Part shown: positions 1 to 64,000 of the stretch, in pieces | Numbering within the stretch: the first letter of the stretch is position 1 | How the letters are laid out: each line of letters starts with the position of its first letter | Origin: Serratia ficaria | GTDB taxonomy: Bacteria; Pseudomonadota; Gammaproteobacteria; Enterobacterales; Enterobacteriaceae | Direction: 5' to 3' | Assembly: GCF_900187015.1 (NCBI RefSeq) | Contig: NZ_LT906479.1 | Span: forward strand, 3,410,001 to 3,474,000 | DNA length: 64,000 nucleotides | Program-made: the position numbers and the translations under genes | Notes under the pieces: model-generated | What the model saw: the letters and a program-made list of their open reading frames with translations, nothing else | Databases searched by the model: none | What the model was told of the DNA's origin: nothing

Positions 1-825
1 GCGCGGATCGCGCCCTGCCTCGGCGGCGCGGCGGCGAATGTCGGCCACGGTTTTTTTCAGCAGCGCTTTCGAGGGCGAGGCGACGAACACGCATTCGGCG
101 TGCTCGGCGGCGAACTGCTTGCCGCGGCTTGAAGCGCCGGCCTGATACAGCACCGGCGTGCGCTGCGGCGAAGGCTCGCTCAGGTGAATGCCCGGCACCT
201 GGAAAAACGCCCCTTGGTGGTTGATCGGATGGATCTTCGACGGGTCGCTGAAGATGCGTCGCCGGCGATCGCGCAGGATCGCGCCGTCTTCCCAGCTGCC
301 TTCCAGCAGCTTGTAAACCACCTGCAGGTATTCGTCGGCATAGTCGTAGCGCGCATCGTGATCGGTCTGCGCCTGGTGGCCAATGTTGCGCGCGCCGCTC
401 TCCAGATAGGAGGTGACGATATTCCAACCGATGCGCCCCTTGGTCAGGTGGTCTAGCGTCGACAGCCGGCGGGCGAAAGGATAAGGATGCTCGAACGACA
501 GCGAGGCGGTCAGCCCGAAGCCGAGATGCTCGGTGACCAGCGCCATCGGCGTCACCAGCGCCAGCGGATCGTTGACCGGTACCTGGGTGGCCTGGCGAAT
601 CGCCGCGTCGCCGCTGCCGTTCAGCACGTCGTAAATGCCCAGCACGTCGGCGATAAACAGCCCGTCGAACTTGCCGCGCTCCAGCAGGCGCGCCAGATCG
701 GTCCAGTATTCAAGATCCTTGTACTGCCAGGAACGATCGCGCGGGTGCGCCCACAGCCCCGGCGACTGATGGCCGACGCAGTTCATATCAAAAGCGTTAA
801 GGCGAATTTCACGTTGCGATGACAT
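1..825 (-). CDS. NtaA/SnaA/DszA-family FMN-dependent monooxygenase (partial)
   Basis: The gene enters from the left edge, so only the N-terminal ~275 residues are visible. The product begins MSSQREIRLNAFDMNCVGHQ and contains the stretches GLFIADVLGIYDV, GWNIVTSYLESGARNIG and SEPSPQRTPVLYQAGAS, typical of the class C flavin monooxygenases that use FMNH2 and oxygen on sulfonates, nitrilotriacetate or dibenzothiophene sulfone. The ATG at 825 has a GGAG ribosome site just upstream. It is a TIM-barrel luciferase-like protein, cytosolic, and needs a partner flavin reductase, not seen here. It lies downstream of, and on the same strand as, the FAD protein and ssuD, with an ~85-bp gap, so it may belong to the same sulfur-scavenging transcription unit. 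The substrate cannot be told from sequence. Confidence 0.85.
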   Translation of the reverse strand, partial: MSSQREIRLNAFDMNCVGHQSPGLWAHPRDRSWQYKDLEYWTDLARLLERGKFDGLFIADVLGIYDVLNGSGDAAIRQATQVPVNDPLALVTPMALVTEHLGFGLTASLSFEHPYPFARRLSTLDHLTKGRIGWNIVTSYLESGARNIGHQAQTDHDARYDYADEYLQVVYKLLEGSWEDGAILRDRRRRIFSDPSKIHPINHQGAFFQVPGIHLSEPSPQRTPVLYQAGASSRGKQFAAEHAECVFVASPSKALLKKTVADIRRRAAEAGRDPR

Positions 826-910
826 AACGATCTCCACAATTATCTGCCGGCCGCGGGCGTTGCCGGGCCGGATATCGGTTTTTTAGGATGTTAAAAACGG
901 GAATGGACGA

Positions 911-2293
911 TCAGCGTGAGGCTGGACATCGCGCCAGCAGGTATTGCGCGACGCTTTGGGCATGTTCCGCCACCTGCGGCAGCCCCATCAGTTCGCCGAA
1001 GCGGCCGCGCGCCGCCGGGCCGGCCACCAGCAGGCGCGGGTTGGCTCGGCCGTGGCGGTCAATCGCCTGGCTGTCGGCGCTGACCAACAGCCCCAGGCCG
1101 AGCGGGTCGGCGCGCAGCACGCCCTGCTCCGCCAGCCCGCCAAGCAACGGGCCGCTGGCGAGCAGCCCGGCGTGCGCCGGCCCGGTGGTGACCAGCAGCC
1201 GCTGTACCCGCAGGGTTTCCGCACCGCCGCCGCGCAGCGCCAAATCCAGCCTGACGCCCTGCGGTTCCAGCTCCGCACGTTGCAAACGCGCCGCCAGCAC
1301 CCGCAGGCTGCCCGCCGCGCGTTTTTCTTCCAGCAATGTGCTGACCTGCGGTGCGATGCGGTAGCGGTGCACGTCCCAGTAGGCGCGCAGATGGCGCAAA
1401 AAACGCCGCTGCTCCACCGGGCTGAAGGCTTGCCACAGCCGCTGGCCGTTGGCGCGAACGTCGTCCAGCACCGCCTGCCAGGGCACTTGCTGCGCGGCGG
1501 CGCGGGCCACCTCAAGCCGCACCTGTCGCAGCCAATGGCCGAGCTTCGGCGCCGCCGGCGCGATCGGCCAGGCCGGGTAATCCCCTTCGGCGTTGGGGCG
1601 CGGCAGCAGGCCATGGCGAGAAAACGCCACTATCTGCCCGCGATGCCCGCGCCGCCGCAGCGCCGCCACCGCGTCGGCCATGGTCAGCCCGGCGCCGACG
1701 ATCGCCAGCGGCTCATCCGCCGCCACCTGTTCCAGCGCGTCCGCCGCCCAGGGGTTGGCGATCAGCCGGGCGCTCTGCGCCAGCCCGGCCGAAATCTGGC
1801 GCGGCGGCGACGGCGGCGGATGACTCACCGCCAACACCACATAGTCGCCCCACAGACGTTCGCCGCTGGCGGTCGTCACCGTCGCCCCCTGCGCATCCGG
1901 CTGCAGGCTCACCGCCCGGTCGCGCAGATGGCGCAGCGAGGCGCTGCCGGAACGCGCCGCCTGATGAAACCGTTGCTCAACGTAGCGGCCAAAGGCATTG
2001 CGCTGCGGGTAAATCTTGCCGTCGCGCCACAACGCCTGGGGATCGGTTTCCAGCCCGCCGCCGCTGCGGAACCAGCGCTCGAAATCCCCCTGCGGCTCGC
2101 CGGCCAGCTGCATCTTGTCGGCCGGCACGTTGATGCGGTGCGCCGGTTCTTCGGTGGAGTACGCCACCCCATAGCCGGGCGCGGCGCGCGGCTCGATCAC
2201 CGTCACCGCCACCTCGCCCTGCGCCAGTTGGATCGCCAGCGCGGCGCCGGTGAAGCCGCCGCCGATGATGATGACGTGCGCACGCGTTGTCAT
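911..2293 (-). CDS. FAD/NAD(P)-binding oxidoreductase
   Basis: A 460-residue flavoprotein. Near the N-terminus (residues ~7-18) is a dinucleotide-binding motif IIIGGGFTGAALAIQLA, followed by GYGVAYSTEEPAHRINVPADKM, characteristic of the FAD-NAD(P)-binding family (NAD_binding_9, PF13454), and a second Rossmann-like motif LAIVGAGLTMADAVAALRRRG near the middle. Family members are poorly characterised; several sit beside luciferase-like monooxygenases. Here the start codon overlaps the ssuD stop by one base (TGATG), so the two are translationally coupled and probably cooperate. Whether it supplies reduced flavin or acts on the sulfonate-derived aldehyde is not known. Cytosolic; no signal peptide. 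Confidence 0.85.
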   Translation of the reverse strand: MTTRAHVIIIGGGFTGAALAIQLAQGEVAVTVIEPRAAPGYGVAYSTEEPAHRINVPADKMQLAGEPQGDFERWFRSGGGLETDPQALWRDGKIYPQRNAFGRYVEQRFHQAARSGSASLRHLRDRAVSLQPDAQGATVTTASGERLWGDYVVLAVSHPPPSPPRQISAGLAQSARLIANPWAADALEQVAADEPLAIVGAGLTMADAVAALRRRGHRGQIVAFSRHGLLPRPNAEGDYPAWPIAPAAPKLGHWLRQVRLEVARAAAQQVPWQAVLDDVRANGQRLWQAFSPVEQRRFLRHLRAYWDVHRYRIAPQVSTLLEEKRAAGSLRVLAARLQRAELEPQGVRLDLALRGGGAETLRVQRLLVTTGPAHAGLLASGPLLGGLAEQGVLRADPLGLGLLVSADSQAIDRHGRANPRLLVAGPAARGRFGELMGLPQVAEHAQSVAQYLLARCPASR

Positions 2294-3465
2294 CAGCCCT
2301 CCTTCACCGTCTGGCCGGGGCGTTTGTCGCCGCCGATGGTCTCGCCGAACGGGCCGGTATTCACGGTGCGCGCCGCCTGATTGGCCGGTTGCGACAGCGG
2401 CAGCAGCGGCATCACCAGTTCGGCGAAGCGGTGCGCCTCTTCCAGGTGCGGGTAGCCGGAAAGGATAAAGTTATCGATGCCCAGCGCCTGATATTCGCGA
2501 ATGCGTTCCGCCACCTGCTGCGGATTGCCCACCAGCGCGGTGCCGGCGCCGCCGCGCACCAGGCCGACGCCGGCCCACAGGTTGGGGCCGATGCGCAGGC
2601 CGTCGCGCGAGCCGCCGTGCAGCGCGCTCATGCGCTGCTGACCGGTGGAGTCCATGCGGGCGAAGATCTTCTGCGCCGACGCGATGGTGTCTTCGTCCAG
2701 GTGTGCGATCAGCCGATCGGCCGCCGCCCAGGCTTCCTCCTCGGTTTCCCGCACGATAACGTGCAGGCGAATGCCGTAGCTGAGTTTGCGCCCCTGCAGC
2801 TCGGCGCGCTGGCGCACCACCGCCAGCTTTTCCGCCACCTGCGCCAGCGGCTCGCCCCAGGTCAGGTAGGTATCGATCTGGTTGGCGGCGATGTCGATAG
2901 CCTCCGGTGACGAACCGCCGAAATACAGCGGCGGGCCGTTTTCCTGCACCGGCGGAAACAGCAGCTCGGCGCCCTCGACGCGAATATGCTTGCCGTTGAA
3001 ATCGACCTTATCGCCCTGCAGCAGCCGCTGGTAAACCTCGAGAAACTCCTGCGTCACCTCATAGCGCTCGGCGTGGCTGAGGAAAATGCCGTCGCCCTTG
3101 TTCTCCACCGGGTCGCCGCCGGTCACCACGTTGATCAACAGCCGCCCCTCCGACAGCCGGTCCAGCGTCGCCGCCATGCGCGCCGCCAGGCTCGGCGGCT
3201 GCAGCCCGGGGCGCACCGCCACCAGATAGCGCAGCCGACGGGTGATCGGCGCCAACGCCGCCGCCACCAGCCAGGAGTCCTCGCAGCTTTTGCCGGTGGG
3301 GATCAGCACGCCGTAATAACCGAGGTTGTCGGCGGCCAACGCCACCTGTTGCAGATAGGGCAGATCCACCGGGCGCCCGCCCTGGGTGGTGCCGAGATAG
3401 CGGCCATCGCCATGGGTCGGCAAAAACCAGAAGACGTTGATGCTCTCTTTCACGGACTCAGTCAT
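2293..3465 (-). CDS. ssuD: alkanesulfonate monooxygenase, SsuD-like
   Basis: A 390-residue class C flavin monooxygenase that would cleave alkanesulfonates with FMNH2 and O2 into aldehyde and sulfite. Recognised by [18 protein letters not shown] at the N-terminus, [53 protein letters not shown] and [12 protein letters not shown], all hallmarks of SsuD and the dimethylsulfone monooxygenase SfnG. Length agrees with the family (about 380). It is the first gene after a divergent intergenic region holding a -24/-12 promoter, and is coupled to the following FAD protein by a one-base overlap. An SfnG or a different sulfonate specificity cannot be excluded. Confidence 0.88.
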
Positions 3466-3535
3466 TTATGCATTTCCTATATAACCATTACTGATTTTTA
3501 TCGATAGAAAGTTTTTGTTTGGTTATAAATCTGAT

Positions 3536-3551
3536 AGCAGGATGCATGCCA
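3536..3551 (-). promoter_or_regulatory. sigma-54 (-24/-12) promoter of the ssuD operon
   Basis: On the minus strand the sequence reads TGGCATGCATCCTGCT, a near-perfect fit to the RpoN consensus TGGCAY-R-N4-YTGCW. The invariant GG (3549-3550) and GC (3537-3538) are separated by exactly 10 bp, as sigma-54 requires. Transcription would begin near 3525, about 60 bases before the ssuD start. The neighbouring divergent gene is a sigma-54 activator, which makes a chance match unlikely. Confidence 0.85.
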
Positions 3552-3613
3552 GCCCCGATTATTTTTAAAATCATTAAAAATCAAACAATTGAAAACAAAT
3601 CGGCGGCGAAAAA

Positions 3614-3631
3614 CTGTTGCGTTGGCAACAG
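3614..3631. promoter_or_regulatory. upstream activator dyad 1
   Basis: A perfect inverted repeat, CTGTTGC-GTTG-GCAACAG, centred at 3622.5 and about 75 bp upstream of the -24 element of the ssuD promoter. It has the form and position expected of an upstream activating sequence for a bacterial enhancer-binding protein. A matching second dyad follows three helical turns further away. That the adjacent regulator binds it is inference. Confidence 0.65.
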
Positions 3632-3646
3632 CCGGTGCTGATGAGC

Positions 3647-3662
3647 TGCTGCAAATGCAGCA
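3647..3662. promoter_or_regulatory. upstream activator dyad 2
   Basis: A perfect inverted repeat TGCTGC-AAAT-GCAGCA, centred at 3654.5, which is 32 bp (three turns of B-DNA) from dyad 1. The two sites share the form TGYTGC-N4-GCARCA. Paired sites on one helical face are usual for sigma-54 activators and favour oligomer assembly. It also lies 78 bases before the regulator's own start codon, so autoregulation is possible. Confidence 0.55.
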
Positions 3663-3739
3663 AAGCCCGCGGCGGCCCCCCTCGCCGCCGCCGCTGCGCT
3701 GGGATAAGATTTTTCCTCCGTTCACCGCAGGAGCCGCCC

Positions 3740-5647
3740 ATGCATAACCCACAGCCGTACGCCTCCGACAAACCGGTGCTGATCGACCCGGCGTCGATCG
3801 CCTTTCAAAGCGTGCTGGACCGGCTGGCGCCGACCGACGCCACCGTACTGATCGTCGGCGAGACCGGCACCGGCAAAGAGGTGGTGGCGCGCTATCTGCA
3901 CCACAACAGCCCGCGCCGCCATCAGCCGTTTCTGGCGGTGAACTGCGGCGCGCTGACCGAAAGCCTGGCGGAAGCCGAGCTGTTCGGCCACGAGAAAGGC
4001 GCCTTTACCGGCGCCATCGGCACCCATCAGGGCTGGTTCGAAGCGGCGGAAGGCGGCACCTTGCTGCTGGATGAGATCGGCGAGCTGAGCCTGCAGCTGC
4101 AGGTCAAGCTGCTGCGGGTGTTGCAGGAGCGCGAGATCACCCGCGTGGGATCGCGCAAGGCGCTGAAGGTGAACGTGCGGGTGATCGCCGCCACCCACGT
4201 AGACCTGGCCAGCGCCATCCGCGAACGCCGGTTCCGCGAAGACCTCTATTACCGGCTGAACGTGGCGGCGGTGACGCTGCCGCCGCTGCGCCAGCGGCCG
4301 GACGACATCCCGGTGCTGGCCAACCATTTTTTATCGCTGTACGCGCGCCGCCTCGGGCGGCCACGGCTGCAGCTGGCGCCGGAGACGCTGCAGGCGCTGC
4401 TGGATTACCGCTGGCCGGGCAACGTGCGCGAGCTGGAAAACACGCTGCACAACGCGGTGCTGCTGAGCAAGGATGCGCTGATCGCCCCCCACCAGCTGCG
4501 GCTCAACCAAAGCCTGCAGGAAGCGGCCGGCGCCGGCGACGACGCCATCGGCCACTTTGTACGGCAACAGCTGCAGGGCGACGGCGGCCAGCTTTACCAA
4601 CGGGTGCTGGACTCGCTGGTGCGCAACGCATTCGACGCCTGCGACGGCAATCAGCTGCAGGCGGCGGCGCTGCTCGGCATCAGCCGCAATACCCTGCGCA
4701 CCCACCTGGCGCACCTCGGGCTGATCAAGCCGCGGCGTCGCAACGCCGCCGGCGCGGCCCGCCCGCTGAACGCCGCGCCGCCGCACGAGCGCGAGCTGCG
4801 CATCGGCTATCAAAAGTTCGGCAACCTCGGGGTGCTGAAGGCGCGGCAAAGCCTGGAGCAGCGCCTCGCCGACCAGCCGATCAGCATTCTGTGGAGCGAG
4901 TTCCCCGCCGGGCCGCAGCTGCTGCACGCGCTGGACAACGACGAAATCGACTTCGGCACCACCGGCGAAGTGCCGCCGATCTTCGCCCAGGCGCAGGGCC
5001 ATGCGCTGGTGTACGTGGCCTTCGAGCCGCCGGCGCCGCAGAGCGTGGCGATGGTGGTGCCAAACGACAGCCCGATCCGCAGCGCCGCCGATCTGCGCGG
5101 CAAGCGCATTGCCGTCAACAAAGGCTCCAACGTGCATTATCTGCTGGTGCAGATGCTGGATGAACAGGGGTTGTCGCTGAACGACGTGCGCATCGTCTAC
5201 GCGCCGCCGAAATACCCGCTGTCGGCTACCGATTATCAGGCGATCGACGCCTGGATGATGTGGGATCCGCTGCTCAGCGACGCCCAGCGTTCGGGCGAGC
5301 TGCGCGTCATCGCCGACGGCACCCAACGGGTGCTGAATCAGCAGTTTTATCTGGCGCGCCGCAGCTTTGCCGAACGGTCGGGCGATCTGTTGCAGCACAT
5401 CATGCAGGCGCTGCAGCACACCGGCCGCTATATTGCCGCGCAGCCGGTGGAAGCGGCGCGTCATCTTTCCAGCGAGCTGGGGCTGGCGACCGCCTCGCTG
5501 GAGCTGGCGCTGTCGCGCCGCAGCCACGAAACCCGGGCGATGAACCTGCAGGTGATCCGCCAGCAGCAAAGCATCGCCGACCGCTTTTACGCCCTGGGCC
5601 TGCTGCCCAGAGCGATCAACGTGCGCGACGCGGTGTGGCCGATGTGA
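3740..5647 (+). CDS. sigma-54-dependent activator fused to an SsuA-like ligand-binding domain
   Basis: A 635-residue fusion. There is no N-terminal receiver or PAS domain: the AAA+ domain starts almost at once, with Walker A GETGTGKE (residues ~40-47), the sigma-54 contact loop GAFTGA (~87-92), Walker B LLLDEI (~108-113) and [10 protein letters not shown] (~225-234). A Fis-type helix-turn-helix follows (~305-328, [17 protein letters not shown]). From ~350 to the end the protein is a periplasmic-binding-protein-like fold beginning [17 protein letters not shown], the start seen in SsuA-type sulfonate-binding proteins. The ATG at 3740 is chosen because GCAGGAG lies just upstream; an in-frame start at 3617 would run through the operator dyads. 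No signal peptide, so the binding domain must sense ligand in the cytosol. Probably activates the divergent ssuD operon. Confidence 0.88.
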
Positions 5648-5672
5648 ACCGCTATTGCTGAAGAGCTCGACG

Positions 5673-5730
5673 TTATATGCCCGTAGATTTCGAGTTGCAG
5701 CCGACAAGGCCGCAGCTTGAAAGATGAAGG
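5673..5730. repeat. ERIC-derived palindromic remnant
   Basis: About 58 bp in which the two ends of an ERIC-type element are joined (TTCGAGTTGCAG ... GCAGCTTGAAAGATGA), with the middle missing. The ends are inverted repeats and would form a hairpin between the converging regulator gene and the AhpD-like gene, where it may act as a bidirectional transcription end. The same terminal sequence is seen in the full copy at 13041-13164. Confidence 0.6.
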
Positions 5731-5733
5731 GGA

Positions 5734-6846
5734 TCAGACATAGGGTTCGCCGAGGGTGAGCATCAGCCGGTTGGCCCAGGCGAAGAACGCCGTCGACTGC
5801 ACCAGATCCAGCAGCGCCAGTTCATCCAGCCCCTGGGCGCGCAGCGCCGCCAACTGCCCGCCATCGGCCCGCGGCGGCGTGGCGGACAGCGCGGCGGCGA
5901 AGTCGATCTGCGCCCGCCAGCGTTCATCCTGCCCCTGGCTCAATACCTCGCCCGGCGCCACCGCCAGCAGCCTTTCTACCTCGGCTTCGCGCTTCGACAG
6001 CTGCGCCGCCTTGCGCGCATGCACCGAGGCGCAATAGATGCAGCCGTTCACCTTGCTGGCCACCGTCGCCGCCAGCTCGCGCTCCTGCCGCGCCAGGCCG
6101 CCGGGGGTATAGAAAATCGCCCGGTCGGCCAGCGTGCGCTGCTCCAGCACCGGGTGGTTGCGCGCCAGCAGGCGGAAGTAGTCCGAATCGGCGTGGCCAA
6201 AGCGCGTTAGCTGCGCCTTGCCGTCTTCGTCGAACTCCGCCAGGGGTTTGGCGGCGATCCACGGCTCCCACCCCAGCTCTTGCCGGGTAAAGGCCGGCGG
6301 TGCCTGACGGCCGTCCAGCGTCAGCGGCCCGGTGCGCCAGCGGCCGGCCGTTACCGGCGGATGCGCCGCAGCTGCGGCCGCTTTGCCGCCCAGCAGCCGG
6401 TAGCCCTGCAGCAAGCGGCTCTGGAAGCTGACGAAGGCAATCAGCTGCGACAGCGTAACGATGGCGTCCAGCGACCAGCCGGCCTGCCGTAAAGCCTGCA
6501 AATGTTGGGCATCGGCGTTGGCCGGTTGAAACGCCAGCCGCTCGGCGTGATCCAGCGCCGCACGCAGCCCCTCGCCTTGCGGCTCTTCGCCCTGCCGTTC
6601 CAGCAAGGCCGCGTAGTGCGCCGCCAGCCGACTCTCGCCGTGCCATTCGCTGATGCGCCGGGCCAGCAGCAGCCGCTGCGCCAGCGGAAAATCACCGGCG
6701 TCGGCCGGGGAGAACAGCGCCAGATAGCTGGCCTGAATGGCGTCGGTGGCCGCCTGACGCGTGGTTCTGGCCTGCGCCAGCGCGGAGTCTGCGGCGATTT
6801 CCGCCAGTTCGGCCAGCAGGTCGGCCGTCTTCGATAACGTCGTCAT
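5734..6846 (-). CDS. alkylhydroperoxidase/CMD-domain protein, two-part
   Basis: A 370-residue protein whose C-terminal half holds an AhpD/carboxymuconolactone decarboxylase core with the redox motif CIYCASVHARKA (CxxC then His). The N-terminal half (LSKTADLLAELAEIAADS...) resembles the separate CMD-domain partner found in other genomes, so it reads as a natural fusion of two AhpD-like units, the first without a CxxC. From memory, TIGRFAM groups such paired proteins with the luciferase-like monooxygenase/ABC importer cluster to which this gene belongs. It is last in the operon and overlaps the monooxygenase by ATGA. Likely role: thiol-dependent peroxide or hydroperoxyflavin-product detoxification in the cytosol. 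Substrate unknown. Confidence 0.8.
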   Translation of the reverse strand: MTTLSKTADLLAELAEIAADSALAQARTTRQAATDAIQASYLALFSPADAGDFPLAQRLLLARRISEWHGESRLAAHYAALLERQGEEPQGEGLRAALDHAERLAFQPANADAQHLQALRQAGWSLDAIVTLSQLIAFVSFQSRLLQGYRLLGGKAAAAAAHPPVTAGRWRTGPLTLDGRQAPPAFTRQELGWEPWIAAKPLAEFDEDGKAQLTRFGHADSDYFRLLARNHPVLEQRTLADRAIFYTPGGLARQERELAATVASKVNGCIYCASVHARKAAQLSKREAEVERLLAVAPGEVLSQGQDERWRAQIDFAAALSATPPRADGGQLAALRAQGLDELALLDLVQSTAFFAWANRLMLTLGEPYV

Positions 6847-7889
6847 AGCTTTTCCTCAGCGTGATGTTCATTGGGGGTGTGGAGGGTGTTGCGCCGCCAC
6901 CCCAGTTCGGGCGCGACATGGCGGGCGATGAGGTCGATAGAGCGCAGAATATGGGCGTGCGGCGGATCGATGGAGTGCACCTGAAACGCCAGATCGGTGA
7001 CCCGCGCCAGCGCGCTGTCCCGCTGCAGCGAGGCGATCACCTGGTCGGGCGTGCCCAAGTGCACGTCGAAAGCGCGGATCAGGCCGTCCAGCGACTCGTC
7101 GGCCGGCTGATGACCGCTGGCGCGCAGGCGCGCCAAGCCACGATTCAGCCCGGCGGCGGCGAAATCGCGCGCCTGCTGGCCGTTCTCGCTGACAAAAGCG
7201 GTACGCGATCCCATGATGCGCGGCGCGATGCCGGCCGGCAGCGCCGCCAGATAGGCGTCGATGATCGGGTTTTGCAGTTCGTCCAACGGCAGGTCCGGCG
7301 CGTCCGCCGGGCGCGGCTGGGTGCGCGACAGCATCAGGCCGTCCCCCGCCCGGCCGGCGCGTTCGCCGCCCTCGACCGAGAAGGTCGCCTGCCAGACGCG
7401 CTGCGCCAGCTGCGGCGCCGCCGGATACAGGCGATTCTCCTCGCCGCCCAGCGCCTCGCCGCGCCAGGCGCCAAGCAGAGTGCGCAAGTTTTCGGCGAAT
7501 ACCGCATTGCGCTGCCCGGCGTCGATGCCGAAGGCGCCGAAGGAAGACGGCGTGCCGCCGGCGGCCACCCCAACCTCCAGCCGGCCGTCGGACAGCAGAT
7601 CCAGCACCGCCGTGTCTTCCGCCACCCGCACCGCCGACTCCATCGGCAACGTGATCACCCCGGTACCCAGCCGAATGTGGCGGGTGCGCGCCGCCACCTG
7701 CGCCAGAAACACCAGCGGCGACGGCAGGCCGCCCTCGTCTTGGTGGAAATGGTGCTGCGCCACCCAGGCGGCGTCGAAACCGGCTCGCTCGGCGTGCAGG
7801 ATCTGTTCGGTCGCCAGTCGGTAACGCTCCTGAGCGCTGCCCTGATCCAGCAAACGGGTGAAAAAACCGAGTCTCTTGTGGCTCATCAT
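6843..7889 (-). CDS. luciferase-like FMN-dependent monooxygenase
   Basis: A 348-residue luciferase-family (LLM) enzyme beginning KRLGFFTRLLDQG, with FDAAWVAQHHFHQDEGGLPSPLVFLAQVAARTRHIRLGTGVITLPMESAVRVAEDTAVLDLLSDGRLEVGV split over the first third, the standard TIM-barrel luciferase core. It resembles the group I remember as the KPN_01858 family, which travels with a dedicated peptide-type ABC importer. The start overlaps the end of the ABC ATPase gene (ATGA), and its own end overlaps the AhpD-like gene, so all are one operon. It probably oxygenates the compound imported by the upstream transporter; the compound is unknown. Confidence 0.85.
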   Translation of the reverse strand: MMSHKRLGFFTRLLDQGSAQERYRLATEQILHAERAGFDAAWVAQHHFHQDEGGLPSPLVFLAQVAARTRHIRLGTGVITLPMESAVRVAEDTAVLDLLSDGRLEVGVAAGGTPSSFGAFGIDAGQRNAVFAENLRTLLGAWRGEALGGEENRLYPAAPQLAQRVWQATFSVEGGERAGRAGDGLMLSRTQPRPADAPDLPLDELQNPIIDAYLAALPAGIAPRIMGSRTAFVSENGQQARDFAAAGLNRGLARLRASGHQPADESLDGLIRAFDVHLGTPDQVIASLQRDSALARVTDLAFQVHSIDPPHAHILRSIDLIARHVAPELGWRRNTLHTPNEHHAEEKL

Positions 7890-9541
7890 GCCTCCTCGAA
7901 TGTGGGCTGCCCGGCATGCGGCGTGCGGCGGGGGATCGCTGCGATCAATTGGCGGGTATAGTCGCTGCCCGGCATGGCGAACAGCTCGGCGGTGGCGCCG
8001 CCGTCCACCCGTTGACCGCGCTGCAGCACCGACACGCTGTGCGAAATCCGCCGCACCGTCGCCAGATCGTGAGAAATGAACAGGTAGGTCAGATCTCGCT
8101 CCTGCTGCAACTCCTGCAGCAAACGCAGGATCTGCGCCTGCACCCTGACGTCCAGCGCCGAGGTGGCTTCGTCCAGCACCAGCACCCGGGGCTGCAGCAC
8201 CAGCGCCCGGGCGATCGCCACCCGCTGCCGCTGGCCGCCGGACAGCTCGTGCGGCCTGCGGTTCAGCAAATCAGGCGGCAGCGCCACCCGTTCGAACAGT
8301 TCGCGCACCCGCCGATCGCGCTCGGCCTTGTCGAGCGGTTCGAAATTCAGCAGCGGCTCTTCAATGATTCGGTACAGCGTTTGCGCGGGGTCGAGCGAAC
8401 CGAACGGGTTTTGATAAACCAGCTGAATGCGGCGGCGGAACTGACGCAGCGCCTCCCCTTTCAGGCCGGTAACGTTGACGCCGTCGATCAGGATCTGCCC
8501 GGCATCCGGCCGCTCGAAGCCCAGCAGGCAGCGCGCCAGCGTGCTTTTGCCCGACCCGGACTCTCCCACCAACGCATGGGTGGTGCCGCGCGGCACGCTG
8601 AACGACACCCGATCCAGCGCGCGAAAGCCCTGCCCGCCGGACAGCCGAAAATCCTTCACCAGCGCCTGAACCACGATCGCCGGCGGCTGACCGCTGCGCT
8701 TCGCCGGCGGCGCGACGGCGCCGCTCAATGAAGGCACATCGGCGAGCAGCTGGCGGGTGTAATCGCTGGCGGGTGCGCGCAGCACCTCGGCGGTAGCGCC
8801 CTGTTCCTGCACCCGGCCGTGGCGGAACACCAACAGCCGATCGGCGCGTTCCGCCGCCACGCCCAAATCGTGGGTCACCAGCAGCACCGCGGTGCCGAAC
8901 TCGCGCCGCAGTTCGTCGATCAGATCGAGAATGCGTTTTTGCACCGTCACGTCCAGCGCGCTGGTCGGTTCGTCGGCGATGATCAACGCCGGCTGCAGCG
9001 CAATGGCGATGGCGATCAACACCCGCTGCTTCATGCCGCCGGAAAGTTGGTGCGGATACTGGCGCGCCCGCAGTTCCGGGTGCGTCAGCCCCACGCGGGT
9101 CAACAGCTCCGTCACCCGCTGTTGTACCTGCCCGCGCGGCAGCCGACGGTGAATATTGACGATCTCCGCCACCTGCTCGCCGATGGTTTTCACCGGGTTG
9201 AGCGAGCTGGAGGGATCTTGCGGGATCAGGCTGATTTGCGCCCCTCTCACCGCATCCAGCCGCCGCGATGGCCAGCCGGCGATATCGGTGCCGTGCAGCC
9301 GGATGGCGCCCTGTTCCAGATGGCCGTTGTCGGCCAGCAAGCCGATGATCGCCTGCGCCGTGGTGGTTTTGCCGGAGCCGGATTCGCCAACCAGCGCCAC
9401 CACCTCGCCCGGCTCAATCGCGAACGACACCTCATGCACCACCCTTCGGTTGCCTTCGTCGCCCTGATAGGCGATGGAAACCTTGTCCAGCGCCAGTACC
9501 GGCGGCCGCGCCGCCCGTTGCCATGCCGCTTGCACGCTCAT
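7886..9541 (-). CDS. fused dual-ATPase subunit of a peptide/opine-type ABC importer
   Basis: A 551-residue protein with two complete ABC cassettes in tandem, like DppD+DppF or GsiA. Cassette 1 has GESGSGKTT, the signature LSGGMKQRV and Walker B LIIADEPTSALD; cassette 2 has GESGSGKST, LSGGQRQRV and VLVLDEATSALD. The ATG at 9541 is chosen because the frame upstream is the antisense-free interior of the permease gene; the four-base ATGA overlap with the permease supports it. Peripheral inner-membrane protein energising the two permeases encoded just upstream. Both P-loops and both catalytic glutamates look intact. Confidence 0.92.
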   Translation of the reverse strand: MSVQAAWQRAARPPVLALDKVSIAYQGDEGNRRVVHEVSFAIEPGEVVALVGESGSGKTTTAQAIIGLLADNGHLEQGAIRLHGTDIAGWPSRRLDAVRGAQISLIPQDPSSSLNPVKTIGEQVAEIVNIHRRLPRGQVQQRVTELLTRVGLTHPELRARQYPHQLSGGMKQRVLIAIAIALQPALIIADEPTSALDVTVQKRILDLIDELRREFGTAVLLVTHDLGVAAERADRLLVFRHGRVQEQGATAEVLRAPASDYTRQLLADVPSLSGAVAPPAKRSGQPPAIVVQALVKDFRLSGGQGFRALDRVSFSVPRGTTHALVGESGSGKSTLARCLLGFERPDAGQILIDGVNVTGLKGEALRQFRRRIQLVYQNPFGSLDPAQTLYRIIEEPLLNFEPLDKAERDRRVRELFERVALPPDLLNRRPHELSGGQRQRVAIARALVLQPRVLVLDEATSALDVRVQAQILRLLQELQQERDLTYLFISHDLATVRRISHSVSVLQRGQRVDGGATAELFAMPGSDYTRQLIAAIPRRTPHAGQPTFEEA

Positions 9542-10428
9542 CGCGCCTTTCCTCCCAGCGAACGGCTGATGCGGTTGGCCGCCAGCACCACCGCCACCAC
9601 CACCATGCCCGGGAAGGTGGTCAGCCACCAGGCGGTGGAAATGTAGTTGCGCCCTTCGGCGATCAGCAGCCCCCATTCCGGGGTCGGCGGCGGGGTGCCG
9701 TAGCCGAGGAAACTCAGGGTGGCGATCGCCAGAATGGCGCTGCCGAACTGCAGCGCCGAGAAGGCGATCGCCGAAGTCAGCGAGTTCGGCAGGATATGCC
9801 GCCACAGCACCGCCCAAAAGCTGCCGCCGCTGCCGTAGGCCGCTTCGACGTAATCGCTGTGGCGCACTCGCACCACTTCCGCCCGCGCCAGGCGGGCAAA
9901 GTTGGCTACCGAAGTGACGCCCACGGCGATGGCGGCGTTGACCGTGCCGAAGCCCAGCAGAATGATGATGCTCAGCGACAGCAGCAGGCCGGGGATCGAC
10001 AGCAGCACGTCGACGACGCGCATCACGGCGTCGTCCGCCGCGCCGCCCAGCGCGCCGGCGATCAGGCCGAGCGCGGTGCCGAACACCAACCCCAGCGCCA
10101 CCGCCACTACCGCGCCGGCCAGGGTTTGCGAAGCGCCGTATACCATGCGCGCATACAGGTCGCGCCCCAGCTGATCGGTACCCAGCCAGTGCTCGCCGCC
10201 GGGCGCCAGCCGCTGCGCGCCGGCAATGCCTTCGGTGCCGCTGTAGGCGGTAAACAGCTGCGGCGCCAACGCCCACAGCGCCACCAGCGCCATGACCGCC
10301 CAGGCCAGCAGCAGCGTCAGGGGGACGCGGCGGCGGCTCGGGCGGCTGGCGGGCAGCGCGCCTTCACTTTCCGCGCCGGACAGATCGCGCTCCGGCACCG
10401 TGGCTTTGTCAAAGGAGATACTGCTCAT
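9538..10428 (-). CDS. ABC importer permease, DppC-like
   Basis: A 296-residue inner-membrane permease. After a polar N-terminus come ~6 membrane segments, the DppC/OppC entry HWLGTDQLGRDLYARMVYG, and the EAA loop EAAYGSGGSFWAVLWRHILPNSL that contacts the ATPase. The start at 10428 overlaps the end of the other permease by ATGA and follows AGGAG-like sequence inside that gene. Together with the DppB-like subunit it forms the channel of the importer. Confidence 0.92.
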   Translation of the reverse strand: MSSISFDKATVPERDLSGAESEGALPASRPSRRRVPLTLLLAWAVMALVALWALAPQLFTAYSGTEGIAGAQRLAPGGEHWLGTDQLGRDLYARMVYGASQTLAGAVVAVALGLVFGTALGLIAGALGGAADDAVMRVVDVLLSIPGLLLSLSIIILLGFGTVNAAIAVGVTSVANFARLARAEVVRVRHSDYVEAAYGSGGSFWAVLWRHILPNSLTSAIAFSALQFGSAILAIATLSFLGYGTPPPTPEWGLLIAEGRNYISTAWWLTTFPGMVVVAVVLAANRISRSLGGKAR

Positions 10429-11369
10429 AGGGATGCTCCTGCCTGGGTTTTCAGCCGCGGATCCAGCAGCGGGAACAGCAGATCCACCAGCAAGTTGATG
10501 GTGACGAAGGCGGCGGCCGAGATCAGCACTATCGCCTGCAGCACCGCCACGTCCTGATTGACCACCGCTTGCTGGGTCAGTTGCCCCAGGCCGCTGCGGC
10601 CAAACACGGTTTCGGTGATCAGCGCCCCGGCGATCAGTTCGCCGAACAGCATGCCGGCGATGGTCAGCGCCGGCAGCATGGCGTTGCGCGCCACGTGCCG
10701 CCACAGCACCCCGCTGCGGCCGGCGCCCTTGGCCCGCGCCACCGCGACGAACGGCCGGGTTTGCACCGCGTCGATGCTGCGGATCAGAATTTGCGCCAGC
10801 GGCGCGGAGATCGGCAGCGCCAGCGTCGCGATCGGCAGGATCAACCCCTGCCACTCGCCGGGGTTAATGATCGGGATCAGCTTCAGGCGGAACGAAAAGA
10901 TCTGAATCAGCACTATGCCCAGCCAGAAGGTGGGTACCGAAACGAACAGCGACGGCAGCGTCTGCAGCGCCGAACGCAGCCAGCCGAAGCCGGTCAGGTT
11001 GGAAGCAAAAGCGATAAGCAGCGCCAGCAGCAACGCCACCGCAAAGCCCAGCACCGCCAGCTGCAGCGTGGCGGGCAGATTAGCCGCCAGCAGCGCGGTA
11101 ACCGGCACCCCGGCCTGCATCGAGTAGCCCAGATCGCCATGCAGCACGCTGCCCAGGGTATGCAGATACTGCCGCCACAGGGGGACGTCCGCACCATAGG
11201 CCGCGCGCATGTCGGCAATCTGCGCCGGGCTCAGCCCCATGTCCGGGTTCTGAAATTTAATCAGGATCGCATCCCCCGGCAGCACCTGCAGCAGGATGAA
11301 CGACAGGGTAAAGGCCGCCCACAGCACCAATAGCGCCTGCCCGATGCGCCCCGCCAGATATCGGTTCAT
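10425..11369 (-). CDS. ABC importer permease, DppB-like
   Basis: A 314-residue inner-membrane permease beginning MNRYLAGRIGQALLVLWAAFTL, the usual DppB start with a membrane segment, then LPGDAI, and an EAA-type loop VARAKGAGRSGVLWRHVARNAMLPAL. Length is normal for the family. It follows the binding-protein gene by nine bases and overlaps the DppC-like gene, so stoichiometric expression is expected. Confidence 0.92.
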   Translation of the reverse strand: MNRYLAGRIGQALLVLWAAFTLSFILLQVLPGDAILIKFQNPDMGLSPAQIADMRAAYGADVPLWRQYLHTLGSVLHGDLGYSMQAGVPVTALLAANLPATLQLAVLGFAVALLLALLIAFASNLTGFGWLRSALQTLPSLFVSVPTFWLGIVLIQIFSFRLKLIPIINPGEWQGLILPIATLALPISAPLAQILIRSIDAVQTRPFVAVARAKGAGRSGVLWRHVARNAMLPALTIAGMLFGELIAGALITETVFGRSGLGQLTQQAVVNQDVAVLQAIVLISAAAFVTINLLVDLLFPLLDPRLKTQAGASL

Positions 11370-11378
11370 TGCCCCCCC

Positions 11379-13004
11379 TTAATGTTTCTCTAACCAGGCG
11401 CCGTAGAAGCTCGGGCGGCCGACCGCCTCGAAGCTCACCCCCTTCAAATAAGGCGCGCCGGCGAACACCTGCGGATCCTCGAAGAACGGGATCGCGTAGG
11501 CCTGGTCAATCAGGTAATTTTGCGCCTCGCCGGCTGTCTGCAGGCGTTTTTGCGCGTCAACCTCGGAGGCGATGCCGAGCAGCAGGGCGTTCAGCTTGTC
11601 GTCGCTAAAGCCGCTGTTGCTGCTGGCGCCGCCCTTCTGCAGCAGCCCGTCGCGGTTGGTTGGGTAAAACTGGCTTTTGATCACGTCCGGATCGGCGCGC
11701 CCCACCTCTACCACCGCCGCCGGGGTTTTCTGCGGGTCGAGGTTATCCGCCACCCGGCTGCCGGCGTCGCCCGCCAGAACGTTCAGCCGCGCGCCCACCT
11801 TGCCCCACTGCTGCGAAACCAGCTGCAGCACCGCCTTGTTCTGCGGCTGCGGCAAAGATTCGTACACCGTCAGCAACAGCTTCCTGCCGTCTTTTTCGCG
11901 CAGCCCGTCAGCGCCCTTCTTCCAGCCGGCTTCGTCCAACAGCCGGTTGGCCAGCTGCGGGTCGAATTTCAGCTTGTCGGACAGATCGACAAAGCCGGCG
12001 GCCGAGGCGGCGATCACCGATTTGGCCTGCGGGTAGTTGGCGGAGAACAGCGTATCGACGATTTGTTTGCTGTCGGTGGCGTGCAGCAGCGCCTGACGCA
12101 CCCGCAGATCGGCCACCAGCGGGTTATCCGGCCGGAAGGCGATGCTGTCGTTGACGCCGCGCGTCGGCGCGGCATAAATGATAAAGCCCTGATCCTGCGT
12201 CTGCTTCTCGTCATAGGCCTGGATCTGGCGGATAAAATCCGCCTGCCCGGCCTGCAGCGCGCCGATGCGCACGCTGTCTTCCCCGGTGACGATCACTTTA
12301 ACGCCGTCCAGATTGGCGCGGCCCTGCTGAGCCAGGCGGGCCGGCCCCCAGCTGTAGTCTTTGCGCGCGCTGAGATCGACCTCGCGCCCCAGCGTTTCGC
12401 CGCTGACCACAAAGGGGCCGGAGCCGATGATATGGCGCGCGTCGCCCAGTTGGTCGTAGCTGCGGTTCAGCGTGCTGAGCGATACCAGCCCGGAGCCGAT
12501 GGTGGCGGTGCCCTGCAGGAAGCCCGGCGACGATCGCGTGAAGAAGAATTTCACCGTTAGCGGATCCACCACTTCGCTGCGCTGGTAGTTATTGATCACC
12601 TCGGAAACCGGCAGGCGTTTCTCCCTGTTGCCCAACCCGTAGGTGTCGAAGTTCTTCGCCACCGCGTTGGCGTCCAGCGGCGTGCCGTCGGAGAAGGTCA
12701 CGCCGGGGCGCAACTTGAAGGTGTATTCGGTTTTGTCGGCGTTGCTGCTCCAGGACTCGGCGATCCAGGGTTCAATCTCCAGCGTCTTGGGGTTCTGATA
12801 GGTCAGCTTGTCGGTTATCTGGTTGAGAATGCCGCCGTTGGGGTAAAAACCGCCGGAAGGCGGATAAAGATTGGTGTGCGCCTGCTGTTCAAGGTAGACC
12901 AGCGTGCCGCCCTGCACCGCCGCCAGCGCCGGTTGCATCCCCGCCGCCAGCCCTAACGCCACCGCGATCCCGCTGGTTAACCCATTGAAAGAAAAATTAA
13001 ACAT
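11379..13004 (-). CDS. periplasmic solute-binding protein, family 5 (peptide type)
   Basis: A 541-residue SBP_bac_5 protein with a signal peptide (residues ~1-28, ending PALAAVQ) and GGTLVYLEQQAHTNLYPP, ESWSSNADKTEYTFKLRPGVTFSDGTPLDANAV, the family's diagnostic region. It matches the style of the group I recall as KPN_01854, linked to luciferase-like monooxygenases. First gene of the six-gene operon; its leader carries a full ERIC element between the likely promoter and the ATG. Ligand unknown; the downstream oxygenase and AhpD-like genes suggest an organosulfur or other small xenobiotic rather than a peptide. Confidence 0.88.
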   Translation of the reverse strand: MFNFSFNGLTSGIAVALGLAAGMQPALAAVQGGTLVYLEQQAHTNLYPPSGGFYPNGGILNQITDKLTYQNPKTLEIEPWIAESWSSNADKTEYTFKLRPGVTFSDGTPLDANAVAKNFDTYGLGNREKRLPVSEVINNYQRSEVVDPLTVKFFFTRSSPGFLQGTATIGSGLVSLSTLNRSYDQLGDARHIIGSGPFVVSGETLGREVDLSARKDYSWGPARLAQQGRANLDGVKVIVTGEDSVRIGALQAGQADFIRQIQAYDEKQTQDQGFIIYAAPTRGVNDSIAFRPDNPLVADLRVRQALLHATDSKQIVDTLFSANYPQAKSVIAASAAGFVDLSDKLKFDPQLANRLLDEAGWKKGADGLREKDGRKLLLTVYESLPQPQNKAVLQLVSQQWGKVGARLNVLAGDAGSRVADNLDPQKTPAAVVEVGRADPDVIKSQFYPTNRDGLLQKGGASSNSGFSDDKLNALLLGIASEVDAQKRLQTAGEAQNYLIDQAYAIPFFEDPQVFAGAPYLKGVSFEAVGRPSFYGAWLEKH

Positions 13005-13040
13005 GCCCGTCTGCCCTTATTATTTGAAAGTTACGGGTTG

Positions 13041-13164
13041 TACCCTATAGCTTTCAAGTTGCAGCAAGGCGGCAAACGCGAGGATCCTCAGGAGCTTACT
13101 TAAGTAAGTGACTGGGGTGAGCGCGTGCAGCCAACAATGCTGCAGCTTGAAAGATGACGGGTAT
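13041..13164. repeat. complete ERIC element
   Basis: About 124 bp containing the well-known conserved core used for ERIC typing (AAGTAAGTGACTGGGGTGAG...) and inverted terminal parts (TTTCAAGTTGCAGC / GCTGCAGCTTGAAAG). Size agrees with the ~126-bp enterobacterial repetitive intergenic consensus. It lies 37 bp upstream of the solute-binding protein start, so it is likely transcribed as a large hairpin in the 5' leader. Confidence 0.92.
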
Positions 13165-13299
13165 ATAACAAGCCAAATCGGCAGGGAGTAGAACGAACTA
13201 TTTTCGCTAACCTATGGCGCAAATCGCACAAGGCGAGGCGGCTTGGCAGAAAAGATGTTTTGTTATAACGTATCGTGAATAAGCGAGGGGAGTGAAAAG

Positions 13300-13548
13300 A
13301 TGAAAATTCAGCTATCGCTGCTGTTCCTTGGCCTGGCGGCCGGGCAGGCGGCGGCGTTTCAGTCCAAAGTGCCGGAGCCGCAGCCCGAACAGGCGCGCGC
13401 GGCGCAAGATAATATCGAAAGCCTGTTCTACGGTTTTCACGCGCTGGACGCCCAGGCGGTCAATCCCGGCACCTGCGCGGCGGTGCCGGTGCCGGGGTGC
13501 CAATGCGCGTTCTGCAGCCAGCTGCGCCAGGCCGGCGCGGCGAAATAA
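13300..13548 (+). CDS. small secreted Cys-containing protein, function unknown
   Basis: An 82-residue protein with a clear signal peptide (MKIQLSLLFLGLAAGQAAAF, cleavage around residue 19) and a strong GAGGGGAG ribosome site. The mature part is ~60 residues with four cysteines, three of them in CQCAFC near the C-terminus, which could bind metal or form disulfides. I do not recognise the family. It stands alone between the importer operon and alaX, transcribed divergently from the former. Confidence 0.65.
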   Translation: MKIQLSLLFLGLAAGQAAAFQSKVPEPQPEQARAAQDNIESLFYGFHALDAQAVNPGTCAAVPVPGCQCAFCSQLRQAGAAK

Positions 13549-13560
13549 ACCCGCCGCAGG

Positions 13561-14190
13561 TCAGCCCATTTCATACTGCACGATCAGCTGCCCTTTCTTC
13601 ATCTTCACCGCGGTGATGTTGACCTCGCCCAGCTCGCTCAGCGAGGCCACGTGGGTGCCGCCGCAGCCGTAGGCCGGCAAATCGCCGAAGCCGACCTGAC
13701 GCATGCCGTTCACTTCCCGCTGGCGGCGCGGCAGATCGGCGGCGATCAGCCGCGCCAGCTCCGCCTGCAGATAGCCCTGCTCCAGCGTTTGCGCGCCGGC
13801 GCCCGGCGTGAAGGTAATGCGCCCCTCACCCGGCCAATGGTGCGCCTTCACCGGCTGCCAGCCGCGGGTCTCGCCCAGCCAGCCGATCAGATGCCCGGCG
13901 GAATGCCAGCGGGTGTGCAGGCGGCGTTGTTCGCCATCCACCCGGGCCAGCACTGGCCCCAGCGGCAGCGGTTCGGCGGTGAAGTGCAGCACCTTATCGC
14001 CCTGCTGCGCCACCCGCAGCACCGCCGCTTCGCCCAGCGTGCCGCCGTCTGCGGGCTGCCCGCCGCCCTGCGGGTGGAACGGCGTGGCGTCCAGCTCAAT
14101 CGCGAAGGCGCCTTCTTCCACCGGGGTGCAGGCCAGCACCCGTACCTCGGCCTGTAAATCATCGCTGTAGTAATAACGTCGTTCGGTCAT
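13561..14190 (-). CDS. alanyl-tRNA editing protein AlaX
   Basis: A 209-residue free-standing homologue of the AlaRS editing domain, which hydrolyses Ser-tRNA(Ala) or Gly-tRNA(Ala). Zinc ligands are seen in HTRWHSAGHLIG (two His) and in YGCGGTHVASL (Cys and His). The N-terminal FHPQGGGQPADGG is typical. Two adjacent ATG codons (14193 and 14190) follow AGGAG; the second has better spacing. Divergent from the LysR regulator across ~84 bp. Trans-editing activity is known for the family. Confidence 0.88.
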   Translation of the reverse strand: MTERRYYYSDDLQAEVRVLACTPVEEGAFAIELDATPFHPQGGGQPADGGTLGEAAVLRVAQQGDKVLHFTAEPLPLGPVLARVDGEQRRLHTRWHSAGHLIGWLGETRGWQPVKAHHWPGEGRITFTPGAGAQTLEQGYLQAELARLIAADLPRRQREVNGMRQVGFGDLPAYGCGGTHVASLSELGEVNITAVKMKKGQLIVQYEMG

Positions 14191-14274
14191 CATTTTTCTC
14201 CTGGTTGGGGGAGCTATTATATTCGTGCCATAATCGCAGGATAATCCGTCATCGTCACAATGGACCTTTGCGCC

Positions 14275-15210
14275 ATGAGCACAAATCTTTCGCATTCGCT
14301 GCTGGCCGAAATGGCCGTTTTCGTCGAGGTGGTGGAAAGCGGCAGCTTCTCCGCCGCCGCCCGCCGCCTGGGCGCTTCGCCGTCCGCTATCAGCCGCAGC
14401 GTCGCCAGGCTGGAACAGGCGCTGGCGCTGCGCTTGCTGCACCGCACCACCCGCAAGCTGCGCCTGAGCGAAGCGGGGGAAGAGGTGTTGCTGCACTGCC
14501 GCAGCATGCTGGCGGCGGCGGACGCGGTGATGGCCGTCAACGGCCAGGGCGCCGCGGAGCCGGAAGGCGCGATCGGCGTCAGCGTGCCCAAGGCGGTGGG
14601 CAGATTCGTGCTGCATCCGCACATGCCGGAATTCCTGCGCCGTTACCCGAAGGTGGACGTTCGGCTGCGGCTGGAAGATCGTTATATGGATCTGATTGAC
14701 GATAGGGTCGATTTGGCGCTGCGCATCACCGATCGCCCTTCTCCCGGGTTGATCGGCCGTCAGTTAATGAGGATAGATCATCTGCTGTGCGCCACCCCGC
14801 ACTACCTGGCGCAGCACGGCGCGCCCCGGCAGCCGCAAGATCTCACGGCGCACAGCTGCATTTATCTCGGCGAAACGCCCAACGACGCGCGCTGGAAATT
14901 TCGCCGCGGCGGCAAAACGACCACGGTGGCAGTGCGCGGCCGCTACGCCGCCAACCATACCGGGGTACGGCTGGACGCGGTGAAGCAGCATATCGGCATC
15001 GGCAGCCTGCCGTATTTCACCGCGCGCCAGGCGCTGGACAGCGGTGAGCTGGTGCAGGTGCTGCCGGAATGGGATTTCCTCAGCAGCTATCACGGCGGCC
15101 TGTGGTTGCTGTATGCGCCCAACCAGCACCTGCCGCCCAAGCTGCGGGTGTTTATCGATTACCTCGTCGCCCGCCTGGCCAAAGAACCGCAGCTACAGCG
15201 CCTTGCGTAG
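14275..15210 (+). CDS. LysR-family transcriptional regulator
   Basis: A ~311-residue LysR regulator: N-terminal winged HTH (FVEVVESGSFSAAARRLGASPSAISRSVARLEQAL split over residues ~12-46) and a C-terminal periplasmic-binding-like effector domain. An in-frame ATG at 14260 is possible; 14275 gives the usual short leader before the HTH. It is divergent from alaX and could control it. Its 3' end overlaps the convergent alkB by 18 bp. Target and effector unknown. Confidence 0.85.
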   Translation: MSTNLSHSLLAEMAVFVEVVESGSFSAAARRLGASPSAISRSVARLEQALALRLLHRTTRKLRLSEAGEEVLLHCRSMLAAADAVMAVNGQGAAEPEGAIGVSVPKAVGRFVLHPHMPEFLRRYPKVDVRLRLEDRYMDLIDDRVDLALRITDRPSPGLIGRQLMRIDHLLCATPHYLAQHGAPRQPQDLTAHSCIYLGETPNDARWKFRRGGKTTTVAVRGRYAANHTGVRLDAVKQHIGIGSLPYFTARQALDSGELVQVLPEWDFLSSYHGGLWLLYAPNQHLPPKLRVFIDYLVARLAKEPQLQRLA

Positions 15211-15840
15211 GGTGATGTTGATGCGGTGCGGCCCCACCAGCGAATGGTAGCCTTCCTTGACCGGCATGATGCCGTGAAAGCACAGCCGCGACGGGCCGCC
15301 CCACACCACCACGTCGCCGTGCGCCAGCGGGATGCGCCGCGCCCGATCGCTGCGCTGCAGGCCGCCGAACTGAAACACCGCCGGCAGGCCGAGCGACACC
15401 GAAACGATCGGCGAACCGAAATCATGCTCGTCCTTATCCTGATGCAGCGACAGCTTGCTGCCGGGATCGTAGCGGTTCATCAGGCAGGAGTCCGGCACGA
15501 AGGGCGCGAACCCGGCCTGCTGCGCGGCTTCGTCCGCCAGCGCCAGCAGAATCTCCGGGATCGGCGGCCAGCGCTTGCCGCTGCGCGGATCGCGCGCCGA
15601 GTAGCGATAGCCGCGGCTGTCGCTGCTCCAGCCGTTGCCGCACCAGCTCATCGCCACCGACATCACATGCCCGCCGGGGGTGGTCATGTGCCGCCACGGC
15701 ACCTGGGCGACCACGCCCCGCACCGCCGCCAGCAGCTCCGGCCCGTGATCGCGCACGAAGCCATGCATCACCACCGCCCCCGGCACGATCTGCTCGCGCC
15801 ACGGCGGCGGTGGCGAATCTTCAAAGAGATCGATAGTCAT
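15193..15840 (-). CDS. alkB: DNA oxidative demethylase AlkB
   Basis: A 215-residue Fe(II)/2-oxoglutarate dioxygenase that reverses 1-methyladenine and 3-methylcytosine in DNA and RNA. The iron triad is visible as HQDKDE (His and Asp) and the distal His in GYHSLVGPHR; the 2-oxoglutarate-binding arginine is in RINITLR. SLGLPAVFQFGG and HGDVVVWGGPSRLCFHG are diagnostic. Length equals E. coli AlkB (216). It stands alone rather than behind ada. Confidence 0.95.
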   Translation of the reverse strand: MTIDLFEDSPPPPWREQIVPGAVVMHGFVRDHGPELLAAVRGVVAQVPWRHMTTPGGHVMSVAMSWCGNGWSSDSRGYRYSARDPRSGKRWPPIPEILLALADEAAQQAGFAPFVPDSCLMNRYDPGSKLSLHQDKDEHDFGSPIVSVSLGLPAVFQFGGLQRSDRARRIPLAHGDVVVWGGPSRLCFHGIMPVKEGYHSLVGPHRINITLRKAL

Positions 15841-15972
15841 CGCGAAACCTGTATGAATACACAGTATTCATTTTAAACGCCGCGCGCCGAATGTCCAGCG
15901 CCCGGCGGCCTCATTGTTGTTTATGACAAACTTATCTACAGTAGCCGCAATGAAATCAGTCACTCTCAAGGA

Positions 15973-16860
15973 ATGCGCGTGATTAAAGGCATCGGTCTTT
16001 CGGTTATCGCCTCGGTGTTATTCGGCGTGATGTATTACTACACCTCGACGCTGGCGCCGCTCGACGGCGAGCAGGTCTACGGCTGGCGCACCCTGCTGAC
16101 GGTGCCGTTTCTGACGCTGTTTATGCTGGTTTCCGCCGACTGGCGCAAGGTGGCCGAGACGCTGGCCTGGGCGCGCCAACGGCCGCGTCGGCTGCTGTTT
16201 CTGCCGCTGACCTCGGCGCTGCTGGGCGTACAGCTGTGGCTGTTTCTGTGGGCGCCGTTGCACGGCAAGGCGCTGGAGGTGTCGCTCGGCTATTTCCTGC
16301 TGCCGCTGGCCATGGTGCTGGCGGGCCGGGTGATATTCCGCGATCGGCTTTCGCTGCTGCAAAAACTGGCGGTGGCCTGCGCCATGCTCGGCGTGGGCAA
16401 TGCGCTGTATCAGGTGGGCGGCGTTTCCTGGAGCACGCTGGTGGTGGCCCTGGGTTATCCGGTTTACTTTATTTTGCGCCGGCGCTTCGGCACCGACAAC
16501 CTCGGCGGGCTGTGGTGCGAACTGGCGCTGATGCTGCCGGTGGCGGCCTGGTTCGCCTTCGGCGGCGACGGCGCGGCGGCGGCGCTGCGCGTCAGCCCGG
16601 CGCTCTATTGGCAAATCCCGCTGCTGGGGGTGATCAGCGCCGCGGCGCTGGTGTGCTACATCCTCGCCAGCCGGCTGTTGCCGTTCAGCCTGTTTGGCCT
16701 GCTGAGCTACGTGGAGCCGGTGCTGCTGGTGATCGTCGCCTTGCTGCTCGGCGAAAGCATCAGCCGCAGCGAGTGGCTGACCTATCTGCCGATTTGGCTG
16801 GCGGTGCTGCTGTTGGTGGCGGAAGGCACCCGCCACCTGCTGCGCCGCCGGCGCATTTGA
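15973..16860 (+). CDS. EamA/RarD-family permease
   Basis: A 295-residue inner-membrane protein with about ten membrane segments, in the drug/metabolite transporter superfamily. The opening FGVMYYYTSTLAPLDGEQVYGWRTLLT and the ending LLSYVEPVLLVIVALLLGE resemble RarD. An AAGGA ribosome site precedes the ATG at 15973. Convergent with entA (two-base gap). Substrate unknown. Confidence 0.8.
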   Translation: MRVIKGIGLSVIASVLFGVMYYYTSTLAPLDGEQVYGWRTLLTVPFLTLFMLVSADWRKVAETLAWARQRPRRLLFLPLTSALLGVQLWLFLWAPLHGKALEVSLGYFLLPLAMVLAGRVIFRDRLSLLQKLAVACAMLGVGNALYQVGGVSWSTLVVALGYPVYFILRRRFGTDNLGGLWCELALMLPVAAWFAFGGDGAAAALRVSPALYWQIPLLGVISAAALVCYILASRLLPFSLFGLLSYVEPVLLVIVALLLGESISRSEWLTYLPIWLAVLLLVAEGTRHLLRRRRI

Positions 16861-16862
16861 CC

Positions 16863-17621
16863 TCAGGAAGCCAGGGTGGCGCCGCCGTCGATCACGATGT
16901 CCTGCAGGGTGATGTGGCTGGCCAGATCCGAGGCCAGGAACAGCACCGCGTTGGCGATTTCGTCCGGGCGGGCGATCTTGCCCAGCGGGATGCCCAGCTT
17001 GAACATCTCGGGGAAACCGGCGATGGTGCGCTGTTCGGCATCCGGGGTTTGCCACATGCCGCGCTGCATCGGGGTGTCGGTCGAGCCCGGCGACACCAGG
17101 TTACAGCGCACGCCAAACGGCGCCAGTTCCAGCCCCACGCAGTGGTTCAGGCTGGTCAACGCCGCCTTGGAGGCGCAGTAAGCCGCCATCTGCACACGCG
17201 GCACGTGCGCGGCGTTGGAGCCGACGCTGACGATCGCCCCACGGCGCTGCGCCTTGAAGTGCGGCAGCAGCGCGCGGAACAAATAGAACGCGCCCGAGGC
17301 GTTGACGTTGATGCACTGGTGCCAGTCGTCCAGGCTCAGGTCTTCGGTATTGCCCATGCGCAGAATGCCGGCGGCGTTGACCAGCACGTCCAGCCGGGGA
17401 TTTTGCGCCAGCTGCTCCCGGCATACCTCGGCGACCTGTTGCGGCTGGCTGATATCCAGCGTCACGCAGGGGTAAGGCAGATCCGGCTGGGCGAACTCGC
17501 GATCAAACCCCAGCACCTCGGCGCCCTGCGCCATAAAATGCCGGGCGATCTGCTCGCCGATGCCGCGCGCCGCGCCGGTCACCCAGACGCGCTTGCCGCT
17601 GAAATCCATCTGTACGCTCAT
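16863..17621 (-). CDS. entA: 2,3-dihydro-2,3-dihydroxybenzoate dehydrogenase EntA
   Basis: A 252-residue short-chain dehydrogenase that makes 2,3-dihydroxybenzoate for catechol siderophores, using NAD+. It has the cofactor motif TGAARGIGEQIA (residues ~15-26), NAAG, and the catalytic Ser/YCASK set in IVSVGSNAAHVPRVQMAAYCASKAAL. Length equals EntA/VibA/DhbA (~250). It follows entC with only ~84 bp between, and the gap holds a possible 16-codon reading frame whose stop overlaps this start. The usual entE and entB are absent here. Confidence 0.9.
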   Translation of the reverse strand: MSVQMDFSGKRVWVTGAARGIGEQIARHFMAQGAEVLGFDREFAQPDLPYPCVTLDISQPQQVAEVCREQLAQNPRLDVLVNAAGILRMGNTEDLSLDDWHQCINVNASGAFYLFRALLPHFKAQRRGAIVSVGSNAAHVPRVQMAAYCASKAALTSLNHCVGLELAPFGVRCNLVSPGSTDTPMQRGMWQTPDAEQRTIAGFPEMFKLGIPLGKIARPDEIANAVLFLASDLASHITLQDIVIDGGATLAS

Positions 17622-17668
17622 GGGCGCACCGCCATCAGCGCGTTCGCGCCGGCGTGATTCGTTGTCAT
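17618..17668 (-). CDS. possible 16-codon leader peptide before entA
   Basis: ATG at 17668 preceded by CAGGAG, then MTTNHAGANALMAVRP and a TGA that overlaps the entA ATG as ATGA. The good ribosome site and the coupling are the only evidence; entA has no other clear ribosome site of its own. It could be a short translated coupler, or the scar left when entE and entB were lost or moved. No match to known peptides. Confidence 0.35.
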   Translation of the reverse strand: MTTNHAGANALMAVRP

Positions 17669-17705
17669 AATCGGTTTCTCCTGCAAAAGGGGTAGAGAGC
17701 CGGCC

Positions 17706-18893
17706 TTACAGCGCGCCGCTGTTCAGGCCGAAAGCGTTAAGCATGGTGCCCAGCTTGGCGGCGGTTTCCGCCCATTCGGACTGCGGCGTCGAGGCTTCGA
17801 CGATGCCCGCGCCGGCGAACAGCCGCACCCGGTTGCCGCGCAGAATGCCGCTGCGGATGACGATCGCCCATTCGCCGTCGCCGTTGGCGTCGCACCAGCC
17901 GACGATGCCGCTGAACAGGCCGCGATCGTACTGCTCCAGATCGGCGATCAGCCGGCGGGCGGTTTCGGTCGGGAAGCCGCACAGCGCCGGCGTCGGGTGC
18001 AACAGGCAGGCAAGCTGCATCACGTTAAGCTGCGGGTCCCGCAGTTCGCCGCGAATGCGGGTGGACAGGTGCCACATGGTGCCGGTGCTCATCAGCGAAG
18101 GCCCGGAAGGCACGCTCAGCGTCGCGCACAGCGGCGCCAACCGCTGGCGAATGTCGTCGATCACCAGCTTGTGTTCGTATTTGTCTTTGGTCGACCGCAT
18201 CAGGCGTTCGCTGCCGATGCGGTCTTGCTGCGCATCCGCCTGCCGGCGCGCCGAGCCCGCCAGCGGGTTGGAGTGGATCTCGCCGCCCTGCTTGCGGATC
18301 AGCAGTTCCGGGCTGGCGCCGATCAGCACGCCGCCGTCGGGCAGCGGCAGGGAAAAGTGGTAACCGTTCGGGTTCTGCACCATCAGGTTATTGAGGATCT
18401 GATGGCCCGCCACCGGCTGCTCCAGCTCGATCTCCAGAATGCGCGACAGCACCGCCTTGCTCAGCCTGCCCTGTTTAAAACGGCTGACCGCCTCCGCCAC
18501 CGCGTGCTTGAAGCGCGGCTCGTCCGGAATGCTGGTGCAGGCGGCCAACCGGTGCTGCTGCAGCATTGGCCGCGCATCGCGGGTGTAATGGTCATTGGCG
18601 ACGAACCGGCTCTGTTGCGGTACGTACAGGCAGGAGGGCTGGCGGGTATCGAAAGGAATGGCGCCCACCACCACCGGCGCCTCCTGGCCGGCCTGTTTGG
18701 CGCGCTGCAGCGCCTGGCCGATGTTCTGCGCCAGCGCGCTGTCGGCCCGCTCGCCGCCGAAGGCCGGCGTCTCGATGCGTTCGAATACGCCCTGCGCGCT
18801 CAGCGAGCGGAACTCCGACTGGTATAAAAAGGTAGATTGCTCTGAGTAAACAAAACCGGGAAAGGTTTGGTTTTCCGTTGTCAGTGTAGCCAC
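17706..18893 (-). CDS. entC: isochorismate synthase EntC
   Basis: A 395-residue Mg-dependent chorismate-utilising enzyme converting chorismate to isochorismate, the first step of 2,3-dihydroxybenzoate synthesis. The C-terminal chorismate-binding domain shows the regions LSKAVLSRILEIEL, LIGASPELLIRKQGG, NPLAGSARR, STKDKYEH and HPTPALCGFPTE. The GTG at 18893 is preferred because AGGAG lies seven bases upstream; an in-frame ATG at 18920 precedes that ribosome site and lies at the edge of the Fur box. First gene of the iron-regulated unit; EntC is usually 391 residues. Confidence 0.92.
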   Translation of the reverse strand: MATLTTENQTFPGFVYSEQSTFLYQSEFRSLSAQGVFERIETPAFGGERADSALAQNIGQALQRAKQAGQEAPVVVGAIPFDTRQPSCLYVPQQSRFVANDHYTRDARPMLQQHRLAACTSIPDEPRFKHAVAEAVSRFKQGRLSKAVLSRILEIELEQPVAGHQILNNLMVQNPNGYHFSLPLPDGGVLIGASPELLIRKQGGEIHSNPLAGSARRQADAQQDRIGSERLMRSTKDKYEHKLVIDDIRQRLAPLCATLSVPSGPSLMSTGTMWHLSTRIRGELRDPQLNVMQLACLLHPTPALCGFPTETARRLIADLEQYDRGLFSGIVGWCDANGDGEWAIVIRSGILRGNRVRLFAGAGIVEASTPQSEWAETAAKLGTMLNAFGLNSGAL

Positions 18894-18923
18894 AAGACCA
18901 CTCCTTTGCGTTGCCCGCACTAA

Positions 18924-18950
18924 TGATAATGGTTATGCGAATGATTATCA
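18924..18950. promoter_or_regulatory. Fur box (two overlapping 7-1-7 sites)
   Basis: TGATAAT at 18924-18930 and ATTATCA at 18944-18950 bracket a region in which two 15-bp Fur heptamer pairs overlap (18924-18938 and 18936-18950). It sits directly upstream of entC and predicts iron repression by Fur of entC and probably entA. Confidence 0.85.
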
Positions 18951-19081
18951 TTAGTTATAAAGACCGGTAAATTACACCGCCGCCCGGCGCGGGTCAATCA
19001 CCGTTAGCGTAATAATTAATGAATGAAACGCTCAGGCATGGCAAATGCACGTTACAGTGCAACGCAAATCAACGCACTGAT

Positions 19082-19774
19082 TTAACAGTAAATAAATGTC
19101 GTTACGTCGTCACCTTCATGCCAGTAGCGGCCCAAAAAACGACGGCCTGCACGGCACTGCGGGGTGAGTGTCTTAAGCAGTTCCAATTCAAAGGTCTGGG
19201 TTTGCGCATCCATTACCACCATGCGCGCATCCAAAAAATCAAAGTAGCGGCGCACCTGCGGGTACAGCGCTTTGAACAGGCTCTCCTTGGCGGAGAACGT
19301 CAGCGTCAGCAGGCGATTGAACGCCTGCGGCCCGCGGCGCAGCTCTGCGCACTCCTCCGCACCGACGATAGCGCCCCACAGCTCCTCCGCGCGCGCCTGC
19401 GGCATCAGCGTCTCCACGTCCAGCCCGACGCCGCCCAGGCCGTTTTCGGCGTGCACCGCGCACAGCGCGGTAGCCGCATTGTGGCTCAGCGCGCCGGCGA
19501 CGCCCGGCGGCCACTGCGGCGCGCGATCTTCGCCCGGCAGCAGGATAAAACCGCTGAAGCCCAACGGCGCCAGCAGCCGCTGCGCCAGACAGCGCCCGGC
19601 CAAATATTCCGCCCGGCGCTTGGGCACCGCGCGCGCCAGGTGCTCCGGCAGAGCGATGCCCGCCTCGCGAAAGCGTTCGTCACCATAGTCCGCCAGCGAG
19701 AAACGGCAACGCGCCACCTGCCCCGGGTAATCAACCAGGTTAAAAAGTTCGATATCGCGGATAAAAGCGGGCAA
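19082..19774 (-). CDS. 4'-phosphopantetheinyl transferase, EntD/PswP type
   Basis: A 230-residue enzyme that attaches the CoA-derived phosphopantetheine arm to carrier domains of non-ribosomal peptide and polyketide enzymes. Diagnostic motifs are KRRAEYLAGRCLAQRLL, GALSHN, GVGLDVE (the Mg-binding Asp/Glu) and FSAKESLFKALYP. The reading frame opens at a TTG (19774) with AAGGA eight bases upstream; no ATG fits. It lies next to Fur-regulated entC but has its own start region. In S. marcescens a homologue, PswP, serves serrawettin W1 and prodigiosin synthesis, so this may be a general activator rather than only EntD. Confidence 0.85.
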   Translation of the reverse strand: MPAFIRDIELFNLVDYPGQVARCRFSLADYGDERFREAGIALPEHLARAVPKRRAEYLAGRCLAQRLLAPLGFSGFILLPGEDRAPQWPPGVAGALSHNAATALCAVHAENGLGGVGLDVETLMPQARAEELWGAIVGAEECAELRRGPQAFNRLLTLTFSAKESLFKALYPQVRRYFDFLDARMVVMDAQTQTFELELLKTLTPQCRAGRRFLGRYWHEGDDVTTFIYC

Positions 19775-19842
19775 CGGGAGGTTCCTTGAACAGTGCGCAG
19801 AGCGACGATTTTAGCCCCCGCGCTCCCCGGCAACAACGACTA

Positions 19843-19872
19843 TTCCTCTCCCCCGCCGCCGGAGGAGAGGAA
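19843..19872. terminator. hairpin downstream of agp
   Basis: A perfect 9-bp inverted repeat TTCCTCTCC / GGAGAGGAA around a C/G-rich loop, six bases beyond the agp stop codon. It lacks a run of T, so it may be a factor-assisted end or an mRNA 3' stabiliser. Confidence 0.4.
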
Positions 19873-19878
19873 CGCGGC

Positions 19879-21108
19879 TTACAGAATGCCTTTCATGGTC
19901 TTTTCGAAATCGCTCCAGGCGCAGAAGCCGTCCTTGTCGATTGGGCAGCCCTTCAGCGCCAGGGTCACGCGCTGCGGCGGATTTTGCAGCGTCAGCGGCG
20001 TGGCTTTGCGCAGTTGATCGGTAGACTGATAAACGTATTCGATTTTCAGCAGCTCGCGGTCATTCTGCCGATCGTGCCAGCGCTGGAACACCAGCTTGCC
20101 GCCGATCGGCGTTTTCTCGTACTGCTGCGGCAGCTGATACGGCTGGAACTGCATCGCCGACAGCAGCGATGCGATATTCGAATCGTGGCCGACCAGCACC
20201 GTCAGCTTGGGCGCATCCGGCTTGCGCTCGCCGAGCAGCGCGCCGTTGATGTAGGCCAGCAGCGGTTTGGCGACGTTCCGCGCCACCACCGGCGAGGTGA
20301 ACAGCGAATCCTGATAGCCGTCTTTCAGCTGCGCCAGCTGCTTCCACTGGTGCGGCGTGGCGATTTTGCCCCAGGCCACGTCCTTCATCGGGAAACCTTC
20401 GTAATACTGCAGCATAAAGGCGTCCACCAGCGAGTTGCCCACCCGCAGCGGCCCGGCCACGCCCGGCTCTTTGCCCGGCACCGCGCTCAGGGTGCTGGCC
20501 TCTTTGGTCAGATCGCAGTGCCGGTCGGTTTTGCAGGCGCTGGAGTCTTTATAATCGACGATTTTCGCCAGCTGCCGGTAAGACTCGTCCAGCTTCAGCG
20601 AGGCCAGCTCGGCCTTCATCGCCGCCAGCGCCTGTTGATTGAAGGCTGCGCTGCTGTCGGTGATGATCGGGTTGAAGGTCGGGTCCATCTCGCCCATTTT
20701 TTCCTGATGGTGCACGGCGACGTCGCAGCCGGGGAACGCGCCGTTGCTGAAGAACTGCGCGGTGGCCACCGTGCGCTGCAGGCTGTTGGCGTAAACGTAC
20801 AGGCTGCCGGCGGTCGGGCAGCCTTCCTGCGGCAGCAGGCCGGTCTGCTTCAGCCAGGCGTTGAAGTAGTGCCCCATATAGACTTCCAGCACCCCGCCCT
20901 TGGTGGTCAGCAGCCCGCCCGGCGTTTCCCAGGCCGGCCAGGCCCGCGGCGTGGACTGCGCCAGCACGCTGCCGTTATTGGCCAGCGGCGCGCGCAGGTT
21001 GTGGCGGCTCATCACCAGCACCTGCTCCAGCTGATAGTCGTTGGTTGCCCCCCATACGGTCCCGGTGAATAACAAAGGCAGGCACAGCAATAACGTTTTT
21101 TTTCTCAT
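19879..21108 (-). CDS. agp: glucose-1-phosphatase (histidine acid phosphatase)
   Basis: A 409-residue periplasmic enzyme of the histidine acid phosphatase family. The signal peptide is [21 protein letters not shown]. The catalytic motif appears as [16 protein letters not shown], the Agp form of RHGxRxP, and the proton donor as GHDSNIA (HD). The long near-identity to E. coli Agp ([15 protein letters not shown]) supports glucose-1-phosphatase; phytase activity is also known for relatives. The ATG at 21108 is chosen because it begins the signal peptide, although an in-frame start exists ~96 bases upstream. Monocistronic. Confidence 0.92.
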
Positions 21109-21254
21109 CCGCAGAGGCTCCCGGAAAGTGATTGTTTTGAATGTGTTAGCTTTCGCCCGGCTATGATGGAGGGGTTGGTCGCCCAAGTGTGTGATGGGGT
21201 TCACGGGAAAAGATCGTACCGGCGGCCATCTGCCGATGGCCGCCGCAGGCTAAT

Positions 21255-22718
21255 TTAGAACCACAGGCGCATGATCGGCCAGCCGATCAGCAACAGCGCG
21301 GCGATGTACACCACGCCGAGAATGCCGCCCAGCCGCCAGTAATCTTTCGACTTCACGTAGCCGCAGCCGTAGATGATCACCCCCGGGCCGGTGGCGTACG
21401 GCGTCAGCACGCCCATGATGCCGATCGACAGCACCAGCAGCATCGACAGCTGCTCCATCGGCACGCCCGGCAAGCCTTTCCCCACCGCCAGGATCACCGG
21501 CAACAGGGTGGCGGTATGCGCCGACAGGCTGGCGAACAGGTAGTGGGCGAAGTAGAACACCAGCACCAGCGCCACCACCGTCATGTTGGGCGAAAAACCG
21601 TCCAGGTGGGTGCTCATGGTCTGGGCGAACCAGTCGATAAAACCGGAGCGGGTCAGGCCGTTGGCCATCACCACCAGCGTCGCCAGGTTGACCAGGGTGT
21701 TCCAGGCGCTGGAGTATTTGGTGATGTCTTTCCACGACACCACGTGCAGCGCCAGCATCAACGACACCGCCAGCAGGCAGACCGCAGTGGCGTCCAGCAC
21801 CTTGCCGCCGAACACCCACAGGCACAGGCTGAGCAGCACCAGGCCGATCAGGGTGTACTCCTTGCGGCTCAGCTTGCCCATTTCGCCCAGCGCGGTGTTG
21901 GCCCAGGCGGCCACCTCGCTGCTGTGGGTCACCCCCGGCTTGTACAGGCAGTAAGAAATCAGCGGCGCGACGATCAGCAGCAGCAGGCCGACCGGCAGGA
22001 ACGCCAGGAACCACTGCATCCAGCTGATGTGCACCCCGGCGATTTTGCCGACGAACTCGATGCCCAGCACGTTGGGCGCGGCGCCGGTCACGAACATCGA
22101 GGAGCTGATGCTGGTGCCCACCACCATCATCCACATCAGGTAGCCGCCGATGCGTCGCGAAGAGGGATCGTTGGGGAAGGAGTCGAACAGCGGCGGCAGG
22201 TTTTTCACCACCGGGAATACCGTACCGCCGGTGCGGGCGGTATTGGACGGGGTAAACGGCGCCAGCAGAATGTCGATGATCACCACCGCGTAGCCCAGCG
22301 TCAGGGTGCGCTTGCCCATAAACTTCACCAGGAACAGCGCGATGCGCCGCCCCAGCCCGGTGGCCTCGTAGCCCAGCGCGAAGATAAAGGCGCCGAACAC
22401 CAGCCAGACGGTGGTGCTGGAGAAGCCCGCCAGCCCCCATTTTAGCGCTTCCTTGCCCGCCTTGAAGCCCGGCTCGGCCAGCTCCTGCGCGCCGAACAGC
22501 ACCCAGTTGGCGCTCAGCACGCTGAGGGTCACGGCGATAAAGCTGATGGCGGTGGCGGGGATCGGCTCCAGAATCATGCCGACGATCATCGCCACGAAAA
22601 TGGCGAAGTAGCGCCAGGCCTGCGGCGGCATGCCGTCGGGCACCGGTATCAGTAACAGGATCGCCAGCACCGCCAGCGGCGCTATCGCTTTCCAGATTTT
22701 TTCCTGGGTTTGGGACAT
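21255..22718 (-). CDS. citT: citrate:succinate antiporter CitT
   Basis: A 487-residue DASS-family inner-membrane transporter, the same length as E. coli CitT, with ~12 membrane segments and the conserved SNT motifs (PSNTARTGGTVFPV and SAHTATLLPV). It imports citrate in exchange for succinate during anaerobic citrate fermentation. Last gene of the cit operon, 18 bp after citG. Its presence instead of the sodium-coupled CitS, with no oxaloacetate decarboxylase genes nearby, indicates the E. coli-type rather than the Klebsiella-type pathway. Confidence 0.93.
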   Translation of the reverse strand: MSQTQEKIWKAIAPLAVLAILLLIPVPDGMPPQAWRYFAIFVAMIVGMILEPIPATAISFIAVTLSVLSANWVLFGAQELAEPGFKAGKEALKWGLAGFSSTTVWLVFGAFIFALGYEATGLGRRIALFLVKFMGKRTLTLGYAVVIIDILLAPFTPSNTARTGGTVFPVVKNLPPLFDSFPNDPSSRRIGGYLMWMMVVGTSISSSMFVTGAAPNVLGIEFVGKIAGVHISWMQWFLAFLPVGLLLLIVAPLISYCLYKPGVTHSSEVAAWANTALGEMGKLSRKEYTLIGLVLLSLCLWVFGGKVLDATAVCLLAVSLMLALHVVSWKDITKYSSAWNTLVNLATLVVMANGLTRSGFIDWFAQTMSTHLDGFSPNMTVVALVLVFYFAHYLFASLSAHTATLLPVILAVGKGLPGVPMEQLSMLLVLSIGIMGVLTPYATGPGVIIYGCGYVKSKDYWRLGGILGVVYIAALLLIGWPIMRLWF

Positions 22719-22736
22719 GGGGATTTCTCCTGAAGG

Positions 22737-23618
22737 TTATGATTCCTGGTCACCCGGCTGCGGCAGTTGCGCCAGCAGCCAGGTCACTATCAACAGGTCG
22801 GCGCTGCCGCCGGGGCTGAGATTGCGGGCGATGCACTCGGCGTCGAAGCGCCGGATGGCCTGATCGCCGCTGTGCGCCAGCAGCGCCGCGGCGCGGCGCT
22901 GCAGCCAGCGCAAGCCGCCGATGCCGCCGCGCGAGGCGACGTTGGTGTCGTCGTTGTGGGCCATCAGCCACAGCAGGCTGTCCGTCAGCGCCCGTTGCTC
23001 GCCCCGTCCCGCCGCCATGCGCCGCCGATACAGCGGCAGCGCGCCGTCGATCACCAGCCGGAAACCGGACTCCGCCTCACCGCGCGCGCCGCTCAGACCG
23101 TGGGCAGCGAACAGCCGCTGGCCGGCGGTGTGCCCGGCGTTGTTGCGCCGCAGCTCCCGCGTGACCAGCCCGCGGCACATCGCCGCCGTTTCTGCGCACA
23201 AGGCTTCGGCGCTTATCGCACGGCGCTGCCGGTGCAGGCGGCCGAAGGCGGCACACAGCAGGCCGAGCGAAAACACGCTGCCTTTATGGGTGTTGACGCC
23301 GCCGGTAGCGCGGAACATGTGGTTTTCGCAGGCCATGCCGAGCGGCCGCAGCCTCACCAGCTGTCGTTCCGCCGGCAGCGCCGCGTCCTCTCGCCCGCGC
23401 TGAATGAAGCGCGGCAGCCACGGCCCGATGGCGCGGGCGCTGCGGTAGAAATGCCCGAGATCCATATCGCGGTGCGCGCCGGCGTTGCGGCGATCCACCA
23501 GCCCCGGTTTGGGCGTGAGATTGACCTCCACCAGCAGCGCGCGGTAGGCGGCGCGGGCAAAATCGCGGATCTCCTGCGGCAGGCGCGCGCGGGCATCAAT
23601 CGGCTGAGAGCGCATCAT
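22737..23618 (-). CDS. citG: triphosphoribosyl-dephospho-CoA synthase CitG
   Basis: A 293-residue enzyme that makes the citrate lyase prosthetic-group precursor from ATP and dephospho-CoA. Recognised by [19 protein letters not shown] near the N-terminus, [15 protein letters not shown] in the middle, and [12 protein letters not shown]. The start (ATGATG at 23618) follows AAAGGA and overlaps the end of citX by 23 bp. Confidence 0.93.
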
Positions 23619-24144
23619 TGAGCATCCTTTCCATTTCGTTCAGCAGCTCATCGCCGCCGTGGCGCCGCTGGCGGGCGCAGAGCTTCGCCGGTCGGCTGCA
23701 CAGCAGGCAGCGACGCTCCGGCAGGCCGATATCGCGCCGCGACAGGATGCGCCCCTGCGAATCGAGCACATCGATGTCCCACAGCCGGCCGATCGGCCGG
23801 CGCACTTCCAGCTGCATGGCGCAGTCCTTGACCCGCAGGGCGTCGACCGGCAGCGCCAGATAGCCTTCGCAGCCGGTCGACAGCGCCAGCGTTTCGGCCT
23901 GCAGGCAGGGCCAGCCCTGCTCCGCCAACAGCCGTCGCAGCGCGCGCCACCCCAGGTTGAAGATGCCGCGCGTCAACGCGCTGTCTTTTATCGGCCCCGG
24001 CACCACCAGCGTCAGCACCAGCAGCGTGCAGCTGTGGCGCGCCAGCCACGCCTGCTGACGGGCCTGGCGGCATTCGCGGCTGGCCAGCAGCGCCGGCAGG
24101 CTCACCGCGCGGTTGGCGGCTAAACGCGGATCGACTTCGGCCAT
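23596..24144 (-). CDS. citX: holo-citrate lyase synthase CitX
   Basis: A 182-residue apo-citrate lyase phosphoribosyl-dephospho-CoA transferase that links the prosthetic group to CitD. The motifs [32 protein letters not shown] and [19 protein letters not shown] are typical. Encoded three bases after citF and overlapping citG, so expression is coupled. Confidence 0.93.
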
Positions 24145-24147
24145 CGC

Positions 24148-25656
24148 TTACTCCGCCACCTGGCGCACCACGTCGATCACCGAACCATCGCGGTAGCGCA
24201 CCACCGCCACCACTTTGTCGGTGAAGGCGATCGGCGCCGGTTCGCCGGTCAGCTGCAGCGCGCGCCGGCGCAGCCAGCCGATGCCGACCACCGGCAGCCC
24301 GGCCTGCTGCAGGCGTTGCGCCAGCTCCGGCCGCGCCGGATTGACCGCTACGCCGTGGTCGGTCACCAGAATGTCGATGCTGGATCCCGGGGTAACGCAG
24401 GTGGTCACCTGCTCCACCAGCGTCGGGATACGCCCGCGCACCAGCGGCGCCACGATGATCGCCAGCCGCGCCGCCGCGGCGGTATCGCAGTGGCCGCCGG
24501 ATGCGCCGCGCAGCACGCCGTCCGAGCCGGTCAGCACGTTGACGTTAAAACCGGTGTCGATCTCGAGCGCGCTCAGCACCACCACGTCCAACCGGTCGAC
24601 CGAGGCGCCCCTGGAGCTGAAGTTGGCGTATTGGTTGGCGCTGATTTCGAGGTGGCCGGGGTTGCGCGCCAGCGACACCGCCGCCGCGCGGTCAAAGCTC
24701 TGTACGTCCAACAGCTTGCCGATCAGCCCTTTCTCATGCAGGTCCACCATGGTCGAGGTGATGCCGCCGAGCGCGAAGCCGGCGCGAATGCCGCGCGCGC
24801 GCATTTTGTCCTCCAGAAAACGCGTTACCGCCAGCGAGGCGCCGCCGGTGCCGGTCTGCAGCGAGAAGCCGTCGGTGAAGTAGCCGGAACCGGCGATCAC
24901 CTCGGCGGCGCGGCGGGCGATCAGCAGCTCGCGCGGGTTGGAGGTCATGCGCGTGGCGTCGGCGCCGATCTTGTCGGCGTCGCCCACCCGGTCAAGCTGC
25001 ACGATCAGATCCACCCGATCCTGCGCCAGGCTGGCCGGATGGTGCGGATACGGCAGAATTTGCTCGGTCAGCAGCACCACGGCGCCGGCCGCTTCGGCGT
25101 CTACCCGCGCATAGCCGAGCGAGCCGCAGCAGGCCTCGCCGCTGTAGCCGTTGGCGTTGCCGAACTCATCGCAGGCCGGCACGCCGAGGAAGGCGACGTC
25201 GATGTTCAGCTCGCCGGATTCGATCAGGTTGACCCGCCCGCCGTGGGAATGGATCTGCACCGGCTCCGCCAGCAGGCCGCGCGAGACGGCGTCCGCCAGC
25301 GGCCCGCGCAGGCCGGAGGTATAGATGCGGCTCACCACGCCGTTGCGGATATGCTCCACCAGTGGCGCGTGGCAATCGGTCAGCGAGCTGGAGGCCAGCG
25401 TCAGGTTGCGAAAGCCCATCGCCGCCAGCGTTTCCATCACCTGGTTCAGCGCCAGGTCGCCGCCGCGAAACGCATGGTGGAACGAGATGGTCATGCCGTC
25501 CTGCAGCCCGCTGCGGCGCACCGCTTCCTGCAGCGAATCGCAGCGTTTGAGATCGCGCGGCTTGCGCGCCTGCAGGTTGGCCTTGGAGGCGTCCTGATAA
25601 CAACGCAGCGCCGCCGCCTTGTTGAGGGTTAACAGCCGTTGTTGACGATCCATCAT
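24148..25656 (-). CDS. citF: citrate lyase alpha subunit (citrate CoA-transferase) CitF
   Basis: A 502-residue CoA-transferase subunit that exchanges acetyl for citryl on the acyl carrier subunit. It contains [45 protein letters not shown] and [35 protein letters not shown] split over its length, all characteristic. Two adjacent ATG codons (25656, 25653) follow GGGGAGG; the citE stop lies across them, giving tight coupling. E. coli CitF is 510 residues. Confidence 0.94.
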
Positions 25657-26573
25657 GCTTCCTCCCCGCACCGTGCCGGTTCTTCGCGAACGCCGGACAG
25701 CGCCGCGCGCTCCAGCACCAGCCGCGCGCGTTCAATCACCGGGCTGTCGACCATTTTTCCGTTGAGCGACACCACGCCGCGCCCTTCCCGCTCCGCCGCT
25801 TCCGCCGCCGCTACCACGCGCTGGGCATGCGCCACCTCTTTGGCGGTCGGCGCATACAGGTTGTGCAGCAGCTCTATTTGCCGCGGGTTGATCAGGGATT
25901 TGCCGTCGAAGCCGAGCTGCTTGATCAGCGCCGCTTCCTGCAGGAAGCCGGCCTCGTTGTTGGCGTCTGAATAGACGGTGTCGAACGCCTGAATGCCGGC
26001 GGCGCGCGCCGCCTGCAGCAGCGAGCAGCGGGCGAACAGCAGCTCGATGCCCTCCGGCGAGCGCTCGGTGCGCAGGTTGCGCACGTAGTCTTCCGCCCCC
26101 AGCGCAATGCCGATCAGGCGCGGAGAAGCCTGAGCGATCGCCACCGCGTTGGTGATGCCCTGCGCCGATTCGATCGCCGCCAGCAGGCCGGTGCTGCCGA
26201 CCGGGCGGCCGCAGTCGGCCTCGATGGCGGCGATTTCCCGCGCCATGTCGGTAACGTCCTGCGCGCTGTCGGTCTTCGGCAGCCGCACGATGTCCGCCCC
26301 GCCGCGCACCACCGCCTGCAGATCCGCCAGCCCGTAGGCGGAGTCCAGCGCGTTGACCCGCACGATGGTTTCCACCTCCCGGTACAGCGGGTGCTGCAGC
26401 GCGTGATACACCAGCCGCCGCGCGGCGTCTTTCTCGCGCAGGATGACCGAGTCTTCCAGATCGAACATCAGCGCATCGGCCTGGTAGATAAAGGCGTTGC
26501 TGACCATCGCCGCATTGGCGCCCGGCACGAACAGCATGCTGCGGCGCAGCCGGGTTTTATTCAGCGTCTTCAT
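25653..26573 (-). CDS. citE: citrate lyase beta subunit (citryl-ACP lyase) CitE
   Basis: A 306-residue TIM-barrel lyase that splits citryl-ACP into acetyl-ACP and oxaloacetate. The N-terminus [23 protein letters not shown] (metal/substrate site), VRVNALDS and [15 protein letters not shown] are diagnostic. Overlaps citD by 17 bp at its start and citF by a few bases at its end. Confidence 0.95.
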
Positions 26574-26865
26574 CTTTCGCCTCCCAGGGCAGCGGCTCGC
26601 CGCCGCTCGCGCGCATCAGCACGGTTTCCAGGCGAGCGCGCAGCACGCAGTCCAGCGCGCCCTTGTCGTCGACCATCACCTGCACCGGTTCCACCTCATA
26701 ACGCTGCAGCACCTCCAGCAGGGTGCGGCGGATAGCCGCGCCGAACTGCTTCTCCACGCTGCTGGCGATCAGCAGATCGTGTTCCGGCCCCTCGGCCGGT
26801 GCGATGCGCACCATGACATCGCTGGATTCCAGCGTGCCGGCCATTGCTTCTCGGATAATTTTCAT
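26557..26865 (-). CDS. citD: citrate lyase gamma subunit (acyl carrier protein) CitD
   Basis: A 102-residue carrier protein. The second of two ATG codons is chosen (spacing from AGGTG, and E. coli CitD begins MKI); this puts the prosthetic-group serine at position 14 in [15 protein letters not shown], as in E. coli and Klebsiella. [19 protein letters not shown] and [16 protein letters not shown] are conserved. Overlaps both neighbours. Confidence 0.93.
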
Positions 26866-27938
26866 CATTCACCTGATTGTGCGGACTCAAAAGGATGCAG
26901 GGCCGGCCGGGCCCGGCGCTGCGTTTGCAGATCCTGCAGGTAGTACAGGGTGTCCGGCGGCACCAGCGGCGCGGCGGCGTGAAAATCCCCCGCAGCCAGC
27001 AGCTTGCGCACCCAGGAGGCGGAGATCGCCGTGCCCTGGTACTGCAAACGCTCGATTTCCACCAGCGCGATCGGCGGGCTGGGCAGCGCCGGCGTTTCCA
27101 GCCAATAGCGCATGTCGCGGTTGTATTTCGCGGTCACCGCGCAGAAGGGTTCGTTGCCGACAAAGCGGTGGGTAATGCCCAGCGCCGGCGCCAGATGCCG
27201 GCGGAAGATTTTCAGATCGATTTCGGTGTAGCAGTCGTCGGCCACGCCCTGATCCTTGATGAAGTAACAGGGAAAGGTGGCGCGGGAGATCACGTACTGC
27301 GAGCCTTCATGCACCGTCAGATTGGGGATGTCGGCGGTGCCGGCCAGCACCAGCCGCCGCCGGTCTTCATAGCTGAAGCGCGAGGTGTTCTCTTTGACCA
27401 AAAACAGGTGCAGCCAGTCGCACTGCTTCTTCGCCGCCTGGCGCACCAGATACTGGTGCCCGCGGGTAAAGGGGTTGGCGTTCATCACGATGCTGCCGAT
27501 GATCTCGCCCGGCCGGCGCTGCGCCGCCAGCCGGGCCGCATAGCGTTTCAGCCGGCACGGGCTGTTTTCCATCAGCACCACGATGCCGGGCACGCTGGCG
27601 ATCGGGTAGAAGCCGCACTGGCGGAACAGCGGCTCGTTCTGCACCTTGGTGTAAATGAACAGCTGGGTGTGATGGCGCTCATAGGCCAGATTGACCAACT
27701 CGGTCGCCAGCGCCAACGCCAGCCCTTCCCCGCGCAGCTGCGGGCTGATGGCGACGCATTTGATGATATTGTCGGCGATGCCGCCGCAGGCGACCAATTT
27801 ATCGTTCTGGGTCACGGTAATAAAAACCTCTACCGTGGTATCTATATTCAGATCGTTGCTGCGCAGAAATGCGTTTATCGCCGCTATGCTTTTATGGTCC
27901 GATCTTTTTACCCGATTAAATACGGCATCGCCCAACAT
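26865..27938 (-). CDS. citC: [citrate (pro-3S)-lyase] ligase CitC
   Basis: A 357-residue enzyme that acetylates the citrate lyase prosthetic group using acetate and ATP. It has an N-terminal GNAT-like part ([21 protein letters not shown]) and a C-terminal nucleotidyltransferase part with the signature [16 protein letters not shown]. First gene of citCDEFXG-citT, divergent from the citB-type regulator across 311 bp of AT-rich DNA. Its stop overlaps the citD start. Confidence 0.94.
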
Positions 27939-28249
27939 GATATGCTCTCTGAATTAACTGACGAATAACAAATTAAATACAAAAACGCACTTTGGTTAAC
28001 GCTAATTAAAACCTTAAAAACCATAAAGATAAAAAACATTAACGACGCTTGATGGATAGATGGTAAACAGAAAAAAACCTCCGATTATTGACCTGTTTCA
28101 CAAACCAAGCCCGGTAAATAAGTTATTTAATGTCGTTTATTTGCTTAATTATTTTTATGGTGTTTACTATTGAAACAATGGTTATTGGGTGCCGCAATTC
28201 ACTCACAATCAATTAGCATTTTTCTTGCAATTAAATTACAGGTTTCATT
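27939..28249. promoter_or_regulatory. AT-rich divergent control region citC/citB
   Basis: 311 bp, far more AT-rich than the flanking genes, as is usual for CitB/DpiA-bound regions. A CRP-like site ATTGA-CCTGTT-TCACA lies at 28087-28102 (one half perfect). No kinase remnant is readable in either strand. Confidence 0.5.
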
Positions 28250-28936
28250 ATGGAATGGCTGAACATTCTGATCGTCGAAGACGAAACGCCGCTGGCGGAG
28301 ATGCACGCCGAGTTTATCCGCCAGAACGGCGGCTGCCGGCAGATTTGGCTGGCGGGCACGCTGGCGCAGGCGCGCGCGATGACCGAACGCTTCAAACCGG
28401 ATCTGATCCTGCTGGATAACTTCCTGCCCGACGGCCAGGGCATCGAGCTGCTGCGCGAGCTGACGCTGAGCGGCTATCGCGGCGGCATCGTGTTCATCAC
28501 CGCCGCCAGCGAGATGGCCACCGTCGCCGAAGCGCTGCGCTACGGCGTGTTCGACTACCTGATCAAGCCGCTGGCCTACGATCGCCTGAGCCACACGCTG
28601 CACAGGTTCAGCCAGCGGCGCGCGGCGCTGAAGGACAAGGCGCGCCTGAACCAGCGCCGCATCGACGAGATGTTCAATACCTATGCGCGCGGCGAACAGC
28701 GGGCGGCGCTGCCGCCCGGCATCGATGCGCTGACGCTGGTGAAAATCCGCGCCCTGTTCGCAGAGCCCGCGGCGCGCCATACCGCTGAAAGCGTTGCGCA
28801 AAAGATGGGGCTGAGCCGCACCACCGCCCGCCGTTATCTGGAGTTTTGCACCGCCGCGCAACAGCTGAGCGCCGAGATAATTTACGGCAAGGTGGGCCGC
28901 CCGCAGAGGATTTACCACGCCGCCGAACGGCAATAG
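28250..28936 (+). CDS. CitB/DpiA-type response regulator without adjacent kinase
   Basis: A 228-residue two-component regulator. The receiver domain has the acidic pair at residues 10-11 (VEDE), the phosphoacceptor Asp ~56 (LILLDNFLP), a Thr in VFITAAS and Lys in DYLIKP. The C-terminal HTH (TAESVAQKMGLSRTTARRYLEF) is of the CitB/DcuR type. Divergent from citC, where the citrate-responsive CitA/DpiB kinase gene would normally precede it; here the reading frame starts directly and a tRNA follows. It probably still activates the citrate lyase operon, with the kinase encoded elsewhere or lost. Confidence 0.88.
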   Translation: MEWLNILIVEDETPLAEMHAEFIRQNGGCRQIWLAGTLAQARAMTERFKPDLILLDNFLPDGQGIELLRELTLSGYRGGIVFITAASEMATVAEALRYGVFDYLIKPLAYDRLSHTLHRFSQRRAALKDKARLNQRRIDEMFNTYARGEQRAALPPGIDALTLVKIRALFAEPAARHTAESVAQKMGLSRTTARRYLEFCTAAQQLSAEIIYGKVGRPQRIYHAAERQ

Positions 28937-29105
28937 ACGGTTATTTGATCGGCTTTGCAAGACTGCGTGTAACCGCTTTACTTTTTTATCGTCCATCAGC
29001 ATCTTGTTTGGCATACCATTCCTTCCGCTCAGCGACGGTCTTTACCGCTATCGACCGCGGTTAAAACCTGCAGAATCCGTGTAAATCTGCCAAAAGCTCA
29101 ACGGG

Positions 29106-29143
29106 TTGCGCATTCTGTAAGCAAACAGTCACAGAATGCGCAA
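29106..29143. repeat. perfect 13-bp inverted repeat upstream of tRNA-Asn
   Basis: TTGCGCATTCTGT and its exact complement ACAGAATGCGCAA are separated by 12 bases, ending seven bases before the tRNA -35 box. It would form a strong hairpin but has no T run. It could end transcription from the citB side or bind a dimeric protein. Only a half-related stretch (CATTCTGTCAGCAAAC) lies before the second tRNA-Asn. Confidence 0.7.
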
Positions 29144-29150
29144 TCCGCCT

Positions 29151-29179
29151 TTGACATGCCGCCGGCGGGTCGCTATGAT
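29151..29179 (+). promoter_or_regulatory. sigma-70 promoter of tRNA-Asn (copy 1)
   Basis: -35 TTGACA (29151-29156), 17-bp spacer, -10 TATGAT (29174-29179), followed by a GC-rich discriminator CGCCCC typical of stringently controlled stable RNA promoters. Confidence 0.88.
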
Positions 29180-29197
29180 TCGCCCCGTTCACACGAT

Positions 29198-29273
29198 TCC
29201 TCTGTAGTTCAGTCGGTAGAACGGCGGACTGTTAATCCGTATGTCACTGGTTCGAGTCCAGTCAGAGGAGCCA
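29198..29273 (+). tRNA. tRNA-Asn (GTT)
   Basis: A 76-base tRNA with encoded CCA. The acceptor arms TCCTCTG / CAGAGGA pair, the D loop is AGTTCAGTCGGTAGA, the anticodon loop CTGTTAA gives anticodon GTT (asparagine), and the T arm is CTGGTTCGAGTCCAG. Identical to the copy at 51738-51813. Confidence 0.98.
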
Positions 29274-29281
29274 TATTAGAG

Positions 29282-29314
29282 AAGCCCGCTCAGGGAAACC
29301 TGAGCGGGCTTTTC
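29282..29314 (+). terminator. intrinsic terminator after tRNA-Asn
   Basis: AAGCCCGCTCAGG-GAAA-CCTGAGCGGGCTT followed by TT: a 13-bp stem with a GAAA loop, nine bases after the CCA end. Confidence 0.9.
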
Positions 29315-29376
29315 GATTTCTGGGATCTTGCCGCCTTTCTTGAGCTTGTTGTCGGGCCGGCTCCCCTGCGTTGGCG

Positions 29377-30642
29377 TTACGGCGTGGCGGCGTTAGCCTC
29401 CGCCGATGCACGCAGGCCGCGCCCTGTCAGCGTGAAATAGGAAATGACGGTAAAGGTTGTGGTGATCAGGCCAAGGATCAGATAGGCCTGATGAAAACCC
29501 ACCGAGTCATACATTCTTCCTACCCAGGCGGAAAGCACCACGCCCGAAAGCTGTTTGGACAAATTAAAACCAATCAGGAACAAGGTTGCCGACACCCGGG
29601 GGTCAAACACCGAGGAGATATATTTGAAGGTGCCCACCAACAGGAAAGGCAGCTCGAACATATGCAGCGTTTTCAGCAGAATCACTTCAATGCCGCTGCT
29701 GGCGAAGGACGAACCGATAATCCTTACCGACATGATGACGCCGGCCACCAGCAGCGCATTCTTGGCGCCGATGCGGTTAATGATAAACGGGGCGCAGAAC
29801 ATAATGCAGGCGTTCAATAACTCCCCGCCGGTAGTGACGAAACCGAAGATCTCGGTGCCCCTTTGGGGGGATGAAAAGAAGCCTTTGAAAAAGTTGGCGA
29901 ATTGCTGGTCGAACACGTCGTAAATACTGGCGACGCCGATAACGTATAACAGGAAGGCCCAGAAGCGCGGCATTTTTAACAGATCCAGCGCCATGGCCAG
30001 CGAGAACTCGCGCCGATTCGCTCCCAGCTTGTCCATTACCTGCACCGTCTGGTTCGGTTGCGGGCGGGAAACAATCAGCAAGACGGCCAGCACCCCCCCA
30101 AACCCTGAGGCAATCCAGAACGTAATGTTGGGGTTAATGCTGAACAGCAGCCCAGTTATCGACGCGCAAATGGCCCAGCCCACGCAGCCGGAAACGCGAA
30201 CCTTGCCGTATTCAAAACGGTTGGTGCGGCTGACGCGTTCAATATAGGCCTCCACAGCCCCCGCGCCGCCGGAGAAAACAAACCCCAGGTAAAGCCCCCC
30301 CGCCAGCGCGCCGGCATAAATATTGTATTGCAGCAAAGGCGCGAGCACGTAAATAAAGAACGGCGCGAATAAAATCAAAAGAATGACAATCGCCCAGAGC
30401 AGATGTTTGCGCAGGCCCAGCTTGTCGGAGATTAAACCGAAAACCACCTGGAAAATAATGGCAAACAAGGCAATAAATGAAAATACCATCCCAGTTTCAG
30501 TTTTGCTGAGGTGATTGACATCCGAAAGCCATATCGGGAAAAAAGGGAAATACGCCGACATGATAAAATAATAGAAAAAAAAGAATAGCATGAAATAAAT
30601 AAAGTTATGTCTTTCCTGCGCCGAGAGCTGAGTCAATTTCAT
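29377..30642 (-). CDS. lacY: lactose permease LacY
   Basis: A 421-residue MFS galactoside/H+ symporter. The start at 30642 (AGGTGA upstream) gives an N-terminus almost the same as E. coli LacY (SAYFPFFPIWL). All key residues have clear counterparts: the sugar-binding Glu and Arg in VEAYIERVS and GKVRVSGC, the Glu in TTGGELLNA, Arg in IMSVRIIGSS, and His/Glu in KTLHMFELPFL. Distal gene of lacZY; an ERIC remnant lies between the two genes. No lacA follows. Confidence 0.96.
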   Translation of the reverse strand: MKLTQLSAQERHNFIYFMLFFFFYYFIMSAYFPFFPIWLSDVNHLSKTETGMVFSFIALFAIIFQVVFGLISDKLGLRKHLLWAIVILLILFAPFFIYVLAPLLQYNIYAGALAGGLYLGFVFSGGAGAVEAYIERVSRTNRFEYGKVRVSGCVGWAICASITGLLFSINPNITFWIASGFGGVLAVLLIVSRPQPNQTVQVMDKLGANRREFSLAMALDLLKMPRFWAFLLYVIGVASIYDVFDQQFANFFKGFFSSPQRGTEIFGFVTTGGELLNACIMFCAPFIINRIGAKNALLVAGVIMSVRIIGSSFASSGIEVILLKTLHMFELPFLLVGTFKYISSVFDPRVSATLFLIGFNLSKQLSGVVLSAWVGRMYDSVGFHQAYLILGLITTTFTVISYFTLTGRGLRASAEANAATP

Positions 30643-30758
30643 AGTGTCACCTGGATTATTATTTTGTAATGGGGGAAACATACCCAAAACAATTGGAGTT
30701 GCATCACAACAAAACCAACGATTTTGTTGAACTGCGCTTGCGCTGGCCCCAACGATTC

Positions 30759-30809
30759 GGGTAAGTGAGCGCAGCCAACACAGAGGCAGCTTCAAGTATG
30801 ACGGGCATA
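30759..30809. repeat. ERIC-derived remnant between lacZ and lacY
   Basis: About 50 bp (GTAAGTGAGCGCAGCCAACA ... CAGCTTCAAGTATGACGGGC) match the right-hand part of the full ERIC at 13041-13164. It is in the intercistronic space, so it is probably transcribed within the lac mRNA. Confidence 0.65.
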
Positions 30810-30823
30810 TCCCCCCTCCACGT

Positions 30824-33987
<3,164 letters not shown>

Positions 33988-33998
33988 TTTCATTCGAG

Positions 33999-34026
33999 TA
34001 AATACGATCCACGCCTTGGCCGGCAA
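33999..34026 (-). promoter_or_regulatory. predicted lacZ sigma-70 promoter
   Basis: On the minus strand -35 TTGCCG (34026-34021), 16-bp spacer, -10 TATTTA (34004-33999); the start would be near 33991. The -35 hexamer is weak, as expected for a CRP-dependent promoter, and lies inside a 16-bp sequence that recurs inverted at 34138. Confidence 0.5.
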
Positions 34027-34043
34027 TGAATTTAGTGGTTATA

Positions 34044-34059
34044 TTTGAGTTCAATCACG
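34044..34059. promoter_or_regulatory. candidate CRP site of the lac promoter
   Basis: TTTGA-GTTCAA-TCACG, eight of ten matches to the CRP half-sites TGTGA/TCACA. Its centre (34051.5) is ~60 bp upstream of the predicted lacZ start, the class I position used at the E. coli lac promoter (-61.5). Confidence 0.5.
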
Positions 34060-34083
34060 CTATTTCTCGATTGTTTCCTTTAA

Positions 34084-34099
34084 TGTATTACGCATGACA
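34084..34099. promoter_or_regulatory. possible auxiliary lac operator
   Basis: TGTATTACGCATGACA resembles the main operator TGTATAGCGCTATACA, mainly in its left half. It is 113 bp from the main operator's centre, upstream of the CRP site, where a looping O3-like operator would be. Weak by sequence alone. Confidence 0.3.
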
Positions 34100-34178
34100 T
34101 CAAATGTTTTTTTACTACATTTTCGGACAGAACGACGCATTGCCGGCCAAGGCCGCACTTTATTGCGAGAGGGAATTG

Positions 34179-35243
34179 ATGAATAAACGACAGGCAACGC
34201 TGGAAGACGTGGCAAAACAGGCGGGTGTCTCCCAACAGACCGTGTCACGGGTGCTGAACAACCCGGATATCGTCTCCGAGCGCACGCGCAATAACGTGCT
34301 GGGCGCGATGAATACGCTCAATTATGTGCCTAACCGCTCCGCACAGATCCTGGCCGGCAAGACCTTGCCGACGTTCGGCTTGCTCACCACCTCCCTTGCA
34401 CTGCATGCCCCTTCGCAAATCGCCTCGTCGTTCAAGCGCCATGCGGAATTGGTGGGGTATCAGGTGGCCATCTCGATGCTGAAAACCGGGCGGTTGAGCG
34501 TCCTTCAGTCGGCGCTGAATGAATTTAGGGCGCAGAAGATCAACAGCGTGGTCATGAGCCTGCCGCTGGAAAAAGCGGATGCAGAAACCCTGGTACGGGA
34601 TAACCCGGACATGCGGCAACTGTTTCTGGACGTGCCTCCCGCCGCAGAGGTCTGTCATCTTGGCTTTCTCCACAGCGACGGCACGACCAGCAGCGTTAAC
34701 CTGCTTCTGGAGCTGGGGCATCGGAAATTCGGTTTGCTGGCCGGACCGGAAAGCTCCATTTCGGCACGGCTGCGTCTGGCCTGTTGGCGCGACACCCTGT
34801 ATCAGGCAGGCATTGCGGAGACAGATACCGAATACGGCGACTGGAGCGCCAACAGCGGCTGGGTAAAAACCGTGGAATTATTCAGCAGACACCCGGATAT
34901 CACGGCAATGCTGGTCGCCAGCGACCAGATGGCGTTAGGGGTCATCAGCGCCTTGCGGCAACTCAACAAGCGTATACCGCAGGATGTGTCCGTGATTGGC
35001 TATGACGATACCCCCGACAGCCAGTATTTCCACCCGGCCCTGACCACGGTGAGGCAGGACTTTGACCTTATCGGTAAACGTGCGGTCACTCATTTATTGA
35101 GCATGGCGAGTCAGCCACAAGAGGCGTTTAACGATCTGCTACCGACCACCCTGGTTATCCGGCAGTCCACCGGCAAACCGGACGCAGCGGGTTCGGAGAG
35201 CGCGCTCGTCAGGCAACTGAAAGCCTTGGTGCAGCAGCTGTAA
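34179..35243 (+). CDS. lacI: lactose-type repressor, LacI family
   Basis: A 354-residue repressor with N-terminal HTH and hinge (TLEDVAKQAGVSQQTVSRVLN, residues ~6-26, and NYVPNRSAQILAGK) and a periplasmic-binding-like effector domain (ASDQMALGVISALRQL, VIGYDDTPDSQYFHPALTTV). The ATG at 34179 follows GAGAGGGA; an in-frame ATG at 34104 has none and would add a non-family extension. Divergent from lacZ, unlike the co-directional lacI-lacZ of E. coli. The C-terminal tail includes Leu-rich LVRQLKALVQQL, consistent with a tetramerisation helix. Confidence 0.9.
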   Translation: MNKRQATLEDVAKQAGVSQQTVSRVLNNPDIVSERTRNNVLGAMNTLNYVPNRSAQILAGKTLPTFGLLTTSLALHAPSQIASSFKRHAELVGYQVAISMLKTGRLSVLQSALNEFRAQKINSVVMSLPLEKADAETLVRDNPDMRQLFLDVPPAAEVCHLGFLHSDGTTSSVNLLLELGHRKFGLLAGPESSISARLRLACWRDTLYQAGIAETDTEYGDWSANSGWVKTVELFSRHPDITAMLVASDQMALGVISALRQLNKRIPQDVSVIGYDDTPDSQYFHPALTTVRQDFDLIGKRAVTHLLSMASQPQEAFNDLLPTTLVIRQSTGKPDAAGSESALVRQLKALVQQL

Positions 35244-38024
<2,781 letters not shown>

Positions 38025-38043
38025 TCTGAGCTGCGTTAAACGG

Positions 38044-38073
38044 GCCCGCCCGGGGTGACTCAGGCGGGCTTTT
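38044..38073 (+). terminator. katG terminator
   Basis: GCCCGCC ... GGCGGGC stem followed by TTTT, 20 bases after the stop codon. Confidence 0.85.
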
Positions 38074-38259
38074 CATCGAGTAAGGGACCCATGCGCCTCA
38101 ATACACTGAAGTGATAACGAAAGGTTTATAGGCCCGTATAAGCTTTAGCTGCCAACGCCTCCATCGATGAATGTTGAAAAAATCCAGTTTGAGTCGCACT
38201 GAAGGAGCTGGTAGTCAATAAAACAAGAAAGCCAACGCACAGGGCCTAAGCGATTGCAC

Positions 38260-38597
38260 ATGATCAACGCCTTGCTCAACAGTTACAAAAAAACCTTCAG
38301 CTATTCAGGCCGTGAGAGCCGCCGCCATTTTTAGCGCTGCTCCTGTGCCAACATGCCTGGTTTCTGCTTTATCTGGCCGTTATCGCCAGCAGGGTTAATG
38401 AAATCTCCCTCTTCGCGCTGGCGGCGTTTCTGTTGCCCCTGCTGGCGGCGAATGTGCGCCGCCTGCACGATGCGGGTTATTCGGGCGCCTGGTGCCTGAC
38501 CTGGTTCTGCTTTACGCCCTATGTGATGCTTATCTTCGCCCTGTTTCTTCCCGCCAGGAACATCGATAACCCTTACGGCGATCGCCAAGCGGCATAA
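38260..38597 (+). pseudogene. DUF805 membrane protein, frameshifted
   Basis: The frame opens MINALLNSYKKTFSYSGRE-SRRHF and stops at a TAG directly after a run of five T (38328-38332). Adding one T restores a continuous 112-residue DUF805 protein: FLALLLCQHAWFLLYLAV, then NVRRLHDAGYSGAWCLTWF and the typical ending NIDNPYGDRQAA. The length fits the family. Either a single-base deletion has killed the gene, slippage in the T run is used, or the run was miscounted in sequencing. DUF805 proteins are small inner-membrane proteins of unknown role. Confidence 0.85.
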
Positions 38598-38603
38598 CCG
38601 GCC

Positions 38604-39662
38604 TCAGGCGTGGATCGCCTCCAGCTCTTCCGCCAGCAGGGCGACCAGCTGAGCAGCCGGCATCGGCCGCGCCAGCGCCACGCCCTGCCCGGCCCACAGC
38701 GACAGAAATTCCGCACGCCCCGCTTTGGCCGCCGCCTGGCGAATATCGCCGGTCAGCGCGTTTTGCACCGGGTAAGGCAGAATTTGCCGCTCGAAAGGAC
38801 GCATGCGCTCCATAAACTGATTGACGATGCCGCGCGCCGGTCGGCCGCTGAAGGCCCATGTCAGCCGGGTGCTGTCGTCGCCGGCGCTGCGCAATGCGCT
38901 GCGCCAGGCTTCGGCGATGCCCGACTCCGGGCTGCAGAGGAAAGCGGTGCCCAGCTGCGCCGCCTGGGCGCCAAGCAGCAAAGCGGCCGCAATGCCGCGC
39001 CCGTTCATGATGCCGCCTGCGGCGATCACCGGGATTTTCACCGCCGCAACCACCTGCGGGATCAACGCCATCAGGCCAACCGAGGACTGTTCAAAATCGC
39101 CGAGGAAGGTGGGCCGGTGCCCGCCGGCCTCGGAGCCCGAGGCGCAAATAAAGTCCGCCCCGGCCTGCTCCCAGGCTTTGGCTTCGGCCACCGTGGTGAC
39201 GGTGCCGATCACCCGCGAACCGGCCCTTTTAAACTGCGCGACCGTTTCGCGCGGCAGCACGCCGAAGGTAAAGCTGACCACCGGCGGCGCGGCCTCCAGC
39301 AACGCCGCAATCTGGTCGCGGCTGTTTTCCGCAAATTTTTGCGGCGTGCCGCCGCTGCCGAGGCCCAGCGCGTCGCGGAACGGCTGCAACAGACGCTGAG
39401 CCTGCTGCAGCGCGGCGGCCTCCGGGTGTTGCTCATCGAGAATAAACAGATTGATATTAAACGGCGCGGCGGTCTGCGCCTTGATTTGCCGCACCCGCTC
39501 GATAATCACCTCGGGGGCGTACGCCGCCGCGCCGCAGGATCCCAGACCGCCGGCGTTGCTGACCGCAACCGCCAGTTCCGGCGGCGAAGCGCCGTTCATC
39601 GGCCCCTGGACAATCGGATAGCGCAACCCAAGCGCGCGGGTAAAAACAGAAGATGCCGTCAT
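38604..39662 (-). CDS. nitronate monooxygenase-like FMN oxidoreductase
   Basis: A 352-residue FMN-binding TIM-barrel enzyme of the nitropropane dioxygenase family, which oxidises alkyl nitronates; some members are enoyl reductases or quinone reductases. Diagnostic parts: YPIVQGPMNGASPPELAVAVSNAGGLG at the start (over two pieces), ICASGSEAGGHRP with the catalytic His, and AAGGIMNGRGIAAALLLGA for FMN phosphate binding. The ATG at 39662 follows GAGAAA. Convergent with the broken DUF805 gene. Confidence 0.85.
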   Translation of the reverse strand: MTASSVFTRALGLRYPIVQGPMNGASPPELAVAVSNAGGLGSCGAAAYAPEVIIERVRQIKAQTAAPFNINLFILDEQHPEAAALQQAQRLLQPFRDALGLGSGGTPQKFAENSRDQIAALLEAAPPVVSFTFGVLPRETVAQFKRAGSRVIGTVTTVAEAKAWEQAGADFICASGSEAGGHRPTFLGDFEQSSVGLMALIPQVVAAVKIPVIAAGGIMNGRGIAAALLLGAQAAQLGTAFLCSPESGIAEAWRSALRSAGDDSTRLTWAFSGRPARGIVNQFMERMRPFERQILPYPVQNALTGDIRQAAAKAGRAEFLSLWAGQGVALARPMPAAQLVALLAEELEAIHA

Positions 39663-39866
39663 CGTTTTCTCGCCTGTTCTCAGTGAATTCGTTTTTCCGC
39701 CGGCAGCGCCGCCGGAGCCCGACGGAAAGCATAGCACCCTCTCAGCGCCCCCTTCGTTCAGTTAGTGCTTCATCTGCCGCCGCTCCAGCGGCAGGAAGTG
39801 ATGCGCCACCGGCCGATCCGGGCCGATACGAAAACCCAGCGCTTCAATCGGCGCCGGCTGGGGAGG

Positions 39867-41264
39867 TCAGATGTTTTCCAGGTCGATGCCGCGCGTTTTC
39901 GGGCCGAACAGCCCAATCACCAGCATGACGATCAGCATGCTGACGACGATAAAGGCAATCACCCCCAACGATCCGCCGTACTGCAGGATAACGCCGATGA
40001 TGATGCTGCTGAACACCGTCGACAGGCGGCTGAACGAGTAACAAAAACCCACCGCGCGGGCGCGGATGTAGGTGGGGAATACCTCGGACTGATAAGAATG
40101 GTAGCTGTAGGTCAGCCAGGCGTTGGACCAGGTGATGAAGAAACCGCAGAGGATCAGCCACAGCGGGTTGTTCTGCAGCGCGAACAGCGACCCGAAAATC
40201 ACCGTTACCAGGCACGACAGAACGATCTGCCACTTGTTCTCCATTTTGTCGGCATACAGGCTGCACAACAGCGACCCCACCGGATAGGCCAGCGTAATGA
40301 AAAAGGCGTACAGCAGGCTGTGGGTGACCGAGGCGCCCTTGCCGGACAGCAGCGCCGGCAGCCAGTTGCCGAAGCCGAAGAAGCCGATCGCCTGGAAGAA
40401 ATTCATCACCACCAGCATCAGCGTGCGGCCGCGATACTGCGGCGACCAGATATCCCTGAAACGCCCCTGCTTCGGCACCGGCTCGGCCTCGTCGCCCCCG
40501 CGCTGCGGGAACTCCGCCGCGTCGGTCACGCCGCAGCGCCGCTCCATCGCCAGCATCACCTGCCTGGCCTGCGGGTAGCGCCGTTGCTGCACCAGCCAGC
40601 GCGGGGATTCCGGCAGCCCCTTGCGCACCAGCCAGATCACCAGCGAAGCCACTGCGCCGGCGATCACCACGTAGCGCCAGCCGCTCAGCCCGAGAATAGT
40701 CTGCGGCACCAGCCACCAGGACATCAGCGCCACCGTCGGCACCGACAGAAACTGAATGAAAAACGCGAAGGCGAACGCCCGGGTGCGCAGATGCGCCGGC
40801 ACCCATTCGGTCAGGTAGGTGTCGATGGTCACCAGCTCGATGCCCAGCCCGACCCCCACCAAAAAACGCAGGAAGATAACCCACTCCGCCTGCTGCTGGA
40901 ACGCCAGCAGCAGCGAGAATACGCCGTACCAGGCCAGCGCGAACATAAAGGTGGTGCGGCGGCCAAAGCGGTCGGCGTAAGGGCTGAGCAGGCTGGCGCC
41001 GATGAACAGGCCGAGGAAGGTGGCCGAGGCGAAGGCCGCCTGGTCCGAAACGCCGAATACTCCCTGCGCGCCGGTGTGGAAAATGCCGTCGGCGATCAGG
41101 CCGGTGCTGATATAGCCGGTCTGAAACAGATCGTAGAGTTCGAAAAAGCCGCCCAGCGACAGCAGGATGATAAAGCGCCACAGGCCGGCCGACGCGGGCA
41201 AGGCGTCGATCCTGGCCGACAGATCCCGCTCATGGATAGGCGAAGCCGCCACAGAGTCACTCAC
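39867..41264 (-). CDS. MFS metabolite/H+ symporter
   Basis: A 465-residue 12-segment MFS transporter of the sugar/organic-acid type, with ADRFGRRTTF after the second segment, RFLVGVGLGIELVTIDTYLTEWVP and PESPRWLVQQRR before the central loop. Starts at GTG (41264) with GGGAGG six bases upstream. It resembles transporters for aromatic acids, shikimate or inositol; substrate not assignable. Monocistronic. Confidence 0.82.
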   Translation of the reverse strand: MSDSVAASPIHERDLSARIDALPASAGLWRFIILLSLGGFFELYDLFQTGYISTGLIADGIFHTGAQGVFGVSDQAAFASATFLGLFIGASLLSPYADRFGRRTTFMFALAWYGVFSLLLAFQQQAEWVIFLRFLVGVGLGIELVTIDTYLTEWVPAHLRTRAFAFAFFIQFLSVPTVALMSWWLVPQTILGLSGWRYVVIAGAVASLVIWLVRKGLPESPRWLVQQRRYPQARQVMLAMERRCGVTDAAEFPQRGGDEAEPVPKQGRFRDIWSPQYRGRTLMLVVMNFFQAIGFFGFGNWLPALLSGKGASVTHSLLYAFFITLAYPVGSLLCSLYADKMENKWQIVLSCLVTVIFGSLFALQNNPLWLILCGFFITWSNAWLTYSYHSYQSEVFPTYIRARAVGFCYSFSRLSTVFSSIIIGVILQYGGSLGVIAFIVVSMLIVMLVIGLFGPKTRGIDLENI

Positions 41265-41436
41265 CGTTAACCTCCCATTAACATATTTGATGACTTTCTA
41301 TGCTAGCGATCCGGCGCCGGAGTTAAATTTTTAATTAGCAGCCTATGAAAAAAAGTTAAGCATAAAACGCTGCAGCGGACTGTTTTACAGAGAGAAAATT
41401 TAGCTGCGGCGGCCGGGCCCGGCCGCCGCAGGGGGA

Positions 41437-42627
41437 TTAACGGCTGTGGTGCTGCTGCAGCCGTTCGCTGCGGTAGAAGTTCAGCAGGCACCAGCCGAGG
41501 GCGATCAGCGCCAGCGGCGCGCCGACGAAGCCGATGTTGCCCATGCCGAGATGCAGGCTGACCTGGTTGCCCAGCAGCGCACCGCCGCCGATGCCGAAGT
41601 TGTACAGCCCGGAGTAGATCGACATCGCCACGTCGGTGGCGTCCGGCGCCAGGCTCAGCACCTTGGCCTGCATCGACAGGCCGATGGCCATGATCGCCAT
41701 GCCCCAGAAGATGCACAGCAGGGTCAGGTGGTTTTCATCGCCGGAGGCCGGCAGCAGCAGCAGCAGGCTCAGCGCCAGCAGCGCGATGGCGCCGATAAAG
41801 AATCCCGAAGGGAAACGTTCGCTGAAGCGGCTGAACAACAGGCTGCCGACGATGCCGGCGGCGCCGAACAGCAGCAGCATCAGGGTGGTGAAGTTCTCGG
41901 AAAGCCCGGCCACCGTCTGGATAAACGGCTCGATGTAGCTGTAGGCGGTGAAGTGCGCGGTCACCACGATGATGGTCAGCATATACAGGCTGACCAGCGC
42001 CGGGCGTTTGAACAGCACCGGCACGCTGGACAGCGAACCGGAATGTTCGCTTTTCAGCTCCGGCAACAGGCGCCACAGCAGCGCCAGCGCCAGGGTGGCG
42101 CATACCGCGATGCCGATAAAGGTCATGCGCCAACCGAGGATCTGGCCAACGACCCGCCCCAACGGCAGACCAAGCACCATCGCCAGCGCGGTGCCGCCGG
42201 CCAGCAGGCTCAATGCCTGGGCCTTCTTGCCCGCCGGGGCCACGCGGATCGCCAGCGACGCGGTGATCGACCAGAACACCGAGTGGGCCAACGCCACCCC
42301 GGCGCGCGAGATAACCAGCGTGGTGAAATTCCAGGCCACGGCGGTCAGCACGTGGCTGGCGATAAACAGCATGAACACCCCGATCAGCAGCTTGCGGCGC
42401 TCGATCTTGCTGGTCAGCAACATGCACACCAGCGAGGCGGCGGCGACGATCCAGGCGTAAATGGTGATGATCAGCCCGACCTGCTCGGTTTGCATCGAGA
42501 AGCTGGCGGCGATATCGCTCAGCAAACCGACCGGAATAAACTCGGTGGTGTTGAAAATAAAGGCCGAGACGGCAAGAATGACCACGCGCAACCAGGCGGT
42601 TGAGCGGGAGACGTTGGTGTGTTCCAT
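41437..42627 (-). CDS. sotB: sugar efflux transporter SotB-like
   Basis: A 396-residue MFS exporter closely resembling E. coli SotB/YdeA, which exports arabinose and IPTG. Shared stretches include [59 protein letters not shown] and [17 protein letters not shown]. The ATG at 42627 matches the family N-terminus, although no clear ribosome site is seen. Inner membrane. Confidence 0.87.
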
Positions 42628-42768
42628 GGTAAACGGGGTCCGGACAGGTGCGGCAAGTAGCGATATTTTAACCAACTGGCGGGATAAATGCGATATGCGT
42701 CACATTTTTATTGTATGGAATTTTGTGATCCCCGTCCGCCGCGCCGGGCAGACGGGGATTAACAGGGA

Positions 42769-42888
42769 CTACCGGCTGAGGCTCTGCTGCAGGGCCGCCA
42801 CCGAAGTTCTCCAGCGCGAACACAAATGGTCGAGCATCGCCTCAAACGGCAGATGCCCCAGGCTATCGGTACAGAAAGACAGTTTCAT
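42769..42888 (-). pseudogene. collapsed sugar phosphate isomerase/epimerase
   Basis: Only 39 codons: MKLSFCTDSLGHLPFEAMLD is the characteristic start of xylose-isomerase-like TIM-barrel epimerases, which are normally ~280-340 residues. After HLC the sequence jumps to RWRTSVAALQQSLSR and a stop, which could be the gene's own C-terminus, so a large internal deletion is likely. A good AAGGA site precedes the ATG, and the frame follows the oxidoreductase gene by 15 bp, as an intact second gene of that operon would. Confidence 0.7.
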
Positions 42889-42903
42889 CGGTTATTCCTT
42901 AAA

Positions 42904-44082
42904 TCACTCGAAGTTGACCCAACGGGCGCCGCCGTCGGCGGAACGCACGCAGTTTTCGATCCAGCGCACCCCTTCCAGCCCGGCGTCGATATCCGGATAG
43001 ACCAGCTGCGCCAGCGCCTGCCGGTCGCCGCGATCGCTGGCGTCGATCGCCAGCGCGAACTTCAGGTAAATGTTGGCCCAGGATTCGGTCAGCCCTTCGG
43101 TATGCAGCACGCCCAGCCGCTCATAGGCGTTGCAGTCGTCGTTCAGATACGGCATGCCGCGATGCAGGGTCTGGCCCGGCAGCCCCTGCACCTCATAACG
43201 CAGCTCGCTGGGGTTGACGTCGCTCCACTCCAGGCTGGCCTTGCTGCCGACGATGCGAATGCGCTGGCTGCTCATGGCGCCGGCGTTGACCGAAGAGGCC
43301 CACATGCGCCCTACCGCGCCGTTGGCGTAACGCATCATTACCAGCGCGTTGTCCTCCAGCGGCGCGCGCGCAGGAATAAAGCTCTGGCGATCGCAGAGCA
43401 GCTCGCGGATTTGCATCTGCGGCATGATCAGCTGCGACATGTAGTAGGTGTGGGTAGAGAGATCGCCCAGCACGAAGCTGGGCCCGGCGACGCGCGGATC
43501 GACGCGCCATCGCTGCGCTTCGTTGACCTGGTCGCCGTCGTCGGTGGCGTTAAAACCGTGGGTGTACTGCAGATCCACCATGCGGATCTCGCCGATCTCG
43601 CCGGCGGCGATCATCGCGCGCATCTGCAGCAGCAGCGGGTGGCCGGAGAAACCGTAGGTCACGCCGACGATGCGGTTTTTTTCCGCCGCCAGCGCCTTGA
43701 TCTCGCGCGCCTCGCGGCTGGTGAAGAACAGCGGCTTTTCGCAGATGACGTGCAGCCCGGCCAGCAGCGCCGCGCGGGCAATCTCATAATGGGTGCCGTT
43801 CGGCGTGGCTATCGACACCACCTCGATACCGTCCTCGCGCTGCGCCTCCCGGCTGAACAGCAGGCGGTAATCGGCGTAGCAGCGATCGGCCGCCACGCCG
43901 AGGTTGACGCCGAATTCGCGGCCGCGCTCCGGCACGATATCGAACGCCCCGGCCACCAGCGCAAAGGCGGTGTTATCCCGCAGGGCCCCGCAGCGGTGTT
44001 TATACCCCACCTGCCCGAGCCGCCCGCCGCCCACCATCGCCCACCGCAACGGACGGGCTATTTTTCTTTCGCCATTCAACAT
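42904..44082 (-). CDS. Gfo/Idh/MocA-family sugar oxidoreductase
   Basis: A 392-residue NAD(P)-dependent dehydrogenase. The N-terminal Rossmann fold has WAMVGGGRLGQVG (residues ~14-26); IATPNGTHYEIARAALLAGLHVICEKPL contains the family's EKP catalytic lysine; a C-terminal alpha/beta domain follows. The family oxidises sugars and inositols. It heads a unit whose next gene is a collapsed epimerase, and is divergent from a LacI-type regulator across tandem operators, so it is a small sugar-use operon now partly broken. Confidence 0.88.
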   Translation of the reverse strand: MLNGERKIARPLRWAMVGGGRLGQVGYKHRCGALRDNTAFALVAGAFDIVPERGREFGVNLGVAADRCYADYRLLFSREAQREDGIEVVSIATPNGTHYEIARAALLAGLHVICEKPLFFTSREAREIKALAAEKNRIVGVTYGFSGHPLLLQMRAMIAAGEIGEIRMVDLQYTHGFNATDDGDQVNEAQRWRVDPRVAGPSFVLGDLSTHTYYMSQLIMPQMQIRELLCDRQSFIPARAPLEDNALVMMRYANGAVGRMWASSVNAGAMSSQRIRIVGSKASLEWSDVNPSELRYEVQGLPGQTLHRGMPYLNDDCNAYERLGVLHTEGLTESWANIYLKFALAIDASDRGDRQALAQLVYPDIDAGLEGVRWIENCVRSADGGARWVNFE

Positions 44083-44114
44083 GTCTGCTCCTGAATTCCG
44101 GGGATTGAATCAAA

Positions 44115-44130
44115 TTGCACCCGGGTGCAA
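44115..44130. promoter_or_regulatory. LacI-type operator 1
   Basis: TTGCACCCGGGTGCAA, a perfect 16-bp palindrome with central CG, 32 bp upstream of the oxidoreductase start. Likely bound by the divergently encoded LacI-family regulator. Confidence 0.8.
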
Positions 44131-44137
44131 AATTGGA

Positions 44138-44151
44138 TGCAACCGGGTGCA
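44138..44151. promoter_or_regulatory. LacI-type operator 2
   Basis: TGCAACCGGGTGCA, a one-mismatch copy of operator 1 with its centre 22 bp (two helical turns) away. Two in-phase sites suggest cooperative binding. Confidence 0.65.
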
Positions 44152-44423
44152 AAATCAGGTGGCAAATCGACCGTAAAACCAGAGCCACTTGCCGTGGACT
44201 ATTGGAGATGGCTAAAAATAAGTCAAATTCAGCGAGTGATATTTGCCCGCCAGGATCACAATTCGCACAAAAATACGCCGCACCGCGCCTGCCGGCTCTC
44301 ACGCCGGGAGGGCGCGGCGCGGCGGCGTCTCCCGCTTGGCGAAAGGCTGTGCTAATCTGTTGAACCTTACCGTTTTTTCAGAGCGGTATTTCAGCGACCC
44401 GAAGCGTTCACCGCGAGCGAAGG

Positions 44424-45458
44424 ATGATGGCGAAGAAACCCGGTTCTACCCCGCAAACGACGGCCCACAAGGCGACCGCCAGCGACGTGGCGGCCCGCGC
44501 CGGCGTCTCGAAATGGACGGTATCGCGCGCCTTTACCGACGGCGCGTCGATCTCCGAACATGCGCGGCTGCGGGTGCAGGCCGCGGCGCGCGAGCTCGGC
44601 TATCGCCCCAACCTGCTGGCGCGCAGCCTGTCGAAAAAAAGCACCCGCATCATCGGGCTGGTGGCGGACGAGCTGAAGAATCCGCACATCTTTCCGTTGC
44701 TGGATGAGGTCACCCGCCAGCTGCAAAGCCGCGGTTACATGGCGCTGCTGCTGAATATCACCTCGGAGGGCGATTATGAATCCGCCCTGACCCTGGCCGA
44801 CCAGATGCAGGTGGACGGGCTGCTGTTCCTCGGCACGGTGCTTAACGAGCGGCTGATCCGGCTGGCGCAGGATATTCATCGCATTCCGCTGGTGGTGCTC
44901 TACCGCTACAGCGAAAGCCCCTATATTCAGGTGCTGGCCACCAACGGCTACCAGGCCGGGCGCGAGATCGGCGAACTGTTTGCGCAGCAAGGCTACCGGC
45001 GCATCGGCTATCTGGCGGGGCCGATCAGTGAATCGACCCAGCTGCGGCGGCTCGACGGCTTTCGCGATGCGCTGGCGGAGCAGCGGCGCGAAGTCAGCCT
45101 GGTGCTGCAGGCGCCGCACTATCAGCGCCAATGCGGGCTGGATGCCGTGAGCGATTATCTGGCCGCCACCCCGCCGGCGCAGCGCGTCGAGGCCATTTTT
45201 TGCGAGAACGACATTCTGGCGATCGGCGCGATCGACGCCCTGCGCGCCACGCCGGGCGCCGCGCCGATCGCCGTGGTCGGCTTCGACGACATCGAGCTGG
45301 CGGCCTCCCCCAGCTACCAGCTGACCACCTACCGCCAGCCGATGCAGGCGCTGGTGGCCGACGGCATCCATTGCCTGACGCAGGCGTTTGAACCCGGCGG
45401 CCAGCGGCTGTATGCCGGCGAGCTGGTCATTCGGCGCTCGCACCTTAACAAGCAATAG
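44424..45458 (+). CDS. LacI-family transcriptional regulator
   Basis: A 344-residue regulator with HTH and hinge ATASDVAARAGVSKWTVSRAF and YRPNLLARSLSKKSTRIIGLV, then a periplasmic-binding-like sugar domain (AIFCENDILAIGAIDAL, VVGFDDIELAASPSYQLTTYRQP). An AGCGAAGGA ribosome site precedes the ATG. It is divergent from the Gfo/Idh/MocA gene, with two operators nearer to that gene than to its own start, so it probably represses the oxidoreductase operon in response to a sugar. Confidence 0.9.
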   Translation: MMAKKPGSTPQTTAHKATASDVAARAGVSKWTVSRAFTDGASISEHARLRVQAAARELGYRPNLLARSLSKKSTRIIGLVADELKNPHIFPLLDEVTRQLQSRGYMALLLNITSEGDYESALTLADQMQVDGLLFLGTVLNERLIRLAQDIHRIPLVVLYRYSESPYIQVLATNGYQAGREIGELFAQQGYRRIGYLAGPISESTQLRRLDGFRDALAEQRREVSLVLQAPHYQRQCGLDAVSDYLAATPPAQRVEAIFCENDILAIGAIDALRATPGAAPIAVVGFDDIELAASPSYQLTTYRQPMQALVADGIHCLTQAFEPGGQRLYAGELVIRRSHLNKQ

Positions 45459-45502
45459 CGTCAAAAGACGGCGGAAAGCCCGGTTACTGATTCGAGGTCA
45501 CT

Positions 45503-46189
45503 ATGTCAGCTATTTACGATTGGTCGGTGCTTGCGTTGCGCAAGGTTTACGATCGCCGCATCCATAGCGCGCCGGTGCTGGACAGCACCGCGCTGTTCCC
45601 CGATGCGCAGCGCTTTATCGCCCACTGGCGGCAGATCCGCGACGAAGCGCTGACCGTCGCCGAAGATCTGCGAAACATTCCGCGATTCCACGAAATCATG
45701 AGCGAACAGGCGTCGATCTCCGCCAACGACGCGCGCGACTGGCGCATGTTCATCATGCAGGCCTACGGCCACCCCATTCCCCGCAATCTGGCGCGCTGCC
45801 CGGCGCTGGCCGGCATTATCGCCGCTTCACCGGACGTGCTGTCCGCCTCGCTGTCCTTTCTGGCGCCCGGTAAGCGGGTGCCGGCGCACCGCGGCCCGTT
45901 CCGCGGCATCCTGCGCGGTTATCTGGTGCTGGACATGCCCACGCGCGAGGACGGTTCGCCCGCGGCGGTGCTGAAGGTCGACGGGCGGGAGTATCGCCTG
46001 CGCGAGGGGGAGTTCATGCTGTGGGACGATACCTTCGAACACGAGGTGTGGAACGACAGCGAACGGGTGCGCACCGTGCTGCTGCTGGACGTTCGCCGCC
46101 GCGATTTACCCGGCGGGCTGCGGCTGCTTTCCCGCGCCATCATCGCGCTGGTGCGGCTGAACGTGCGCTGGATCCAGCGCACGTTCTAG
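45503..46189 (+). CDS. aspartyl/asparaginyl beta-hydroxylase-family protein
   Basis: A 228-residue Fe(II)/2-oxoglutarate dioxygenase-like protein (PF05118), the family that includes LpxO lipid A hydroxylase and eukaryotic AspH. The iron ligands appear as the His in VPAHRGPFRGILRGYL and in FEHEVWNDSERVRTVLL, with Arg for 2-oxoglutarate. The N-terminal WSVLALRKVYDRRI and the C-terminal LLSRAIIALVRLNVRW may lie at the membrane. An LpxO-like role is possible but not shown. Convergent with livF. Confidence 0.82.
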   Translation: MSAIYDWSVLALRKVYDRRIHSAPVLDSTALFPDAQRFIAHWRQIRDEALTVAEDLRNIPRFHEIMSEQASISANDARDWRMFIMQAYGHPIPRNLARCPALAGIIAASPDVLSASLSFLAPGKRVPAHRGPFRGILRGYLVLDMPTREDGSPAAVLKVDGREYRLREGEFMLWDDTFEHEVWNDSERVRTVLLLDVRRRDLPGGLRLLSRAIIALVRLNVRWIQRTF

Positions 46190-46193
46190 GCGG

Positions 46194-46910
46194 TTACCCG
46201 CCGCCCAGATAGGCCTTTCTCACCTCCTGATTGTTGAGCAACTCTTCGCCGCTGCCGCTCAGGCGGATCTGGCCGTTGACCATCACGTAGCCGCGATCCG
46301 AGAGCTTCAGCGCATGGTTGGCGTTCTGCTCCACCAGGAACAGCGTCATGCCGCTGCGGGTCAGCTCGCGCAGGGTGCCGAAGATCTGTTTGACGACGAT
46401 CGGCGCCAATCCGAGGCTGGGTTCGTCCAGCAGCAGCAGTTTGGGCCGGCTCATCAGCGCCCGGGCGATCGCCAGCATCTGCTGTTCGCCGCCGGACATG
46501 GTCATCGCCCGCTGGTTGCGCCGCTCCTTCAGCCGCGGAAACAGCTCGAACATCCGCTGCAGATCCTCCTGCAGATAGCGATTGCCGACGGTAATGGTGC
46601 CCATCAGCAGGTTTTCCTCCACGCTCATGTCCGGGAAGATGCGCCGCCCCTCCGGCGCCTGCGCGATGCCGCTGCTGGCGACAAAATGGGTAGAGCGGCG
46701 GCTGATGTCTTCGCCGCGAAACAGGATCTGCCCGCCGCTGATGCGCGGCTGGCCGAAGATAGACATCAGCAGCGTGGATTTGCCCGCGCCGTTGGCGCCG
46801 ATCAGCGCCACCGTTTCCCCTTCGTTCACCTGCAGCGACACCTGCTGCAGCGCCTGGATCGGGCCGTAAAACACGTCGACATCGCGAAATTCCAGCATCG
46901 CCTCACTCAT
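46194..46910 (-). CDS. livF: branched-chain amino acid ABC ATPase LivF
   Basis: A 238-residue ABC ATPase with GANGAGKSTL, MSGGEQQMLAIARALM and LLLDEPSLGLAP. The LivF-type signature QQML and length (E. coli: 237) are clear. Final gene of livJHMGF; overlaps livG by four bases (ATGA). Confidence 0.94.
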   Translation of the reverse strand: MSEAMLEFRDVDVFYGPIQALQQVSLQVNEGETVALIGANGAGKSTLLMSIFGQPRISGGQILFRGEDISRRSTHFVASSGIAQAPEGRRIFPDMSVEENLLMGTITVGNRYLQEDLQRMFELFPRLKERRNQRAMTMSGGEQQMLAIARALMSRPKLLLLDEPSLGLAPIVVKQIFGTLRELTRSGMTLFLVEQNANHALKLSDRGYVMVNGQIRLSGSGEELLNNQEVRKAYLGGG

Positions 46911-47782
46911 CCCGCCAACTCCTCTTCGTCCGCGCCAAGGTAGGCGGCTATCACCGCATCGTTATGCTGGATCTCTTGCGGAGTGCCGCGGGCGATCACG
47001 TCGCCGTGATCGAGCACGATCACCCGATCGGAGATCTCCATCACCATCCCCATGTCATGCTCAATCAGCAGCACCGTAATGCCGTGATGCTGGCGCAGAA
47101 AGCGGATAATGCGGCTCAGCGTGGCCGTTTCGACCGGGTTCAGCCCGGCGGCCGGCTCGTCGAGGCAGATCATCTCCGGCGTGGTGCACATGGCGCGGGC
47201 GATCTCCAGCCGCCGCTGTTGGCCGTACGACATCTCCCCCGCCAGGCGATTGGCGCAGTCCGCCAGATCCACTACCTCCAGCCAGTAGAAGGCGCGATCC
47301 AGCGCCTCGTTCTCCGCCTTGCGGTAGCCCGGGGTATTCAGCACCCCGGCGATCAGGTTGCGGTTGCTCAGCATGTGCTGGGCCACCAGCAGGTTCTCCA
47401 CCACCGACATCTCGCGGAACAGCCGAATATTCTGGAAGGTGCGCGCCAGCCCGGCGCGGTTGACCAGATGGGTGCCGCCGAACATCTTGTAATACAGCCG
47501 CGAGCCCAGCCGCTTCGGGTTCACCCAGTCGCCGGCGCGAAACTTCTGCCCCAGCACCTGGATCACGTCGGTCGGCCGCTTGTGGGTATTCAGCAAAATT
47601 GCCCCGCCGGTGGCGCGATAAAACCCGGTCAGGCAGTTGAATACCGTGGTTTTTCCGGCGCCGTTGGGGCCGATCAGGGCGGTGATGGATCCGCGCTCCA
47701 CCGCCAGATTGACGTCGTTCAGCGCCTTGATGCCGCCGAAGCGCATCATCAGATGTTCCACCTGCAGGATGGCGTCGCTCAT
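46907..47782 (-). CDS. livG: branched-chain amino acid ABC ATPase LivG, with insertion
   Basis: A 291-residue ABC ATPase (E. coli LivG: 255). Walker A GPNGAGKTT, signature MSYGQQRRLEIARA and Walker B MICLDEPAAGLNP are intact. The extra ~35 residues form a segment between GGAILL and RAGLARTFQNIRLF, just before the Q-loop (HKRPTDVIQVLGQKF ... KMFGGTHLVN). The frame is continuous, so it is an insertion variant, not an error. Coupled to livF and livM by ATGA overlaps. Confidence 0.92.
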   Translation of the reverse strand: MSDAILQVEHLMMRFGGIKALNDVNLAVERGSITALIGPNGAGKTTVFNCLTGFYRATGGAILLNTHKRPTDVIQVLGQKFRAGDWVNPKRLGSRLYYKMFGGTHLVNRAGLARTFQNIRLFREMSVVENLLVAQHMLSNRNLIAGVLNTPGYRKAENEALDRAFYWLEVVDLADCANRLAGEMSYGQQRRLEIARAMCTTPEMICLDEPAAGLNPVETATLSRIIRFLRQHHGITVLLIEHDMGMVMEISDRVIVLDHGDVIARGTPQEIQHNDAVIAAYLGADEEELAG

Positions 47783-49065
47783 GGCGCCACCCCCTTGCGG
47801 GCGGCGAAGCTGGCGCGGCTGATGCGCACCAGCCCGCGCGGCCGCCAGATCATCATCGCCACCATCAACACGCCGAACAGCAGCACCCGGTATTCGGCGA
47901 AGCTGCGCAGCAGTTCGGGCGCCACCGTCAGCACGAAGGCCGCCAGCACCACGCCGATGGTTGAGCCCATGCCGCCGAGCACCACGATCGCCAGGATCAG
48001 CGCCGATTCGAAGAAGGTGAACGAGGTCGGGTTAACGAACCCCTGATAGGTGGCGAAAAACACCCCGGCCAGCCCGGCGGTGGAGGCGCCGAGCATAAAG
48101 GCCGACAGCTTCACCAGCACGTGGTTCAGGCCGAGGGAGCGGCAGGCGATCTCGTCTTCGCGCAGCGCTTCCCAGGCGCGGCCGATCGGCATGCGCGTCA
48201 GGCGGTGCTTGATGTACAGCACCAGCAGCACCACCAGGAACAGCACCGCGTAGATAAAGACGAACTTCAGGTTGGGGTTATAGGTGATGCCGAGGAACTC
48301 GTGGATCGGCACGCCGCCGTCCTTGGCCCGCCGGCCGAACTCCAGGCCGAACAGGGTCGGCGCCGGCACCGAGATGCCGTTGGGGCCGCCGGTCAGCGAC
48401 ATCCAGTTGTTCAGCACCAGCCGGATGATTTCGCCGAACCCCAGGGTGACGATGGCCAGATAATCGCCGTGCATGCGCAGCACCGGGAAACCCAGCAGCG
48501 CGCCCGCCAGCGCCGCCATCAGCGCCCCCAGCGGCAGCATCGCCCAGAACCCCAGCCCCAGATACTGGTAGCCCAGCGCCAGCCCGTAGGCGCCGATGGC
48601 GTAAAACGCCACGTAGCCCAGATCCAGCAGCCCGGCCAACCCGACCACGATGTTCAGCCCCAGCCCGAGCAGCACGTAGATCAGCCCGAGGATCGCCACC
48701 GTCAGCAGGTATTTGGTGGCGATGAAGGGAAACAGCAGCGCGATCGCCGCCATCAGCGGGATGATCCAGCGCAGGCTGGACTTGTAGCCCAGCGGCCGCA
48801 CGTATACGCCGTCGTTGCCGCCGTCGAAGCGCGCCAGCACCTTGCGCCCGGAGGCGGTTTGCAGGAACAGGCTCAGCAGCAAACGCCCCGCCGCCACCGC
48901 CGCGATGATCCACACCAGCCGGTGCGGTTCGACGTTAAAGCTGTAGCCGTTCAGCACGATGCCGACGATCGGCCCGAACACGATCAGGGCGATCAGCCCG
49001 GCCAATACGGCGTCCAACAGGCTGCGTTTAATATCCAGCCCGGAATTCATGACAGATTGCGACAT
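47779..49065 (-). CDS. livM: branched-chain amino acid ABC permease LivM
   Basis: A 428-residue inner-membrane permease with ~10 membrane segments; LGLGLNIVVGLAGLLDLGYVAFYAIGAY and RAWEALREDEIACRSLGLN (ATPase-contact loop) are typical of LivM. The ATG at 49065 is preferred because AGGGAG lies six bases upstream; a GTG at 49080 would sit within that ribosome site. E. coli LivM is 425 residues. Confidence 0.93.
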   Translation of the reverse strand: MSQSVMNSGLDIKRSLLDAVLAGLIALIVFGPIVGIVLNGYSFNVEPHRLVWIIAAVAAGRLLLSLFLQTASGRKVLARFDGGNDGVYVRPLGYKSSLRWIIPLMAAIALLFPFIATKYLLTVAILGLIYVLLGLGLNIVVGLAGLLDLGYVAFYAIGAYGLALGYQYLGLGFWAMLPLGALMAALAGALLGFPVLRMHGDYLAIVTLGFGEIIRLVLNNWMSLTGGPNGISVPAPTLFGLEFGRRAKDGGVPIHEFLGITYNPNLKFVFIYAVLFLVVLLVLYIKHRLTRMPIGRAWEALREDEIACRSLGLNHVLVKLSAFMLGASTAGLAGVFFATYQGFVNPTSFTFFESALILAIVVLGGMGSTIGVVLAAFVLTVAPELLRSFAEYRVLLFGVLMVAMMIWRPRGLVRISRASFAARKGVAP

Positions 49066-49076
49066 GGTTTTCTCCC

Positions 49077-49991
<915 letters not shown>

Positions 49992-50058
49992 AAATAAGCA
50001 GTCTCGCCTGGTGAGGCCGCAAACGAAATCCGACGCGGCCCAAAGGAAGTATCGGAAC

Positions 50059-50081
50059 GGATCCGCCCGATGCGCGGATCC
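50059..50081. repeat. hairpin between livJ and livH
   Basis: Perfect 8-bp inverted repeat GGATCCGC / GCGGATCC with a seven-base loop in the intercistronic space. Probably affects mRNA stability or read-through so that the binding protein outnumbers the permease. Confidence 0.6.
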
Positions 50082-50100
50082 ATAACTGGCATTTCTCCAA

Positions 50101-50150
50101 TGGATTCCAAGCTGCGGCCAACGACGCCGCAGCCTGAAAGACGCAGGCGA
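50101..50150. repeat. ERIC-like palindromic remnant after livJ
   Basis: TTCCAAGCTGCGGCC ... GCCGCAGCCTGAAAGACG resembles the joined ERIC ends seen at 5673-5730. It forms a hairpin directly after the livJ stop codon. Confidence 0.45.
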
Positions 50151-50153
50151 AAG

Positions 50154-51272
50154 TTAGAGCTGGTGATATTTCCCTTTGTCGTCCCATTGATAGACCACGT
50201 AATCCGAGACTTTCAGGTCGCCCTTCTGGTCCCAGGCCTTTTTGCCCATGACGGTATCCACGTCGTGCGACTTCAGCCATTCGCTGGCCTTGGCGCTGTC
50301 TTTGCCGCCGGTGGCGCCGAAGGCGGCGGCGATCGCCTGAATGGAGGCGTAGGAGTAGAGGGTGTAGCCTTCCGGCTCAAAGCCGCTGGCGCGGAACTTG
50401 GCGATCACCGCCTTGCCGTCCGGGATTTGGCGCGGGTCGTTGCCGAAGGTCATCAGCACGCCGTTGGTGTACTGCGGCCCGCCGGCGGCGGTCACCAGCT
50501 CTTCGGTCACGATGCAGTCGCCGGAGAAGAACTTGGCGGTGACGCCCTGCTCGCGCATCTGGCGCACCAGCGGCCCGGCTTCCGGATGGCAGCCGCCGAA
50601 GTAGACGACGTCCGGCTTGACCGAGGCGATTTTGGTGACCAGCGCGTTGAAGTCTTTTTCGCCGCGCGACAGCCCCTCATACAGCACCTCTTTCACCCCG
50701 CGCTTGTTCATCGCCGCCCTGGCGGCGTCCGCCAGCCCCTGGCCGTAGGTGTCTTTGTCGTGGATCACCGCGATGCGCTTGGCCTTTAGCGTATCCAGCA
50801 TGTAGTTGGTGGCGATCACCCCTTGCTGATCGTCGCGGCCGCACATGCGGAACATGCCGGTCATGCCCCGCTCGGTGATCTGCGGGTTGGTGGAGCCGGG
50901 GGTGATGGCGATGATGCCGGCCTCGTCATACACCTCGGAGGCCGGCATGGTGGAAGACGAGCAGAAATGCCCCACCACCGCTGACACCTTGTCCTGATCG
51001 ACCAGACGGTTGGCGACCGCCACCGCCTGTTTCGGTTCGCAGGCGTCATCCCCCTGCACCAGTTTGATTTTTTCCCCTTTAATCCCGCCGGCGGCGTTGA
51101 TGTCCGCCGCCGCCTGCGAAGCCCCGCGCCAGTACTGATCGCCATAGGTGGCGTTAGGCCCGGAGAACGGCCCGGCGACGCCGATAACGATATCCGCCTG
51201 GGCGGTGAAAGCGGTTCCTAAACAACCGATAAGCAGAGCAGCGAGCGGACTTTTAATCAATTTTGATGACAT
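50154..51272 (-). CDS. livJ: branched-chain amino acid-binding protein LivJ
   Basis: A 372-residue periplasmic binding protein. The start at 51272 (GAGGA upstream) gives a signal peptide ending TAFTAQA; the mature protein begins DIVIGVAGPFSGPNATYGDQ. GDDACEPKQAVAVANRLV with its disulfide cysteine, VVGHFCSSSTMPASEVYDEAGI and ITPGSTNP are typical of LivJ/LivK/BraC. First gene of the liv operon; only one binding protein is present. Confidence 0.94.
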   Translation of the reverse strand: MSSKLIKSPLAALLIGCLGTAFTAQADIVIGVAGPFSGPNATYGDQYWRGASQAAADINAAGGIKGEKIKLVQGDDACEPKQAVAVANRLVDQDKVSAVVGHFCSSSTMPASEVYDEAGIIAITPGSTNPQITERGMTGMFRMCGRDDQQGVIATNYMLDTLKAKRIAVIHDKDTYGQGLADAARAAMNKRGVKEVLYEGLSRGEKDFNALVTKIASVKPDVVYFGGCHPEAGPLVRQMREQGVTAKFFSGDCIVTEELVTAAGGPQYTNGVLMTFGNDPRQIPDGKAVIAKFRASGFEPEGYTLYSYASIQAIAAAFGATGGKDSAKASEWLKSHDVDTVMGKKAWDQKGDLKVSDYVVYQWDDKGKYHQL

Positions 51273-51690
51273 CGTTGTTTTCCTCAGCACTGTTTTAGCG
51301 GAACGCCCGGGGGCGCAGAGCACGTCACTTTATGTGTAGACGGGGAAAATAATTTGCGTGAGAGCACAGTCGCATTACCCAAAATTAAGTAAGCAAAAAT
51401 CCAGCCATTGTGACGGCCAATACATATTTTTTGCTTATTCATCGTACATATAAGTTGCCGCCCCGGCGATCCGGCGCGATGCGGGGGCCGTGGCGCCGGG
51501 CAGGCAGCGCGGCGACACGCGCGGAAGGCGTGTGGAGTGCCGGCGCCGCACCATAAATGTGCAGCGCCGGGTGCAGGGCGCGGCAGCGCTTTTTTGTCGG
51601 CAAAATCACCGCATAACCGCGATGAATGCCGAAAAACAGCGCAAGGTGCTCATTCTGTCAGCAAACGCGCTTTTTTCACGGTTTAGCGCT
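51273..51690. other. intergenic region livJ-tRNA-Asn
   Basis: About 420 bp without a convincing gene. The livJ side is AT-rich (probable promoter, 51330-51450). The middle is unusually G/C-rich with several short palindromes, and GCGC-GGCA-GCGC followed by TTTTTT (51578-51595) looks like an intrinsic plus-strand terminator for an unidentified short transcript. Confidence 0.4.
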
Positions 51691-51719
51691 TTGACAAAGC
51701 CCGGCGGCGTCGCTATTAT
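51691..51719 (+). promoter_or_regulatory. sigma-70 promoter of tRNA-Asn (copy 2)
   Basis: -35 TTGACA (51691-51696), 17-bp spacer, -10 TATTAT (51714-51719), and the same CGCCCC discriminator as copy 1. Confidence 0.88.
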
Positions 51720-51737
51720 TCGCCCCGTTCACACGAT

Positions 51738-51813
51738 TCCTCTGTAGTTCAGTCGGTAGAACGGCGGACTGTTAATCCGTATGTCACTGGTTCGAGTCCA
51801 GTCAGAGGAGCCA
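51738..51813 (+). tRNA. tRNA-Asn (GTT), second copy
   Basis: Identical over all 76 bases to 29198-29273, with encoded CCA and GTT anticodon. An AT-rich island begins shortly after it, so this gene is the likely integration site. Confidence 0.98.
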
Positions 51814-51820
51814 TATTAGA

Positions 51821-51855
51821 AAAGCCCGCTTAAGGAAACTTAAGCGGGCTTTTTG
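51821..51855 (+). terminator. intrinsic terminator after tRNA-Asn copy 2
   Basis: AAAGCCCGCTTAAG-GAAA-CTTAAGCGGGCTTT followed by TT: a 14-bp perfect stem and GAAA loop. Confidence 0.92.
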
Positions 51856-51899
51856 CTTTGGTGCTTTCCTTTGGCCCGGTGAAATCGGGATACGTGAGA

Positions 51900-52060
51900 A
51901 ACCAAATTCCAGACAATAAAAACCCCGTTGGTGATTTTTCGCCCTTAACGATAGGTGATCGTTAAGCAGCGACATGCGACCATACAATCTAACACTTGTA
52001 TGCCCATGCCGACAGGCAATGTAAGGGTAAGGTACTGATGTTGCATTCCGCATTATGTGG
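51900..52060 (-). ncRNA. possible antisense/regulatory RNA of the toxin locus
   Basis: Upstream of the tiny toxin gene lie two strong dyads: CTTAACGAT-AGGTG-ATCGTTAAG (51944-51966) and CATACAA-TCTAACAC-TTGTATG (51981-52002), the latter containing a possible -10 TACAAT. ZorO- and DinQ-type toxins are controlled by divergent small RNAs in this position and by folded 5' leaders. The exact transcript cannot be placed. Confidence 0.3.
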
Positions 52061-52069
52061 AGAACGCGG

Positions 52070-52147
52070 ATGAACATGCTGTCTGTGATCATCATCGTGC
52101 TGGAGCTTTTGTCAACGCTGTTACGATTGATTAACTTGTTGAATTAA
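52070..52147 (+). CDS. ZorO/DinQ-like type I toxin peptide
   Basis: A 25-residue hydrophobic peptide, MNMLSVIIIVLELLSTLL followed by RLINLLN, with GGAG seven bases before the ATG. It closely resembles the membrane-acting type I toxins ZorO and DinQ of E. coli, which share the pattern VLELL..LLRLI.LL at their C-terminus. The ~150-base folded leader and an intrinsic terminator downstream fit that arrangement. A start at the internal ATG (52076) is possible. Predicted to insert in the inner membrane when unrepressed. It lies between the tRNA and the large-gene operon, on the opposite strand to the latter. Confidence 0.7.
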   Translation: MNMLSVIIIVLELLSTLLRLINLLN

Positions 52148-52168
52148 CTCTCAAGTTAAAACGCAGCT

Positions 52169-52194
52169 AAAGGGGAAGGCCATTTCCCCTTTTA
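52169..52194. terminator. bidirectional terminator between toxin and nuclease genes
   Basis: AAGGGGAA-GGCCAT-TTCCCCTT flanked by A and T runs, serving the toxin gene on the plus strand and plausibly the end of the large operon on the minus strand. Confidence 0.8.
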
Positions 52195-52221
52195 ATAACT
52201 ATCTCATCCTTCAGGTAAGCT

Positions 52222-53379
52222 TTATTTCCATTGCAAGAAAAATTGGAATGCGGATCGCTTTGGATCCTGTGTATCAATTACATAAAAATTTCGAGGGAAA
52301 CTTCCTTCTGCGCTTCGACCTAAGCGATTTAAACCATACATTGATAAAAGACGCCCGACTATCCTTTCCGACTCAGGAAAAATCTGCGAGGGGATTCGAA
52401 ATACCTTTATTGTATAACCATTAGCAAGCTGAACTCGAAGAGTGATTAAACTATCCCCCTCCTCAACGTCCAGTAACCGCCCGATAATATCATAGTCAGA
52501 GAACGTAGGTCCAAACTGATGTTGCTGCAGGTGTTGCTGTAGCTTTTCACGATAAACAGGGCATGAGCAACGACTTATACATGTGACGCAATGTTTTCCA
52601 GTTTGTACAAGAGCTTCGGCATAAAAAGTCTTATTCAATGGTAATGTATTGTTCAATTTACTAAGAATATGGATAAGTCGGTCATTCAGGATTTTATCCA
52701 GATGTCCCAACCAGCTGTCAGAAGCACCTGCCAGCTCTAATTCAATATCAACATCAGGAATCTGTTCTTTCACCATCATCCCATATGCCGCAATTTGCAG
52801 AAAGTAATGGTCTTTAGGCTGGTTTGTTTCATCCAATACTTTGCCGGTTTTGAAATCAACGACCCGTATCGACCCCGAGTCTGTTTGATAAATCAGATCT
52901 GCTCTTCCAATCATATTGAACTTGGAGCTGCTAAGTATTTTTTCTCTGCCAAAAGGAATTATTCCTTCTTGCTTTTCGAGCCTGATTGGCGAATATTTTC
53001 CTCGCTCCACAAAAGGTTTAGTTATCGATTTAGCATAGCGAACTTGTTCAAGCAGCGTCTGACGGGATATTATTCCTGAAATGCCGTAATGTTGAAGGAC
53101 CCATTCAGTAATGGGCCCTGCCCGTTTAGTATTCCTCAATGCACTAATGAAGGAGCTCTCTAACAGCTCTACAAATGAGGCTGGCGTGCCATCTAAATTC
53201 TTTTGCAATGTATTCGCCAACCAATGTACAACACTTCCGAGAATCGTCCGAGGATGTAAAGATACCTGGTGGGTAGTATGTAGTTCACTCTCCAGTAAGT
53301 ATCTCGCTGGGCATGCAATAAACACTCCTAGCTTAGACGGGATCGCCGGACGAGTACGCGTAAGTGTTATAGCATTCAT
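52222..53379 (-). CDS. PD-(D/E)XK nuclease, Cas4/RecB-like with Fe-S cysteines
   Basis: A 385-residue protein. The nuclease core is visible as His52 (GSVVHWLAN), Asp161 (IGRADLIY), Asp175-x-Lys177 (VVDFKTGK) and Gln195 (FLQIAAYG), the RecB/Cas4 order. Cys23 near the N-terminus (IACPARYLL) and a cluster at 264, 267, 271 and 273 (CVTCISRCSC) match the layout of Cas4 and AddB nucleases, where one N-terminal and three C-terminal cysteines hold a 4Fe-4S cluster. A further ~100 residues at the C-terminus are unrecognised. AAGGAGG lies in the last codons of the helicase gene, and the gap is seven bases, so the two are coupled. AT-rich, unlike the chromosome around it. Confidence 0.85.
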   Translation of the reverse strand: MNAITLTRTRPAIPSKLGVFIACPARYLLESELHTTHQVSLHPRTILGSVVHWLANTLQKNLDGTPASFVELLESSFISALRNTKRAGPITEWVLQHYGISGIISRQTLLEQVRYAKSITKPFVERGKYSPIRLEKQEGIIPFGREKILSSSKFNMIGRADLIYQTDSGSIRVVDFKTGKVLDETNQPKDHYFLQIAAYGMMVKEQIPDVDIELELAGASDSWLGHLDKILNDRLIHILSKLNNTLPLNKTFYAEALVQTGKHCVTCISRCSCPVYREKLQQHLQQHQFGPTFSDYDIIGRLLDVEEGDSLITLRVQLANGYTIKVFRIPSQIFPESERIVGRLLSMYGLNRLGRSAEGSFPRNFYVIDTQDPKRSAFQFFLQWK

Positions 53380-53386
53380 ATCGCTC

Positions 53387-56300
53387 TCAATCCTCCTTAT
53401 TACCGTCAGGGTTTCTTAGCTTAGTCATAACAGCTCCCATACGACGAGAGAGATCAAAAGTACTGATCGTTTTTTTCTCCAGTTGCCATTCAAGGAAAAG
53501 CCTTTCAAGCTCAGGATTAGCAATGAAAACGCCATCCACGCTCCAGAATGGGTGGGTCACCGCAACCCATCGTTGTGGGCCAATGTTAATTAGCGGAATA
53601 TGGCCTACCATTCTAACTTCACTATTAAAGAGTGATGCCGCCTCTTTGGCTAAACTCACGGCATTTTCTCGCCAATCAGCGATACCGGGAGCTGAGAAAT
53701 CACCATTTAGTCCGGCATCATAATTTTTATCCAGTAGCAGTTGGATAACATCCAGCCCAAGTCGCCAGTCAAGTAACCCGTGATAAGCCTGATTACCATA
53801 TCTGTGCAAGCAATGATAACACGCCTGAATACATTTTTTCGGATGGTCATTGTCCAGAAACTCTTTTAGCGGGAAGCCATTTTTGTTGCTGACAATAGCT
53901 TTCATTACCTCAAGAATTATCGGCGTACCAGATGATCCTTTCTGTTGTAAACGCTCGCATAACCCAGAACCATTAACCAGACGATCGGCCATTTGCAATA
54001 TCGGTGCCAGCCTTCCGTCCGCTAATCTTTGGACACGCGGCTCCAGAATTTCGATTTCTTCTGGATCGATATCAAGCAGCTCTTTTGATGCATAGTTGAC
54101 AATAATAAATGCAGCAGAGAGTGCTGCGGCCCGGAATGCCGGCGTCTGTAAATGAAGGCCAACAGGGGTATTAACCACCATCAGAGCCAACAAGTCCGTC
54201 ACTTTAGGTGCCGCAAGATAAAAAGAGGTTCTACTTTCCTGTAAAGGCGTGAACCGTCTTTTCAGCACAGGATCTGTTTCAAGTAATTGGCTATCGGCCC
54301 AAACGCGATTTGCCGTTAATGATTGATATACGCCCTCTTTTCTATAGGGAACACGCAAGTTTCCCTGTAGCGCATTGAAACCGCTCCACCGTTCATCGAT
54401 ATAAGTGCCCCGATTAAGGCGATGAAGACAAATTTGAGATTCAAGTTGAATGGCAACATTAGCATCAAACTCTGCCTCAGATGAGATTGAGTAAGCCTCA
54501 GCAATAGAAGCTCGGCTGGCATTGGTCAGAGTTTGATCGATATCCTCTTTGACTGATTTATCTTCCAGTGAGGTAATAAACCCATAAGGTACATAACATT
54601 GGTACTGCTCAACATCATCTAACACCGCACCGCAGGCGGTACATTCGGGGATCGTGTGATTGATTGGAGTCCAGACATGACATACTGGGCAGGCAGTCAT
54701 CTTTCGACCTTCTCCCAGTTCACTCACGTTGGAATCAAATTCTTTAGCGTTGGGATAGCGCTGCCTAAGCATCCCAGCATAACCTGCTGTTAAGTAGCGT
54801 CGTTTGTCCTGTACCAGATATTTTCCCGGTGCAAACTCTTGTATTGCAATGTCCAGATCGCGATCCATGCTAGCAAACTGGATATCGTCTTCTCCTGTAG
54901 CAATAGCTCTGGTTTGTAGCAAACGCGTGCGAGTTGGCATACCATACATCGGGAATTGCCCTCGCTCCGCCAGCGCTTCAGCCAGCCCTTTACCCGCCAT
55001 CGCATTATCGTTTAGCGCCGAATCAATATCCTGACTCATATTGTCGGGGGTCAGTAATTGCACAATGCTATGATAGAAAGATTGATTATCCGGCATGCAG
55101 ACATGGGCAAATTCATCACGATCTCTCATCGTTGCTATTAGTGCCTGACGGATACGTGGTAGCCAGTCAACCCGATGGTCTTTTAGCCAGTCAACTTGAA
55201 AAAACTCACCGTGGTTATCGGTTTTATGCCTGTGTTCATCTACAGGCCATGACTGGTGTGAATTAATTGTGTTCTGTCTTAGCCACTTGAACGCAGCAAC
55301 CAACCAGACTTTGCGCACCAGTCGTTGACAGATCATTTCCAGCTTGGTTGTTAAGAAAGGCGGCGGTGGAAGGTCACCAGTGATTTTTTCTGGATGACGG
55401 AAGTAAAATAGATCATGGCTTTTGCTACGACACGCGGTCAGAACGAAAGCAAAAGCCTGACCACGTCGCCCAGCACGACCTACGCGCTGCTGGTAGTTAA
55501 AACGTTGCGGTGGCATGTTGGCCTGAAATACAGCACGTAAATCGCCAATATCAACGCCAACTTCCATGGTAGTTGTTACAGAAAGCACGTCAATAACGCG
55601 TGCCTTTCTGTCCAGCGCAGTGTCTGGTTCAAAGTTTTTCAGTCCCGTTGGTAAAATATCATCATCATCCGCAATAAGAATACCTTTGAAGCGACGTAAT
55701 CTTGCTGCTGGATTTTCTGTCATCCCAGTGAGCTCCTCAGAACGCATTCGATGGTTGCCGGATGAATGCAAAATACGTTTACCAAGGTAGTTTTGTTTCT
55801 GAAGCATACCAGCTTCACCGTATTGTATTTCGGGTAAAACAGCATGACAGCGGGTGCATATTTTGGCCCCCAGATGTAAGTGAACGCGACCGCACTTGTT
55901 ACAGCGCCAGAAGCTAGCTGCAGGTTCAACTAAATGGAAATGCACTTTGCCAATATCAATTACTCCACCTTGATGCCCCGCTTTTTCAAGTAGCAGAAGA
56001 AACTCATCAAGTAAGCCTAAAACACTACCGCCAGATTGTTGACATATTGAATTAGCAAAGCGATATACCCTATTGAGTTTAGGGATCGCTGATGCCTTTC
56101 TCCAAGGTGTGTTAGGGTTGTCGGGATTACGATACTGCGATGGCTCGACTCGATAAGCGTCCGCCAAAACTCGAAGTAATGCATCAAATATTGCCAATTT
56201 TTCCCTGGAGTAATTCTCAGAAATAGGGATGCAGGGATACCCCCATCCAGCTTCTTCCAATGCAAAGTAAGTTTTGCTGAATACGCTTTCACCGGCTAGT

Positions 56301-59300
56301 TCTTTCAGATCGCGTGAAATTTCCTGACGAGCAATATTCAGATCAGTTTCATAGTAAGGAAAAGCCTTCCAGCACCATTTATTTTGATGGTCTTTATCAA
56401 AGAGCTGCTGCCATGTAAAGGTTTTAATGTCTTCTCTATATTTTGATGGATCGGGTACCGGGTTAATGCCAGTCCGGTCCGTCGGATGAATACCAGCTTT
56501 AACCAGCTTAGCCAGCAATCTATTAAGTGGCTCTCCCGCCTTGGGCGAATTTTCCAATATAGCTTCTAGCGAGACACTATCAGCCTGTGGGAGTAATAAC
56601 GTTTCTTTGATGTGTTTTCGTTCTTTCCAAAGATCGTTTAGTTCTTTTTCCTGTACGTCTGAGAGTTTGTTAAGATCATCAAGAATATCAAGTTCTTTCT
56701 TCCTTTTTGTAACCTCATCAAAACGTATACGCAATTTTTCATGTGAACAATTATCCGCCGCAAGTTCTTTCAGCGAACCGATGAGGATCTCCCTCCTGAT
56801 ATCATCATGATGCCCAGATTCAAGATCAAGCGCGGCCTTAGCCGCATCTTGTCGACTATCAGAGAACGTTATCAGTCGTTCTTGATCTCCGAATTTATGC
56901 AATTCAGCCATTAATGTACTAGCAAGGAGCTGCGTGGTTTTCGCGAAACCTACTCGAAAACCACGAATAGGAGACTGTTTTCCTTTACCATATTTATATG
57001 AGGTTCCACATGCTGGGCATTGGAAAGGCAATGAAGAACCAGGTGATTTACTGGATGACTGTTCTCGTTTCGGAGGGATAAAATCCCCCACAGGAACATT
57101 ATAGAACCAGCCAGCAATATCGGTTTTTAGTAAGGGTTTTACCAGAGATATTGGCTGAGTAATCGTTGCGGTAAACGGATCGTAACTTGCCTCCCTCCAT
57201 TTACCAAAAGAATCGTCATCTGCGAGTTTTTCATTACCGAGAGGCCAGAACCGATCAACGGTTGGCATAAACAAGACATATTCTTCTGCTGAACGTCGCT
57301 CAATCATCACCGATTTTGCGTGCTCCGGGAGCTTCTCTATGTCAGGATCGTTTGGTAGAAGTTCTGTCCGCTCACTTCTCGCTGAGAAAGCAGATGGTTT
57401 TCCGCCCAAAAATAATGTTGCACAACATTCACAATAGAGCAGTTCCACGCGTCGCGAACGCTGCCTATCTCCATACAAACGATCACCGTACCGTAGACCA
57501 GACTCAACCGTAAGATCGGCAAATAACCATTGATTTATTTCATCTTTATCTGCTTGTGGCGGTGATGGCAGCGGAGCAACATATAAACCTTCCAACGCGC
57601 GTAAAAATGCGTGAGCCCGAAAACGTGGTAGTACAATATGAGCAGGAAAAGGATGTGCAAACCACTTTTGCCAACTATCAACCGTCACCCGTATCCAGAT
57701 TAGCGCACTGACTCCCCTACGCGCATCGGGATGTTCTCCAAATAGATCGGTTGCCAGTGAGTTGATAGCGGTTGCGCGTGAAGATTTTTTATCATTAGTA
57801 CATCCCTTTTCCAGCATTCGCGCAGCCAATAAGACCGTATGCTGCGCTAATTCTTCTATGGTAACATCATCACGATAGCATCCCAGACTACGAGCTATGT
57901 CACTCCATATTCCAGATGCCTCCGTTGACTTCAGTTTCTCAACCGCCTGACAAAGCGCTGGGAGATCCCCACAAAAAAGCGGTATATCAACCAGTTCATC
58001 GAGTTTTCCATCAACAATACAAGTATTCCAGTCCTTCGCGCTGGCATTCATTGGTAATCCGCGTTGACCAAACATGCCCCAAAGATAGTCAATACTTTGA
58101 TTACCCTCCTGACCACTCACGGGGAGTGAAGCACTCGAAGCCAGAATTCGTAATTTGTGTCGATGTTGTGGTTGATCTAGCCCCAGGCGGTTGATCAAAT
58201 GTTTAAGCAAATAGCTGACTTCAGTGCCTGCCGTACCGCGCTGGAGATGCAGTTCATCGAGCACAAGATAGAAGTAGGCATTCGGATCGCGTTCGATCCA
58301 TTGTTGGGTCTGATCAAAAATAGGGTCGTCAATTTCACGCACCAGCATAGTTGAAAGCATGCTGGTGTTAGTAATGAGAATATCTGGCGGCATTTTTTGC
58401 ATTTCCCAGCGACTAAGCACTTCGCCTCCGCCCGGTCTGGGAAAATTGAACTGTAAATTATCATCCTTATCGAGATTCCCTTGATGTACAGCCTCTTTAT
58501 GGGTCTGTTCAGCAAATTGCAGATATTTACGTAATTCAGTGACTTTACCTGCCACACGTTTTTTCTCTTTTGGCTCATTACCTAGTCGAGGATGATCCAA
58601 CCACCCAGTCACTTTCGTGGCACTGGTATAACGACCAAAGAAAATACGATTGCCACCAAAATGGGAATCCATTACCTCATGAGCTTCATCAGAATCGAGC
58701 GCTCTGCGCATACGCACTAATTGATCTTCTACTAGCGCATTCATCGGATAGAGGATTAATGCTCGCACAGCTTTAGGTCTCCCATAAATAGGAGCTTCTC
58801 GATCTCGCATAAAGGTAGGTTGGGCATTTGGTTCATGCCACCATGGCAGCCAACTTTTAAGCGCGGTACTTTGAGACCATTGACTTGCCTCTTTGGCAAT
58901 TTGCGCCAGAATAGGCAGTAAGAAGGATTCTGTTTTACCAGAACCCGTTCCTGAAGTAACAATGCCGGGCTTGCCGGGTTGTACGCCTCGTTGTAACATT
59001 TCTAATTGATGGGTATAGAGTTTAAAACGCCCTTTGGTCACATCCTTGAGATCGCGTGGCAAAAGCCCTCCCAGGCATAGATCGATAAATGCAGCCCTTT
59101 GCTGGGCGGTAAATCCCGGCAGCCATGTTTCCCCTTTCGAAGCATCCCGTAAGTCGCTAATAGTTAAACCATAGTCTCTATATCGGGGCATTGGTTCCAG
59201 AAATAAATCCGCACACAACGTCCCTTGCTTTTCAAGTAATTCTCGGCGGTACCCCTGAATGGCAGGAGATCCAATACGGAAGGCAGTCTCAAGATAAGCG

Positions 59301-59347
59301 ATGTAAAAATCCCTTATGGATTCAAACGTTTCTAATGGGTTGTTCAT
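53387..59347 (-). CDS. giant superfamily-2 helicase with DUF1998/MZB domain
   Basis: 1,986 residues. The helicase core shows motif I TSGTGSGKTE (~131-140), motif II LVLDELH (~362-367), a VGVDIGDLRAVF-type motif V and motif VI QRVGRAGRRGQ (~1290). Several Cys pairs follow the first RecA domain and lie near the end (CPACGTSY, CNKCGRVH with ICTRCHAVL, CPVCHVW with CTACG), and a DUF1998/MZB signature CIQACYHCLHRYGNQ lies at ~1845. This architecture and size are those of DruE (Druantia) and, more distantly, DrmA/DrmB (DISARM). The ATG at 59347 follows AAGGAAGG; an in-frame start 33 bases upstream would overlap the preceding gene. It likely moves along and remodels foreign DNA using ATP. Confidence 0.88.
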   Translation of the reverse strand: MNNPLETFESIRDFYIAYLETAFRIGSPAIQGYRRELLEKQGTLCADLFLEPMPRYRDYGLTISDLRDASKGETWLPGFTAQQRAAFIDLCLGGLLPRDLKDVTKGRFKLYTHQLEMLQRGVQPGKPGIVTSGTGSGKTESFLLPILAQIAKEASQWSQSTALKSWLPWWHEPNAQPTFMRDREAPIYGRPKAVRALILYPMNALVEDQLVRMRRALDSDEAHEVMDSHFGGNRIFFGRYTSATKVTGWLDHPRLGNEPKEKKRVAGKVTELRKYLQFAEQTHKEAVHQGNLDKDDNLQFNFPRPGGGEVLSRWEMQKMPPDILITNTSMLSTMLVREIDDPIFDQTQQWIERDPNAYFYLVLDELHLQRGTAGTEVSYLLKHLINRLGLDQPQHRHKLRILASSASLPVSGQEGNQSIDYLWGMFGQRGLPMNASAKDWNTCIVDGKLDELVDIPLFCGDLPALCQAVEKLKSTEASGIWSDIARSLGCYRDDVTIEELAQHTVLLAARMLEKGCTNDKKSSRATAINSLATDLFGEHPDARRGVSALIWIRVTVDSWQKWFAHPFPAHIVLPRFRAHAFLRALEGLYVAPLPSPPQADKDEINQWLFADLTVESGLRYGDRLYGDRQRSRRVELLYCECCATLFLGGKPSAFSARSERTELLPNDPDIEKLPEHAKSVMIERRSAEEYVLFMPTVDRFWPLGNEKLADDDSFGKWREASYDPFTATITQPISLVKPLLKTDIAGWFYNVPVGDFIPPKREQSSSKSPGSSLPFQCPACGTSYKYGKGKQSPIRGFRVGFAKTTQLLASTLMAELHKFGDQERLITFSDSRQDAAKAALDLESGHHDDIRREILIGSLKELAADNCSHEKLRIRFDEVTKRKKELDILDDLNKLSDVQEKELNDLWKERKHIKETLLLPQADSVSLEAILENSPKAGEPLNRLLAKLVKAGIHPTDRTGINPVPDPSKYREDIKTFTWQQLFDKDHQNKWCWKAFPYYETDLNIARQEISRDLKELAGESVFSKTYFALEEAGWGYPCIPISENYSREKLAIFDALLRVLADAYRVEPSQYRNPDNPNTPWRKASAIPKLNRVYRFANSICQQSGGSVLGLLDEFLLLLEKAGHQGGVIDIGKVHFHLVEPAASFWRCNKCGRVHLHLGAKICTRCHAVLPEIQYGEAGMLQKQNYLGKRILHSSGNHRMRSEELTGMTENPAARLRRFKGILIADDDDILPTGLKNFEPDTALDRKARVIDVLSVTTTMEVGVDIGDLRAVFQANMPPQRFNYQQRVGRAGRRGQAFAFVLTACRSKSHDLFYFRHPEKITGDLPPPPFLTTKLEMICQRLVRKVWLVAAFKWLRQNTINSHQSWPVDEHRHKTDNHGEFFQVDWLKDHRVDWLPRIRQALIATMRDRDEFAHVCMPDNQSFYHSIVQLLTPDNMSQDIDSALNDNAMAGKGLAEALAERGQFPMYGMPTRTRLLQTRAIATGEDDIQFASMDRDLDIAIQEFAPGKYLVQDKRRYLTAGYAGMLRQRYPNAKEFDSNVSELGEGRKMTACPVCHVWTPINHTIPECTACGAVLDDVEQYQCYVPYGFITSLEDKSVKEDIDQTLTNASRASIAEAYSISSEAEFDANVAIQLESQICLHRLNRGTYIDERWSGFNALQGNLRVPYRKEGVYQSLTANRVWADSQLLETDPVLKRRFTPLQESRTSFYLAAPKVTDLLALMVVNTPVGLHLQTPAFRAAALSAAFIIVNYASKELLDIDPEEIEILEPRVQRLADGRLAPILQMADRLVNGSGLCERLQQKGSSGTPIILEVMKAIVSNKNGFPLKEFLDNDHPKKCIQACYHCLHRYGNQAYHGLLDWRLGLDVIQLLLDKNYDAGLNGDFSAPGIADWRENAVSLAKEAASLFNSEVRMVGHIPLINIGPQRWVAVTHPFWSVDGVFIANPELERLFLEWQLEKKTISTFDLSRRMGAVMTKLRNPDGNKED

Positions 59348-59361
59348 ACTATATACCTTCC

Positions 59362-62172
59362 TTATGACTGAAATAGGCAATCAAGCACCGCTGCAGCCTC
59401 GCCCTGCGTAATTTCCCGAGCATAATTCGTTAGTGTAGGTGCTAATGGCACAATATCTGAAACTATTTTCTCCGATGTGCTACGCCCAGATTCAAACGCT
59501 AATTTGGTAATTGCCTGTGATTCTTCATCAGAATAATGGAAAGATTTCAGTGTAGTTTGTAAGATTTGCTGTTCATTATGATGATTAGCGTTAGATTGAC
59601 GGGTACTTGTATATAGTGATTTCCATAATACTGACGTTACATAGGTGGATGTGATCTCAGTAGTGCTATTAGCGGGTTGTTCATCACCCCAGATGCTTTC
59701 GGCCAGAAACATCGGCAATCTGCGAGCACTAGGCCCCTGTAATGGGAACGTGCTTTTACCAACAGCAAAGGTCAACACAAACAGTATCGGTTGGCTAATT
59801 GAAATATGGCGCAGCGTCTGATGTTGATCCACCCAGCAAAATCCAGATGCTAGTTCATCACTGATCTGGCAGTCACTCAACTCAGGTAACAATGTCTCTG
59901 GTGGCATACGGTTAAATCCACGTAACTCCACCACCGTAGCCAGTCTATTATCTTGCTGATGCAGCAAAAAATCCCCCAGAGTCATGGTGCATGTGTTTTC
60001 CACTCTTCTGACTAATACAGGAGATTTCATTAAATCGCTGATGCTAAACAAATCACCGTGGATAGAAACTTCCCCACGAACTCCGCCTGAAAAAACGTTA
60101 GCTATAGCAGAAAGCGCTTTTTTAGTATTTTTCCCCAATAACCCAACAATAGGTGTTACATTCGCGGCTGCGACAATGCATGATAAAAAGGTTTCACTTA
60201 GCCCTGTTGCAGTTGCCTGCTCTTCCATCACTGTCAATAGCTGACTTTTACTGGTTATCTCAGTTGCTATTGGTGATAGATACGGTTCTGGCTGCGGTAT
60301 AGATAGTGAGGCTACAATGGCGGATTCAGGTTTAACTGTAAAATCGGGTTTCGGCACCGCTACATCAGCGACCAGTGCACGAAACAAGGCCGTTTGTGCT
60401 AGTGTTTCGATACCGGCTTGTGACGCATTTTCGAAGGTTTGTCTGATACGCAAATCCAGTTCTGCTTCCTGTTGGCGAATCATTTTTTTTGATTTTTCTG
60501 TTTCAGTTTTTAGATGTTTATTTTGTTTATCGATTTCCAATTCAAGTTGTGCTTTCTTGTCAGCCAAAGAAGAGATTGCCTGTCTTAATTGTTTCTGTTC
60601 ACTTTCATAATCAGCCAGAATCGCTTTCTTCTCTATATTAATTTTAGCATCTACTACGGGCAATTCCAGTAGCCGCTGAACCATATCATCCAACAATTCT
60701 CTTGAATCAGCAATCTGCTCCAGATGAGCCAAGGCACGGAAATAGGCCTTACTCCCTGGCTCATACTCATTAATAAATTGAGTTAAACTTTGCAAATGTT
60801 TTTTGTTGAAAACAGGAAAGTTAGTTGATGAATAATTTAGCTTCATCAGACGTTTTATCCATGTACCAGCGGGCGCACAATCGTATTTTTCGCTGGCGAT
60901 GGGAAGTCGAGTCACAATGGTGGTTTTCTGTGAATGTAATTTAACACAGGTCAATTTTCTGTAGCTATCAAGTGGTACATCGAAGTCATATTTTCTAGGA
61001 TCCGATAGATCACCGGGAAGTCTTAACGCTACCCCATCATCCAGCAAAAAAATAGCAGGAGATTCATCATGTGGTTGATACTGAGTTAATAACCACGCTC
61101 TGACAGAGTCTGGGTCACTGGATAAATGGGGAAGCTTGACGACAGGGTATACACGCGACTGATAGCCAGCCAGTACATATTGAGCCTGTTTGTCGGATGG
61201 TCGATGTTCCGCCTCCCATACTCCCAACTCTCCTTGAGTAAAATTTTTGGTGTAATTGTTTATAAATCCAACTACTTCACCACGATGAGGATATATGGCC
61301 TTCACTTGTTCTTCAGAAAGTGACCAAAGTTTATCATTAATAAATATAGCAACAGGTGAAACAAAGAAAGCATCATTAGGAAGCAATTTGGTAACGACAC
61401 CGACAAAAGCTATGCTATCGATTACATAACCGTTCACATCCTCTGTTGCAATAAACTCTGCCGATAAAACTTCAATACCGTTAGCTTCTTTCTGATTATG
61501 AGAATACTCAAATTCCGTGATAATACTTTCAAATTTTTGCGCCATAGGGGAGGCATGTCTGGATAACTTTTCCTTCCACCCGCTGGCTGCTTCTTGCTCA
61601 CCATTAAGCGTATTCACAAGACCAGCAACAAACATCGGAAATATACGATCGGATGGTGCAACGTGACCTTGGCTGATTAGTAAACATTGTTCTAGATCAT
61701 CTTCCGTCACATTGATAAATTGATCTTTCAACAAACTCTCGGAGTATTCTTCAACATGATCATGGAGTGGAAATATAGGCTCGTCATTGAGGAACCGCTC
61801 AATGATTTCAGGACATGGCTGAGAAATGTAAAATCCTAAAATATCGCGCCACAATAACTTTGACGATTCTATACCGTCGCCATTTTTTTCTTTTAACAGG
61901 ATGTCATTAAGAATTTTATTGGGATCGACTTGTTCAGAAAACTGTATGTTAGCTCGAAGCCATGTCTGGATAACAATCTGAGCTTTTGACTGTAGCTCAG
62001 TTAAAAAATGTAGTTGTTGAGATAGCGTTTTAGGCAAGTTATCCGCTTTTGCACCCGCCATAATGAGCTTCTGCTTACACTCTTTCAGGCAGTTGATTCG
62101 CTCGTGAGGTTCTAAACCATAGCAGTACATTTGGCTCAAGCGCACTTTAGTAAGTTGTTGTTTTTTAGCCAT
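59362..62172 (-). CDS. coiled-coil protein with degenerate P-loop region, unknown family
   Basis: 936 residues, not recognised as a named family. From ~511 to ~585 there is a long coiled coil (KAQLELEIDKQNKHLKTETE and surroundings). At ~671-690 VTPIVGLLGKNTKKALSAI sits where McrB-like AAA proteins have GxPGxGKTxLA; the second-to-last Gly and the Lys of the P-loop are not in place. It is followed by GEVSIHGDLFSISDLMKSPVL, which resembles the 'DLFG' strand after such a P-loop. It may be an ATPase that has lost nucleotide binding and now acts as a scaffold. Ends 14 bp before the helicase start, so it is co-transcribed. AT-rich. Confidence 0.75.
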   Translation of the reverse strand: MAKKQQLTKVRLSQMYCYGLEPHERINCLKECKQKLIMAGAKADNLPKTLSQQLHFLTELQSKAQIVIQTWLRANIQFSEQVDPNKILNDILLKEKNGDGIESSKLLWRDILGFYISQPCPEIIERFLNDEPIFPLHDHVEEYSESLLKDQFINVTEDDLEQCLLISQGHVAPSDRIFPMFVAGLVNTLNGEQEAASGWKEKLSRHASPMAQKFESIITEFEYSHNQKEANGIEVLSAEFIATEDVNGYVIDSIAFVGVVTKLLPNDAFFVSPVAIFINDKLWSLSEEQVKAIYPHRGEVVGFINNYTKNFTQGELGVWEAEHRPSDKQAQYVLAGYQSRVYPVVKLPHLSSDPDSVRAWLLTQYQPHDESPAIFLLDDGVALRLPGDLSDPRKYDFDVPLDSYRKLTCVKLHSQKTTIVTRLPIASEKYDCAPAGTWIKRLMKLNYSSTNFPVFNKKHLQSLTQFINEYEPGSKAYFRALAHLEQIADSRELLDDMVQRLLELPVVDAKINIEKKAILADYESEQKQLRQAISSLADKKAQLELEIDKQNKHLKTETEKSKKMIRQQEAELDLRIRQTFENASQAGIETLAQTALFRALVADVAVPKPDFTVKPESAIVASLSIPQPEPYLSPIATEITSKSQLLTVMEEQATATGLSETFLSCIVAAANVTPIVGLLGKNTKKALSAIANVFSGGVRGEVSIHGDLFSISDLMKSPVLVRRVENTCTMTLGDFLLHQQDNRLATVVELRGFNRMPPETLLPELSDCQISDELASGFCWVDQHQTLRHISISQPILFVLTFAVGKSTFPLQGPSARRLPMFLAESIWGDEQPANSTTEITSTYVTSVLWKSLYTSTRQSNANHHNEQQILQTTLKSFHYSDEESQAITKLAFESGRSTSEKIVSDIVPLAPTLTNYAREITQGEAAAVLDCLFQS

Positions 62173-62222
62173 CCTGATTAAACTCCTTTACATGCCAACT
62201 CAACAAATTCGTTGTGAATCTA

Positions 62223-62245
62223 ACGAACAAGTAAAAATTGTTCGT
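62223..62245. repeat. intercistronic hairpin
   Basis: ACGAACAA and TTGTTCGT, a perfect 8-bp inverted repeat with a seven-base AT-rich loop, lie in the 83-bp gap between the unknown gene and the coiled-coil gene. It could tune expression of the downstream part of the operon. Confidence 0.5.
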
Positions 62246-62255
62246 GCTGTTGGTA

Positions 62256-64000
62256 TTATCGGCCTTTGCGTAACTTTAACGCCCGCGAGCGGCGAACAAT
62301 GGCCCGGTTGTGATACTCTTGTGTAGTAGTTTCTGAACGATCTAGATCGCCCCAAATAGAGCTACCGCCACCGACAAATGAAACATGACCGTCATCGCCA
62401 ATAGAAAGACAGCCACCAGCAAAATGTAACCACCATTGTGTGAGAGAAGGCGGTAACGCTATTAGACTTTTTGACCAATGTAGATCACCGTTATGGCTCC
62501 GGAGACCCAATTTTTTCTTTGAAAAAATAGTCTGAGCCATCAATCCCCAAGCAAAGCTGTCAGTCCGCCAGTAACCATTTTTGGTAATAATAAAATATCG
62601 ATTGCGCTGTTTTTCCCGGCAACGTACGAAAGCATTGCAATTGTGGTCAATTAATACTGACTCTCCAGACCAATCATTTTTTGCTTCTAACCAAGTCGAC
62701 ACATTTACATTGACTGGTAACGATGGAATATTTTCTATCTGAGTGATTGGTAAAATCACAGCGCCTAATGGACTGACAGAAAAATCTGCCTTGGTAATAA
62801 GTTGCAAACCAAACTGTTTAACCAGCAACTTTGCACGATCAACGTTTGACAAATTTAAAGTAATACAACCTGTAGCAAGATCATGACCTCGTATTGACCA
62901 CCTTTCAAGATGCTCATTATCTTCTAGCGCATTTTGCAGATGATTACGTTCACTTTTTGTCATCATTCCACAAATACGAGCCACTGTACGCGCTTTGTCG
63001 TCAAGTAATGAGATTGTGCGAGGAGCCTGTATTACTGAGGCATAAGGTGTATACCGACTTTCAACCACAGAAAGCCAACCAGATGCAAATAGCATTCGGC
63101 GTAGCCGCCAGGCAGGAATACCTATTGCTCTGGAAACGGGTACGAGATGTTTATTTAGTTCATTAAAAGACAGCGTGCTGCGCCTTTGAAAACGTAGTGA
63201 CAGTGCTTCAGCTAACCAATCGAGCGCTACGGGAATAGAATGCAGACCAGTAAGTTCACGTTCTACAGGAGGCGATTCATGTTGTTGCCATAATGACCAC
63301 TCTCCCCCCATAGGACTAAGTTTCTGTTTATTTACAAATTCAGAGTTAGATTCGCTACGCGCAACATCATCAAGTGGTACTAAAACACCCAAAGGACCAT
63401 CAACCAACCAATTGCTTGGTTCTTTTAACCGTCGATAAAGCGCCTCAGGTGCATGGTCTAATACATGAACATCATAAGTAAGAGGCGTAATTTGTTGATC
63501 TACTGTTAATAGATAGCGGCACAGTGTTTGCCCGTGAATGGAAACCAATTTCTCTGGTGAAATATATAATCCTTCGTCACTGAGCGATAATTCACCTGTA
63601 GCAAGTTCATTACCCATAGAATCACAAATTACAAATCTTCCACTGTTAACTCCTTCCATGTGAATAAACGGAGTGCTAGCAGGGTTAAGTAATACAGCCT
63701 GTCCGAATCTCGCCCCACCAATAAGACGAGGCCTTGCTGGCATCCAACTTTGAATCAAAAAACGTTGGATGCTTTGAGGAAGTGCCTTCGCTAAGGAAGT
63801 CAGTGCCTGTCGACTTATTGCGTCAAAAAAAAGAATACTCCATTTATCACGTTCTGAATTAAACCCCAAAAAACTAAATTTTAAATTAATATGCTTACTC
63901 ACCACGCTAATGTTTTTTACATAACTACTATCTATCACCAGACAAACCGGACCATCATCAAAATAATGACCGTCAGAGCTAATATAGCCTGAGTCATCCT
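62256..64000 (-). CDS. unknown large protein, partial at the right edge
   Basis: The frame is open to the last base, so the start lies beyond the window; at least 581 residues are visible, beginning ...DDSGYISSDGHYFDDGPVCLV. No named domain is recognised. The fold looks globular with no membrane segments or signal peptide in the part seen. A basic C-terminus (HNRAIVRRSRALKLRKGR) could touch nucleic acid. A GTG within the window (63938) is not a likely start because the frame continues upstream with the same character. Same strand and base composition as the three genes after it, so part of the same operon. Confidence 0.75.
   Translation of the reverse strand, partial: DDSGYISSDGHYFDDGPVCLVIDSSYVKNISVVSKHINLKFSFLGFNSERDKWSILFFDAISRQALTSLAKALPQSIQRFLIQSWMPARPRLIGGARFGQAVLLNPASTPFIHMEGVNSGRFVICDSMGNELATGELSLSDEGLYISPEKLVSIHGQTLCRYLLTVDQQITPLTYDVHVLDHAPEALYRRLKEPSNWLVDGPLGVLVPLDDVARSESNSEFVNKQKLSPMGGEWSLWQQHESPPVERELTGLHSIPVALDWLAEALSLRFQRRSTLSFNELNKHLVPVSRAIGIPAWRLRRMLFASGWLSVVESRYTPYASVIQAPRTISLLDDKARTVARICGMMTKSERNHLQNALEDNEHLERWSIRGHDLATGCITLNLSNVDRAKLLVKQFGLQLITKADFSVSPLGAVILPITQIENIPSLPVNVNVSTWLEAKNDWSGESVLIDHNCNAFVRCREKQRNRYFIITKNGYWRTDSFAWGLMAQTIFSKKKLGLRSHNGDLHWSKSLIALPPSLTQWWLHFAGGCLSIGDDGHVSFVGGGSSIWGDLDRSETTTQEYHNRAIVRRSRALKLRKGR

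Follow-up and report, generated by a model that had tools for sequence, protein, structure and literature searches.

The AT-rich operon at the end of the window (the whole stretch of 64,000 nucleotides analysed here, to which coordinates refer unless the genome or a locus is named) is a complete, ordinary Druantia type II system on a tRNA island, and not a new system. On the profile matches described below, the assignment of the gene set druM-druF-druG-druE-druK to complete Druantia type II is close to certain. Four co-directional open reading frames (ORFs) are located on the minus strand at 52222–53379 (385 residues), 53387–59380 (1997 residues from a TTG), 59362–62172 (936 residues), and 62256 to the window end (580 residues, open at the window edge). 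The GC content in 2-kb windows is 0.41–0.47 within the operon stretch versus 0.61–0.71 for most of the remaining window, with values of 0.52–0.60 around 27–37 kb. The four genes, the AT-rich stretch in high-GC surroundings, and the adjoining tRNA gene had been noted in a sequence-only reading of the window and were all recovered. The four-gene operon of that reading consists of real genes, but the window edge truncates the last of them, and druM (361 residues), a further gene in the same direction, is located upstream of druF, where it was invisible to that reading because it lies outside the window. Upstream of druM, the GC content rises and an autotransporter gene then starts.

All five proteins, encoded on the minus strand, are matched end to end by PADLOC-DB Druantia models: (i) DruK (52222–53379) by PDLC00058 (664.8 bits, residues 1–385 of 385); (ii) DruE (53387–59347) by the type II model DruE2, PDLC00015 (2562.8 bits, residues 12–1992); (iii) DruG (59362–62172) by DruG2, PDLC00024 (1636.4 bits, residues 1–936); (iv) DruF by DruF2, PDLC00022, with 963.7 bits for the part inside the window (62256–64000, 580 of 932 residues) and 1562 bits (residues 1–932) for the whole protein (genome positions 3472256–3475054; L002:11256–14054); and (v) DruM (genome positions 3475059–3476144, outside the window) by DruM2, PDLC00031 (729 bits, against 275 bits for the next best other family). 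Pfam detected PDDEXK_1 (PF12705, 70 bits) in DruK, DEAD and Helicase_C in DruE, and a C5-cytosine methyltransferase domain (PF00145, 224 bits) in DruM, which carries the PCQ and ENV motifs. According to the accessible part of the PADLOC paper, the requisites of type II are DruM and DruG beside DruE and DruF, and DruL replaces DruM and DruG in type IV (PMC8565338). By profile match, DruE, DruF, DruG, and DruM are all present, with DruM outside the window; since DruM and DruG are requisite for type II, their presence assigns the operon to this type. The proposal that the genes form a defence module around a helicase of the Druantia type, with a coiled-coil dead P-loop protein and a Cas4-like nuclease, was right, and the comparison with PADLOC models matched the set to a known subtype, the missing DruM being the next gene upstream.

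The DruE2 profile begins at the ATG of codon 12 (59347), and this start, which gives a protein of 1986 residues, was preferred over the TTG at 59380. DruE contains the helicase motifs TGSGKT, DELH, and QRVGRAGR and matches PDB entry 9wae_A over residues 14–1982 (1148 bits), a close DruE relative to which entries 9waf, 9wds, 9wdu, 9wdv, 9wdw, and 9wdy also belong; cysteines in its C-terminal region are conserved in all 7 DruE sequences aligned. The full-length DruE profile match and these conserved near-C-terminal cysteines are the evidence that places the protein in the DruE/YprA family of SF2 helicases. It had been described as a DUF1998 helicase, of which the helicase stands on the motifs and the DruE profile, whereas DUF1998 was not reported by Pfam at an E value of 0.1 or better.

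The predicted DruG model and its fold matches suggest (i) a helical N-terminus; (ii) a cold-shock/OB-like domain (residues 251–341); (iii) one long helix (residues 505–586), predicted to be a coiled coil; and (iv) an AAA+ domain (residues 640–912), matched in fold to MoxR/RavA with a model pLDDT of just 71. The Walker A and B motifs of the AAA+ domain are altered in 20 of 20 alignment rows. DruG as modelled is an inactive AAA+ protein, which agrees with the "Type IV CoCoNuT" reading in print, and both the coiled coil and the degenerate P-loop that had been attributed to it earlier were found. The DruF model gave no fold match above the noise level. The operon is rare among related genomes: a full-length DruG match occurs in 1 of 197, namely the genome of the window itself; 2 others gave short matches with E values of ~1e-4.

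A DruG-alignment scan of 84,980 species genomes, based on two short peptide patterns and not exhaustive, yielded seven loci; one of them (L013) was not counted because a contig end truncates it, leaving six. DruF, DruG, DruE, and DruK are encoded together in this order on the same strand in all six uncut loci, so that the four genes of the window do co-occur in other genomes. DruM comes first in four of them (Yersinia rohdei, Shewanella chilikensis, Xenorhabdus bovienii, and Pectobacterium sp.), and in Pectobacterium (L012) the copy is fragmented over many frames. In the two betaproteobacterial loci (Paucimonas and Massilia), a nearby cytosine methyltransferase is encoded on the opposite strand; the Massilia enzyme scores best with a DruM model (538 bits), and the Paucimonas enzyme scores higher with general type II methyltransferase models than with DruM. 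In Paucimonas lemoignei (L010:3640–6590), the cytosine methyltransferase and a type IV restriction enzyme-like protein are encoded on the opposite strand before DruF-G-E-K. The Yersinia rohdei operon adjoins a phage-type integrase and a tRNA-Arg. In Shewanella chilikensis (L008:19991–21839), an AbiEi-type antitoxin gene lies just past DruK and overlaps another ORF; the two are perhaps an AbiE toxin–antitoxin pair, of which just the AbiEi gene was scanned.

Because DruG served as the query, DruE-DruK pairs lacking DruG are not detectable by that scan. A DruK search of 72,556 plasmid records gave a single match at an E value of 1e-10, on the Rubrobacter marinus plasmid NZ_CP045122.1 (L054, 2418–15179), where DruK directly follows DruE (DruE2 model, 1917 bits) and a DruM-like methyltransferase, an annotated Vsr endonuclease, and a short DruF-like protein are encoded upstream. 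No DruG match was obtained among the five proteins scanned at this locus. With no recognised DruG and a reduced DruF in Rubrobacter, the division of labour among DruF, DruG, and DruE is uncertain. The locus is a type-II-like Druantia variant in an actinobacterium; type II was reported just in Proteobacteria in the accessible text of the PADLOC paper (PMC8565338).

The Cas4-like nuclease of the earlier description corresponds to DruK, a RecB/Cas4-type PD-(D/E)XK protein. In an alignment of the window's own DruK with 16 of the 29 others found, H52, D161 (GRAD), D175 and K177 (DFKT), Q195 and Y199 (QxxxY), and the cysteines C23, C264, C267, and C273 (C264-x2-C267-x5-C273) are invariant in 17 of 17 sequences. 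We take these residues to be the RecB-family catalytic motifs and a Cas4/AddB-type iron–sulphur signature. The Rubrobacter DruK, which is 26% identical, has the same residues at all these positions; D175 is replaced by E in a remote DruK-like protein (L046), and part of the N-terminus of the Massilia DruK (L011) lies in another frame. DruK is already represented by models in PADLOC-DB (at least three among the matches listed), and the gene is thus not new to it; our literature search returned no paper naming both "Druantia" and "DruK". The comparison adds DruK as a constant neighbour, from six loci plus one.

The nuclease fused to type II DruE was described as inactivated (PMC12458937), which makes DruK the likely effector nuclease of type II. 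A broader reading makes DruK an invariable fifth member of the core in type II and its closest kin, and also the effector, the nuclease in trans having replaced the lost fused activity. An inactivated Vsr was also reported in Druantia type I by Bell et al. No DruK was found by profile in two type-I-like loci with DruD matches (L048 and L049), and PADLOC named none in the five proteins scanned. The rule of a dead fused nuclease with DruK in trans is thus not extended to type I, and on this account we hold the broader reading as tentative, a shade short of evenly balanced rather than balanced. If it is true, the DruE-DruK pair and the methyltransferase would form a conserved core from Gammaproteobacteria to an actinobacterial plasmid, and DruF and DruG would be exchangeable sensor parts.

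We slightly favour a restriction-like mechanism with DruK as the effector in its main step. DruM would methylate a cytosine sequence in the host's own DNA as a self mark. DruG, with its OB-like domain, coiled coil, and dead AAA+ domain, and DruF would detect a phage product or DNA that is foreign or unmarked, and would recruit DruE. As an ATP-driven helicase, DruE would open the DNA or track along it, and the strand exposed would be degraded by DruK in place of the inactivated fused nuclease of type II DruE. We infer that this copy defends against phages. We regard the type II identity and this mechanism, taken jointly, as rather probable. Type III DruE was described, in the available part of a preprint, as a helicase–nuclease acting on ssDNA-containing intermediates with DruH as the likely sensor (PMC13192584), and Druantia type III was reported to block phage DNA circularization and replication (PMC13316683, accessible text). 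The mechanistic literature found concerns type III, and the accessible parts of these two papers contain no test of type II; the present comparison points to DruK, whose removal would tell whether type II degrades DNA through a nuclease in trans.

The system may instead be a type II in which DruK is an accessory, such as a processing or recycling exonuclease, and killing is exerted by DruE or by an RNA-directed activity that arrests growth, as suggested for CoCoNuT systems. The accessible text of a printed type II description agrees with this explanation in naming four genes, none of which is DruK (PMC10273834). Two observations speak against this alternative: DruK comes after DruE in all six uncut type II loci as well as on the Rubrobacter plasmid and retains its active-site residues and cysteines, and Pfam detected no RNase domain among the five proteins. 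We consider this alternative unlikely, though it is the best placed of those weighed, and retain DruK as the probable effector.

The operon is carried on a 14.8-kb AT-rich island inserted at the end of a tRNA-Asn (GTT) gene (51738–51813, plus strand; ARAGORN and Rfam), and the same tRNA stands by mesX in an island-free sister genome. The 126-bp tRNA-Asn stretch shows 94% identity to E. coli among the matches listed, which points to an enterobacterium or a close relative as the host. A 59-bp attachment-like repeat (51798–51856, plus strand), which is composed of the last 16 bases of the tRNA and a downstream hairpin, is 91.5% identical over 59 bp to a right copy located ~14.7 kb away, beyond the window (genome positions 3476496–3476554; L002:15496–15554), where the GC content changes from 0.41 through 0.57 to 0.68 in 250-bp steps. 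The five dru genes, and nothing else, were found between the repeats. Among the 25 other genomes of the genus that have mesX, 12 were compared in the region before this gene, and the island DNA has no match in any of these 12 stretches. The tRNA-Asn was found in seven of them, with tRNA-mesX gaps of ~0.3, 0.3, 0.7, 1.5, 2.1, 6.7, and 11.4 kb, and the other five showed no tRNA within ~16 kb. One sister stretch (L029) also has the same gene to the left of the tRNA (94% identity) and so represents a clean empty site. The locus is thus an example of an island with this operon alone between clear repeat ends.

The gap between tRNA-Asn and mesX (L026–L037) is a variable spot in the genus, ranging from ~0.3 to more than 11 kb with differing contents. 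The 6.7-kb insert of L030 encodes a 1858-residue PDC-S37-like candidate defence protein (1891 bits), and the gap of L028 contains genes for a LysR-type regulator and an MFS transporter. The autotransporter gene (L002:15732–18527) is situated between the right-hand repeat and mesX; none of the 12 sister stretches contains DNA that matches it. At 29198–35243 of the window, a second, identical tRNA-Asn precedes lacY, lacZ, and a lacI-type regulator of lower GC content (0.51–0.59); this lac segment may likewise have been acquired at a site of this type.

Two features of the island would suit a type II relic or a silent copy that no longer defends. The base composition is far from that of the host, and no tyrosine integrase was found in or near the island, the nearest of 12 genome matches being ~0.74 Mb off, at 4.21 Mb in the 5.21-Mb genome. 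All five dru frames are, by contrast, open over their full length, with intact motifs and tight spacing, whereas the Pectobacterium copy is fragmented. A relic or silent copy is improbable, and the operon is taken as a complete system.

A new defence system related to, yet distinct from, Druantia, as the sequence-only reading had concluded from the seeming mismatch with types I–III, is scarcely credible: Pfam has no family for DruG or DruF and NCBIfam gave no match above threshold for DruG or for the portion of DruF inside the window, so that the set looks unknown without PADLOC, but the Druantia models of PADLOC cover all five proteins end to end, and those of DruE, DruG, and DruF are type II models.

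Several known systems share single components with the operon. DruK has a PD-(D/E)XK core in common with Cas4 and AddB, and its C...C-x2-C-x5-C cysteine signature is presumably of the Cas4/AddB type. A CRISPR-adaptation Cas4 was rejected because DruK reaches just 28.5 bits with the cas4 model (cut-off 65), versus 665 bits with its own DruK family, and is flanked by druE and a tRNA rather than cas1 or cas2. With respect to DISARM, DrmA gave just 33.4 bits over ~70 residues, no DrmB appeared among the matches listed, and DruM scored 201 bits with DrmMII against 729 bits with the DruM model. Neither DruA–DruD of Druantia type I nor DruH of type III was among the matches listed for the five proteins, and DruE scored 499 bits with DruE1 and 266 bits with DruE3 versus 2563 bits with DruE2. 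Type III (DruH and DruE) has the YprA-like helicase DruE in common with this operon; its DruE has a PLD nuclease domain of its own (PMC12458937), unlike the type II protein here.

Druantia type IV (DruE, DruF, and DruL) also has features in common with the operon: the present DruE scores 1214 bits with the DruE4 model, and in a type-IV-like DruE locus (L046; G523:C11:1–18000) DruE is immediately followed by a DruK-like nuclease, with a cytosine methyltransferase encoded upstream. The operon differs from type IV in having DruG and DruM, with no DruL among the matches listed for the five proteins. In another locus (L047; G167:C50, 4932–8006 and 14344–15957), the first half of a 1024-residue ORF matches DruF4 and the end matches DruL; this ORF is followed by a DruE and a NERD-plus-helicase-like protein. 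"Type IV CoCoNuT", the name given to Druantia I and II by Bell et al. (2025), is a reclassification of the same system and not a separate one. It denotes an inactivated coiled-coil AAA+ protein with lost Walker residues beside a YprA-like helicase, and the same is seen here in DruG, on a model with a pLDDT of 71, and DruE; the main text of that paper does not mention DruF, DruG, DruM, or Cas4. With Druantia type II itself, although druK is missing from the accessible four-gene printed description (PMC10273834), there is no essential difference: all genes are shared, and the order M-F-G-E is that of the four related loci.
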